Shown here: positions 1-45,132 of the stretch, piece after piece
How the letters are laid out: each line of letters begins with the position of its first letter
Numbering within the stretch: position 1 is the first letter of the stretch
Assembly (NCBI GenBank): GCA_011390385.1
Contig: JAABSN010000007.1
Span: forward strand, 1-45,132
Source: Thioalkalivibrio nitratireducens
GTDB taxonomy: Bacteria; Pseudomonadota; Gammaproteobacteria; Ectothiorhodospirales; Ectothiorhodospiraceae
DNA: 45,132 bases
Reading direction: 5' to 3'
Notes under the pieces: generated by a model
Database searches by the model: none
Told to the model about the DNA's origin: nothing
What the model saw: the letters and a program-made list of their open reading frames with translations, nothing else
Made by a program: the position numbers and the translations under genes

Positions 1-28
1 GGTAGACATCCTGCCACCGGGGCCGCTC

Positions 29-1375
29 ATGCTGGAAAAGATTCTGATCGCAAACCGTGGAGAGATCGCACTTCGCATCCTGCGTGCCTGCCGGGAAATG
101 GGCATCGCCACCGTGGCGGTGCACTCCGAGGCGGACCGTGAACTCAAGCATGTCCGTCTCGCCGACGAGTCCGTGTGCATCGGTCCGGCCGCATCGACCG
201 AGAGCTATCTGAACGTCCCCGCGATCATTTCCGCCGCGGAAGTCACTGATGCCGGTGCAATCCACCCCGGATACGGATTCCTTTCCGAAAACGCCGATTT
301 CGCGGAACGGGTGGAATCCAGCGGCTTCGCATTCATCGGACCCCGCGCGGAGACGATCCGGCTGATGGGAGACAAGGTTTCGGCGAAAAACGCAATGATT
401 GCAGCCGGAGTTCCCTGCGTCCCGGGCTCCGGTGGCGCCCTTGGTGACGACCCCGAAGAAAACATGCATCTCGCAAGCGAGATCGGTTATCCGGTGATCG
501 TCAAGGCCTCGGGCGGAGGCGGAGGCCGGGGCATGCGCGTGGTACATACCGAAGGTGCCCTGCTCAGTGCCATCGCGGTCACCAGGAACGAAGCCAAGCA
601 GGCCTTTGCGAACGATGCCCTGTACATGGAAAAGTATCTGGAACACCCGCGCCACGTGGAATTCCAGGTACTGGCCGACACCTACGGCAACGCGGTATGT
701 CTGGGGGAACGCGATTGCTCGATGCAACGGCGGCATCAGAAAGTGATCGAAGAAGCGCCGGCCCTTGGCATCACACCATCGATGCGCAAGAAAATGATCG
801 CGCGCCTGATCCGTGCCTGCCAGGAGATCGGTTACCGCGGTGCGGGCACGTTCGAGTTCCTGTTCGAGAACGGCGAATTCTTCTTCATGGAAATGAACAC
901 CCGCATCCAGGTCGAGCACCCGGTTACGGAGGAAATCACCGGCATCGATCTGATCCGTGAGCAAATCCGCATTGCCGCCGGAGAATCCCTGTCGATCTCG
1001 CAGGCGGATGTGCACATCAACGGACATGCGATCGAATGCCGGATCAACGCCGAAGACCCGGTCAAGTTCTTCCCCTCCCCGGGCACCGTGACGCAGTATC
1101 ACGCGCCCGGCGGCCCGGGTATCCGCATGGATACGCATCTTTACAACGGCTACACCGTGCCGCAGCACTACGACTCCATGGTGGCAAAACTGATAGCGCA
1201 CGGTCCCACGCGCGATATCGCCATTGCCAGGATGCGGGGTGCGCTCGGTGAAATCGTCATCGACGGCATCAAGACCAACATCCCGCTGCACATCGATCTG
1301 ATGAACGACGCCAATTTCCAGCAGGGGGGCGCCAATATCCATTACCTGGAAAAGAAACTGAAGATCAGCCCGTGA
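29..1375 (+). CDS. accC: Biotin carboxylase, acetyl-CoA carboxylase subunit
   Basis: This enzyme carboxylates the biotin on AccB using ATP and bicarbonate, the first step of fatty acid synthesis in the cytoplasm. The 448-residue protein has the usual family length and is complete. The N-terminal domain starts [13 protein letters not shown]. The ATP-grasp glycine-rich loop [11 protein letters not shown] is at 159-169, and the catalytic block [16 protein letters not shown] is at 227-242. K116, K159, H209, H236, K238, E276, E288 and N290 sit where the E. coli enzyme has its ATP and catalytic residues. The stop overlaps the GTG of prmA (GTGA), so the two are translationally coupled. accB would normally lie just upstream; only 28 bases remain before this start, including a TAG at 3-5 that could be its stop, which cannot be confirmed here. 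Confidence 0.98.
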
Positions 1376-2253
1376 GTCTCACTGAACTGGAAGTCGAGAT
1401 CGAAGCCCGGCAAGCGCAGGAATTCGAAGACCACCTGTTCGCGCTCGGCGCCGTCAGTGTCGAAATGTTCGACGCCGGTGACGAACCCCTTTTTGAACCG
1501 CCGCCGGGAACGCACCCCCTGTGGTCCACGGTTCGATTGAAGGCGATCTTCGCCGACGGACTACAGGCGGATATTGCCACGGCAGCGTTGCATTCGCGGG
1601 AACCGGCGGTAGCCAAGGCAACCGTCACGCCCATCGTGGAGCAGGACTGGATCCGCGCTGGGCTCGCCGGGCTGACCCGCATCCACTGCGGCGGTAATCT
1701 CTGGATCGTCCCTTCCTGGGAACACCTGCCCGATGTCAAGGATGGCGTCTTTGTCCACCTCGACCCTGGTCTGGCCTTTGGCACCGGCACCCACCCGACC
1801 ACCGCCATGTGCCTCGCCTCGCTCGCTGCGGCTCCACCGAAGGGCCAGCGTATTCTCGATTACGGTTGCGGCTCGGGAGTTCTCGCAATCGCTGCGCTAC
1901 AACTCGGCGCAGCCCATGCGATGGCGGTGGATATCGACCCGCAGGCGCTCCAGGCCACGCGCACCAATGCTGAGCGCAACGGCATATCGGGCCAGCAGTT
2001 GGCAACCGCCACTGCGGAAGCCGCAGTTCCGGCGTCATCATTCGATCTGGTGCTGGCGAACATTCTGGCCGCACCCCTCATTGCACTGGCGCCCACCCTC
2101 GCGCTGAGCGCGCGTACTGGTGCGCGCCTGCTGCTGGCTGGACTGCTCGACTGGCAGGCTGAAACGGTGGAGGCTGCGTACCGGCACGACTTCGACATCG
2201 GTGTCGCGGCACAGAAAGATGGCTGGGTCCTTCTGGAAGGGCGACGGCGTTAG
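1372..2253 (+). CDS. prmA: Ribosomal protein L11 methyltransferase
   Basis: PrmA methylates lysines and the N-terminal amino group of ribosomal protein L11 using S-adenosylmethionine. The 293-residue length fits the family. The N-terminal substrate-recognition domain covers about residues 1-60. The family motif GTGTHPTT is at 137-144, the SAM-binding loop LDYGCGSG at 162-169 and the LANIL motif near 228-232. The start is a GTG that overlaps the accC stop by four bases; no better start lies downstream before conserved sequence. The accC-prmA-dusB-fis order is typical of Gammaproteobacteria. Confidence 0.97.
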
Positions 2254-2326
2254 CCCTGCCGTCGTCCCACAAATCCTCGATCAGGCTCCGGCAAATGGTC
2301 CAGTACAAGGACAGGGCTGACACACC

Positions 2327-3076
2327 GTGATCATTCGTTGCCCGCGCTGTGGCACCGGCCGCGCCGTTCGTTACCGCAACGGTCGCAATCCGCGAACCGT
2401 CCGCTGCTCGCTTTGCGGGAACATCTTCACGTTCTTTCCTGCACTCGAAATCGAGGTTGCCGGGCAACCCTGGGAACCCGTGGCATTCCTGCAACGGGCA
2501 GGCCACCCGGACTCGGCAATTCGACCGCCCCCGCCAGTAGTACTCTCCGCGCCCCCGGACGTTCCCGCAGCGGCGACGCGCGCGCATGAACAGTCCGACC
2601 GATGGCCAGACCGCCTCGCCGGCTTCGTGACCGGCGTCGTTCTGCTCGCAACCCTCGTCGGCCAGGCGCTGGTGCACGAACGCGCTGCATTCGCGGCCCA
2701 CCCGGAACTCGTCGCGGCTACCGAAGCCTTGTGTCGACATCTACCCTGTCCCGCACCGACATGGCGGGCTCCGGCGGACATTCGGATCAACGCACTGGAT
2801 TTCGAGCGCCGGACGGACGAGCGAATGCGGATCACGATGGAAATCATGAACGATCTTGATCGGCCGCAGCCATGGCCTCTCCTGGAAGTCAGCCTCACGG
2901 ATCGATTCGGCCGCACCCTGGGTCAGGCCCGCTGGCACCCAATACAGTATCTTGGGCCCGACCAACGTATCGACGGGACGATCCCGCAACTCCAGGCGCG
3001 CGAAAAACGTCGCCTGCGGCTGGTCATCGAGATACCGCACCCCTTGGTGGAAGGGCTTACGGTAACCGCTCTGTGA
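2327..3076 (+). CDS. Zinc-ribbon and DUF3426-type membrane protein
   Basis: This 249-residue protein is of the kind usually found between prmA and dusB. A zinc ribbon of the MJ0042 type is visible at the N-terminus, with cysteine pairs C5/C8 and C27/C30. A proline-rich stretch (about 65-80) follows, then one membrane segment at about 97-116 (GFVTGVVLLATLVGQAL). The C-terminal part, from about 150, resembles the DUF3426 fold, with a pattern like that in related proteins (INALDFERR, LDRPQPWPLLEVSLTDRFG). The start is GTG. The likely topology puts the ribbon in the cytoplasm and the C-terminal domain in the periplasm. The molecular function of the family is unknown. It is co-directional with prmA (73-bp gap) and dusB (19-bp gap), so probably in the same operon. 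Confidence 0.85.
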   Translation: MIIRCPRCGTGRAVRYRNGRNPRTVRCSLCGNIFTFFPALEIEVAGQPWEPVAFLQRAGHPDSAIRPPPPVVLSAPPDVPAAATRAHEQSDRWPDRLAGFVTGVVLLATLVGQALVHERAAFAAHPELVAATEALCRHLPCPAPTWRAPADIRINALDFERRTDERMRITMEIMNDLDRPQPWPLLEVSLTDRFGRTLGQARWHPIQYLGPDQRIDGTIPQLQAREKRRLRLVIEIPHPLVEGLTVTAL

Positions 3077-3095
3077 ATCCACCGAGGACCTGACC

Positions 3096-4073
3096 ATGAT
3101 TCTGGGGACCCACTGCATCCCGGACCCCCCGGTGTTCCTGGCGCCGATGGCTGGCGTCAGTGACCGACCGTTTCGGGCATTGTGCCGAAGCCTCGGGGCC
3201 AGTGCCGCGATCTCGGAAATGGTCACCTCGAACACCCGGCTGTGGCATACCGCAAAAAGCCGCAACCGGCTCGACCATCGAGGCGAGCCCGGCCCCAGAA
3301 TCGTGCAACTGCTGGGCAACGATGCAGACGCTTTGGTCGGTGCGGCGCATGAGAATGTTGCACGGGGGGCGGACATCATCGACCTGAACCTGGGCTGCCC
3401 GGCAAAGAAGGTCTGCAACCGCGCTGCGGGCTCGGCCCTTCTTGGCGATGAAATGCTCGTGGAACGGCTGTTGCGGGCATTGACGTCGAACCTCTCGGTG
3501 CCGGTGACTCTGAAGATGCGCCTCGGCATCGACCGCGACCACATGAACGCGACCCGGATCGCCGTTCTGGCCGAATCGGCCGGCGTTGCGATGATCAGCA
3601 TTCACGGGCGAACAAGAGCATGCGGCTATCACGGGGCGGTCGATCATGACGCGATCGCCCGTGTGGTCGAATCGGTCCGGATCCCGATTATCGCCAATGG
3701 CAACATCACCACACCCGAGGAGGCACGAGCGGTGATTCGGCGCACCGGCGCGGCTGGCGTGATGATCGGTCGGGCTGCACAGGGCCGACCGTGGCTACCC
3801 GGGCAGATCTGCGCCGCGCTCGGAGGCCAACCCATTCCACCGACACCGTCGGGCGAGATGCTGGGCGTTCTGATTCAATCACATATCGCTGCCGTGCACC
3901 GGCAATACGGACCCGAACAGGGCCCGCGTATCGCACGCAAGCACATAGGCTGGTATCTTGCTCACAACCGGCCCGAAGTGGACCGGCGTCCGTTACTTGC
4001 CACGGCCGATGCCAACGGGCAGCTCTCGGCCCTGGCAGCGCTTTTCGAGCAGGGCAGCACACGCCGTTGCTGA
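3096..4073 (+). CDS. dusB: tRNA-dihydrouridine synthase B
   Basis: DusB reduces specific uridines in the tRNA D-loop to dihydrouridine with FMN and NADPH. The 325-residue protein shows the FMN-binding start FLAPMAGVSDRPFR (about 14-27) and the catalytic cysteine C101 in NLGCPAKKVC. LKMRLG (about 139-144), HGRTR (170-174) and the phosphate-binding IIANGNI segment follow. A GAGGA ribosome-binding site precedes the ATG. Its place immediately before fis is the conserved dusB-fis arrangement of Gammaproteobacteria. Confidence 0.97.
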   Translation: MILGTHCIPDPPVFLAPMAGVSDRPFRALCRSLGASAAISEMVTSNTRLWHTAKSRNRLDHRGEPGPRIVQLLGNDADALVGAAHENVARGADIIDLNLGCPAKKVCNRAAGSALLGDEMLVERLLRALTSNLSVPVTLKMRLGIDRDHMNATRIAVLAESAGVAMISIHGRTRACGYHGAVDHDAIARVVESVRIPIIANGNITTPEEARAVIRRTGAAGVMIGRAAQGRPWLPGQICAALGGQPIPPTPSGEMLGVLIQSHIAAVHRQYGPEQGPRIARKHIGWYLAHNRPEVDRRPLLATADANGQLSALAALFEQGSTRRC

Positions 4074-4133
4074 ACCGAGTGACCGGACGAAACCACAACA
4101 AGAACGCAAACGATCCCAGGGGGGAGACGACGC

Positions 4134-4427
4134 ATGAACTCCTCGATACACGCTGTTCAGGACCATGGGGTGAGTGGCGTACCGGAAGCAGTCAATCCGA
4201 ACTGCCGGCTCGCGGAGCACGTACGGATGGCCATGGACGAATACTTCGCCGCGCTGAAAGGCGAGGAAGTGGCCAATGTCTACAGCATGGTGATTTCGGA
4301 GGTCGAGCGACCACTCCTCGCCTGCGTGCTGGAGCACTGCGGCGGCAATCAGACGCGCGCCGCAAACCTGCTCGGGCTCAATCGCGCAACCCTGCGCAAG
4401 AAACTGCGTGCCCACTCCCTGATCTGA
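4134..4427 (+). CDS. fis: DNA-binding protein Fis
   Basis: Fis is a small nucleoid-associated dimer that bends DNA and regulates rRNA, recombination and growth-phase genes. The 97-residue length is normal. The N-terminal half is variable. The C-terminal helix-turn-helix lies at about 72-93 and carries GNQTRAANLLGLNRATLRKK, a strong family signature. It follows dusB by 60 bp and is probably co-transcribed with it. purH usually follows fis in related genomes, but here the next gene lies on the opposite strand. Confidence 0.97.
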   Translation: MNSSIHAVQDHGVSGVPEAVNPNCRLAEHVRMAMDEYFAALKGEEVANVYSMVISEVERPLLACVLEHCGGNQTRAANLLGLNRATLRKKLRAHSLI

Positions 4428-4440
4428 GAGACAAGCGCCA

Positions 4441-4459
4441 GCCGGGACCATGGCCCGGC
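4441..4459. terminator. Possible hairpin after fis
   Basis: The sequence GCCGGG-ACCATGG-CCCGGC forms a nearly perfect 19-base palindrome 13 bases after the fis stop. It could end the accC-fis operon, but there is no run of T on either strand, so this is at most a weak intrinsic terminator. The neighbouring gene also ends nearby from the other direction. Confidence 0.3.
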
Positions 4460-4600
4460 AGCACCGCGGCGTGTTTCTTCCAGCACATTTCGGCAGCAGG
4501 GTATTCCCGGCCATCTGCCGCCCACCATGTCATCGATGCGCTGTCACGTATCGGAAGTACCTGGTTGCCGACTCCAGACGCCGCAGTACGGCATTGGCTG

Positions 4601-5383
4601 TCATCGGGCACCGTCCCAGGGGAGACAGGCACGCGTGGCCTCGTACAGATCGATGGACGCTGCCGCAAGGACATCGCGGGTGCGGAGGGTCAGCGGACCA
4701 CCCGCAAGGTCGGTGACCACACCTCCGGCCTCGCGGACGATCACCGCAAGAGCCGCGACATCGAGGATGTTCACATCCGACTCGACAACCAGATCGATAC
4801 TGCCACTGGCCAGAAGATGGTATTGATAGAAATCGCCGTAACCCCGGACACGGTTCACCCGAGCCACAAGGGCCCCCAGATCGGCCCAGCAGGGACTCAG
4901 GGCCAGGGATTTCAGGTTGCCCATCGACAGCGTCGCTTCCTCGAGGCTTCCTGTCCCTGCAACGCGGATCCGCTGGCTGTCGAGAAAGGCCCCCTGCCCT
5001 TTCTCCGCCCAGGCTCTCTGGCCAAACAACGGCGCATTCGACACTCCCAGGACCAGCTCACCCTTGTACATGAGCGCGATCTGAGTGGAAAACATCGGGT
5101 AACGACGCACGAAACTCTTGGTACCGTCGATCGGATCGATCAGCCAGACATGATCGGCATCGATATCCGACTGACCGGTCTCTTCGCCGTAGAACCCATG
5201 GTCCGGAAACCGCTCGCGGATAATGGCGCGAATCGCCTGTTCACTCTCGATATCGGCGCGGGTCACCGGCGTAGCATCCGGCTTCATCTCGACCTCGACA
5301 CCCGCGCTGTAATAGTGGCGGATCACCGCCTCCGCAGCGTCGGCAGCGGCCTGGGCTGCAGCCATGAATGGGCTTTGCGTCAT
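4601..5383 (-). CDS. Inositol monophosphatase family phosphatase, probably histidinol-phosphatase-like
   Basis: This is a 260-residue magnesium-dependent phosphatase of the IMPase fold. The metal ligands are visible: E67 in GEETG, D83 and D86 in DPIDGTKSF (83-91), and D208 in NILDVAA. The DPIDGTKSFVR wording and the GDFYQYHLLASGSIDLVVES stretch are closer to the HisN-type histidinol-phosphatases than to SuhB, so histidinol phosphate is the most likely substrate, by inference. An in-frame start exists 60 bases upstream, but MTQSPF is preferred because homologues begin there and the upstream stretch is arginine-rich. It stands alone on the minus strand behind fis. Confidence 0.87.
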   Translation of the reverse strand: MTQSPFMAAAQAAADAAEAVIRHYYSAGVEVEMKPDATPVTRADIESEQAIRAIIRERFPDHGFYGEETGQSDIDADHVWLIDPIDGTKSFVRRYPMFSTQIALMYKGELVLGVSNAPLFGQRAWAEKGQGAFLDSQRIRVAGTGSLEEATLSMGNLKSLALSPCWADLGALVARVNRVRGYGDFYQYHLLASGSIDLVVESDVNILDVAALAVIVREAGGVVTDLAGGPLTLRTRDVLAAASIDLYEATRACLPWDGAR

Positions 5384-5476
5384 CGTTCGGCTCCGTTCGC
5401 GAAAGCGGCGAGTGTACTGCCTCGCTGTGCAACCCGCATCCACGGGGATCCGGACCGCGAACCGATCCGTACCGGG

Positions 5477-5505
5477 TTGTGAGACCGATCAAATGCCGTA
5501 ATAAT
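5477..5505 (+). promoter_or_regulatory. Candidate sigma-70 promoter for the 5537 gene
   Basis: A -35-like TTGTGA (5477-5482) is followed after 17 bases by a -10-like AATAAT (5500-5505). The next gene starts about 25 bases beyond the predicted transcription start. Found by eye only. Confidence 0.45.
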
Positions 5506-5536
5506 CCCGACACCCGCACGAGAACAGGAAGCGCTC

Positions 5537-5854
5537 ATGGCCAGCGATCTCCCCGATGTCAGCCATATCGACCGCCTGGAACTGTTCGATGAGGACTACA
5601 CGCCGGTTGCGGTCATCGAAAATCGCGATGGCGAGCGCCTGTCACTGCAGATCTACTACCAGACCACGATGACCTTTGGAGGCATCGGCCCCAAGGCCGC
5701 CAACTCCGCTCTGCTCCGCTACGGGCCTTACGCCGACGACGCGCGGAAGCACCCGGGCAAGCACCCTCATATCGATCGACTGTTTGCGATCATCATCAAC
5801 GATGGTCACCTCTCGGTGCACGCCGTCACCACGGACACGAACCACCACGAATAG
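5537..5854 (+). CDS. Small conserved-looking protein of unknown function
   Basis: This 105-residue, soluble, acidic-to-neutral protein has no signal peptide or membrane segment. A good ribosome-binding site (AGGAAG) lies 8 bases before the ATG and a plausible promoter lies upstream. The body alternates short hydrophobic strands with polar turns (YTPVAVIENRDGERLSLQIY, IDRLFAIIINDGHLSVHAV), which suggests a small beta-rich fold. No motif points to a function. It converges with the histidine phosphatase gene, and only 19 bases separate the two stops. Codon use looks like that of its neighbours, so it is probably real. Confidence 0.7.
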   Translation: MASDLPDVSHIDRLELFDEDYTPVAVIENRDGERLSLQIYYQTTMTFGGIGPKAANSALLRYGPYADDARKHPGKHPHIDRLFAIIINDGHLSVHAVTTDTNHHE

Positions 5855-5873
5855 GAGACGATCGGAGGCTGAC

Positions 5874-6467
5874 TCACTCCCGCCGGTTGGTGAATCCCAC
5901 TCGCCAGCCGCGCTCCGGCTCGAGACGGATCTGACTCATGCTCGCGTATTCGCAATCCAGCCGGTAGAGGTCGGCGTCGGGTGTCCCCAGCACCCATCCG
6001 ATCACTGCACGGATCACACCGGCGTGGGTGACGACCAGTAACCGCCCGGAGTGCCCGCCACGCGTCTCGGAATCGAGCGCCGCCTCGACACGCTGACGGA
6101 AATCCGCCAGAGGTTCGGCACCCGGAGGGCGGTTGGCAACGGGGTCAGCGTAGAAAGCCCGATATTGCTCGAACCGGTTTGCACGGATTTCTTCCCGTGT
6201 CCGCCCTTCCCAATCCCCGAAACCCACTTCCCGAAGATCCTGGACGATACGCAGGGGGGTTGGCTTCCTTGCACAGAGTGCCTCGGCGAAATCATGACAG
6301 CGCGCAAGCGGAGAAGAGAGAACGGCGTCCCATGGCCAGTGGACCGATTCGCCTACCGCAAGCCACATCTGACGCCACCCCTGTTCATTCAGGGGATCAT
6401 CACATCCGTTCCCACGAAACCGAGCACCGCCACGCGGCTCCCCATGCCTCAACAGATCGATGATCAT
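5874..6467 (-). CDS. Histidine phosphatase family protein (phosphoglycerate-mutase-like)
   Basis: The 197-residue protein belongs to the phosphohistidine phosphatase superfamily. The RHGE motif at 7-10 contains the catalytic H8. DDPLNEQGWRQM matches the D-x-PL-x-x-x-G segment, and the second catalytic histidine lies in VVTHAGVIRAVIG. The pattern resembles alpha-ribazole phosphatase (CobC) types, but the substrate cannot be told from sequence and no cobalamin genes are nearby. The start was chosen at MIIDLLRHGE because its ATG overlaps the ampD stop as ATGA, and this puts RHG at the usual distance from the N-terminus. It is probably translated together with ampD. Confidence 0.88.
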   Translation of the reverse strand: MIIDLLRHGEPRGGARFRGNGCDDPLNEQGWRQMWLAVGESVHWPWDAVLSSPLARCHDFAEALCARKPTPLRIVQDLREVGFGDWEGRTREEIRANRFEQYRAFYADPVANRPPGAEPLADFRQRVEAALDSETRGGHSGRLLVVTHAGVIRAVIGWVLGTPDADLYRLDCEYASMSQIRLEPERGWRVGFTNRRE

Positions 6468-7075
6468 GTCCTGGCACTCCCTTCGAGATGGGCCGCAAGA
6501 CAAGCCCAGTCAAAAAAAGGCCCTGGATCGGTCTTGCGGCCCGGGGCGATATCCGAGTGTCCGGCAAGCGTGTGGTCACCGGAAAGGCGCGGGAAGCGCT
6601 TCCGCAGCCACCGTATCAACCGCCCCAGGACCACATACTGCGACTCCGTAAACGGGGATGTGTCGCAGCCTTCAAGTTCGATACCGATCGAGAAATCATT
6701 GCAGCGATCACGACCCTTCCAGCAGGAGACACCCGCATGCCAGGCCCGTTCGTCAAACGGCACGAACTGGGTGGAACGGCCATCGCGGGCGATGACCACG
6801 TGGGCCGAAACCCGGAGCCCCGATATCTCGGAAAAATACGGATGCCCGGCCGGATCGAGCGTATTGGTGAACAGTTGGGCAATGAATGTTCCCCCAAACT
6901 CTCCCGGCGGCAGGCTGATGGAATGAATCACGATCAGTTCCGGCTCCAGCCCTGCCGGCCTGACATCCCGGTTCGGGCTCAGGCATCGCTGCGCCTCGGG
7001 CCACCATTGGCCAGCACCCTGTCGGGCCTGGGCGTCCCTCGCGAGCGGCGGGCTGAAGCGGAGGCAGTTATTCAT
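6464..7075 (-). CDS. ampD: 1,6-anhydro-N-acetylmuramyl-L-alanine amidase
   Basis: AmpD is a cytoplasmic zinc amidase. It cleaves the stem peptide from anhydro-muropeptides during cell-wall recycling and so controls AmpR-type beta-lactamase induction. The 203-residue protein has the Amidase_2 fold. Zinc ligands are H51 (IVIHSIS), H173 and D183 in AGHSDIAPGRKTDPG, with a likely catalytic glutamate in GIELEG (about 133). It is slightly longer at the N-terminus than E. coli AmpD. Its stop overlaps the downstream phosphatase start by four bases. Confidence 0.95.
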   Translation of the reverse strand: MNNCLRFSPPLARDAQARQGAGQWWPEAQRCLSPNRDVRPAGLEPELIVIHSISLPPGEFGGTFIAQLFTNTLDPAGHPYFSEISGLRVSAHVVIARDGRSTQFVPFDERAWHAGVSCWKGRDRCNDFSIGIELEGCDTSPFTESQYVVLGRLIRWLRKRFPRLSGDHTLAGHSDIAPGRKTDPGPFFDWACLAAHLEGSART

Positions 7076-7200
7076 GATTCAATGTGCGTATGGCCTCGTG
7101 AAACCAGAAAACCGAGGGAAATACAGTACTCCCCTGCCGGAGCCGAAGGAACAACCCACACCCGCCAGGCTGCTCGAGACGTTTCCCGTACCCGGCGCAC

Positions 7201-7232
7201 CAGAGCCGCCACCCCAACGGGTGGCGGCTCTG
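7201..7232. terminator. Perfect 14-bp stem hairpin between the entericidin-like gene and ampD
   Basis: CAGAGCCGCCACCC at 7201-7214 pairs perfectly with 7219-7232 around a four-base CAAC loop. It lies about 30 bases after the stop of the entericidin-like gene, in the position of a transcription terminator for that gene. On the minus strand it lacks a T-run, and on the plus strand it is followed only by a short TTT, so efficiency as an intrinsic terminator is uncertain. It might reduce read-through into ampD. Confidence 0.5.
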
Positions 7233-7262
7233 CAGGTTTCAACATCGGGCCACGACTGACGG

Positions 7263-7421
7263 TCAGTCGGACTTGTTGCGATCCGCTGCCCGCTCGATGG
7301 CTTCACCGCCCTTCTGCACATCCTTCCCCACTCCTTCGATCGTCGAGCAACCGCTGACGCCGGACAATGCGAACGCGAGAAGGCTCAACAGCAACAACTC
7401 CAGAGATCGCTTGCGATACAT
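7263..7421 (-). CDS. Entericidin-like small lipoprotein
   Basis: This 52-residue peptide has a basic start (MYRKRS), a hydrophobic segment (LELLLLSLLAFALSG) and a lipobox-type site VSGC with the cysteine at residue 25. The mature part CSTIEGVGKDVQKGGEAIER matches the entericidin A/B family, whose members are amphipathic cell-envelope lipoproteins. In enteric bacteria the family includes a bacteriolytic member and its antidote. A GGAG ribosome-binding site precedes the ATG, and a good promoter lies about 120 bases upstream. Only one copy is present, so no toxin-antidote pair is visible here. Confidence 0.87.
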   Translation of the reverse strand: MYRKRSLELLLLSLLAFALSGVSGCSTIEGVGKDVQKGGEAIERAADRNKSD

Positions 7422-7547
7422 GGTTCACTCCAGTCTCATGGACCCACACAGAGCCCGTCCCGTTGCGCGGGTCAGGCCACCAGCGGCCGGCCAGAGAACC
7501 CTGCCGACCCGGCGTCGCGCGAAAGCAAATCACGCGCTGCTTGTCTT

Positions 7548-7575
7548 ATCATAGAGCATTCTGCGTCGCTGCCAA
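7548..7575 (-). promoter_or_regulatory. Sigma-70-like promoter of the entericidin-like gene
   Basis: On the minus strand a -35 TTGGCA (7570-7575) and a -10 TATGAT (7548-7553) are separated by 16 bases. Each hexamer matches the consensus at five of six positions. The predicted transcription start is near 7541, giving a leader of about 120 bases. Confidence 0.6.
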
Positions 7576-7669
7576 TCCCGGCGACTGCCTTGCCCGCAAA
7601 CCGCCGTTCGGCGACTCGGCGGCCAACCACGGGCGCCCGTACTCGCCGCCCCCGCAATGGTAACGACAC

Positions 7670-9685
7670 GTGTCCGATCTCAATCCCCAACAACGTGCTG
7701 CGGTATGCACCGATGATCGCCCCCTGCTCGTGCTCGCCGGCGCCGGTTCCGGAAAGACCCGCGTAATCACCGAGAAGATCGCTTACCTCATCGAGGAACG
7801 GCGGATCCCGGCCCGCGCGATCGTCGCCATCACTTTCACCAACAAGGCAGCGCGGGAGATGCGGGAACGGATTCAGGGACGACTCGATCGCGAGCAATCG
7901 CGGGGGCTCGGCGTTTCCACCTTTCATACCTTCGGACTCAACTTTCTACGCCGCGAGTTGCAGGCATCCGGGCTGCGCCGGGGTTTCTCGGTGCTGGACC
8001 CCGCCGATTGCCGGCAGCTTCTTCGAGAAATCACTCACCGCGACGACGCAGCCGGAGAACTGGAACCGGTGTTAGCCCGGATCAGCGCCTGGAAAAACGA
8101 ACTCCTGACCCCTGAACAGGCGCTGGCAGAAGCTGCCGACACCGAGGCACAACATGCGGCCTCCGTGTACGGGCGTTATGAACAGGCCCTTCATGCTTAC
8201 AACGCAGTGGATTTCGACGACCTGATCAAACGTCCCGTGGACACCCTGACGCGCGACCGCGAGCTGCGCGAGCGTACACAGAACCGCATCCGCCATCTGC
8301 TGGTCGACGAATACCAGGATACAAACGGCGCGCAATACCGCCTGGTGCAGTTGCTGGTCGGGGTGAACCCCGGCCTGACGGTCGTCGGCGACGACGATCA
8401 GTCGATCTATGCCTGGCGCGGCGCCCGCCCGGAGAACCTCGCACGCCTGCGTGATGATATTCCACGCCTCGAGATCATCAAACTGGAGCAGAACTACCGT
8501 TCGACCAACCGTATTCTCAACGTGGCCAACCAACTGATTGGCAACAACCCGCACCTGTTCGAGAAACGCCTCTGGAGCAGCCTGGGCGAAGGCGATCCTG
8601 TCCGCGTGATCGCGTGCGCGGATGCCGAAGCCGAAACCGCGCGGGTCGTCTCCGAGATCATGCGCGTGCGCTTTCGGTTGCGCGCGCGGTGGTCGGATTT
8701 CGCCATCCTGTACCGGAGCAATCACCAATCACGGCTGTTCGAAAAGCTGCTGCGCGAGCAGAGCATCCCGTACCGGATCAGCGGCGGTCAGTCGTTCTTC
8801 GAACGCTCCGAGATCCGCGATCTGGCCGCCTACCTGCGGCTTCTGGTCAATCCGGACGACAACCCTGCGTTCCTGCGCATCGTCAACGTCCCGCGCCGCG
8901 AGATCGGACCATCGACGCTGGAAAAACTCGGACGCTACGCCCAGACCCGAGGCTGTTCGCTGCTTCGGGCAGCCGCTGGCCTGGGACTCGGTGAACACAT
9001 GGATGCGCGCGGCCACGCGCGCATGTCACGGTTCGCCGACTGGGTCGATGAAACGCGCGCCCGCGCTCCGGACATGAAACCCGAGGCGCTACTCGCGCGG
9101 CTGGTGGAAGACATCGATTATGAGTCCTGGGTGCTCGACAATAGCCCCAACCCGCGGGCAGGTGCTCGCCGCACGGATAGCGTGCGCGAGTTCATCGACT
9201 GGGTCGGTCGGGTCGCGAAACCGAATTCGGACGGTGACGGCGCCCTGAGCCTCGAGGAAGTCGTCGGACGTATCAGTCTGATGGACATTCTGGAACGTCA
9301 GCGCGACCGGAACGACGAAGACGCGGTGCAGTTGCTCACCCTGCACACGGCGAAGGGCCTGGAGTTTCCGCACGTGTTTCTGGTCGGGTTCGAGGAGGAA
9401 TTGCTGCCGCACCGGGTCAGCCTGGAGGAAGACAACATCGAGGAGGAAAGACGCCTGGCCTATGTCGGCCTGACCCGCGCCCAGCAGACACTGACGCTCA
9501 CGCACGCCGGCCGACGCGGCCGGTTCGGCGAGGCCGCCGAGTGCCTGCCCTCGCGGTTTCTGGACGAACTGCCCGCCGAACATCTGGAATGGCCGGATGC
9601 AAAGCCACCGGATCCGGAGACACAGCGGTTGACCGCGAAGGCGCATTTGGCAGGCCTGAAGGCCATGCTTCGAAGCGGCACCTGA
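7670..9685 (+). CDS. rep: ATP-dependent DNA helicase Rep
   Basis: Rep is a superfamily 1A 3'-5' helicase that helps replication forks past obstacles. The 671-residue length matches E. coli Rep. Visible motifs are the N-terminal NPQQRAAV Q-motif, Walker A GAGSGKT (about residues 24-30), ITFTNKAAREM (motif Ia), DEYQDTN (motif II), QSIYAWRGA (motif III), QNYRSTNRIL (motif IV), TLHTAKGLEF (motif V) and YVGLTRAQ (motif VI). The start is GTG at 7670, giving MSDLNPQQ, which matches the usual Rep N-terminus. It ends 7 bases from the convergent antiporter gene. Confidence 0.96.
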   Translation: MSDLNPQQRAAVCTDDRPLLVLAGAGSGKTRVITEKIAYLIEERRIPARAIVAITFTNKAAREMRERIQGRLDREQSRGLGVSTFHTFGLNFLRRELQASGLRRGFSVLDPADCRQLLREITHRDDAAGELEPVLARISAWKNELLTPEQALAEAADTEAQHAASVYGRYEQALHAYNAVDFDDLIKRPVDTLTRDRELRERTQNRIRHLLVDEYQDTNGAQYRLVQLLVGVNPGLTVVGDDDQSIYAWRGARPENLARLRDDIPRLEIIKLEQNYRSTNRILNVANQLIGNNPHLFEKRLWSSLGEGDPVRVIACADAEAETARVVSEIMRVRFRLRARWSDFAILYRSNHQSRLFEKLLREQSIPYRISGGQSFFERSEIRDLAAYLRLLVNPDDNPAFLRIVNVPRREIGPSTLEKLGRYAQTRGCSLLRAAAGLGLGEHMDARGHARMSRFADWVDETRARAPDMKPEALLARLVEDIDYESWVLDNSPNPRAGARRTDSVREFIDWVGRVAKPNSDGDGALSLEEVVGRISLMDILERQRDRNDEDAVQLLTLHTAKGLEFPHVFLVGFEEELLPHRVSLEEDNIEEERRLAYVGLTRAQQTLTLTHAGRRGRFGEAAECLPSRFLDELPAEHLEWPDAKPPDPETQRLTAKAHLAGLKAMLRSGT

Positions 9686-9692
9686 TGCCCGG

Positions 9693-11417
9693 TCACAGCA
9701 GTTTCAAACCCACCCGCACGATCCGCGCGGCCTCCATCTCGCGCACGACCAGACGCACCCGGTCGAGATCGACGGCGTCACCGACGACCGGCTCGGCCTG
9801 GAGCCGGTCGCGCATGAACTCCTCCAGCGTAAGCCCGCGTTGCTCCGCAGGCACCATCGCCCCGTAGGCCACCGCGACCGCCCCGAGTTGCGCATTGCCA
9901 TTGAGGACGAACTCCCCGAACACACTGCGCTCGGTCAAACGCTCGGGAACCTCCGCAGCCAGGAACAGCCGGTCCAGGTCCGGAAGGTCCACCGGTGCCA
10001 CCATGATGTAGAGATGGTCACCGGCGCGCAGATCCAGGACTTCCAGCGTTTCCAGCAACCGGCCATCGCGCAGGTGCGCAACAAGCCGAGCGCTGGTCGG
10101 CAACCGAAAGCTCGACCATGCCTCGCGGACCACGGGCGTGCTCTCGGCCAACCGATAACCGACCAACTCCATCTCCTGCTGACCCGGGATATCCAGCTCG
10201 GTACGCTGCACCCGGGTTGGGCTGGGTGGCAGTTCGAGCCGTAGCAGCCGGGCAAGTGGTGCGATGGTCCACCCCTGTACCAATAGCGAGATCAGCACGA
10301 CGAAAAAGACCAGGTGGAAGAAATAGTTGGACAGCTCCAGACCGGCCAGCAACGGAAACAGTGCAAGAATGATCGGGACGGCTCCGCGCAGACCGACCCA
10401 GGCGATGAACAGTTGTTCACGCCACGGAAACCGGAACGGGAACAGGCAGACAGCAACGGCCAGCGGTCGCGCGATCAGGATCAGGACCGCTGCGAGCAGC
10501 CCCGCGTCAAGGGCTACCGGTGGTAGTTCCGATGGAGCCACGATCACCCCGAGCATCAGGAACATGCCGATCTGAGCCAGTGAGGCGATCCCATCGTGAA
10601 ACCGCTTGATGTTCTGACCTGCTTCAAGCGGCCTGTTGCCCATCACCAACCCGGCAAGGTATACCGCAAGAAAACCGCTGCCGCCCAGGAGACCCGCCAG
10701 TCCGAAGATCGTCAGGGCACCGGCCATCGCCGCCAGCGGGTAGAAACCGGCGGACATCGGCAGACGGTTGATCACCGCGAGGAGCGCGAGCCCGCCGAGC
10801 AGACCGCTGACCGCACCCAGCCCGATCTGCTGTGCGAATTCGAGCAGCACGATCAGGCCAAACGCCGCATCCGGCGACAGGATCAGTTCGATCAGAACGA
10901 TGGTCAGGAAGATCGCCATCGGGTCGTTACTGCCGGATTCGATCTCCAGCGTCGCACCGACCCGGCTTTTCAGCTCCAGGCCCCGGGAGTGCAGCAGGGA
11001 AAAGACAGCTGCGGCGTCGGTGGATCCGACGATCGCACCGAGCAACAGGGACTCCAGCCAGGACAGCTGCAGCCACCAGTAGGCGAACAGCCCGGTGAGA
11101 CCGGAAGTCAGTACAACCCCGACAGTGGCCAGCCCCAATGCCGGTTTCAGAGCGATGCGGAAATTTCTTACCGGGGTTCGGAGGCCCCCGTCGAAAAGGA
11201 TCACCGCCAGTGCCGCCGAGCCAATCAAATGCGCCAGTGGGATGTTCTCGAACACCAGCCCGCCCGGACCCTCGGGACCAAGCAGCATACCGATGCCCAG
11301 AAACACCAGCAGCAACGGCACCCCGAGCCGTGAGGTGACCACGCTGGACAGAATGCTGCCCAGAATCACCAGCGCGCCGAAGAAAATGACCTGATTCGCC
11401 CAATCCATGGCACTCAT
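9693..11417 (-). CDS. Potassium/proton or cation/proton antiporter, CvrA (NhaP2) type
   Basis: This CPA1-family antiporter of 574 residues has about 12 hydrophobic segments in its first 390 residues, including the conserved LLVFLGIGMLLGPEG, LFDGGLRT and ESGSNDPMAIF motifs. The ESGSNDP aspartate is the family's ion-binding site. A TrkA_C-like regulatory domain follows (SARLVAHLRDGRLLETLEVL and AGDHLYIMV), then a terminal CorC/HlyC-like domain (SVFGEFVLN to the end). This layout and length match E. coli CvrA/NhaP2, which exports potassium under hypo-osmotic or alkaline conditions. The ion used here is inference. A second start, MDWANQ, lies three codons downstream. Confidence 0.92.
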   Translation of the reverse strand: MSAMDWANQVIFFGALVILGSILSSVVTSRLGVPLLLVFLGIGMLLGPEGPGGLVFENIPLAHLIGSAALAVILFDGGLRTPVRNFRIALKPALGLATVGVVLTSGLTGLFAYWWLQLSWLESLLLGAIVGSTDAAAVFSLLHSRGLELKSRVGATLEIESGSNDPMAIFLTIVLIELILSPDAAFGLIVLLEFAQQIGLGAVSGLLGGLALLAVINRLPMSAGFYPLAAMAGALTIFGLAGLLGGSGFLAVYLAGLVMGNRPLEAGQNIKRFHDGIASLAQIGMFLMLGVIVAPSELPPVALDAGLLAAVLILIARPLAVAVCLFPFRFPWREQLFIAWVGLRGAVPIILALFPLLAGLELSNYFFHLVFFVVLISLLVQGWTIAPLARLLRLELPPSPTRVQRTELDIPGQQEMELVGYRLAESTPVVREAWSSFRLPTSARLVAHLRDGRLLETLEVLDLRAGDHLYIMVAPVDLPDLDRLFLAAEVPERLTERSVFGEFVLNGNAQLGAVAVAYGAMVPAEQRGLTLEEFMRDRLQAEPVVGDAVDLDRVRLVVREMEAARIVRVGLKLL

Positions 11418-11542
11418 GGTATCCGATACAAGCAGTCGGTAACGTCGACTGATGCTTTTCCACGGTCGCTCCGCAATCCGTTAAAGTAGGCTGACGCAAT
11501 TCGCCGCTTGCCCACCCGAATACAGACAACAAGGAGCCTTCA

Positions 11543-12169
11543 GTGAAAGGCATGACGCGCACCTTTCTGACCGGCCTCGCGGCCATACTGCCCATCGCGA
11601 TCACGCTCGCCCTGCTATGGTGGCTGGGAGCGACGGCGGAGAGTCTGCTCGGGGGGTTGTTGCAGGCGGTACTTCCGGACGTCCTTTATTTTCCCGGTCT
11701 CGGCCTGATCATCGGTCTGGGCCTGATCTTCGCGATCGGCGTGCTCCTTCGCGCCTATGTCGTACAGGGGCTGTTCGCGTGGCTGGAAACAGGGATGCAG
11801 CGCATTCCCGTGGTCAAGACCATTTACGGTGTCGTCCGCGACGTGATGAATGTCGTATCCGGCGATCTCGAGAAGCAATTCGGCGAGGCCGTGCTGGTCA
11901 CGCTCCCGGGCACCGATTACCGGCTGATCGGCTTCGTGACCCGCGAGGACTTCAAGGGCCTGCCGAAGAATCTGGGAACCGAGGGAACGGTGGCGGTCTA
12001 TTTACCCATGAGCTATCAGATTGGCGGCTATACACTGATGCTGCCCAGGGAACACATCGAGGCACTGGATCTGTCTCTCGAGGATGCCATGCGCTATACA
12101 CTTACAGCAGGCGTTTCCGCCCGGAAGAAAGGCGGGCGGGCGACCGACGCCGACACACCGTTGGAATGA
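11543..12169 (+). CDS. DUF502 family membrane protein
   Basis: The 208-residue protein has two N-terminal membrane segments (about 7-28 and 48-72). A soluble domain follows with the DUF502 hallmarks: RIPVVKTIYGVVRDV, PGTDYRLIGFVTRED and a YLPMSYQIGGYTLMLPRE block. The start is GTG with AGGAG seven bases upstream. Family members are widespread, and their biochemical role is unknown. The stop overlaps the next start as ATGA, which indicates translational coupling with the DUF1631 protein. Confidence 0.9.
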   Translation: MKGMTRTFLTGLAAILPIAITLALLWWLGATAESLLGGLLQAVLPDVLYFPGLGLIIGLGLIFAIGVLLRAYVVQGLFAWLETGMQRIPVVKTIYGVVRDVMNVVSGDLEKQFGEAVLVTLPGTDYRLIGFVTREDFKGLPKNLGTEGTVAVYLPMSYQIGGYTLMLPREHIEALDLSLEDAMRYTLTAGVSARKKGGRATDADTPLE

Positions 12170-14352
12170 GCACGCGTGCACTGCTGTCGACAGGTGTGAT
12201 CGACCCGGCGGAGCAGGTGGCGGAGATGGACATGCGCAAGGAGGGTGATCGGTCACACTCGGCAAGTGTTACCGCCGGTACCAGCAGCCGGCAATGGCGC
12301 GGGCTGGCCGATCTGACACCAGAACTGCGCGGAGAGATGGCGCGCATCCTCACGCCGATGATCACCGAACATCTCGAGCGTTGCCTCGAGGATGTGCTCG
12401 CCGAGTGGATGCGCGGCCATTCGGGGGGCAATCGGAAAATCGATCCGAAAGACTGGGCAGAGCGATTGAACACCCACCGCCTCACCATCGCCCGGGAATT
12501 CACCCAGGCCATGGCTCGTGATTTTGCCACCGCACGGTACCCGCCGGAGTACGATTTTTCGGGTATCGCTTTCGCGCATGGCGACTCCGAACTCACGTTC
12601 CTCAACGACTATCAGTCCTCGCGGCGGTCGCTGCGGCATCAACTCGAAGCGAGGCTGCGCAGCCACCGCTACCTGCACTTCATCATGACGCGAGCCGCGC
12701 TTGACGATCATCGGTTCGAGCACCCGAACTGGGCTCCCTGGTCACCCCTGCACTGGTTCGAGCGGCTGATCGAGGCAGCGGAGCGGCACTTCGGACGGTC
12801 GCCGCAAAGCCTGGCTCTGGCCAGTGCCTACGTGAAACATCTGACCAGCAACGAGGGCGCTCTGCTGACCACCGTTGTCGAGACCATCGATGGCCTCGGC
12901 CTGGTGAAGGATGCGACCCGGTTTGGCGAGGTCGAAACCGTTTCCGACCACCGAGCCTCCTGGGAAAGCATTGTCCGTTCTCAGCCCGCGCTGCATCAGA
13001 CCGGCACCAGTCCGGCCCACCCCCATCTGTCCGAGGCGCCCGCAACGCATGAGACCGATATCGAGCTGCCGGACGAAGACGCCAACGTCGCGCAGTGGGC
13101 GCGGTGGGCGTCGGGCATGGCCGGGTTGTTTCACGCGGATGCTGCCAACCGGGTCGATGGTCATGCTCAGGGGTCGGAGGACGCCTCGCGACCTGCGGCC
13201 ATGGACACGACCCAGCCGCCAGCGGGTCTTCCGCGAACGGCGCTGAAACCGCCGGTCCAGCAACTGTTCACTGAAATCATCGAGCGCATCACTCACGAGG
13301 CCCGCTTCGATACCAGGGTGTACGCAATTGCCATCAGGCTTCCGGACGCACTGGCGCGGGCGGTCATTCGAGACCTCACCTTCTTCCGGGATCCTTCTCA
13401 TCCCTTGAGGATCTGGTTGGGCGACCTGCTCAATACGGGTCTGCGGATTACCCCAGCCTCCGATTCGACAAAGGGAGCGGTCAGTCACCTTCTGGAATGC
13501 ATGGATCTGTTCACGACCCGACTGGAACGGGATGGTGACACCCTGGACCGTGAAGGCAGCCAGAATCTCTTGCGGGATTGGCGTGCGGCGACCAGCGAGC
13601 GGCTCGCCCAATGGCATGAGCAACAGGGCGAAGCCATTGCCTCCGCGTTTCGACGCATTGAACACTCGGCAGCTGCCTGGCGCGCGCTGACACTGTCCGT
13701 GATCCGGACCGGTGCCAGCCTGCCGACCGAATCGGCTCAACTCATTGCGGATGCCTGGAGAGAATTGAAGATCCTGGATCGCGAGGACGGAGCCGAACTG
13801 CATGAAAACATCAAGTCGGTCGTACAGGCCATCTGTCTGCGTGCCATGCCCGCGACGGTGAACCCGATGGTGCACCAGTTCATGCGCAGCGGATTGGAGC
13901 GGGGCCTTTCGCAGGAACGCCTGCAAGCGATTGTCACCCGTCTCGGTCGAGCTCATGTCCACACCATGCACGCACCGCCGGATGCCCCGCGATTCGATGC
14001 TCACGACCACCTGCGCAAGCAAAGGTCCATGCGTTTCGAAGACGACGCGCCCGACCTGCATCAGGACCTGGATGATGATTTCGTCTTCCCGGCGGCGCAA
14101 ATGCGGGTCGGCGACTGGTTCGAATTCTCGGAAACGACCGTAGCAAATCCCGTCCGGATGCAACTTGTATGGCGCGGCACAACGACCCGATGCTTCCTGT
14201 TCCTCGATCTGGACGGAACCTCTCACCGGAGCCACAGCCTTCGAGGTGTTGCTGAAGAATTGCGTACAGATCGGATGCGGCCATTGCCACAGGACAACCC
14301 GCTGGACGCAATCCTGGTTCCTCTCGAGAAACAGAATCCGCCCGCGCACTGA
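12166..14352 (+). CDS. DUF1631 family protein
   Basis: This is a large soluble protein of 728 residues without signal or membrane segments. The DUF1631 signature is visible in PPVQQLFTEIIERI, FFRDPSHPLRIWLGDLLNTG and a C-terminal VGDWFEF segment followed by a beta-rich LVWRGTTTRCFLFLDLDG stretch reminiscent of a PilZ-like barrel. The first third has an elongated helical pattern and an acidic low-complexity linker. The start was chosen at the ATG overlapping the DUF502 stop; the reading frame is open further upstream, but that stretch is antisense-like and overlaps DUF502. The function of the family is not established. Confidence 0.85.
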   Translation: MSTRALLSTGVIDPAEQVAEMDMRKEGDRSHSASVTAGTSSRQWRGLADLTPELRGEMARILTPMITEHLERCLEDVLAEWMRGHSGGNRKIDPKDWAERLNTHRLTIAREFTQAMARDFATARYPPEYDFSGIAFAHGDSELTFLNDYQSSRRSLRHQLEARLRSHRYLHFIMTRAALDDHRFEHPNWAPWSPLHWFERLIEAAERHFGRSPQSLALASAYVKHLTSNEGALLTTVVETIDGLGLVKDATRFGEVETVSDHRASWESIVRSQPALHQTGTSPAHPHLSEAPATHETDIELPDEDANVAQWARWASGMAGLFHADAANRVDGHAQGSEDASRPAAMDTTQPPAGLPRTALKPPVQQLFTEIIERITHEARFDTRVYAIAIRLPDALARAVIRDLTFFRDPSHPLRIWLGDLLNTGLRITPASDSTKGAVSHLLECMDLFTTRLERDGDTLDREGSQNLLRDWRAATSERLAQWHEQQGEAIASAFRRIEHSAAAWRALTLSVIRTGASLPTESAQLIADAWRELKILDREDGAELHENIKSVVQAICLRAMPATVNPMVHQFMRSGLERGLSQERLQAIVTRLGRAHVHTMHAPPDAPRFDAHDHLRKQRSMRFEDDAPDLHQDLDDDFVFPAAQMRVGDWFEFSETTVANPVRMQLVWRGTTTRCFLFLDLDGTSHRSHSLRGVAEELRTDRMRPLPQDNPLDAILVPLEKQNPPAH

Positions 14353-14722
14353 AATCAGCCCCTTGTGCGGCCAGGCAAATCGACAACATCCATTGGTCTG
14401 GCTCCGGGCACCGTTTCTCCGCGAACACCCGTCCCGGTACGGGCCGGGGCCGGTCGGCTGATCAGCACGAACCCTCCGTAGGGGATCTCCGCACGGGCAA
14501 GACGCGTTCCTCCGGATTCCCGCCCCCGCAGGCGAAGACCCTGACGGTTCCGGAACGGCCCTCGCGATTTCCCCTGCCCGCGAAGGAGTCGCGCCAATCC
14601 AGTCCTCGTTGGATGCACATGGCCGATCAACTCCCCGCATATGGCGGTTTCTTGGTACACAGGGGCCACGATGGGATAATCTCCCGCCGACAGGATATGC
14701 GGCTGTCTACCAGAGACTACAG
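14353..14722. other. 370-bp stretch without an assigned gene
   Basis: Between the DUF1631 stop and the FKBP-rhodanese start I see no convincing gene. An open minus-strand frame spans almost all of it (14355-14735), but it is rich in glycine and arginine and contains no recognisable motif. The promoter-like site at 14652-14680 lies near the right end. Confidence 0.5.
14652..14680 (+). promoter_or_regulatory. Candidate promoter of the FKBP-rhodanese gene
   Basis: A -35-like TTGGTA (14652-14657) and a -10-like GATAAT (14675-14680) are separated by 17 bases, and the coding start follows 42 bases after the -10. The -10 matches consensus at five of six positions and the -35 at four. Confidence 0.55.
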
Positions 14723-15475
14723 ATGCTGCGTTCATTCATTTTCCTACTGCTGAGCCTGATGATGACGACCGCGAATGCAAAAGCACTCCAGATCAACGTA
14801 CTGCAACCAGGCCACGGAGCCGAAGCGGTAACGGGTTCGGAGGTTCTGGTGCATTACACGGGATGGCTGATGGACGGCACCCAGTTCGACTCCAGTCGTG
14901 ATCGCGCCGAGCCCTTTTCTCTACCGCTGGGCGCCGGAAGAGTGATCCCCGGTTGGGAAAAAGGCCTTGAAGGGATGCGCGTGGGCGAAGTTCGGGAACT
15001 GATCATTGCGCCCGAACTCGGCTACGGAGCCCACGGTGCCGGGGGCGTGATTCCCCCCAACGCGACGTTGCGCTTCGAGGTGGAACTGCTCGATGTGAAG
15101 CCGCCGCTCTTCTCCGAGCTGGACAGCCAGGGTCTGGCGGAAATGATCGCGAAGGGCGTGAAGGTCGTCGACATCCGCCGCCCCGAGGAATGGCATCAGA
15201 CCGGCGTCGTCGAAGGCAGTCACCTGCTCACCGCATTCGATCAGTTCGGACGCGTGGTCCCCGGCTTTCCGAGCGATTTCCAGGAACTGGCGGCGAAGGA
15301 TGAACCCGTGATCCTGATCTGCCGCACGGGCAGCCGAACCGCCACGCTGGCCCGGGCACTTGCCGAGCAACTGGAGTACCAGAAGATCTACAACGTGACC
15401 GACGGCATTACCCGCTGGATCGCCGAGGGGCGAATGGTCAACCGGAACATCTCCGAGGGTGCCACCCAAGGCTGA
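14723..15475 (+). CDS. Periplasmic FKBP-type peptidyl-prolyl isomerase fused to a rhodanese domain
   Basis: The 250-residue protein begins with a clear signal peptide (MLRSFIFLLLSLMMTTANA, cleavage near residue 19). Residues about 22-126 are an FKBP domain with LVHYTGWLMDGTQFDSS, VIPGWEKGLEGMRVGE and GAGGVIPPNATLRFEVELLD, so proline isomerase activity is expected. Residues about 132-240 are a rhodanese domain with VVDIRRPEEW and the active-site loop CRTGSR (C200), followed by a terminal DGITRWIAEG. The catalytic cysteine is present, so sulfur transfer or persulfide chemistry is possible. The longer open frame upstream (from 14609) was rejected because it places the signal peptide internally. 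The partner protein is unknown. Confidence 0.92.
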   Translation: MLRSFIFLLLSLMMTTANAKALQINVLQPGHGAEAVTGSEVLVHYTGWLMDGTQFDSSRDRAEPFSLPLGAGRVIPGWEKGLEGMRVGEVRELIIAPELGYGAHGAGGVIPPNATLRFEVELLDVKPPLFSELDSQGLAEMIAKGVKVVDIRRPEEWHQTGVVEGSHLLTAFDQFGRVVPGFPSDFQELAAKDEPVILICRTGSRTATLARALAEQLEYQKIYNVTDGITRWIAEGRMVNRNISEGATQG

Positions 15476-15531
15476 TTGCCCTGGCGCCGCCGCGCGCCGA
15501 GAGCGTCAGGCCTCAGCCCGAAAAGACGTTA

Positions 15532-15721
15532 GGGAGACGCTGATTAATTCGTCATCGCGAGGAGCGGAGCGACGCGGCGATCCATAAGGCATTGATTTCA
15601 AAGACGCCGTCTAGATTATTCGCTGCGCTCACCCTTCGGGCCAGCCTGCGGCTGTTCAATGCGCTTCGCGCATTAGTGCCGCGCTTCGCTCGCAATGACA
15701 AGTGCATTAATCAGCGCTTCC
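15532..15721. mobile_element. 190-bp miniature inverted-repeat element
   Basis: The left end GGGAGACGCTGATTAAT and the reverse complement of the right end, GGAAGCGCTGATTAAT, form terminal inverted repeats. The element is flanked by TTA on both sides (15529-15531 and 15722-15724), consistent with a three-base target duplication. Immediately inside the ends are inverted copies of a GTCATCGCGAGG-type motif (left) and its complement around CGCTCGCAATGAC (right). It encodes nothing. It lies between two convergent genes, so it interrupts neither. Confidence 0.75.
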
Positions 15722-15738
15722 TTAGCGTAAAAGAAGCG

Positions 15739-15851
15739 GCGTAGGGTGCCGTGAGGCGCAGCCGAACCGCACCGAAACCACGCCGGTCCTGAACCCCAGG
15801 CTCCCAGGCATCCGACGGTGCAATTCGCGGCGCTCATTGGCACCCTACGCC
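15739..15851. repeat. Palindromic repeat, copy A
   Basis: The stretch starts GCGTAGGGTGCCGTGAGG and ends with GGCACCCTACGCC. The ends are inverted repeats of about 35 bp (imperfect), so the whole can fold into one long hairpin. A second copy lies at 30928-31039. The outer arms are well conserved between copies while the central 40 bp differ. Both copies sit between convergent genes. Confidence 0.85.
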
Positions 15852-15879
15852 TTCCCTTCGATGATCAGGGGCTGCTAGG

Positions 15880-17784
15880 CTACCGCGTCCGAATCTGGGA
15901 AACATCCCGAACCGCCCCGCGTGCCGCCGATGTCGTGAGCAAGGCGTAAGCTTTCAGCGCCTGGCTGACCACCCGCTCCCGTTCGACGGGCTGCCAGGCA
16001 TGTTCGCCCTTTGCCTCCATGCGTCGACGCCGCTCCGCGAGTTCCTCGTCGGAAACCTTGATTTCGATCCGGCGGCCGGGAATGTCGATCTCGATGCGGT
16101 CGCCCTCCTCCACCAGGCCGATCGTTCCGCCCTCGGCGGCCTCGGGAGAAATGTGACCGATCGACAGTCCCGAAGTGCCGCCCGAGAAACGGCCGTCCGT
16201 GATCAGGGCGCAATCCTTGCCCAGGCCCTTGGATTTCAGATAGCTGGTCGGATAGAGCATTTCCTGCATCCCCGGACCACCCTTCGGACCCTCGTAGCGG
16301 ATCACCACCACGTCACCGGGCCGAATCCGGTCGCCGAGAATCGCGTCGACGGCGGCATCCTGACTTTCGAAGATCCTCGCGGGACCATTGAATACGCGGA
16401 TCAGGGAAGTGGGGACACTGGTCGTGTAACGCAGTTGCTCGGTCTCGACCATGCTCGCGTCGATGCCCGCGGTCTTCACGATGCAGCCTTCCGGAGCGAT
16501 GTTGCCGTAGAGAACGGCGAGTCCGCCGTCCCGCGAATAGGCGTGTTCAACGTTGCGGATACAGCCGTTCTCGCGGTCGAGATCGAGATCCTCCCAGACT
16601 GCATCCTGGGAAAAGGCGACCTGGGTGGGGATGCCGCCCGGAGCCGCCAGATAGCGCGTACGCGCCTCGCCGGCCTCGGCACGAACCACGTCCCAACGGT
16701 CCAGGGCCGCCCCCATCGTGCTGCTGTGCACGGTGGGTACGTCCCGATGGATCAGCCCGCCCCGATCGAGTTCGCCGAGAATACCGATCACGCCGCCCGC
16801 CCGATGCACATCCTCCATGTGATACTTCTGCGTCGCCGGCGCAACCTTGCAGATATTCGGCACCTGCCGCGAGAGGCGGTCGATATCCGCCATGGTGAAA
16901 TCCACACCCCCTTCCTGGGCTGCGGCGAGCAGATGCAGCACCGTGTTGGTCGAACCACCCATGGCAATATCGAGGCTCATCGCGTTCTCGAAGGCCTGGA
17001 AGCTGGCAATGGATCGCGGCAGCGCGGAGTCATCGTCCTGCTGGTAATAGCGACGCGCGAGATCGACGATCACCCGTCCGGCTTCAAGAAACAGGTCCCT
17101 GCGCCCCGCGTGGGTCGCCAGCAGAGAGCCGTTCCCCGGAAGCGACAGGCCCAGCGCCTCGGTCAGACAGTTCATTGAGTTGGCGGTGAACATTCCCGAA
17201 CACGAACCACAGGTCGGACATGCCGACCGCTCAACCGACGCGACTTCGTCGTCCGTGGCGTCCGGATCCGCAGCCTGCACCATCGCATCGACCAGATCCA
17301 GATGCACGACCTTGCCCCGCAACTGCACCTTGCCCGCTTCCATCGGCCCGCCGGAAACGAAAACGGCTGGGATGTTCAGGCGCATCGCGGCCATCAGCAT
17401 CCCGGGCGTGATCTTGTCGCAGTTGGAGATGCAGACCAGCGCGTCGGCACAGTGAGCGTTCGCCATGTATTCAACGCTGTCAGCGATGATCTCGCGCGAG
17501 GGCAGCGAATAGAGCATGCCGCCATGCCCCATCGCGATCCCGTCGTCGACTGCGATGGTGTTGAATTCCTTGGCCACGCCGCCGGCTGTTTCGATCTCTC
17601 GCGCCACCAGTTGCCCCAGATCCTTCAGATGCACGTGCCCGGGGACGAACTGGGTAAAGGAGTTGGCCACGGCAATGATCGGCTTGCCGAAATCGCCGTC
17701 CTTCATGCCGGTCGCACGCCACAGAGCGCGGGCACCGGCCATGTTGCGGCCATGGGTCGTCGTACGGGAACGATACTGGGGCAT
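15880..17784 (-). CDS. ilvD: Dihydroxy-acid dehydratase
   Basis: IlvD dehydrates 2,3-dihydroxy-isovalerate and -methylvalerate in valine and isoleucine synthesis, using an iron-sulfur cluster and magnesium. The 634-residue protein is of the long E. coli type. Cluster and active-site signatures are [12 protein letters not shown] and [17 protein letters not shown], followed by [14 protein letters not shown] and the C-terminal [15 protein letters not shown]. It begins [20 protein letters not shown] as expected, with an AAGGT ribosome-binding site upstream. It is divergent from the metal-binding-domain gene and converges with the FKBP-rhodanese gene across the repeat block. Confidence 0.97.
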
Positions 17785-17864
17785 GAGTCAATACCTTGAA
17801 CATTTGGCGTAATGTGAAATCATACCTTCACTTCCCCTTTCCTGGCGAAACCCTGGAGGATCCC

Positions 17865-18137
17865 ATGCGCATCGAAGTGGAAAACATCAAGTGTGGCGGC
17901 TGCGCCGGCAGCATCCGCAAGGGGCTCCTGGCGTTGGAAGGAGTCGATTCCGTCGACGTGAACATCGAGACAGGGGCGGTCGAGGTTCAAGCCGACGACG
18001 GCCTGCGCCCCGACATCACGCGGAAACTTGCATCGATGGGCTACCCCGAAACCGGAAGCGTCCAGGGGCTGAAGTCCGCCGGCGCCAAGGCCAAGTCGTT
18101 TGTCAGTTGCGCCGTCGGACGCATGGACAAGTCATGA
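17865..18137 (+). CDS. Heavy-metal-associated (HMA) domain protein
   Basis: This 90-residue protein is a single ferredoxin-like HMA domain, the fold of copper chaperones and of the N-terminal modules of metal ATPases. The metal-binding CxxC is C10-G-G-C13, in the context ENIKCGGCAGSI. The usual methionine before the first cysteine is replaced by isoleucine-lysine, so the metal specificity is unclear. The start was set at the ATG with a GGAGGA ribosome-binding site directly upstream rather than at an earlier in-frame ATG. Its stop overlaps the DUF192 start by four bases (ATGA). Confidence 0.88.
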   Translation: MRIEVENIKCGGCAGSIRKGLLALEGVDSVDVNIETGAVEVQADDGLRPDITRKLASMGYPETGSVQGLKSAGAKAKSFVSCAVGRMDKS

Positions 18138-18667
18138 CCCACGGTCTGGCAGCACTGGCCCGCTGGTACCACCGGGACCGTATGGCGTGCGGCGGGCATC
18201 GGCACCGCTGGCAGCCAGGGGTGGCAGTCTTCCTCCTGCTGTGGTTCGCGGTCTCCGGCGGCGCAGCCGGCGACGGGCTTGCGGTCGCGGAACTGAAAGT
18301 CGGTGATCGGACGCTCATGGTCGAGGTCGCGGCCACCCGCGAAGCCATGAGTCGCGGGTTGATGTTTCGGGATCACATGCCCGAGGACCACGGCATGCTG
18401 TTTGTCTGGCCCAGCGAACGAAGGGTGGCCATGTGGATGAAGAACACCCGAATCCCGCTCTCGGTCGCTTTCATCGATGATGATTTCAGGATCCTTAACA
18501 TCGCCGACATGGAACCCCATTCGTTACAGCCACACTCATCCAGGGGCCCTGCGCGGTTTGCCCTTGAGGTCAATCAGGGATGGTTCGCCCGCAACGGGGT
18601 CGAGGTGGGATTACGCATCGCGGATCTGGCGCGCTTGATGGATGACCCCCCGGCCGCATCGGATTGA
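18134..18667 (+). CDS. DUF192 family secreted protein
   Basis: The 177-residue protein has an N-terminal hydrophobic export segment (about 28-48, GVAVFLLLWFAVSGGAAG) followed by a complete DUF192 domain. Recognisable pieces are LMVEVAATREAMSRGLMFRD, a GMLFVWP segment, MWMKNTRIPLSVAFID and ALEVNQGWFARNGVEVG. The family is a small beta-barrel found outside the cytoplasm, with no established biochemical function. The start overlaps the HMA gene stop, so the two are coupled; the basic 25-residue lead before the hydrophobic stretch is long for a signal peptide. Confidence 0.88.
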   Translation: MTHGLAALARWYHRDRMACGGHRHRWQPGVAVFLLLWFAVSGGAAGDGLAVAELKVGDRTLMVEVAATREAMSRGLMFRDHMPEDHGMLFVWPSERRVAMWMKNTRIPLSVAFIDDDFRILNIADMEPHSLQPHSSRGPARFALEVNQGWFARNGVEVGLRIADLARLMDDPPAASD

Positions 18668-18769
18668 CCCGCGTGGCGGGGATTTGCACTTGGGGAAACC
18701 AGCCGCTGAGCCGGATATTCTGCCCCCATTCGCCACCAGACCCCCGTTGAACCGGAACGCGACCTGAAC

Positions 18770-21700
18770 ATGCACCTGCTCCGAACCTTCCTGTTCATCC
18801 TGGCCCTGGCCCTGTCCCTGCCGTGGCTGACACCAGCAACGGCGCAGGCTCAGAACGACGAGCCTGCTCAGCCGGTAATCACAACCTCTGATCTGCTCGA
18901 ACTTCGTGAATCGCTGCGCGAGGGGATCCTTCGGGTTGCGCCCATGATCGAAGCCGTGGACCCCGGTCCGGCGACAGACTGGCTGGAAGCGAGCCCCATG
19001 GAGCACCTGACCGCGCGACTCGAGGCTTCGGGCGAGGGAACACCATCACGAAGCTTGTGGCAGGCCGCACTGGAACACGAGCAGGCAGGTGGTGAACGCA
19101 TTCGCGGTGCTCTGGACCGTGCTGCTCTGGCCGCCAGCACCGAGGATCGACTGGTCGAGACGGAGCGCCGCATACAGGAAATCATCGACTCCCGACGCAC
19201 TCTGGCCGCTATCGACGCCGACCGGAGTCTCACTCGCATCGAGCAGGATCTGGCCGCCGCAGGCCAGAGGCGCAGCCACATCTCGTTGGAAATCGATCAG
19301 AAACGCCAGACGCTCGAGCGCCTTGATGCACAAATGCGCACCCAGGAGGAAGACCTTGAACAAGTGCGTCAGGGACTTGCTGCGGAGCTGGACACCACGC
19401 CCTGGGGTCCACTCGAGGAGGCCACGCTTGTGGACGGCTTCGAGGCATGGGAACAGGCGCGGGAACGGCGTGCAGCCGCACGGATCATCGCCGCTCAACT
19501 GGACAGACAGACGCTGGGACCGCGCACGGAGACCCTGCGGCTGGAGATAGGGGCGCTGGAGGCGGAACGCCAATGGCTCGCACAGCGACTGCAACAGCTC
19601 GCCGCAGAAATGGAGGAGCGCGCGGGAGAGGAACTGCGGGCCCTGCGCGACGAAATCGGGCGCCTGACCGAACGCGACCCGGAGGCCGCGGTACGCTTCG
19701 CATCGGAGATTCAGACCCTGTATCAGCGGATCGAGCGCGTAGTGGAGACCCAGTCCCGCGTGCGCGAACTTCAGAGCCTGCGCGAGCGCCACGAGCAGCT
19801 TGAGCGTGAGCTGACCCAGACCCTTGCAAGCATCCGCGAGCGACAGGAAATCGGTGGCCTGACCGACGTCCTCGGTGGTCTGTTGATGGAGGAGGAGAGA
19901 CGCCTGCGGCGCCTGGGCGACCTCAGTTTGGTGCTGCGCAACATCGAACGGGAACTGGCTCAGTCCAGACTGCGCGACATCACCCTTCGCGACGAGTTGC
20001 GTGCCCTGCCGCCACCACCGCCCGAAATGGTCGACGACATGGCGCAAAGCGAACTGCGCCGGCTGCAGCGCGAGGTGATCGAGAGCCAGCTGCGCGCTGA
20101 CGAGCAGCTGACCGAACAGCTCCAGCTTGCCGAAAGCCGATTGCGCGCGGTGGTTCAGCAGGTCGATGAACTGTCGCGGATCCTGCGCGAGGCCCTGTTG
20201 TGGTGGCCCAGCCATTCGCAAGTGGGGATCGAATGGTCGCAGCGGGTTCCGGCCGCGGTGATGGCGCTTCTGGATCCAGCATCGTGGCAAGAGTTCTCCG
20301 GCGCGTTGCACGCTGTGACCATCGGCGGACCCGCCGGCGCGCTGGCCACTCTTCTCGTCGCTGGCCTTCTGATGATGTGGGGGCGTCGCGTACGAAGCCA
20401 TTTGGCCCGGCTCGCGGAAATGACGACCCATCGCTTCACCGATCGTATCGGCCTGACCTTTCAGGCGATCGGATGGAGCCTCCTGCGCGTCCTGCCGATA
20501 CCTGTGCTCCTGGTCTCGACGGGTTTTCGGATCGAGCAGATCCCGGATATCGGCCCGGGCGTGGAGATCCTGGCCCTGGTCCTTTTCAGTGCCGCGCTCT
20601 GGTGGGTGGTCGGTCACCTGTTCCTGCTATTCACCAGCAAGAACGGTGTCGGCATGGCGCATCTCGACTGGAACCCGCTCGTCGTCCAGCGCCTGCGCAG
20701 ACATCTCGCCTGGTACCTTCCCGCGCAGTTACTGCTCATCGTCTTCCTTGCGCTCACTTTCGGACATCCCAGTGAACTCGTGGCCGATGTGTTCGGCCGC
20801 GCTGGACTGCTCGCCGCCACGCTGTTCACAGGCGTTTTCGCCTGGCGCATGCTCGCGCCGCGCACCGCGGCACAGGCCAGCGAACGCCAGGAACGCCGAC
20901 GACGCCTGGTCCGCATCGCGCTCACCCTCCTTACCCTGGTGCTGGTCGGCCTTGTCCTGTCCGGCTACCTGCTCACGGTCGGGACACTGCTCGGCCGGAT
21001 CATCAACACCGTGATCGTGGTCGCAGGGGTGTGGCTGGGCTTCAGCCTCGCGGAGCGGGCACTGGTGCTGAGCGAGACCCGACTGATGATTCGCAGAATG
21101 CGCGAGCAGCGGGCAAAAAACGCAGCGGTACTGGCTGGAAGCGCGGCCGGCGAAGGCGCTGTACTCGACATCCCGGAACCCCACCTCAGCGTGGAGAACA
21201 TCAATCAGCAGACCATGATTCTGCTTCGGGTCACCGCCGGCGCTGCGCTGGCCCTCGGCATCCTATGGGTCTGGGCCGACATTCTCCCGGCACTGACCTG
21301 GCTCGATGGCGTGACCCTGTGGTCGCGCACCATTGTCGTCGGCGAAACCGAGTTCCTGAGCCGCGTGAGCCTTCAGGATTTTCTGCTGGCGGTCTTCCTG
21401 GGGATGCTGTTCACCCTGGCAGCGAGGAATCTGCCCGGGTTGATGGAAATCGTGCTCTCTCGCAGCACTCTGATGGACGCCGCCGGTCGCTACACGGTTA
21501 CCACGCTACTGCGCTACGTTCTCGCGGTGGTCGCGGTGATCAGCGTGTTTTCGCTGCTCGGACTGCGCTGGAGTGAACTGCAGTGGATGGTCGCCGCGCT
21601 GACCCTGGGCCTCGGCTTCGGTTTGCAGGAAGTCGTGGCCAACTTCGTGTCTGGCCTCATCATGCTCTTCGAACGTCCGGTGCGTGTCGGCGATACCATC

Positions 21701-22216
21701 ACCATCGGCGAATTCAGTGGTACGGTGGCACGCATTCGCACCCGCGCGACGACGATCGTGGACTGGGACAACCGCGAGATCGTCATACCGAACAAGAGTT
21801 TCATCACCGAACGATTGATCAACTGGACTCTGTCCGACACCATGACCCGGGTCGTGATCCCGGTCGGTGTCAGCTACGACGCCGATGTCGATGAGGTCAT
21901 TCGGACGTTGCAGACGATCGCCGAGGCCAGCCCGCTGGTTTTGAAAGAACCACCGCCCAATGTACTGTTCCTGAAATTCGGCGACAGTGCGCTGAACTTC
22001 GAGCTGCGGACCTACGTCAACCAGATGAAGGATCGCCTGGTCACCATCAGCGACCTGCATCAGACCATCATCAAGGAATTCCGCAGCAAGGGAATCGAGA
22101 TCGCCTACCCTCAGATGGACCTTCACATCCGTGACGTTGCGGCTGGCGGCGACCCGGTTGCATCATCGGCGCCGCCGCAGGCACCGGCATCCACGGACCC
22201 GCGCCCGGCCGACTGA
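18770..22216 (+). CDS. Large mechanosensitive channel, MscK/KefA type
   Basis: The 1148-residue protein starts with a signal peptide (MHLLRTFLFILALALSLPWL) followed by a long periplasmic coiled-coil domain (about 40-500) rich in E, R, Q and L heptads (MscS_porin type). About eleven membrane segments follow from residue 520. The MscS core is at about 930-1120, with LGLGFGLQEVVANFVSGLIM as the pore helix. The beta domain contains RPVRVGDTITIGEFSGTV and the IVIPNKSFITERLINWT segment. Such channels open when osmotic downshock stretches the inner membrane and release solutes. The length and layout match KefA/MscK. No other osmotic gene is adjacent. Confidence 0.93.
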   Translation: MHLLRTFLFILALALSLPWLTPATAQAQNDEPAQPVITTSDLLELRESLREGILRVAPMIEAVDPGPATDWLEASPMEHLTARLEASGEGTPSRSLWQAALEHEQAGGERIRGALDRAALAASTEDRLVETERRIQEIIDSRRTLAAIDADRSLTRIEQDLAAAGQRRSHISLEIDQKRQTLERLDAQMRTQEEDLEQVRQGLAAELDTTPWGPLEEATLVDGFEAWEQARERRAAARIIAAQLDRQTLGPRTETLRLEIGALEAERQWLAQRLQQLAAEMEERAGEELRALRDEIGRLTERDPEAAVRFASEIQTLYQRIERVVETQSRVRELQSLRERHEQLERELTQTLASIRERQEIGGLTDVLGGLLMEEERRLRRLGDLSLVLRNIERELAQSRLRDITLRDELRALPPPPPEMVDDMAQSELRRLQREVIESQLRADEQLTEQLQLAESRLRAVVQQVDELSRILREALLWWPSHSQVGIEWSQRVPAAVMALLDPASWQEFSGALHAVTIGGPAGALATLLVAGLLMMWGRRVRSHLARLAEMTTHRFTDRIGLTFQAIGWSLLRVLPIPVLLVSTGFRIEQIPDIGPGVEILALVLFSAALWWVVGHLFLLFTSKNGVGMAHLDWNPLVVQRLRRHLAWYLPAQLLLIVFLALTFGHPSELVADVFGRAGLLAATLFTGVFAWRMLAPRTAAQASERQERRRRLVRIALTLLTLVLVGLVLSGYLLTVGTLLGRIINTVIVVAGVWLGFSLAERALVLSETRLMIRRMREQRAKNAAVLAGSAAGEGAVLDIPEPHLSVENINQQTMILLRVTAGAALALGILWVWADILPALTWLDGVTLWSRTIVVGETEFLSRVSLQDFLLAVFLGMLFTLAARNLPGLMEIVLSRSTLMDAAGRYTVTTLLRYVLAVVAVISVFSLLGLRWSELQWMVAALTLGLGFGLQEVVANFVSGLIMLFERPVRVGDTITIGEFSGTVARIRTRATTIVDWDNREIVIPNKSFITERLINWTLSDTMTRVVIPVGVSYDADVDEVIRTLQTIAEASPLVLKEPPPNVLFLKFGDSALNFELRTYVNQMKDRLVTISDLHQTIIKEFRSKGIEIAYPQMDLHIRDVAAGGDPVASSAPPQAPASTDPRPAD

Positions 22217-22320
22217 AGGAACTCTCCTCCTCTGGCGATCAGGCTGCTCCCGGCCGTTGGTATCGCAGGTAATGAGGCAGCGCGCTTCGGCGGTGCCCTG
22301 CGAGCCCGTGGTGCGCGAGT

Positions 22321-23286
22321 TCAGTCCCCGAAAAGACGGTCTGCCACAGCAGGCCCGCCCGCGGACACATCGGGTACCCGAACCCGGCGCCCAAGGTAGT
22401 CCGCATGCTGCTGGAAAAGATCCATGAATCGCCGCTGAAAACGGCGAACATATTTATCCTTGGCGTAAGCGATCTTGGTGACTTCCCAGGGAAAAAGGTG
22501 GCTGAGATCACGCGCCTCGAGATCGCTGTCATGTTCGGGCTGAAACGCCAGGTCCGCGATCACCCCGATTCCCATACCCTCGCGGACGTAGGTCTTGATG
22601 ATATCGGTATCGACTGCGCTGAGCACCACCTTGGGGCGTAACCCCACCTTCGCGAAACTGCTGCTGAGCGTCCGCCGACCAGTGAATCCGAAAACATAGG
22701 TGATCATCGGATATTCGCACAGGACCCCAAGCGAAATCGGTTGGCGTGACAGCACCGGGTGGCCCCGCAGTGCGATCAGGCAGCGATTCCACCGATAGGA
22801 AGGTAGCGATACCAGGGAGGAATGGTCACCAATGGCCTCCGTACAGATCGCCAGATCAACCTGATCCGCCAACGTCATGTCCACCAGTTGCGCGGGCGTT
22901 CCCTGCAGGATCTGCACCTCGACCTCGGGGTAGGCGTCGCTGAAACGATGAAGAACCGCCGGAAGTACGTACCGCGCCTGCGTGTGCGTGGTACCGATGC
23001 GCAGTGTGCCCCGTCCCTCCTCGACATAATCCCGGCCGATCGCAACGATATCGGCCACCTCGGCGAGCATGCCGCGTGCGTGTTCCAGCACCTTGCCGCC
23101 CGCTTCGGTCAGTCCGACCAGCCTCTTGCCGTTGCGCCGGAACAACGGTGTTCCTAGCTCGCTTTCCAACGACCGCAAATGTTGTGATACGGCCGGCTGG
23201 ACCAGATGCAGCGCCTGAGCGGCGCGGCTGACACTGAACCCATGGTCCACGAGTGCAATCAGCGACCGTATTTGCCGGAGCTCCAT
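22321..23286 (-). CDS. cysB: LysR-type regulator CysB
   Basis: CysB activates sulfate assimilation genes in response to N-acetylserine and represses its own promoter. The 321-residue length fits (E. coli 324). The winged helix-turn-helix is at about 1-60 (MELRQIRSLIALVDHGFSVSRAA start). Effector-domain signatures are RIGTTHTQARYVLPAVL (threonines at the sulfate/N-acetylserine pocket), YPMITYVFGFTGR and DTDIIKTYVREGMGIGVIAD. It is divergent from a DsrC-family gene across a 127-bp AT-rich spacer. Confidence 0.93.
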   Translation of the reverse strand: MELRQIRSLIALVDHGFSVSRAAQALHLVQPAVSQHLRSLESELGTPLFRRNGKRLVGLTEAGGKVLEHARGMLAEVADIVAIGRDYVEEGRGTLRIGTTHTQARYVLPAVLHRFSDAYPEVEVQILQGTPAQLVDMTLADQVDLAICTEAIGDHSSLVSLPSYRWNRCLIALRGHPVLSRQPISLGVLCEYPMITYVFGFTGRRTLSSSFAKVGLRPKVVLSAVDTDIIKTYVREGMGIGVIADLAFQPEHDSDLEARDLSHLFPWEVTKIAYAKDKYVRRFQRRFMDLFQQHADYLGRRVRVPDVSAGGPAVADRLFGD

Positions 23287-23304
23287 ATCATTTTCCGTTA
23301 TGTT

Positions 23305-23320
23305 TAATGCATATGTATTA
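23305..23320. promoter_or_regulatory. Possible operator between cysB and the DsrC-like gene
   Basis: TAATGCATATGTATTA is an imperfect palindrome centred on CATATG, in an AT-rich spacer about 19 bases before the cysB start. LysR proteins bind such dyads, and CysB is known to repress itself in enterics, so this could be an autoregulatory site also affecting the divergent gene. No experimental evidence. Confidence 0.35.
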
Positions 23321-23413
23321 TTTTACTTGATACAGGAAGCGGTTGATACTTCGGACAGGTGCCAGCAAACGCGCATGCGCGACGGCATTCCAAATTGACA
23401 CAGGAGATTCCCG

Positions 23414-23770
23414 ATGTTTCACACCGCGCCACACACCGTACCGAAGCCGCCTGGCAGCCTTTTCACCGAGCATCGTGCCGTCTTCGATGAGGACGGATTC
23501 CTGCTCAACCTCGAGCAGTGGAATGAAGCGCTGGCTCAACGCATCGCCCAGCGCGAAGGTATCAGCCCTCTGTACGAACCGCACTGGCGGTTGATCCATC
23601 ACATCAGGGAGCGCTTCGTCGCGCTTGGCGGATTTCCCAGCCTGCGCCGCGTTTGCCGTGCCACCGGCCTGTCCCGAAGCGAAGTCCATGAGCTCTTCGG
23701 CGGCTGCCTGCCCGTTTGGCGGATCGCGGGTCTGCCAAACCCCGGCGAAGAAGCCAAGACCTATTTGTAG
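23414..23770 (+). CDS. DsrC/TusE-family protein lacking the conserved cysteines
   Basis: The 118-residue protein matches the DsrC fold: FDEDGFLLNLEQWNEALAQR, ISPLYEPHWRLIHHIRERF, GGFPSLRRVCRATGLSRSEV and a terminal AGLPNPGEEAKTYL. In DsrC the C-terminal arm reads like K-A-C-K-L-A-G-L-P-K-P-T-G-C-V. Here tryptophan replaces the first arm cysteine (VWRIAGLPNP), the penultimate cysteine is absent and the tail is extended. C-poor members of this family have been proposed as regulatory (RspA-like) proteins rather than sulfur carriers. Two other cysteines (RVCRAT and GGCLPV) are present and not at the usual positions. It is divergent from cysB. Confidence 0.88.
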   Translation: MFHTAPHTVPKPPGSLFTEHRAVFDEDGFLLNLEQWNEALAQRIAQREGISPLYEPHWRLIHHIRERFVALGGFPSLRRVCRATGLSRSEVHELFGGCLPVWRIAGLPNPGEEAKTYL

Positions 23771-23819
23771 CAATCGGTCGCCCGAAGCTCGGCACCAGCA
23801 CCCGGCCGGATTCAGGCGG

Positions 23820-23862
23820 CCAGGAGCCTGTCGGACTCAGGCTGCGTCTACTGCACCGGTGG
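23820..23862. repeat. Partial copy of the 29.3-kb MITE end
   Basis: CAGGAGCCTGTCGGACTCAG and the following GGCTGCGTCTACTGCACCGG match the left end of the element at 29272 nearly base for base for about 42 bp and then diverge. No matching right end was found nearby, so this is a solo end or a decayed element. The stop codon and last few codons of the minus-strand RimK-like gene fall in it (stop at 23848-23850). Confidence 0.7.
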
Positions 23863-25386
23863 GGCAGCGAGGACTTCGGTGGTCTCCGACGGCGGCGAAC
23901 GAGTGGTTGCGGCCTGATTGCGGCGGGCCGTATCCAGGCGCCGCACGAAGTCCTCCATCAGGCTACGGTAAAGCCCTTCACCGATCACCTTGTCCTCGAC
24001 ACCGGCATCCAGATTCGGGTTGTCGTTGACCTCGATGACCATGACCCCGCGTTCGGTCATCTTAAGATCCACCCCGTACAGGCCATCGCCGATCAGATTC
24101 GCCGCTTTCACCGCTGTACGAACCACGGCAGCCGGCGCCTCGGTAACACCCAGTGTCCGGAACCCACCATGTCGGGGACCACCCTTGGCCTCGTGGTTCA
24201 CGATCTGCCAGTGTTTGCGCGACATCATGTACTGAGAGGCATAAAGCGGTTTCTTGTTCAGTACGCCGATACGCCAGTCGAATTCGGTGTAGACGAACTC
24301 CTGGGCAAGGATCAGATCGCTTTCCTTCAGCAGTTTTTTCGCGATCGACTCGAGTTCCGACCGGGTACTCGCCTTGAACACACCGCGCGAGAAACTGCCG
24401 TCCGGAATCTTGAGCACTACCGGGTAGCCAATCAGCTCCTCGGCACGCAGGACCGTGTCGCGATTCAGGATCACGGTCTTCGGTGTCGGTACTTTCTGGG
24501 CAGCGAGCCGCTCGGCCAGATAAACCTTGTTGGTACACCGCAGAATCGAGTTGGGGTCATCGATGACCACCATCCCTTCGCCTTCCGCCTTGCGCGCAAA
24601 GCGGTAGGTGTAATGATCGATCCGGGTCGTCTCCCGGATGAACAATGCGTCGAACTCGGCCAGCCGGCCGAAGTCCCGGGCCTGAATCAGCTCCACGTCG
24701 ACCCCGAGCGCGCGACCGGCACGAACGAAACGGTTGAGTGCAGCTGGGCTGGAGGGCGCCAGTTGCTCCGCGGGATTGTGCAGGATCGCGAGATCGTAAC
24801 GGTGACTCTTCGCCCCTCGTGGGCGGCGCCAGGGCTTCTTCAGATAACCTTCCAGCGCGTTGAAGAAGTCCGGCTCCTGCTCTTCCGGCAGGGCGTTCAG
24901 CGTGAAGGGTTTCAGTGCCTGGATCTGCCACTGCCCCTGCAACCGGAACTCGACCTTGAACATCGGAGCCGGAAACAGGCTGAACAGTTGAGCGGCAATC
25001 TCCTGCATCTCCTTCGGCGCACATTGACCGAAAAACACCGTGAGTTCGAGCACGACGGGTTGCAGGCCAGCCCGGCTGCGGCCGAGAACGCGGGCCACCT
25101 TGCGGTCGATGTCTTCGGTATCCAGACTGTAGATCGCCTTGCGTGAAAGATCCTGCAGGGTTCGCACGCTGGGAATCACCCGATGCCCGCGGGCCTCCGC
25201 AAGCAGCGAACCGTAATAACCCTCGGAGAGATAACGCTGACTTCGGCAGAGATTGATCACCCGCAGATTGGTCGGGTAGTCCTCGGCCGGTCCTTTGAGG
25301 TAGTCGTCGATGGTCGCGACCGGCAACGCGGGAAAGTGGGCCTTCCAGTCCGACTTGCGCTCGACCAGAAGCAGATGTTCAGACAT
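23848..25386 (-). CDS. RimK-like ATP-grasp ligase
   Basis: The 512-residue protein has an N-terminal RimK-like domain (about 1-190, MSEHLLLVERKSDW start, FGQCAPKEMQEIA). A further domain with FIRETTRIDHYTYRFARKAE follows, then a C-terminal ATP-grasp domain. That domain carries GYPVVLKIPDGSFSRGVFKA, LILAQEFVYTEFDWRIGVL and the metal-binding VIEVNDNPNLDAG. ATP-grasp ligases of this type join an amino acid to a carboxylate through an acyl-phosphate; the substrate here is unknown. The start was chosen at the second ATG, nine bases after GGGAG. It overlaps the upstream GNAT-peptidase gene by eight bases. The C-terminus (APPVQ) is encoded by the partial repeat. Confidence 0.9.
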   Translation of the reverse strand: MSEHLLLVERKSDWKAHFPALPVATIDDYLKGPAEDYPTNLRVINLCRSQRYLSEGYYGSLLAEARGHRVIPSVRTLQDLSRKAIYSLDTEDIDRKVARVLGRSRAGLQPVVLELTVFFGQCAPKEMQEIAAQLFSLFPAPMFKVEFRLQGQWQIQALKPFTLNALPEEQEPDFFNALEGYLKKPWRRPRGAKSHRYDLAILHNPAEQLAPSSPAALNRFVRAGRALGVDVELIQARDFGRLAEFDALFIRETTRIDHYTYRFARKAEGEGMVVIDDPNSILRCTNKVYLAERLAAQKVPTPKTVILNRDTVLRAEELIGYPVVLKIPDGSFSRGVFKASTRSELESIAKKLLKESDLILAQEFVYTEFDWRIGVLNKKPLYASQYMMSRKHWQIVNHEAKGGPRHGGFRTLGVTEAPAAVVRTAVKAANLIGDGLYGVDLKMTERGVMVIEVNDNPNLDAGVEDKVIGEGLYRSLMEDFVRRLDTARRNQAATTRSPPSETTEVLAAPPVQ

Positions 25387-26593
25387 GAGGATCATCTCCC
25401 GGCTCGGCGCGCGGCCCCACGATCACGGCTGCCTGCAGCCCGGCACGCCCATAGCGCGCCATGCGCTCGAAATCCCGGCGCAGAATGGGCATGTTCACGG
25501 AATCCAGCGCACGCTCCCCCTCGTCGACATCGACCAGGGGGTCGTGCACATAAACGAAGCGGTCGTCGAAACCGGTCACCGTCACCCAGTGCGGAAAACG
25601 CTCCGAGTAGATGCGTACGCTGCTGATCAGCACCACGGGAACACAGCCGGCATTGAATCGCGCCTCCAACCCGGCGACATTCACTGGCCCGTGCACGATA
25701 GGAACCCCCCGCTGCTCCAGATCTTCCACCATGTCCTCCTGTACCAGGCGCATCACGCGCTTCTTGTCCTCGCTGCGTACCGAATCAAAAAAGGCGACCC
25801 CGCTGTCCCGCACCAGCAGTTCCACGTCATGGCCGCGACACGCAGCCGCCAGCGCCAGCCCATAGGGGCCACAGCCGCCGTGGCCCGAGGTCATGAAGAT
25901 GGTGGTCGCCTCGCGCCACAGGCGGAGTTCGAGGCGGCGATCGAGTTTCAATGCCGGGTCGAGTGCGCGCATCGCCATCATCAACGCTGCGGGGCCACAG
26001 GTAAAATCGAGCGTCTGGGCATAATACGGCGCCCGCACCAGAGCCGGATCGGGTCCGGGTGCCAGCGACTTCTGCAGCCGCAGCGCACCCATGTGGTCCT
26101 CGTAGTAGTCGTCGATGGTGCCGAATTCCCGATACCCCAAGCCATGAAACAGCGCCAGGCTCGCGGTGTTGTCCCGGCGCACTTCAAGGCGCAGATCGGC
26201 ACAGCCGCTGGCAAAGGCCTCTTCCTCGGCAGCTCGAACAAGCTGCCGCCCGAGGCCCAGACCCCTGGCCGCCCCACTCACCGCAATCGAATACAGCCGC
26301 GCCAGCGATGTACCTCGGCTGAACAGCACCATTACGTAACCCAGCAGCCCCTGGCTCGACGGATCGGGGGCCACCAAGGTTCGGGCATGACCGCGGGTCA
26401 GCAGGTAGCGAAACTGGCGGCGTGAAATCCTGTCGCCATGAAAAGACGCCTGCTCGAGTGCCACCAGCGCGTCGACATCCTCGATACCCGCCGCGCGGAT
26501 ACCCGGGGCCGAAGGTTTCGGCTGAACAGGCGGGCAAGCGCCCTCGCCGGATCCCGGGGGTGCTCGCCTGGTGGATGGGTCCCGTTTTGTCAA
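25379..26593 (-). CDS. GNAT acetyltransferase fused to a C39-like peptidase
   Basis: The 404-residue protein has two domains. Residues about 30-175 are a GNAT acetyltransferase with the acetyl-CoA loop GAARGLGLGRQLV and the LEVRRDNTASLALFHGLGY block. Residues about 185-390 are a papain-like C39 peptidase, with C199 in FTCGPAALMMAM, H335 in FPHWVTVTG and D351 in YVHDP. The cysteine-histidine-aspartate set is complete. The frame has no ATG, and TTG at 26593 gives MTKRDP; no strong ribosome-binding site is visible, so the start is uncertain. The stop overlaps the RimK-like start. Partnership with an ATP-grasp ligase suggests a peptide that is made or modified and then cut; this is inference. Confidence 0.88.
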   Translation of the reverse strand: MTKRDPSTRRAPPGSGEGACPPVQPKPSAPGIRAAGIEDVDALVALEQASFHGDRISRRQFRYLLTRGHARTLVAPDPSSQGLLGYVMVLFSRGTSLARLYSIAVSGAARGLGLGRQLVRAAEEEAFASGCADLRLEVRRDNTASLALFHGLGYREFGTIDDYYEDHMGALRLQKSLAPGPDPALVRAPYYAQTLDFTCGPAALMMAMRALDPALKLDRRLELRLWREATTIFMTSGHGGCGPYGLALAAACRGHDVELLVRDSGVAFFDSVRSEDKKRVMRLVQEDMVEDLEQRGVPIVHGPVNVAGLEARFNAGCVPVVLISSVRIYSERFPHWVTVTGFDDRFVYVHDPLVDVDEGERALDSVNMPILRRDFERMARYGRAGLQAAVIVGPRAEPGDDPHV

Positions 26594-26681
26594 CGTGGCG
26601 ACTCATGGCGGACGACGTGCCGCAAAACACTATTCTAACGCATCGCCGGTCACTCCTCTTGCGATGCGATCGATGGCATTG

Positions 26682-26840
26682 TCACGAGCGCGCGAACCAG
26701 TTGCCATCGTCGCTGCCGGCATCACTGCGGCGGGAGTTCCGCTCGGGCAGTTCCGAGCCGCGCGCCATCAGACGAACGATGAAGACCACGACCACAAGGG
26801 CCGACACAATACCCAGAAACGTGAAACTGTCGTAATACAT
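26682..26840 (-). CDS. Small single-pass membrane protein, unknown function
   Basis: The 52-residue peptide MYYDSFTFLGIVSALVVVVF(...) has one strong hydrophobic segment (about 6-25), followed by basic residues (RLMARGSE) and a polar, acidic tail. A textbook ribosome-binding site (AGGAGA) lies eight bases upstream. It is divergent from the OmpR-type regulator. I do not recognise a family; the segment plus charged tail resembles small inner-membrane proteins that modulate larger complexes. Confidence 0.65.
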   Translation of the reverse strand: MYYDSFTFLGIVSALVVVVFIVRLMARGSELPERNSRRSDAGSDDGNWFARS

Positions 26841-27061
26841 GCTCTTTTCTCCTGAAACTGATTGGCAAGACCAATGCCGTTCGGGTTGCCGTTTGCCCGG
26901 ACCATCCGGGCACCGCGGTTCAGCGAACGGTCGACCGCTGACAAAGCCGATCGGTACACGTTTGACGATACGGGACACCTGTTGCGAGCCAATTTCCTGA
27001 TACCCTGAATTTGTAACAGTGTGTGTCAGCATCCGGACCCCGACGCAGGCAGGAAATGTGC

Positions 27062-27787
27062 ATGGAGACGACGCCCTCCGCCCGTATCCTCGTGGTTGAC
27101 GACGACCCGGGGCTGCGCGAGTTGCTTGGCCGTTACCTGACGGAGCAGGGCTACGAAGTCGTGGCGGTCGGGGACGGCATTGCGATGGACAGAGCGATGT
27201 CCGATGCCGCATTCGACCTGTTGATCCTGGACCTGATGCTGCCCGGCGAGGATGGCCTCTCGCTTCTGCGCCGGGTGCTACAGAAGTACGCGCTACCGGT
27301 GATCATGGTGTCCGCACGCGGCGAGGACATCGATCGCATCGTCGGGCTCGAAGTCGGCGCCGACGACTACATTGCCAAGCCATTCAATCCCAGGGAACTG
27401 CTCGCGCGCGTGCGAGCCGTACTGCGGCGGCGCGCCTCGACTGCGGAGGAAGAGTCGCTGCCGCACGACGTGCATCGCTTCGGCCCCTACGAGATGCATC
27501 TAGCCTCGCAGCGCCTGCTGCGTGACGGCCAGGAAGTCCCGCTGACCACGGGCGAGTTCACGCTTTTGCGCGTCCTCGTCGAACACCCGCAACGCGTTCT
27601 GGAACGCAACACCCTGCTCGACCTGATCAAGGGCTATGAACATCAGCCCTACGATCGCAGTATCGACGTGCGCGTGGCACGCCTGCGGCGCAAGATCGAG
27701 GACGATGCCAGCAACCCCCGCTACATCCGCACCGTGTGGGGACGCGGGTATCTGTTCGCTCCCGACGGGAACGAGGTGCCGACATGA
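27062..27787 (+). CDS. OmpR-family response regulator
   Basis: The 241-residue regulator has a receiver domain at about 1-120, with the acidic cluster DDD at 13-15, the phosphorylatable D57 in LILDLMLPGEDG and K106 in AKPFNP. A winged-helix DNA-binding domain is at about 140-235 (LTTGEFTLLRVLVEHPQRVL, DVRVARLRRKIEDD, RTVWGRGYLF). It is close to OmpR itself. The start was taken at METTPS, with an AGGAAA ribosome-binding site; an earlier in-frame start would add 13 residues. It overlaps the sensor kinase start as ATGA. Confidence 0.93.
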   Translation: METTPSARILVVDDDPGLRELLGRYLTEQGYEVVAVGDGIAMDRAMSDAAFDLLILDLMLPGEDGLSLLRRVLQKYALPVIMVSARGEDIDRIVGLEVGADDYIAKPFNPRELLARVRAVLRRRASTAEEESLPHDVHRFGPYEMHLASQRLLRDGQEVPLTTGEFTLLRVLVEHPQRVLERNTLLDLIKGYEHQPYDRSIDVRVARLRRKIEDDASNPRYIRTVWGRGYLFAPDGNEVPT

Positions 27788-29130
27788 TCGGTTTGCAAGC
27801 GCTGCTTCCGAGTTCCATTTTCGTGCGCACCACGGGCATCCTGCTGGTCGCGTTCCTGACGTTCGCAGTGATGATCCTCGGCACGGTGGCCCATTTCACG
27901 GTCATTCCCCTCGCACGAAGTGCGGGTGACGATCTCGCCGCGCTGATGCTGCTCTCGGCGCGCAGCTGGGCCGAGATTCCTCCCCCGGCACGCGGCGAAT
28001 TCAATGATCGCCTGTACCGCAACCATGGGCTGCGCATCACGGAGCCGGGAGAGGCCATCCCCGCCGTGGACAAGCTGCCGTTACCCTACCTGGAATTCGT
28101 GCAGGAATCCCTGTCCCGCCGCGTCGGTTTCGACCTGCCGTTACGCCCGCAGCTGCGTGACGGTGAACAATGGTTCTGGGCAGACCTTTCGATCGGTGGC
28201 CAGAACCTGCGTATCGGGCTGGCTCTCGAGCGCGTTGCGACGCGCCACCTCGACGGCGTGCTGGCCGTAGGCCTGATCACAGCCCTGCTGGTGCTGGCAA
28301 CGTCGATCGTGATGGCCGGCAGCACCACGCGCCGAATCCGCCGCCTGTCCGCGGCTGTCGCGCATGTCGCTCATGGCCAACAACCGAAGCCGCTGCCCGA
28401 AAAAGGGCCACGCGAAGTCAGAATGCTGGCGCGGAATTTCAATAACATGGCTCACGAGGTACGCGAACTGCTCGCCAACCGCACCACCCTGCTGGCCGGC
28501 GTTTCACATGACCTGCGCACGCCACTGACGCGCATGCGCCTGTCGTTGGAGATGCTCCGGGAGATCCACGATCCGCAACTGGTCGATGGGATTTGCAAGG
28601 ACCTCGAGGTGATGGATCGCATCATCGGGCAGACACTTGCGCTGAGCCGCGACCTTGAGACGCGCGAAGAGAAAGCGATCGACCTCGTCGATCTCCTCGA
28701 ACAGATCGTCGCCGACGCCGGACGCGGCGAAGCCGATATCCGCTGGGATGGAACGATGCCTGGCTGCATCCGACAGGTAAACCCTGTGGCCCTGCGGCGT
28801 ATACTCTCCAATCTCGTGGAAAACGCGATCCGTTACGGGGGAACGCAGCCAGTCGATGTGACCCTCGATTGTGCGGCGGCAGTCGTGATCCGCGTGATGG
28901 ATCGTGGACCGGGGATTCCCGAGGACCAGCGCGAGGCCGTGTTCAGGCCGTTCCACCGCCTCGACAGCTCGCGCAGCGCCCAGACCGGGGGCAGCGGATT
29001 GGGACTCGCGATCACCCGGCAATTGGCGAAGGCCAATGGCTGGTCCGTCACCCTGCATGCGCGCGTGGGCGGCGGCACCGAGGCTCGCGTGGTACTGTCG
29101 ACCATCGATAACGCGGCCGTGCACGGTTGA
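27784..29130 (+). CDS. EnvZ-like sensor histidine kinase
   Basis: The 448-residue kinase has membrane segments at about 17-40 and 158-178, a periplasmic sensor region of about 115 residues and a HAMP domain. The dimerisation domain carries H242 in GVSHDLRTPLTRMRLSLEM. The ATPase part has NLVENAIRYGG (N-box), DRGPGIPED (G1) and GGSGLGLAITRQL (G2). It resembles EnvZ, with the adjacent regulator as its cognate partner. The signal sensed cannot be inferred. Confidence 0.92.
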   Translation: MIGLQALLPSSIFVRTTGILLVAFLTFAVMILGTVAHFTVIPLARSAGDDLAALMLLSARSWAEIPPPARGEFNDRLYRNHGLRITEPGEAIPAVDKLPLPYLEFVQESLSRRVGFDLPLRPQLRDGEQWFWADLSIGGQNLRIGLALERVATRHLDGVLAVGLITALLVLATSIVMAGSTTRRIRRLSAAVAHVAHGQQPKPLPEKGPREVRMLARNFNNMAHEVRELLANRTTLLAGVSHDLRTPLTRMRLSLEMLREIHDPQLVDGICKDLEVMDRIIGQTLALSRDLETREEKAIDLVDLLEQIVADAGRGEADIRWDGTMPGCIRQVNPVALRRILSNLVENAIRYGGTQPVDVTLDCAAAVVIRVMDRGPGIPEDQREAVFRPFHRLDSSRSAQTGGSGLGLAITRQLAKANGWSVTLHARVGGGTEARVVLSTIDNAAVHG

Positions 29131-29271
29131 AAAAGACTGACCTGCGGCGAATCCGGGCGGCACCGGGATGGTACGCGTCCTGAACCACATACGCCGGGAC
29201 CATCAGCGCTGCGGGGGGGTACCCGCGTGCTGCATCGTCCCCCGTGCCCGACGGATCAATCGCGCAGGCTA

Positions 29272-29434
29272 GGAGCCTGTCGGACTTGGGCTGCTCCTAC
29301 TGCGCCGGCGGTAACAGCGGTGCATTTTTCCCTGATTTCTCGTTGCATAGAACTACTATGCGCCTCGAAATCATGAAAAACTGCCCTCGCTCTCCCACCC
29401 GGCTCGCTACGGGCACCCAAGTCCGACAGGTTCC
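29272..29434. mobile_element. 163-bp MITE-like palindromic element upstream of argA
   Basis: The terminal inverted repeats are GGAGCCTGTCGGACTTGGG at the left and, read on the other strand, GGAACCTGTCGGACTTGGG at the right. The element is flanked by TA on both sides (29270-29271 and 29435-29436), fitting a TA target duplication. The interior is also a long imperfect palindrome (TGCATAG at 29345-29351 pairs with CTATGC at 29356-29361, with further pairing of the flanks), so the RNA would form a long hairpin. It occupies most of the 327 bases between the sensor kinase and argA. Such a structure could end the kinase transcript; nothing else is visible in the spacer. Confidence 0.75.
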
Positions 29435-29457
29435 TAAAAACGGCAGGAAAGTGACAC

Positions 29458-30780
29458 ATGAATGCAGACCAGACACACGCCGGGCTCGACTGGTTCCGCG
29501 CCGCAGTACCCTATGTCGCGGCGCACCGCGACCGCACAATGGTGATCGCGATCGCCGGCGAGGCGGCCCGGTCCCCGGAATTTCCGATGCTGCTGCGCGA
29601 CATTGCGCAACTGCGGGCGCTGGGCCCGCGCGTGGTTCTGGTGCATGGCGCCCGGCCACAGATCGAAGCAAGGCTTCGGGAACGGGGACTCACGCCGCGC
29701 TACGCGCAAGGACTGCGAATCACCGACGCGGATGCACTGGAGGCGGTATGCGACGCGGCGGGGAGGCTGCGCCTGCATATCGAGGGGCTGCTGTCCCGCA
29801 ACCTCGGAAGCCCCAGCGTTGCTGGCACGCGGGTGCGAGTTGCCAGCGGAAACTTCGTCACTGCCCGTCCGCTCGGAGTACGTGACGGCGTTGATTTCCA
29901 GTTCACCGGGGAGGTGCGCCGTGTCGACATCCCGGCGATCGAGCGCCTGCTCGATGATGGGCAGATCGTGCTGCTCTCGCCGCTTGGTTACTCGCCCACC
30001 GGCGAAGTGTTCAATCTGTCCGGCGAGGACGTGGCCACTCAGGTCGCTCTGGCGCTCAGGGCAGACAAGCTGGTATTCCTGACCGAGGCTGGCCCACTGC
30101 GCGACCCCGAACATGAGACGCTCGGGCAGCTCACGGTACCAACAGCCGAGCGCCTGCTCGCGGGCAATCCGGACCTGCCCGAGGAACTCGCCGGGCATCT
30201 CCGCAGCGCCATCGAGGTCTGTTCGATTCGCGATCTGCGCGTCCACCTGGTGGACCGTCATATTGACGGCGGACTGCTGATCGAACTGTTTTCACGCCGC
30301 GGTATCGGGACCCTGGTGAGCCGGGAACCCGTGGAGCGGCTGCGGGCGGCAACGATGGACGATGTCGGCGGCATCTTCGACCTGATCCAGCCCCTGGAAA
30401 CCGAAGGCATCCTGGTGCGGCGTTCCCGTGAACACCTGGAACTCGAGATCGATTGCTTTCAGGTGCTGGATGCGGACGGTCTGATCATCGGCACGGCAGC
30501 GCTGTATGCCTTCCCGGAAGCCGAGACGGCAGAAATCGCCTGTCTGGCGCTGCACCAGGAGTACCGCGGCGGTGGCCGCGGTGACCAGATTCTGGAGCAC
30601 ATGGAAGCTCTCGCGACGAAACGGGGGCACCGGCAGGTGTTCGTCCTCACGACCCGCACCGCGCAGTGGTTTCAGGAACGCGGTTACCAGCCGGGGAGCA
30701 TCGATGATCTGCCGCCGGCGCGCCGCGCGCTATACAACCAGGCGCGCAACTCGCGCGTCTTCGTCAAGCAACTGGGGTAG
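29458..30780 (+). CDS. argA: Amino-acid N-acetyltransferase (N-acetylglutamate synthase)
   Basis: ArgA makes N-acetylglutamate from glutamate and acetyl-CoA, the first step of arginine synthesis, and is usually feedback-inhibited by arginine. The 440-residue protein has the two-domain ArgA form. An amino-acid-kinase-like domain is at about 1-290 (VLVHGARPQIEARLRERG, LLSPLGYSPTGEVFNLSGED). A GNAT domain follows (about 295-435, ACLALHQEYRGGGRGDQILE, FVLTTRTAQWFQERGY). AGGAAA precedes the ATG by about eight bases, immediately after the MITE. Confidence 0.96.
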   Translation: MNADQTHAGLDWFRAAVPYVAAHRDRTMVIAIAGEAARSPEFPMLLRDIAQLRALGPRVVLVHGARPQIEARLRERGLTPRYAQGLRITDADALEAVCDAAGRLRLHIEGLLSRNLGSPSVAGTRVRVASGNFVTARPLGVRDGVDFQFTGEVRRVDIPAIERLLDDGQIVLLSPLGYSPTGEVFNLSGEDVATQVALALRADKLVFLTEAGPLRDPEHETLGQLTVPTAERLLAGNPDLPEELAGHLRSAIEVCSIRDLRVHLVDRHIDGGLLIELFSRRGIGTLVSREPVERLRAATMDDVGGIFDLIQPLETEGILVRRSREHLELEIDCFQVLDADGLIIGTAALYAFPEAETAEIACLALHQEYRGGGRGDQILEHMEALATKRGHRQVFVLTTRTAQWFQERGYQPGSIDDLPPARRALYNQARNSRVFVKQLG

Positions 30781-30790
30781 CGCAGGAATA

Positions 30791-30871
30791 CAGCCACGGA
30801 AGGCCACGGCAATCACGGAAAATGAAGCGTGTCAAATCCCTTGTCCGTGTCGATCCGTGCTTTCCGTGGCT
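30791..30871. repeat. REP-like palindromic repeat after argA
   Basis: The stretch opens with CAGCCACGGAAGGCCACGG and closes with CCGTGCTTTCCGTGGCT. AGCCACGGAA at 30792-30801 pairs with TTCCGTGGCT at 30862-30871, and several further CACGGAA and TCCGTG units occur between. It starts 11 bases after the argA stop and is followed by a TTTT at 30876-30879, so it may act as a terminator for argA. Confidence 0.6.
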
Positions 30872-30927
30872 CGCCTTTTCATCCTTCAGGGTGGCCGCTG
30901 GCCATGGCAGTTCGCGTGAAAGAACCC

Positions 30928-31039
30928 GCGTTGGGTGCCGTGAGGCGCAGCCGAAACGCACCGGATACGACACCGACCTTCCCCCCGGCTCCCGGGCCTC
31001 GAACGGTGCAATTCGCTGCGCTCATTGGCACCCTACGCC
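30928..31039. repeat. Palindromic repeat, copy B
   Basis: This is the second copy of the element at 15739-15851: it begins GCGTTGGGTGCCGTGAGG and ends GGCACCCTACGCC. The arms match copy A nearly completely. The middle is different in sequence but similar in length. It lies between argA and the convergent fetB, and with the preceding repeat fills most of the 337-bp spacer. Confidence 0.85.
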
Positions 31040-31117
31040 TCCCGTCCTCCGGTGGGTTGCATGCAGGACGCCAGGCCTCTGGCCCATCGACGACAGCGCG
31101 AACGCGCAGTTCACCGG

Positions 31118-31921
31118 TTACCGCCGGCCGGAACGCAAGCGATCGAGGCGCAATCTGGCGCGGTGATCGAACAGGCGGCGACTGGCGAACCAGACCGCCC
31201 CCAACGCACCGAATCCGGTGCCGGCGGCGATCAGGAACATGATCAGAATCTGGTACTTCACCGCCTCCACGGGTGGCACTCCGGCCAGAATCTGCCCGGT
31301 CATCATCCCGGGCAGGCTGACCACGCCGGCAGCCGCCATGGCGTTGATCGTCGGCATCAGGCCGCTCCGGGAGGCCTCGCGGCGCATCGTCTCGGTCGCG
31401 TTCACCCACGAATCCCCCAGTGCCAGCCGTCCCTCGATCACGCGCCGCTCACGCCATACGGTCTGCGTGAGGCGGTCGAGGCCCAGCGCGATTCCGGTCA
31501 TCGTGTTGCCCAGCAGCATTCCAAGCAGCGGAATCGCGTATTGCGGTTCCCACCAGGGAGATGGGCCGACCATGGTGGTCAACGCGAGAACGGTTACTGC
31601 AAAGGACGAAACGAACATCGTCGCCGCGCCGATGCCATACCCCCATAAGCCCGCGAAGCGCCGCTCCTGCCGTGCCATTACTTCGTAACCGGCGACGGCG
31701 AGCATGACCAGTGCCATCAGCGCGACCCAGCCCAGCCGGGCATGGTCGAACAGCGCCTGCAGCACCAGACCAACCAGCAACAACTGCAGCACCGTGCGCA
31801 GCGACGCAATCAGCAGGCTGCGCCCAAGCCCCAGACGCGCCCACAATGTCAGCCCGGCAACCGCCAGAACCAGGAACGCCGCCAACGCGAGGTCGAGTGC
31901 ACTCAGGCTGATGACGCTCAT
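31118..31921 (-). CDS. fetB: FetB-type ABC transporter permease
   Basis: The 267-residue integral membrane protein has about seven hydrophobic segments and the family motifs SLRTVLQLLLVGLVL, PLLGMLLGNTMTGIALGLDR and SLPGMMTGQILAG. This is the UPF0014 family, whose E. coli member FetB pairs with the ATPase FetA and has been linked to iron export. The start was set at MSVISL because GGAG lies seven bases upstream. fetA lies 166 bases upstream on the same strand. Confidence 0.9.
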   Translation of the reverse strand: MSVISLSALDLALAAFLVLAVAGLTLWARLGLGRSLLIASLRTVLQLLLVGLVLQALFDHARLGWVALMALVMLAVAGYEVMARQERRFAGLWGYGIGAATMFVSSFAVTVLALTTMVGPSPWWEPQYAIPLLGMLLGNTMTGIALGLDRLTQTVWRERRVIEGRLALGDSWVNATETMRREASRSGLMPTINAMAAAGVVSLPGMMTGQILAGVPPVEAVKYQILIMFLIAAGTGFGALGAVWFASRRLFDHRARLRLDRLRSGRR

Positions 31922-32087
31922 CGGCATGCTCCGTCGAAACGGCGCGCACCCGCCGGCCGGGACGCCGGCACCCCTTCCGCTACGCCGCGCTCCACCACGG
32001 CCCATTTCCGTGCACACCCGCCATCGCTGCGACCACATAGCACGATGTCCGGCAGCCGGCTTGCACTGATGGGACCAGCGACCCGAT

Positions 32088-32696
32088 TCATTCGACGAGA
32101 CTCCCCTCACGCATCTCCAGAATCCGCCCTCCCAGGCGGTTGCGTTGCAGGGTGTCGTGGCTGACCCACAAGGCCCCCGCGCCCTGCTCGGCCAGATAGC
32201 CACGAACCGCGCGCTCGATGCGACGGGTGTTTTCGAGATCCAGATTTGCGGTCGGCTCGTCCAGCAACAGGACGCGCGGCCGGTTCAGAAAGGCCCGCAA
32301 CAATCCGAGCCGCTGCCGTTCGCCGCTGGACAGACGTTCGACCTCCCAGTCGAGTGATTCCTCAGGCAGCGAGAACAGCGCAAGCCAGGACAGCGCGCTC
32401 CGCCGATCGGACCCGGGCGGGAAATGCTCGGCGACCCGGAGACCCCACCAAGCGGTCTCTGCAGGCACGTAGGCAACCTGCCTGCGCCAGTCCGTGGGCG
32501 CAATGTGGTCACGCGCCTGACCTTCGAGCCGCACCATACCCTGGTTGGGGTCCAGGTCGGCCAGCGCCCGCAGCAGAAGGGATTTCCCGGAACCCGAAAC
32601 CCCGGTGACCTGGACCAGCTCCCCGGCCTGGAGGCACAGGTCCACCGGCCCCAGCTGTGCGGTCCGTAGCGCCGAGGTTTCGAGCAAGCAATCCAT
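32088..32696 (-). CDS. fetA: FetA-type ABC transporter ATP-binding protein
   Basis: The 202-residue ATPase has Walker A GVSGSGKSLLLRAL (about 32-45), the Q-loop region VAYVPAETAWWG, signature LSSGERQRLGL and Walker B VLLLDEPTANLD. Its short length and position before the UPF0014 permease match FetA. The start was set at MDCLLE; an earlier in-frame ATG would add 13 residues. The exporter would be built from this ATPase and FetB; iron or another metal as substrate is known for E. coli and inferred here. Confidence 0.88.
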   Translation of the reverse strand: MDCLLETSALRTAQLGPVDLCLQAGELVQVTGVSGSGKSLLLRALADLDPNQGMVRLEGQARDHIAPTDWRRQVAYVPAETAWWGLRVAEHFPPGSDRRSALSWLALFSLPEESLDWEVERLSSGERQRLGLLRAFLNRPRVLLLDEPTANLDLENTRRIERAVRGYLAEQGAGALWVSHDTLQRNRLGGRILEMREGSLVE

Positions 32697-32840
32697 GAAC
32701 ACCTGCACCGTGTGGCGCCGCCGCCATTGTCCCAAAGGCGCGATGGTAACCGAATCGGCTCATGGGAATGAAAGTGGAACAAGGAGCCCGTATCCCACGC
32801 GGCTCGCCGACGGTCGCGAGCTTTCCGCCTGATACGCGAG

Positions 32841-34058
32841 TCAAGGGCGAACCTTTCCACCGCGAGGGCTGGAGCCTGCACCCGAGGGAACCGGCCGTGC
32901 GTGGAGCAGAAACACCACCACGAGAACGAGGAGCAGGAACGGGATGACCATGGCGTTGATGACAACCCAGCCAAGCGTCACGAGCAGCGCGCCGGAGCCG
33001 AGTGCGGTCATGGTGACGGTGCCGAAAACGATGAAGTCGTTCAATGCCTGTGTCCGTGCCTTTTCTTCCGGGCGGTAAGCCGCGGTGAGCAGCGTGGTGC
33101 CACCGATGAACAGGAAGTTCCAGCCAACCCCCAGGAGGACGAGCGCGAGCCAGTAATGCACGACTCCATGGCCATGAAAATTCACTGCCACACAGGCCAG
33201 ATTCAGCAGCACACCGACAACCAGAATCCGGTAAACGCCGTAACGCCGGATCAGGTCGCCGGTGAAAAACGAAGGCAGGAACATCGCCACCACATGCCAC
33301 TGGATCACGAACGCCGCATCCTCGAAACTGTGGTGATGCGCTGTCATCGAGAGCGGTGTGGCCACCATCAGAAGGTTCATCACCCCATAGCCGACGGCCG
33401 CAGCCACTACGGCAATTGCGAACAGGGGCGACACAACGATTTCGTTAAGTGGCCGCCCGGCCGCACGCAGACTCGCGGGTGCCGGCTTGGGAATCCGAAG
33501 TGGCAGGATCGCGAACAGCCCGATGAGATAAAGGCCCGCGAGAATCAGATAGCTCGCCGCGAACTCAGGACCGGCCATATGGCGCGTCCAGGCCGCCAGA
33601 TTCGGGCCGAGAAACGCCGCCATGATACCTCCGGCAAGAACGAACCCGATGGCCCTGGCGCGCAGGCCCTCGGACGCCACCTCCGCAGCTGCGAAACGGT
33701 AGAACTGGCCGGTGGCATTGAAGCTGCCAAGCAGCACGGAGGCGACGCAGAACAGCGGAAAGCTTCCCTGCATCACGGCGTATCCCGCCAGCAGCGTGCC
33801 TGCGAATCCGAGACTCACGCCGACGAGAAACCCCGCCCTGCGGCCGTAGCGCCCCATGAACAATGACGCAGGGATGGTCGACAGCGTCATCGCGAGGAAC
33901 TGCAGACCGAGCGGGATCGTTGCAAGGCCGGGATCAGCCGCAAGGTTGCGTCCGACCAGTGCCGACGTGGAAATCATCAGCGAGGTTCCGGTCATCAGCA
34001 TCGCCTGCGCCAGTGCCAGCAAGGCGACATCACGGTAGGAAATCGTTGCAACGGACAT
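32841..34058 (-). CDS. MFS transporter
   Basis: The 405-residue protein (from MSVATISY) has 12 predicted membrane segments and typical MFS loop motifs between helices 2 and 3 (GRYGRRAGF). It resembles uncharacterised bacterial drug- or metabolite-exporter-like permeases with HGHGVVHYWLALVLLGVGWN in the second half. The open frame extends to 34214. The downstream start was chosen because it begins about ten residues before the first helix, as in the family; MPPPAT at 34082 is an alternative. The substrate is unknown. Confidence 0.85.
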   Translation of the reverse strand: MSVATISYRDVALLALAQAMLMTGTSLMISTSALVGRNLAADPGLATIPLGLQFLAMTLSTIPASLFMGRYGRRAGFLVGVSLGFAGTLLAGYAVMQGSFPLFCVASVLLGSFNATGQFYRFAAAEVASEGLRARAIGFVLAGGIMAAFLGPNLAAWTRHMAGPEFAASYLILAGLYLIGLFAILPLRIPKPAPASLRAAGRPLNEIVVSPLFAIAVVAAAVGYGVMNLLMVATPLSMTAHHHSFEDAAFVIQWHVVAMFLPSFFTGDLIRRYGVYRILVVGVLLNLACVAVNFHGHGVVHYWLALVLLGVGWNFLFIGGTTLLTAAYRPEEKARTQALNDFIVFGTVTMTALGSGALLVTLGWVVINAMVIPFLLLVLVVVFLLHARPVPSGAGSSPRGGKVRP

Positions 34059-34412
34059 GGGCGCGGTCGCAGGTGGCGGCATGAGTGAGGACGGGCTCGA
34101 AAGTGGGGGAGGATACCCCGCCCAGACGGGAAACAGGAATGCCGTGCCCGATATTGTCACCAGGATTCGGCCAGCCACGGCCCGCGCGCATGGTTTCCGG
34201 CCACCTCTTGCCAACCGCGATGATCCCTCGAAGTATCGCTTTCGGTACCTGAGTTCAGGGCAACCCGTGGTCAGAATTGGTGCCTTATAACCAATACTTG
34301 CATCATGGTTTTTGGCGGCGCATGATCATGGGACAGGCAGACATTGCGGATCCGCGGTGACGCGTTAGCGGACCCCGGATCCGACTGCGATCGAGCAGCA
34401 GGGGTCGGCTTT
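34059..34412. other. Spacer between the divergent MFS and giant-protein genes
   Basis: Besides the alternative N-termini of both genes, this stretch holds one clear feature, the inverted repeat at 34276-34295. No open frame of recognisable function was found. Confidence 0.5.
34276..34295. promoter_or_regulatory. Inverted repeat, possible operator
   Basis: ATTGGT and ACCAAT are separated by eight bases containing TTATA. The dyad lies between the divergent MFS and giant-protein genes and includes a -10-like element. A regulator could act on either gene, but no regulator gene is adjacent. Confidence 0.35.
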
Positions 34413-37400
34413 ATGTGGTCTGTACTTGCGGGGGGCCTTATGTGTGGCAATGCCAGTTTCGGGCAGGTGTCCTGTTTTCACCGGTTTCCTGCTCCGGTGT
34501 CGGCGGAAACAGCGAAGCACTCGCCACGACCGCGATCAGGAGCGCAGCACAGCACCCACCCCCTGCGCTCCGCTTGCCTCTGGGTCGGGCTGTTGCTGGT
34601 GTCGATTTCATTGGCCTGGCCGGTCGGCGGGTTTGCTCGAGAGGCCCCCGGCCCGGTGACGATCGGGTTGCAGGTGGTAGAGACTGGGCAACCGGTTCCG
34701 GGGGCCACGGTGCAGGTCGGGGCAAGGTTTGCCGTGACCGGTCCCGCCGGGGCCGTCACGTTTGATGGTCTGCCGTCAGGCTCCCATGCGTTGGCGGTTG
34801 CCACTCCGGGCTTCGAACGGGTCGAGCAGCCCATCCGAATCGTCGATGGTGCACGTCCGAAGATCACTCTGAATCTGGTTCCCGTCACGACGCTGCCGTT
34901 ATCCGGAAGCGTCACCCTGAATGACCATGGTGCCCCCCTGCCCGGGACCCGTCTGACACTGGCCCCCGTTGACGTTCGGGCGGCCATCCAGGGTTCGTAC
35001 CAATTCACCAGCGACATGAATGGGGAATTTGCGGTTCCGGAGGTACCCCCGGGCGTCTATCGCCTGACTGCCGAAGCCGTGGGCTGCGAACCCGCGGAGC
35101 TGAGTCTTCATGTCGAGGAGGGCATGGAACCCGTGGTGCTGCAACTGCGGGCCGAGACGCAGGCTGCAGCACTCTCGGTGCGTGTGCGCGACGCGACCCA
35201 TGGCGGGGCGATCGCCGATGCCTGGATCACGCTGGCCGAAGCATGGCCGCGTGGCGTGATCGCCCGGGGAACGACGGGTCAGGACGGCGCATTGCTGCTG
35301 GAGGGACTGGCGACCGGCCTGCGCAACTGGGAGGCCCCGGACGCCCTGGCGGAATTCGAAGGTATCTGGTTCACCGATAGGGGAAACCTCGAGCTGCGCA
35401 TGCACGGTAACGCCCTGTCCGGCCGCTTCATGCATGGATCCGGCATGCTGGAAGGCGAGGTATCCGCCGATGGCCGCTACGCCAGTGGACGGTGGTGGCG
35501 CCCCATTGCGGATCTGGAAAACGGACAGGAATCCGGCCGGTTCCGTTTCAATCTGGCCGATGACCGAGCCTCGTTCGATGGCGCCTGGGGGCGTGACGAG
35601 GAAGCCGATCCCCGAATTCGCTGGCGCGGAACCCGGGCTGCCGTCTCGAATGTCACGGTGGCATCCGAGACTGCGATGCTCGTGGTACTCGCACCGGGTT
35701 ATGCACCGACCCTGGCACCGGTGCAGCTCGGGCCGGCCACCTCACTGTCCGTTTCGCTCGAGCCCGTGCGGCTTGATGCCGCCGACGGCGATCACACGGA
35801 GATGGCGAGTGCCAGGGAGTTGAAACCGGACATGCCCACGGCGCTGGTCCTCGACAGACCCGGGCGACAGCGGTGGTTCCGTTTCCGCCTGGAGCAGCCG
35901 GCACTCGTTCGGGCAATCGTGGGGCCTGACAATCCGATCCCGGTAAGCCTCGCTCTCCTTGATGCGCAGGGCGCGGTCCTGGGCGACACCTGGGCTTACG
36001 CCGCTCAGGAACCAACGATCGAACGCTGGCTGCCTTCGGGCCAGTATCTCGTGCGCGCGGGCGCACGCGGGAACGTGATGACTGAGCAGCCACTGTGGCT
36101 GCAGATATTCAACGTCCCGGTGTTCGATGCTCATGAGCCAAACAATTCCATCGAGCAGGCCCGGTTGCTGGTCCCCGGCAGGGAGCTGCGCGGTTACCTT
36201 GCCGCCGAGGGCGATGAGGACTGGTTCCGGATCGACGTCCGTCGCCCGGGACAGTTGCGCCTGCAACTCGCCCCCAGTGACCTGGCGCGTTCCCTGGCCC
36301 TTCACGACGCCGAAGGCAATGCCCTGCGTTCGACCTGGGTCTACCGACAGCAACTGCTGACTCTCGATGAATTTCTGGCTCCCGGGACGTATTTCGTTCA
36401 GGTCACGGCACATGGGCAAGCCGCCAGTCTCGACCCCTACACATTGCGCGCGCATTGGATCGGGGACGATGAGGTCACCGATACAGTGCAGACCCAGGGC
36501 CGGATCGATACACCCCGTACCCTGATGCCAGGCACTCTGGCTGGCAGCGAGATCTTCCCTGCGGGTGATCGTGATTACTACAGGATTCCGGTACCAGGGC
36601 GCGGTCGCGTGCACGTGCGATCGATTGCGGTCATCGCTCATGAAATCGAACTGCTGAGTTCTCGCCAAGAGCCCTGGAGTTCTACCTGGGCCTACGGCGG
36701 GCAACCGGCCACTCTCGCGCGCGATGCGGAAGGCGCCGAAACGTGGTTTCTCAGGGTGGGGGCACGCGGCAACGGTGCCAGTACCCAACCGAACGTCGTT
36801 TCCGTCTGGTTCGAGCCTGAAGACGAGCTCGGGGCAATGGCGGGGCACAGCAGCCCGGAGCGCGCGGCACCCCTGGATCTTCTGGCACCGGTACGCGGCT
36901 CGCTGTTCCCGGTCGGGGATCAGGATTGGTACGGCATCGAGGTCGATCATCCCGGCCTGCTGCGCCTGACCAATACAGCTTCCGTCGCGCATGAACTGCA
37001 GGTCCATGACCCCGACGGTCGGCGCCTTGCCAGCACCTGGAGCTACGCCGGCAAAGCCGCGAAGCTCGAGGTTGCCGTGCTGCCGGGTACGCACCTGGTC
37101 CACGTAAGTGCCCGCGGTTCCGGAGCACATTCCGGACAATACGAGCTCGCTGGTGAACTGGTGCGCGCGGAGCCGATGGAATCGGTGCCTCTAGCCCAGG
37201 ATGCCGAGCGGACACTCCATCTGAACGAGGCGCAGGCTTGGAAACCGGATCAGCCGGGTGATGTCGACCGCTTTCTGTTCAATGTCACCCAACCGGGTGA
37301 ATTTGTCGTGGCCGTCAAGGCGCCGGTGCCGGTAAACGTCCAGCTCAGCGATGCACAGACCGGCGCCAGCGTGTTCAGCACCTGGGGCTACGCAAACTCC

Positions 37401-40400
37401 CGAATCGTACAGCGGGTGAGTGCCGATGGCCCGACCCGATATCGACTCGAGCTGTCCGGACGGGGCAATGTCTGGACTCTGTCACCGGGCTATGTCCTGG
37501 TATCGGAACACGAACGTGAGCCGCCCCTCGGCCAGATGGTGGCTGCTGTGGATCCACTGGACCCGCTGCAGGTGACGTTCCGGTTCGAGCCCAGCGACGG
37601 TTATGCCGCACCTGTCGAAATCGGGATCGACGCGAACGGCAACGGGCACATCGATTTGCGGCTGTCCCCCGGCGATCAGGCCGACTGGCGTTACCCTGCT
37701 GAAGGTTTGTTCCGCGCCGAAGCACGATTTCACGGCGATGCCGGATTACCCACGCGCCTGCCGTTCTGGGTGCAGGCACAGGGCCCAAGGGAAAGAACCG
37801 GGGTCGTGGTTCTGGTGGATATGCCGTCCGAAGGCCAGGTACTGAACGATCGGAGTCCGGTTTCCGTCCGGGCGATCAGCTATGGTGGCGCACCCATCGC
37901 CCGTGTCGAGGCCGCACTGGATGACTGGCCGCTGCCGGCGGCGCATACGGCTCCGTACCGATTCGACCTGCCATGGTGGGAACTGACGGGAACCGAGCAT
38001 CTTCTCCGGGTCACGGCCATGGACGCCAGCGGCGAGCAGGCGACGACCGAACGCCGATTCCGGGTTTCCCCGTATTTCGGCCTGCAGCCCGCTGACGGAG
38101 CCGTGGTCACCGGCAATCAGGTACGCGTGAGCTGGGAAGGCAACGCGTTCGTGGCTGGTGCGGTCCGTTACCGACCGCGGGGTAGCGATGCATGGCACGA
38201 GGTCCAGGGGGACCGCAGTCGTCGCCATGGCTTGCTGTTGCCGGACCTGGAACCCGGTGTGACCTACGAGTTTCAGCCGTTGGCTGGGGACGAGCCCGGG
38301 CCTCTGCGGACCGTAACGCGGGTCAATGGCCTGGCATTCGGGCGTACTGCCTACGGGCCGACGATTGCTCGCGATTACGATCAGCGTGTCCCGGTTTCGG
38401 TACGCAATCACGCCGACGAAACCATGAATGTGCGGCTCGTGGCCGGTAGCCCGCGCAGCGACGAACTGCTGATCGGGTTCGTCGAGGAGGGTGCTGCCGA
38501 GCGGCCGTTTGCGCTGGCTCCGGGCGAAGAACGGTATTTCACGCTGTCGCTGAATGCGCAGGACGCCAACCGCGAGCACTACCGATTCCCGGTGCGCATC
38601 GAGTCCGACTCGGGATATTCCGACGAAGCCGAGGTCCGTGTTTCGGTACGCCTGCCGAAAGTCGAACTGGCGTGGGAGGAACTCGGGCCCACCGACACCG
38701 GGCTGGGGTTGCGTTATCGGTTGACCAATCGCGGCGACGCCCTGACCGATCTGACAGTGCGTTCCGACAGTGCGGAGATTTTCGTCTCACCCAGTATCGA
38801 GCATGGCCTGCTGCCAGCCGGGCAAGCCATCCAGCTGACCGCCTATCCCCGCCTGCACGACGGTTTCCAGTCGGCCAGCGGGCAATTGCGGGCGACCGCG
38901 GTCGGGCAGGTGAGCACTCAGGCCGTCAACCTCGTGGTACCGGAAGGACAGCGAGTCTACCAGGTGCTGCTGGCACCGGAAGCGGGTGCCGAGACGATGG
39001 ACCCGGCCGACGCCGAACTGCTGGCCGCTCGAACCCTCGCCGCAGCCTACCTGAATCCGGACTACATTCGCCCTGAAAACTGGAGTGATGGTGCGGATAC
39101 CACCGGCAATGGACGCTCCGACCGGTGGACCTTCATTGACGAGCTCGAACGTATTCTCTGGATCGGGGAGGACACTCGGGGTGACGGCGAGATCGACTAT
39201 GTTTCCGCGGATGTGGGATTCGATGGCCAGTTCGACTATGCCGCCGTCCGCGGCCGTTCCGGATGGCAACGGACCAGTATCCTGGACATCTGGGCGGAAA
39301 CCGGCTTCACCCACCCGAGCACACGGTCCAGCTACGATCCCTACGATGTCGACGTCGTAGTGAACGGTGTCGTCGTCGGCGAACTGCGCGACAGTCTTCC
39401 CGAAGGCAATCACCGCTTTCGGATTCCGGTCACCGCACTGAGTTTCGACAGCGCGGGCATCCCCGCCGGCAATGTGCTGGAGGTTCGTTCGCGCCGCATG
39501 GGCGGTGGTCACTATGGAATGAGCAGCGATTTCCAGGTCAAGACCCGACTGACCAGCACCCCGATCTGGACCGTCGCCGCCACTCGAGAAGAGGCCGAGG
39601 CGGGATTGCGGCAGACAGCGGGATTGCTGCTCGATGAGCCCGACTACAGCGTGGCATCGGATGAAATATCGCTGGTGCTACCGGCGGAGATGGCGGCAGG
39701 CGCCGTTGGCACCCTGCGAATCCCGGTACGCAACCTGGGCGTGGCGAGCGACGGCATCGTGCCGGTCGCCCTCAGCTACGCGATACCCCGCGGGGGCGAG
39801 GGAGAACTGCAACGGGTGTTCCTGCCCGCGATCGCCGCGAGCGCGACCCAAACGGCAGAGTTCGAGTGGAGCCTTGTTGCCGGTCAGCAGCGTTTACGCG
39901 TGACCGTCGACCCGGATGCCGAAACGGCGGATGTGCACCGCGCCAACAATGACGCCTACATCTGGGTCGACGTCCCCGGCGATGACGAAGCGCCCCGATT
40001 GGAGATCCTGTCACCTGTCGACGGAGCCAACCTGTCGGAGCCGGTCGCTACACTCAGCGTCCGTGCTGATGACGACGTACGGATCGAAAGGGTCGAGGCT
40101 CGGATCGACGGCGGGCTCTGGACTCCACTGGAATGGAAGGAAGAGAACCGCTATGACGGCGCTGTACTGCTGCAACCCGGCACACGGCTGCTGACCGTGC
40201 GTGCGACCGATGGCGCCGGGAATATCGTCGAACGCAGTGCGAGCGTTTTCGTGCGGGTGGACCCGCCGACGATTCGAGTCCAGGCTCCCCCTGAAGGTGC
40301 CACTGTGGATACGCGCGAGGTCCTGGTACAGGCAAGCACGGGGACGGGCATCGCGCTGGCTGCAGCAAGGGTCAACGGGGGACCATGGCAGGCGCTGGAA

Positions 40401-43292
40401 CTGTCCGATGACGGAGCCAGCGGCCGGATCGCGCTGGACTTCGGCGACAACCGGCTTGAGATCAAGGCCGTGACGGCGACGGGCGTCGAAAGCATCGAAA
40501 GCCTGACGGTCTCCAGCATGGCTCGTCGCGAAATCGAGACTGCCAGCGACGCCATGGGAGAGGCGGATGCCGATGCCCTGGCCCGGCGGGCGGCACGGCT
40601 GATGGGCGCGGGTGATTACGAGGGAGCACTGGATGCCTTCCGCGCCAGCCATGCACTGCGCCCGGATCCTGCAGTGGAAGATCGCGTTCGTCGCCTCGAA
40701 GCCTATCTGCGCGTGCGACCCGGCGCTCCACGAGGGCCGGCGCGAGCCGCTCCATCGGTCACACCCCCGGCGGCAACCGGCTTACCGGGAACCGAGCCGA
40801 GGGACGGTCCGGGAATACAGGAATCCGCTCGGCCGCCATCCACGCCGGTGGTCCCTGAGGCGCCGGCGCCGGCCGCCCGGGCCCCTGATGGGGTCGAGAT
40901 TCCCGGATTCGGGCGGCGAGGTCTGAACGAAGAGGGCAGCCGCCTGCGGCCACCTGCGCCGGATGCGCCCCTTGCGCCAACACGCGCACCCCCATCAGGT
41001 CCACTGCCGGATCCGGACCTGGACGACACGCTCATGCCGGAGCCGATCGCCGCTCCTGAGCTCGACGATGAATTACTCGCATTGCTCGATCAGCTGGAGG
41101 AGGACCTGAACGCAGGGTTGACCGACGTGGTGGATGCCTACGACGGCGGACCACTTCCCGGAGAGCCGGAAGGAGAACCGCTGGATCTCGAGCACATGCT
41201 TCCCGAGTTGAGCGAGGCACTGCTGGATTATTTCCAGAATCTCGCGGAACAATTCGGGTTCGATCAGTTCCCTCCGGGCAGCCTGAACGTCGACGACGAC
41301 AATCCTGATATCGGCCCGCTGCCCCCGCACGGACTGGGTCAACTGCCGCCTCCGGGGCGATCGGTAGCCGTGCGACACACCCAGCATGCCCACCACTGCA
41401 CCAATCGACCCAATATCCGGATGCCTTTCCAGCTCCCGGAGTGGCTCAAACTGATCGACCTGCCCGAACCGGGTTCAGCGGAATACGAGGCCATGATCGG
41501 GAAACTCCTGCAGCGGCTGCGGGATCAGGGCATCGATACTGCCGCTTTCGAGCAATTCCACCAGGCGTTGCGGCGACGCGCGGGACGACTGGATTCTCCG
41601 GACGAACTCCCGGGCTGGCTTGAATCACTGGGTCTGGCCGGGCCTGCACCAAAAAACGAATCCGAACTGAAGGCTTGGCGGGAGGCGATGACGACGCGCG
41701 TCGATGCGTTCTGGCTGCGCCTGCTGGCCTCCGGCGATCCTCAATTGATCTACCAGGGGTTGAGCGCGCGAGCGGATGCCTTCGGAAAATTCGACGAAGC
41801 CCTGCAGATATCGGCCCAGGCTGCACTGGAAGAGATCAAGGCCAAACAACAATTGACCGAGGAGGTACTGCGCGCCATTCCGAAGGTCGGGACGGCATTG
41901 GATATCCTCCTGTTGGCTCGCGGCGAGTCCCTGTCTGGTGACAAACTGACCTGGGGACAGGCGGGGATGATCGTGGGCTTCAGGGCGCTGATGGCTCTGG
42001 GTCCCGCGGGCGCCAAGGGCCTGTACAACCGGGCGATGAATACCGAAAACGGACGCATGTTCTTCCAGGCACTGGGTGAGATGGGGCCCAACATGGGCGC
42101 CAGCGGGGTGCGCGGACTGGCGCGCGTCTTCGGCACCTCGGAGAAAAAGGTCCGCGATATCTTTGCCTGGGCCGGTGACCAGATGACCCGGGAACGCAGC
42201 CTGCGCGGAGGCATCAATGGCCTGTTCGGACGGCAGGCGCAGGCGGCGGGGCGGAACTTCGTCCCGTTGCGCGCGGGCCAGTCGGCGATTTATCAGCAGC
42301 GCATCGAGCGCCGCCATGCCGAGCGGTTGCTCGACCGCATGGCGGGCACCACGGACCGCCACGAGTTCCGCCGGCTCGCGGTACAGCTCCAGGCCAACAA
42401 GACCGCACAGGCCGTAATCAATACGCCACGTTACAGCGATGCGCTGCGGCTCAAGGCGGAGCGCAGCCGAGCCGCGATGGGCCGGTTGGCAGACCGGCGC
42501 ACGGCGGACGATATCCTCCGGATGGCCCCACGGGAAAATGGTCTCGAGCGGGTTTTGCGCAGCAACCCCGCGTTGAACCGGGACGACGTGATTGTCCGTG
42601 CCCGAACGATCACGACCCATCGGGCCGGGCAAGGCCCGGTGAGTTTCGGCCGAGACCGGGACGTCTGGTTCGAGTTCGTCGATCGACGGACGGGACGCCG
42701 CCTCGGAGATATCCATCACGATGTATCCAAACCCGTCTACAGCGGTCATCTCCGCACGATCACCGGCCGCGATGCCGAGTCGCTGGATCACGCCGTGACC
42801 AGTTGGTGGCATCCCGATGCCTATGCCACCGGCCGTTACACGGCCGACTCGCACGGCCGGGCCGCACTGGTCGTCGGTTCCGGCAGACGGGCAGGTGATC
42901 TGCAGCGGGCGCGCGACGTGGCCGACACCGCGCGCTACAAGCCGAAGGAATGGTTTGATCCTCCCCGCGATGCACAGGGCAGGATTCGGCCGATGGGCCC
43001 GATGGAGCAGAACCAGCGTATCCGGGAGGGAATGCGGCAGACGATCAAGGAATACGATCGTCACGTGGCTCCATACCTTCGGGACCAGGGAATCGGGCCT
43101 GATCGACTGCCGCCGCGCCTGCAACAGGGACTGGATATCTTCCGCGATGTGCAGGAGGGTGTGCTGGACGACCGCATGACGCCCGAGCAGGCGCTCCGTA
43201 TGCTCGAGGCTCTTCCGGGCAACGCCACGCCGCAGACGATCGCGGATGATCTGGCGCAACTGGTACAGTTTCTCAACATCTGGGGATTGTAG
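34413..43292 (+). CDS. Giant secreted multidomain protein, unknown function
   Basis: This single uninterrupted frame encodes about 2959 residues. A long basic lead is followed by an export signal (ACLWVGLLLVSISLAW, about 54-69, cleavage near 75). Domains in order: three carboxypeptidase-regulatory-like beta domains (about 80-450), the third holding an inserted barrel-like stretch (312-409); five tandem beta-sandwich repeats of about 115 residues (467-1032); a D-A-N-G-N-G-H-I-D calcium-loop motif (about 1072); Ig-like domains; a second cluster of calcium-loop motifs (about 1560-1612); a CARDB-like domain (1750-1855); two Ig-like domains (to about 2036); a short TPR-like helix pair; a proline-rich then acidic linker (about 2110-2310); and an unassigned C-terminal part of about 630 residues. 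The start is uncertain: AGGGG lies eight bases before 34413, but ATGs at 34344 and 34440 and a GTG at 34497 are possible. It is probably exported by Sec; how it is held at the surface is not visible. Confidence 0.9.
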   Translation: MWSVLAGGLMCGNASFGQVSCFHRFPAPVSAETAKHSPRPRSGAQHSTHPLRSACLWVGLLLVSISLAWPVGGFAREAPGPVTIGLQVVETGQPVPGATVQVGARFAVTGPAGAVTFDGLPSGSHALAVATPGFERVEQPIRIVDGARPKITLNLVPVTTLPLSGSVTLNDHGAPLPGTRLTLAPVDVRAAIQGSYQFTSDMNGEFAVPEVPPGVYRLTAEAVGCEPAELSLHVEEGMEPVVLQLRAETQAAALSVRVRDATHGGAIADAWITLAEAWPRGVIARGTTGQDGALLLEGLATGLRNWEAPDALAEFEGIWFTDRGNLELRMHGNALSGRFMHGSGMLEGEVSADGRYASGRWWRPIADLENGQESGRFRFNLADDRASFDGAWGRDEEADPRIRWRGTRAAVSNVTVASETAMLVVLAPGYAPTLAPVQLGPATSLSVSLEPVRLDAADGDHTEMASARELKPDMPTALVLDRPGRQRWFRFRLEQPALVRAIVGPDNPIPVSLALLDAQGAVLGDTWAYAAQEPTIERWLPSGQYLVRAGARGNVMTEQPLWLQIFNVPVFDAHEPNNSIEQARLLVPGRELRGYLAAEGDEDWFRIDVRRPGQLRLQLAPSDLARSLALHDAEGNALRSTWVYRQQLLTLDEFLAPGTYFVQVTAHGQAASLDPYTLRAHWIGDDEVTDTVQTQGRIDTPRTLMPGTLAGSEIFPAGDRDYYRIPVPGRGRVHVRSIAVIAHEIELLSSRQEPWSSTWAYGGQPATLARDAEGAETWFLRVGARGNGASTQPNVVSVWFEPEDELGAMAGHSSPERAAPLDLLAPVRGSLFPVGDQDWYGIEVDHPGLLRLTNTASVAHELQVHDPDGRRLASTWSYAGKAAKLEVAVLPGTHLVHVSARGSGAHSGQYELAGELVRAEPMESVPLAQDAERTLHLNEAQAWKPDQPGDVDRFLFNVTQPGEFVVAVKAPVPVNVQLSDAQTGASVFSTWGYANSRIVQRVSADGPTRYRLELSGRGNVWTLSPGYVLVSEHEREPPLGQMVAAVDPLDPLQVTFRFEPSDGYAAPVEIGIDANGNGHIDLRLSPGDQADWRYPAEGLFRAEARFHGDAGLPTRLPFWVQAQGPRERTGVVVLVDMPSEGQVLNDRSPVSVRAISYGGAPIARVEAALDDWPLPAAHTAPYRFDLPWWELTGTEHLLRVTAMDASGEQATTERRFRVSPYFGLQPADGAVVTGNQVRVSWEGNAFVAGAVRYRPRGSDAWHEVQGDRSRRHGLLLPDLEPGVTYEFQPLAGDEPGPLRTVTRVNGLAFGRTAYGPTIARDYDQRVPVSVRNHADETMNVRLVAGSPRSDELLIGFVEEGAAERPFALAPGEERYFTLSLNAQDANREHYRFPVRIESDSGYSDEAEVRVSVRLPKVELAWEELGPTDTGLGLRYRLTNRGDALTDLTVRSDSAEIFVSPSIEHGLLPAGQAIQLTAYPRLHDGFQSASGQLRATAVGQVSTQAVNLVVPEGQRVYQVLLAPEAGAETMDPADAELLAARTLAAAYLNPDYIRPENWSDGADTTGNGRSDRWTFIDELERILWIGEDTRGDGEIDYVSADVGFDGQFDYAAVRGRSGWQRTSILDIWAETGFTHPSTRSSYDPYDVDVVVNGVVVGELRDSLPEGNHRFRIPVTALSFDSAGIPAGNVLEVRSRRMGGGHYGMSSDFQVKTRLTSTPIWTVAATREEAEAGLRQTAGLLLDEPDYSVASDEISLVLPAEMAAGAVGTLRIPVRNLGVASDGIVPVALSYAIPRGGEGELQRVFLPAIAASATQTAEFEWSLVAGQQRLRVTVDPDAETADVHRANNDAYIWVDVPGDDEAPRLEILSPVDGANLSEPVATLSVRADDDVRIERVEARIDGGLWTPLEWKEENRYDGAVLLQPGTRLLTVRATDGAGNIVERSASVFVRVDPPTIRVQAPPEGATVDTREVLVQASTGTGIALAAARVNGGPWQALELSDDGASGRIALDFGDNRLEIKAVTATGVESIESLTVSSMARREIETASDAMGEADADALARRAARLMGAGDYEGALDAFRASHALRPDPAVEDRVRRLEAYLRVRPGAPRGPARAAPSVTPPAATGLPGTEPRDGPGIQESARPPSTPVVPEAPAPAARAPDGVEIPGFGRRGLNEEGSRLRPPAPDAPLAPTRAPPSGPLPDPDLDDTLMPEPIAAPELDDELLALLDQLEEDLNAGLTDVVDAYDGGPLPGEPEGEPLDLEHMLPELSEALLDYFQNLAEQFGFDQFPPGSLNVDDDNPDIGPLPPHGLGQLPPPGRSVAVRHTQHAHHCTNRPNIRMPFQLPEWLKLIDLPEPGSAEYEAMIGKLLQRLRDQGIDTAAFEQFHQALRRRAGRLDSPDELPGWLESLGLAGPAPKNESELKAWREAMTTRVDAFWLRLLASGDPQLIYQGLSARADAFGKFDEALQISAQAALEEIKAKQQLTEEVLRAIPKVGTALDILLLARGESLSGDKLTWGQAGMIVGFRALMALGPAGAKGLYNRAMNTENGRMFFQALGEMGPNMGASGVRGLARVFGTSEKKVRDIFAWAGDQMTRERSLRGGINGLFGRQAQAAGRNFVPLRAGQSAIYQQRIERRHAERLLDRMAGTTDRHEFRRLAVQLQANKTAQAVINTPRYSDALRLKAERSRAAMGRLADRRTADDILRMAPRENGLERVLRSNPALNRDDVIVRARTITTHRAGQGPVSFGRDRDVWFEFVDRRTGRRLGDIHHDVSKPVYSGHLRTITGRDAESLDHAVTSWWHPDAYATGRYTADSHGRAALVVGSGRRAGDLQRARDVADTARYKPKEWFDPPRDAQGRIRPMGPMEQNQRIREGMRQTIKEYDRHVAPYLRDQGIGPDRLPPRLQQGLDIFRDVQEGVLDDRMTPEQALRMLEALPGNATPQTIADDLAQLVQFLNIWGL
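35811..37508 (+). repeat. Five tandem protein repeats (PPC-like beta sandwiches) inside the giant gene
   Basis: Each unit of about 115 residues contains a D-W/Y-F/Y-R-I-like strand, then an S/D-T-W-x-Y motif (tryptophans at residues 527, 642, 759, 876 and 991, spacing 115, 117, 117 and 115), and ends with a G-T/Q-x-L/F-V-x-V/A-x-A-R/H-G motif such as YLVRAGARGN. The pattern resembles bacterial pre-peptidase C-terminal domains. Repeats are divergent at DNA level, so duplication is old. Confidence 0.8.
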
Positions 43293-43440
43293 GGTCAAGG
43301 AACCGTCGGCCGGCCCGACACCCGGTCCACAGCCAGACGTTCATCGAGGGCGGCGCGCTGCTCTGGCCCGTGTTCGGCGCCCTCCTCTACGCAACCTTCG
43401 TCAACGGCGTGGAAGACCCCGAACATGGCGCGGCGTGCCC

Positions 43441-43833
43441 TTACTGCGGCGGCGTATCGATTTCCCGATCGTCGTCGGGAAGGGCCTCGAAGGTGCTCCA
43501 ACCCAGATCACGCCCGGTGGGTGGCAACACCTCGCGCTCGGCGGGGTTCTGGTGCAGCCAGGCCTTGGTGATGAAATGCGCGGTGACCGGAGCGGTGATG
43601 AACAGGAAAAACGTGATCAGCACCTCGTGGATCGAAAGTGCTCCATCCGTCGCCGCGAAATAGAGCATGGAGGCGATCAGGGTACCGCCGATGCCCAGCG
43701 TGGTCGCCTTGGTCGGCGCGTGCAGGCGGGTCATCAGGTCGGGCAGCTTGATCAAGCCCACCGACCCGACCAGCACGAACGTGCCGCCGATGACGAGCAG
43801 CAGGGAAATCAACAATTCGAGGAAAAAATGCAT
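43441..43833 (-). CDS. mnhG: Na+/H+ antiporter subunit MnhG (MrpG)
   Basis: The 130-residue protein has three membrane segments with the family sequence GSVGLIKLPDLMTRLHAPTK. The start was set at MHFFLELL because AGGAGG lies just upstream; this leaves ten bases after mnhF. It is a subunit of the multi-subunit Mrp antiporter, which exports sodium in exchange for protons and supports life at high pH or salt. The C-terminal tail (about 25 residues) is polar and acidic. Confidence 0.92.
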   Translation of the reverse strand: MHFFLELLISLLLVIGGTFVLVGSVGLIKLPDLMTRLHAPTKATTLGIGGTLIASMLYFAATDGALSIHEVLITFFLFITAPVTAHFITKAWLHQNPAEREVLPPTGRDLGWSTFEALPDDDREIDTPPQ

Positions 43834-43843
43834 CCCGCCCTCC

Positions 43844-44113
43844 TCACTCGATGACGTCACCGCGCAACACGAAACGGCAATACGCGACTGTGGAAATGAA
43901 ACCGAACATGGCGAACAGCAACGCCGCCTCGAAGTACGCCGTGCTGTGCTGCTGGATCCCGAACAAAATGATCAGCGCGATGGTATTGATGACCATGGTG
44001 TCGATCGCCAGTATTCGGTCCATCAACGTCGGGCCGGACAGCAATCGCCACAGGTTCATGAGCAGGGCCACCGACACCGCAAAGAATCCGAAGTAGAGCG
44101 CGTACGCAATCAC
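43844..44113 (-). CDS. mnhF: Na+/H+ antiporter subunit MnhF (MrpF)
   Basis: The 89-residue protein has three membrane segments with LLSGPTLMDRILAIDTM, the MrpF signature. It overlaps mnhE by four bases (ATGA), indicating translational coupling within the Mrp operon. Confidence 0.93.
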   Translation of the reverse strand: MIAYALYFGFFAVSVALLMNLWRLLSGPTLMDRILAIDTMVINTIALIILFGIQQHSTAYFEAALLFAMFGFISTVAYCRFVLRGDVIE

Positions 44114-44628
44114 GGGAAGATCTCCTTCAATCGGGCCTCGTAACGGTTCTTGATCTGCAGCACCGCCTGCTCAACGTCAGGCGCATCCAGGCAGTGCACC
44201 AGCAGACTGCGGCCGTCCGCCGACAAATCGCTGCTGATCGTACCGGGGGTCATGGTGATGGTACCGGCCAGCATCGCAATCCCCTCGGGCGACCGGAGGG
44301 TGATCGGCACCGTCACCCAGCGCGTCTGCAGACTGCCTGCCTTCCGGAACAGGATGAGGCGCGCGACCTGGATGTTCGCGACGACCACATCCCAGGCCAC
44401 AAGGGCCAGGAACGCAAGGGCCTTGCCATAGGCACGGATCTGCGGACGTTCAGGCCAGAAGTGGCTGGTGATGATCGGGATCACGAGGCCCAGAACGACT
44501 GCAATCACCAGGCCGCCCAACGTGAAGGAATTGAGCAGCAACATCCACAGCACGATCAGCGTCACCGTCAACAGCGGATGCGGCAGCACGCGTTGCAAGA
44601 ACGGAGGAAGTTCCCGTTGCCTCGCCAT
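44110..44628 (-). CDS. mnhE: Na+/H+ antiporter subunit MnhE (MrpE)
   Basis: The 172-residue protein has two N-terminal membrane segments and a soluble C-terminal domain with the MrpE signatures VANIQVARLIL and TMTPGTISSDLS. Its ATG shares a base with the mnhD stop (TGATG), so it is coupled to mnhD. It is required for full Mrp complex function in characterised systems. Confidence 0.93.
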   Translation of the reverse strand: MARQRELPPFLQRVLPHPLLTVTLIVLWMLLLNSFTLGGLVIAVVLGLVIPIITSHFWPERPQIRAYGKALAFLALVAWDVVVANIQVARLILFRKAGSLQTRWVTVPITLRSPEGIAMLAGTITMTPGTISSDLSADGRSLLVHCLDAPDVEQAVLQIKNRYEARLKEIFP

Positions 44629-45132
44629 CAGGAACCCCTCCCCTCTCCAAGCACGGCATCGATATAGTGCACTGGCGCAAACAACTGCCCGGCCGTGAGA
44701 TCCAGATACGCCGTCACCGGCCCGGCGAACGCAGTCAGCAGCACCAGACCACCCAGCAGCAGCCCGACGGCGATCATGGGCAGCGCTACGGCTTGCGCAG
44801 GCGCTGCGAATGTTCCCGCAACTGCGGAGCTCTTCCAGAACAGGGTGCTGCCGCCACGGGCAAAACCGATGATGGCGATCAGGGACGTGGACAATACAAG
44901 GCCCCAGACCCAGATTGCGACCGCACCATCGCGAATGCTGTCGAGGATCAGCAGCTTGCCAAGGAATCCGGATAGCGGTGGCAGCCCGGTGAAAGCGATC
45001 GCGGCAAGGAAAAAAGCCCCGGCGATCACCCCGGCCTGGGCGAAAGGCGGCGCCACCGTCAGGGCGTCTTCCTGCCCCGGGCGGCGCAAGGCGACCATGT
45101 CCACCAACAGGAACAGGGCTGCTGCGGTCAGG
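44628..45132 (-). CDS. mnhD: Na+/H+ antiporter subunit MnhD (MrpD), 3' part
   Basis: The frame enters from the right edge and ends at 44628. The visible 167 residues contain hydrophobic helices, including LTAAALFLLVDMV, a FTGLPPLSGFLGKLLIL segment that is a hallmark of MrpD/NuoN-type subunits, and a polar end. The apparent ATG at 45107 is internal; the true start lies outside the window. mnhA-C, if present, would lie further right. Confidence 0.9.
   Translation of the reverse strand, partial: LTAAALFLLVDMVALRRPGQEDALTVAPPFAQAGVIAGAFFLAAIAFTGLPPLSGFLGKLLILDSIRDGAVAIWVWGLVLSTSLIAIIGFARGGSTLFWKSSAVAGTFAAPAQAVALPMIAVGLLLGGLVLLTAFAGPVTAYLDLTAGQLFAPVHYIDAVLGEGRGS

Follow-up and report, generated by a model that had tools for sequence, protein, structure and literature searches.

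A giant secreted protein of Thioalkalivibrio nitratireducens belongs to an uncatalogued family with a conserved, enzyme-like C-terminal domain

The giant protein encoded in the window, that is, the whole stretch of 45,132 nucleotides analysed here, genuinely belongs to a large family of secreted proteins that is uncatalogued and whose tip is conserved and enzyme-like. Its gene runs without a stop for 2,959 codons from the ATG at 34413 to 43292 on the forward strand. At a GC content of 65%, stops are expected at 2.6% of codons, and the ln P of finding none in 2,959 codons is -77.8. The GC content by codon position showed the same pattern throughout the gene, and no long direct repeats were found within it. 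Together with the co-linear relatives described below, these values confirm the original prediction of a single open frame of almost 9 kb. That is, the frame is a real, continuous, single intact gene. A TTG at 34344 is also in frame. The GTG at 34497, 47 codons before REAPGP, appears to be the more likely start, because in many relatives a hydrophobic stretch is shortly followed by (R)xAPGP at the beginning of the mature part.

The layout of the protein is shown in Table 1. Among the domain types named in the original prediction, the regulatory-like and Ig-like ones were borne out above the Pfam cut-offs as CarboxypepD_reg and Big_7, whereas CARDB appeared only below its cut-off. The rows above cut-off were CarboxypepD_reg (1.9e-20), CarbopepD_reg_2, Big_7 (6.2e-11), Glucodextran_B (3e-7), and PEGA; PPC, fn3, and TPR_2 were, like CARDB, found below cut-off only. 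In the calcium-type loops, D1587, G1592, D1595, D1600, and D1604 are invariant columns in the 45 aligned proteins. A stretch resembling, by eye, the TPR-like pair terminates some relatives that consist of the stalk only. With E values of up to 5 admitted, the last 660 residues gave a single Pfam row, which lies below threshold.

Table 1. Features of the giant gene and its protein, with positions in the window.
Feature	Residues	Position	Strand	Basis
Gene for giant secreted protein (P0001, 2,959 aa)		34413..43292	+	Frame and co-linear relatives; likely true start GTG 34497
Signal sequence, ending before REAPGP (residue 76)	29-75	34497..34637	+	Sequence and N-termini of relatives; putative cleavage
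Two CarboxypepD_reg/PEGA-type domains	80-250	34650..35162	+	Pfam
PPC-like beta-sandwich repeats	480-930	35850..37202	+	Weak PPC and ColH collagenase matches; kept in relatives
Strongly conserved part of stalk	1050-1550	37560..39062	+	Alignment of relatives
Calcium-loop-like repeats and next segment	1560-1730	39090..39602	+	Invariant columns in 45 proteins; putative calcium binding
CARDB-like domain	1753-1847	39669..39953	+	Pfam 22.1 bits, just under cut-off 22.7
Big_7/Glucodextran_B Ig-like domains	1861-2034	39993..40514	+	Pfam
TPR-like helical pair	about 2045-2095	40545..40697	+	TPR_2 E 0.0069
Pro-rich, acidic linker	2096-2322	40698..41378	+	Sequence
HCTNRP motif (YCTNRP in many relatives)	2328-2333	41394..41411	+	C2329, N2331, R2332 invariant in 45
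Helical segment CT1, first part of transferable module	2320-2500	41370..41912	+	Relatives and model
Counterpart of the Pre-toxin TG region of relatives	about 2490-2620	41880..42272	+	ARGESLSG (2502-2509) here; placed by eye
Unnamed enzyme-like domain (last domain)	2691-2925	42483..43187	+	GRDRDV 2746, DIHHD 2766, WHPDAY 2799, EGMRQ 2872; alignment and model
DRD	2748-2750	42654..42662	+	Both Asp invariant in 101/101 proteins
C-terminal helical half, weakly HEPN-like	2826-2959	42888..43289	+	Structure model

Upstream of the giant gene lies a divergent MFS gene, and downstream a convergent Mnh-type antiporter operon (MNHE by Pfam), of which two smaller genes are named presumptively. In agreement with the original prediction, a Pfam scan of 20 window ORFs showed neither TpsB nor any other secretion partner beside the gene, and it gave no two-partner secretion (TpsA/CdiA) domain in the giant protein. 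No Rfam families or tRNA were found in the window. Its gene order AccC, PrmA, DUF3426, Dus is suggestive of a gammaproteobacterium. The window also encodes an ATP-grasp protein of the RLAN-RimK type (23848-25395, minus strand) and a large mechanosensitive channel (MscS type, 1,148 aa; 18770-22216).

A search with residues 2400-2959 returned 45 proteins including that of the window, which are mostly co-linear throughout; nearly all are 2.4-2.95 kaa long, and P0018 has 2,025 residues. With stalk residues 1100-1600, 130 proteins were found at E 1e-5, and the following counts refer to the 120 listed of these, the window's included. They give the outcome of the search for proteins with the same N-terminus and different C-termini that the original prediction had proposed. 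Both CT1 and the last domain were present in 76 of the 120 listed, the module was absent in 37, and 7 were odd, having CTNRP or CT1 and no last domain. Only one of these 7, P0051, carries a clearly different tip, behind the same stalk, CTNRP, CT1, and pre-toxin region. P0058-P0060 and P0098 have the same stalk followed by TPR and other segments, with YCTNRP placed almost at the C-terminal end, as though the module had undergone a rearrangement; P0072 is partial by name, and P0074 seems to run out of frame. In the P0058 type, a diverged NTDRDY...HPEA stretch is similar to the last domain; comparing profiles gave one pair, at E 0.015 and a probability of only 3%. The 37 listed proteins that lack the module form a stalk-only family of about 1.9-2.5 kaa. 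They stop behind the Ig domains, in some cases after an additional TPR or other tail, and two of them, P0081 and P0089, bear the label partial.

Tip and stalk distance matrices correlate at 0.59-0.69 (93 proteins) and those of the stalk segments among themselves at 0.76-0.89, while in 1,000 shuffles the tip-stalk correlation (tip against segment S2) reached at most 0.07. With a mean distance of 0.588, against about 0.53 in the stalk, the tip diverges nearly as slowly. This co-divergence suggests that stalk and module are for the most part stably fused in the giant form. A single domain match was found in 12 of 13 genomes. In the Phycisphaerae genome of L007 (G006), the domain occurs twice, each time in a frame of about 2.88 kaa.

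The module also sits on other carriers. A search with an alphaproteobacterial relative (L005; 1,650 aa, with another N-terminus) returned 35 proteins. Such carriers include P0134-P0137 (1,632-1,651 aa), P0138 (named Hydrogenimonas urashimensis) and P0139 (920 and 921 aa), and P0144 (1,212 aa). None of these seven proteins matched the stalk at E 1e-3, and the N-termini of P0137, P0138, P0139, and P0144 are, by eye, hydrophobic and signal-peptide-like. Whole-genome searches gave compact forms with CT1 (L077, 804 aa; L079, 754 aa), and L080 encodes a form of 1,036 aa in which CT1 is undetectable. The module carriers without the window's stalk thus range from 754 to 1,651 residues. In Acetoanaerobium noterae, a diverged last domain (E 1.9e-27, set of 146 proteins) ends a protein of 1,576 aa (L069, 2191-6921) with several hydrophobic N-terminal segments. 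Near the domain gene in this locus, and also in L080, there are proteins with zinc-ribbon-like ends. To judge from these comparisons, the module has been gained, lost, and moved between carriers, which supports the secreted stalk, flexible linker, and distinct C-terminal module of the original prediction.

A contig scan across genomes yielded 16 loci out of 42 pattern matches. Among evenly drawn genomes, the domain was found in 9/392 (phylum of G004), 3/398 (G005), 2/201 (G011), and 3/247 (G003); these are not unbiased rates, because they include the chosen centres, other known carriers, and the weak candidate hits G283 (E 2.7e-5) and G737 (E 4e-8). The G737 hit had no match in the ORFs called in L078. 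The names of the records carrying the domain are Planctomycetota, Desulfobulbaceae, Lentisphaerae, Fimbriimonadaceae, Armatimonadetes, Alphaproteobacteria, Opitutales, Acidobacteriota, Hydrogenimonas, and Acetoanaerobium, which we take to group into at least eight phyla; most carriers are metagenome bins, in which mis-binning is possible. No relative was found in viral contigs, and phage records gave no match. In plasmid records, P0138 as the query gave one match, that of Acetoanaerobium; the window domain gave none, and the Acetoanaerobium domain found only itself.

In the last domain, G2746, D2748, D2750, Y2776, D2792, T2796, Y2804, K2843, R2875, and K2879 are the same in all 101 proteins, and R2749, G2807, E2872, G2873, Q2876, and L2903 have one exception each. 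The Acetoanaerobium form keeps DxDVT, Y2776, D2792, T2796, K2843, EG-RQ, and K2879 and lacks G2746, H2769, and Y2804. Because the His pair is absent in this form, it is inessential to the wider family. We rejected an HNH-type nuclease reading of DxHHD, since both His are missing there and the P0058 type keeps one.

An alignment of 15 members of the last domain (A4) was compared with Pfam, NCBIfam, PHROGs, PADLOC, and PDB sequences, none of which matched convincingly; the weak library rows each match 1 of the 15 members, and the best is an unnamed PHROG at 0.002. No enzyme or toxin family, for which the original prediction had proposed to look, clearly matched the C-terminus. The nearest label was Pre-toxin TG (PF14449), precomputed in 13 of the 45 relatives and giving no row at E 5 in the C-terminus of the window protein. 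At the T column of the pre-toxin region, the window protein has R, and T is present in 24 of the 45. The structure model of the last domain is confident (pLDDT 90.6), and that of the C-terminus is largely helical. The last-domain model had no significant match to solved folds, its similarities to nucleotidyltransferases and HEPN being weak, and a Foldseek search of BFVD with the 660-residue C-terminal model gave nothing at E 0.001. A profile comparison with nucleotidyltransferases was not above controls (L036 and L058, whose translations are short or doubtful, were left out, and L048 and L060-L068 did not enter it). The nucleotidyltransferase reading suggested by the model is a lead, not proof; if the protein is an enzyme-tipped effector, this fold is a tentative possibility, somewhat below an even chance. 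The portions of the literature consulted on pre-toxin TG, polymorphic toxins, and giant planctomycete or CARDB proteins contain no description of the family.

The occurrence of the module on quite different carriers in unrelated bacteria points to an exported enzyme-like effector. We think that the family may be secreted, enzyme-tipped, and effector-like, and we give this reading nearly an even chance. The N-terminus predicts export of the carrier protein. That is, a Sec-exported carrier would consist of a signal peptide, a long stalk of the calcium-loop and Ig type, and a flexible linker, followed by a transferable module of about 600 residues, which would comprise the CT1 helices, the pre-toxin-like stretch, and a domain of 230 residues whose polar set is invariant. 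This last domain would be an enzyme; its chemistry may be nucleotidyl transfer, in which GxDxDV would bind the metal and a helical half similar to HEPN would lie alongside. The stalk would present or deliver it outside the cell, to a non-kin target, and such a target would explain the missing adjacent immunity gene. The narrower proposal of new exported nucleotidyltransferase-like (or new-fold) effector enzymes, with interchangeable N-terminal carriers in at least eight phyla, non-kin targets, and no immunity gene kept, is unlikely as a whole. The effector interpretation of the original prediction thus gains from the stalk, the linker, and the mobile module, but not from any match to an enzyme or toxin family.

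A serious, if doubtful, alternative is that the module is a self-directed exported enzyme, or an envelope assembly factor acting with other secreted proteins, and that the stalk is its anchor or spacer. The co-divergence of tip and stalk and the usual single copy per genome favour it, and so do the surroundings of the gene. No neighbour gene recurs around the giant forms; at the 16 loci compared, only one pair was similar (32% over 83 aa, crude ORF calls; in L001, L003, L006, L009, and L010, the sequence behind the gene is no longer than about 1.1 kb), and an immunity gene was for this reason not seen. In L070, the next gene is convergent as in the window (crude ORF calls). In L077 (3864-11001) and L079 (4083-9152), which belong to different phyla, the module gene is followed by two homologous, probably secreted pairs, possibly a small operon system. 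The pairs are 31% identical over 416 aa and 43% over 148 aa (E 1e-63 and 6e-41, small set); one gene product is beta-rich by appearance, one has about 190 aa, and both have signal-like N-termini. They could be partners or immunity proteins of the compact forms. These partner genes were not found near giant forms, and a reading of them as detached stalk forms was dropped, as no sequence similarity was found. In L084 (G1206:C104:37307-37513), the module gene is closely preceded by a likely decayed duplicate of the 190-aa partner gene, a piece that is 75% identical to it and contains two TGA stops. Against this alternative speak the very patchy distribution (the four counts above, chosen centres and weak candidates included), the stalks without a module among the listed proteins, the pre-toxin TG of some relatives, and the presence of the 190-aa partner gene in only 2 of the 21 genomes searched, which are those where it had first been met.

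It is rather improbable that the protein is purely structural, an adhesin or a fibre of the surface with a C-terminal module that serves as a non-catalytic folding, capping, or anchoring unit. The Ig, PPC, and calcium-loop type of the stalk, the helical model, and the lack of a convincing enzyme family match agree with this view, but the ten invariant positions, which include Asp, Lys, Arg, Tyr, and Thr and hold on several carriers, look catalytic, and the module is found without the stalk. A chance open frame, or the fusion of two genes by misassembly that the original prediction had considered, has nothing in its favour except the frame length and is negligible, because co-linear relatives lie on other contigs (P0002 is 56% identical), which excludes an assembly fusion, and the composition is uniform over the whole frame.

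A strongly conserved, enzyme-like domain that is unnamed in the libraries searched and is borne on exported carriers clearly deserves structural and biochemical study. The domain is common to Planctomycetota, several proteobacterial groups, Armatimonadota, and a clostridium. The family would also be a test of whether effector-like modules can persist as stable fusions without local immunity genes.

Compared with known systems, the first 2,040 residues of the window protein have the same domain types as surface stalk proteins (CarboxypepD_reg, PPC, CARDB, Big_7), but stalk and module as a whole have no Pfam or NCBIfam name above cut-off. Like the Pol-beta nucleotidyltransferases (CD-NTase, MNT/HEPN), the last domain has, by eye, a DxD at a strand start after a hydrophobic-[TS]-[GN] type stretch, and both of its halves show a weak fold likeness to these enzymes and their HEPN-like partner. 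It differs from them in having no significant fold or profile match, and in having a loop between its two strands, where a helix is expected in Pol-beta nucleotidyltransferases.

In polymorphic toxins with PF14449, the points of difference are that no immunity gene is seen alongside the giant forms (the window has convergent antiporter genes there), that the window protein has no PF14449 match, and that the tip is one conserved domain in 76 of the 120 listed proteins, diverging with the stalk. Because no adjacent immunity gene is seen and tip diversity is small, we do not file the family there. In design, however, it is near the polymorphic toxins, with which it shares a signal sequence, a presentation region, a pre-toxin-like stretch, and a C-terminal tip, as well as the exchange of tips (once clearly, in P0051) and of carriers (several times), and in the window protein, too, a predicted export signal and a presentation region precede this tip.
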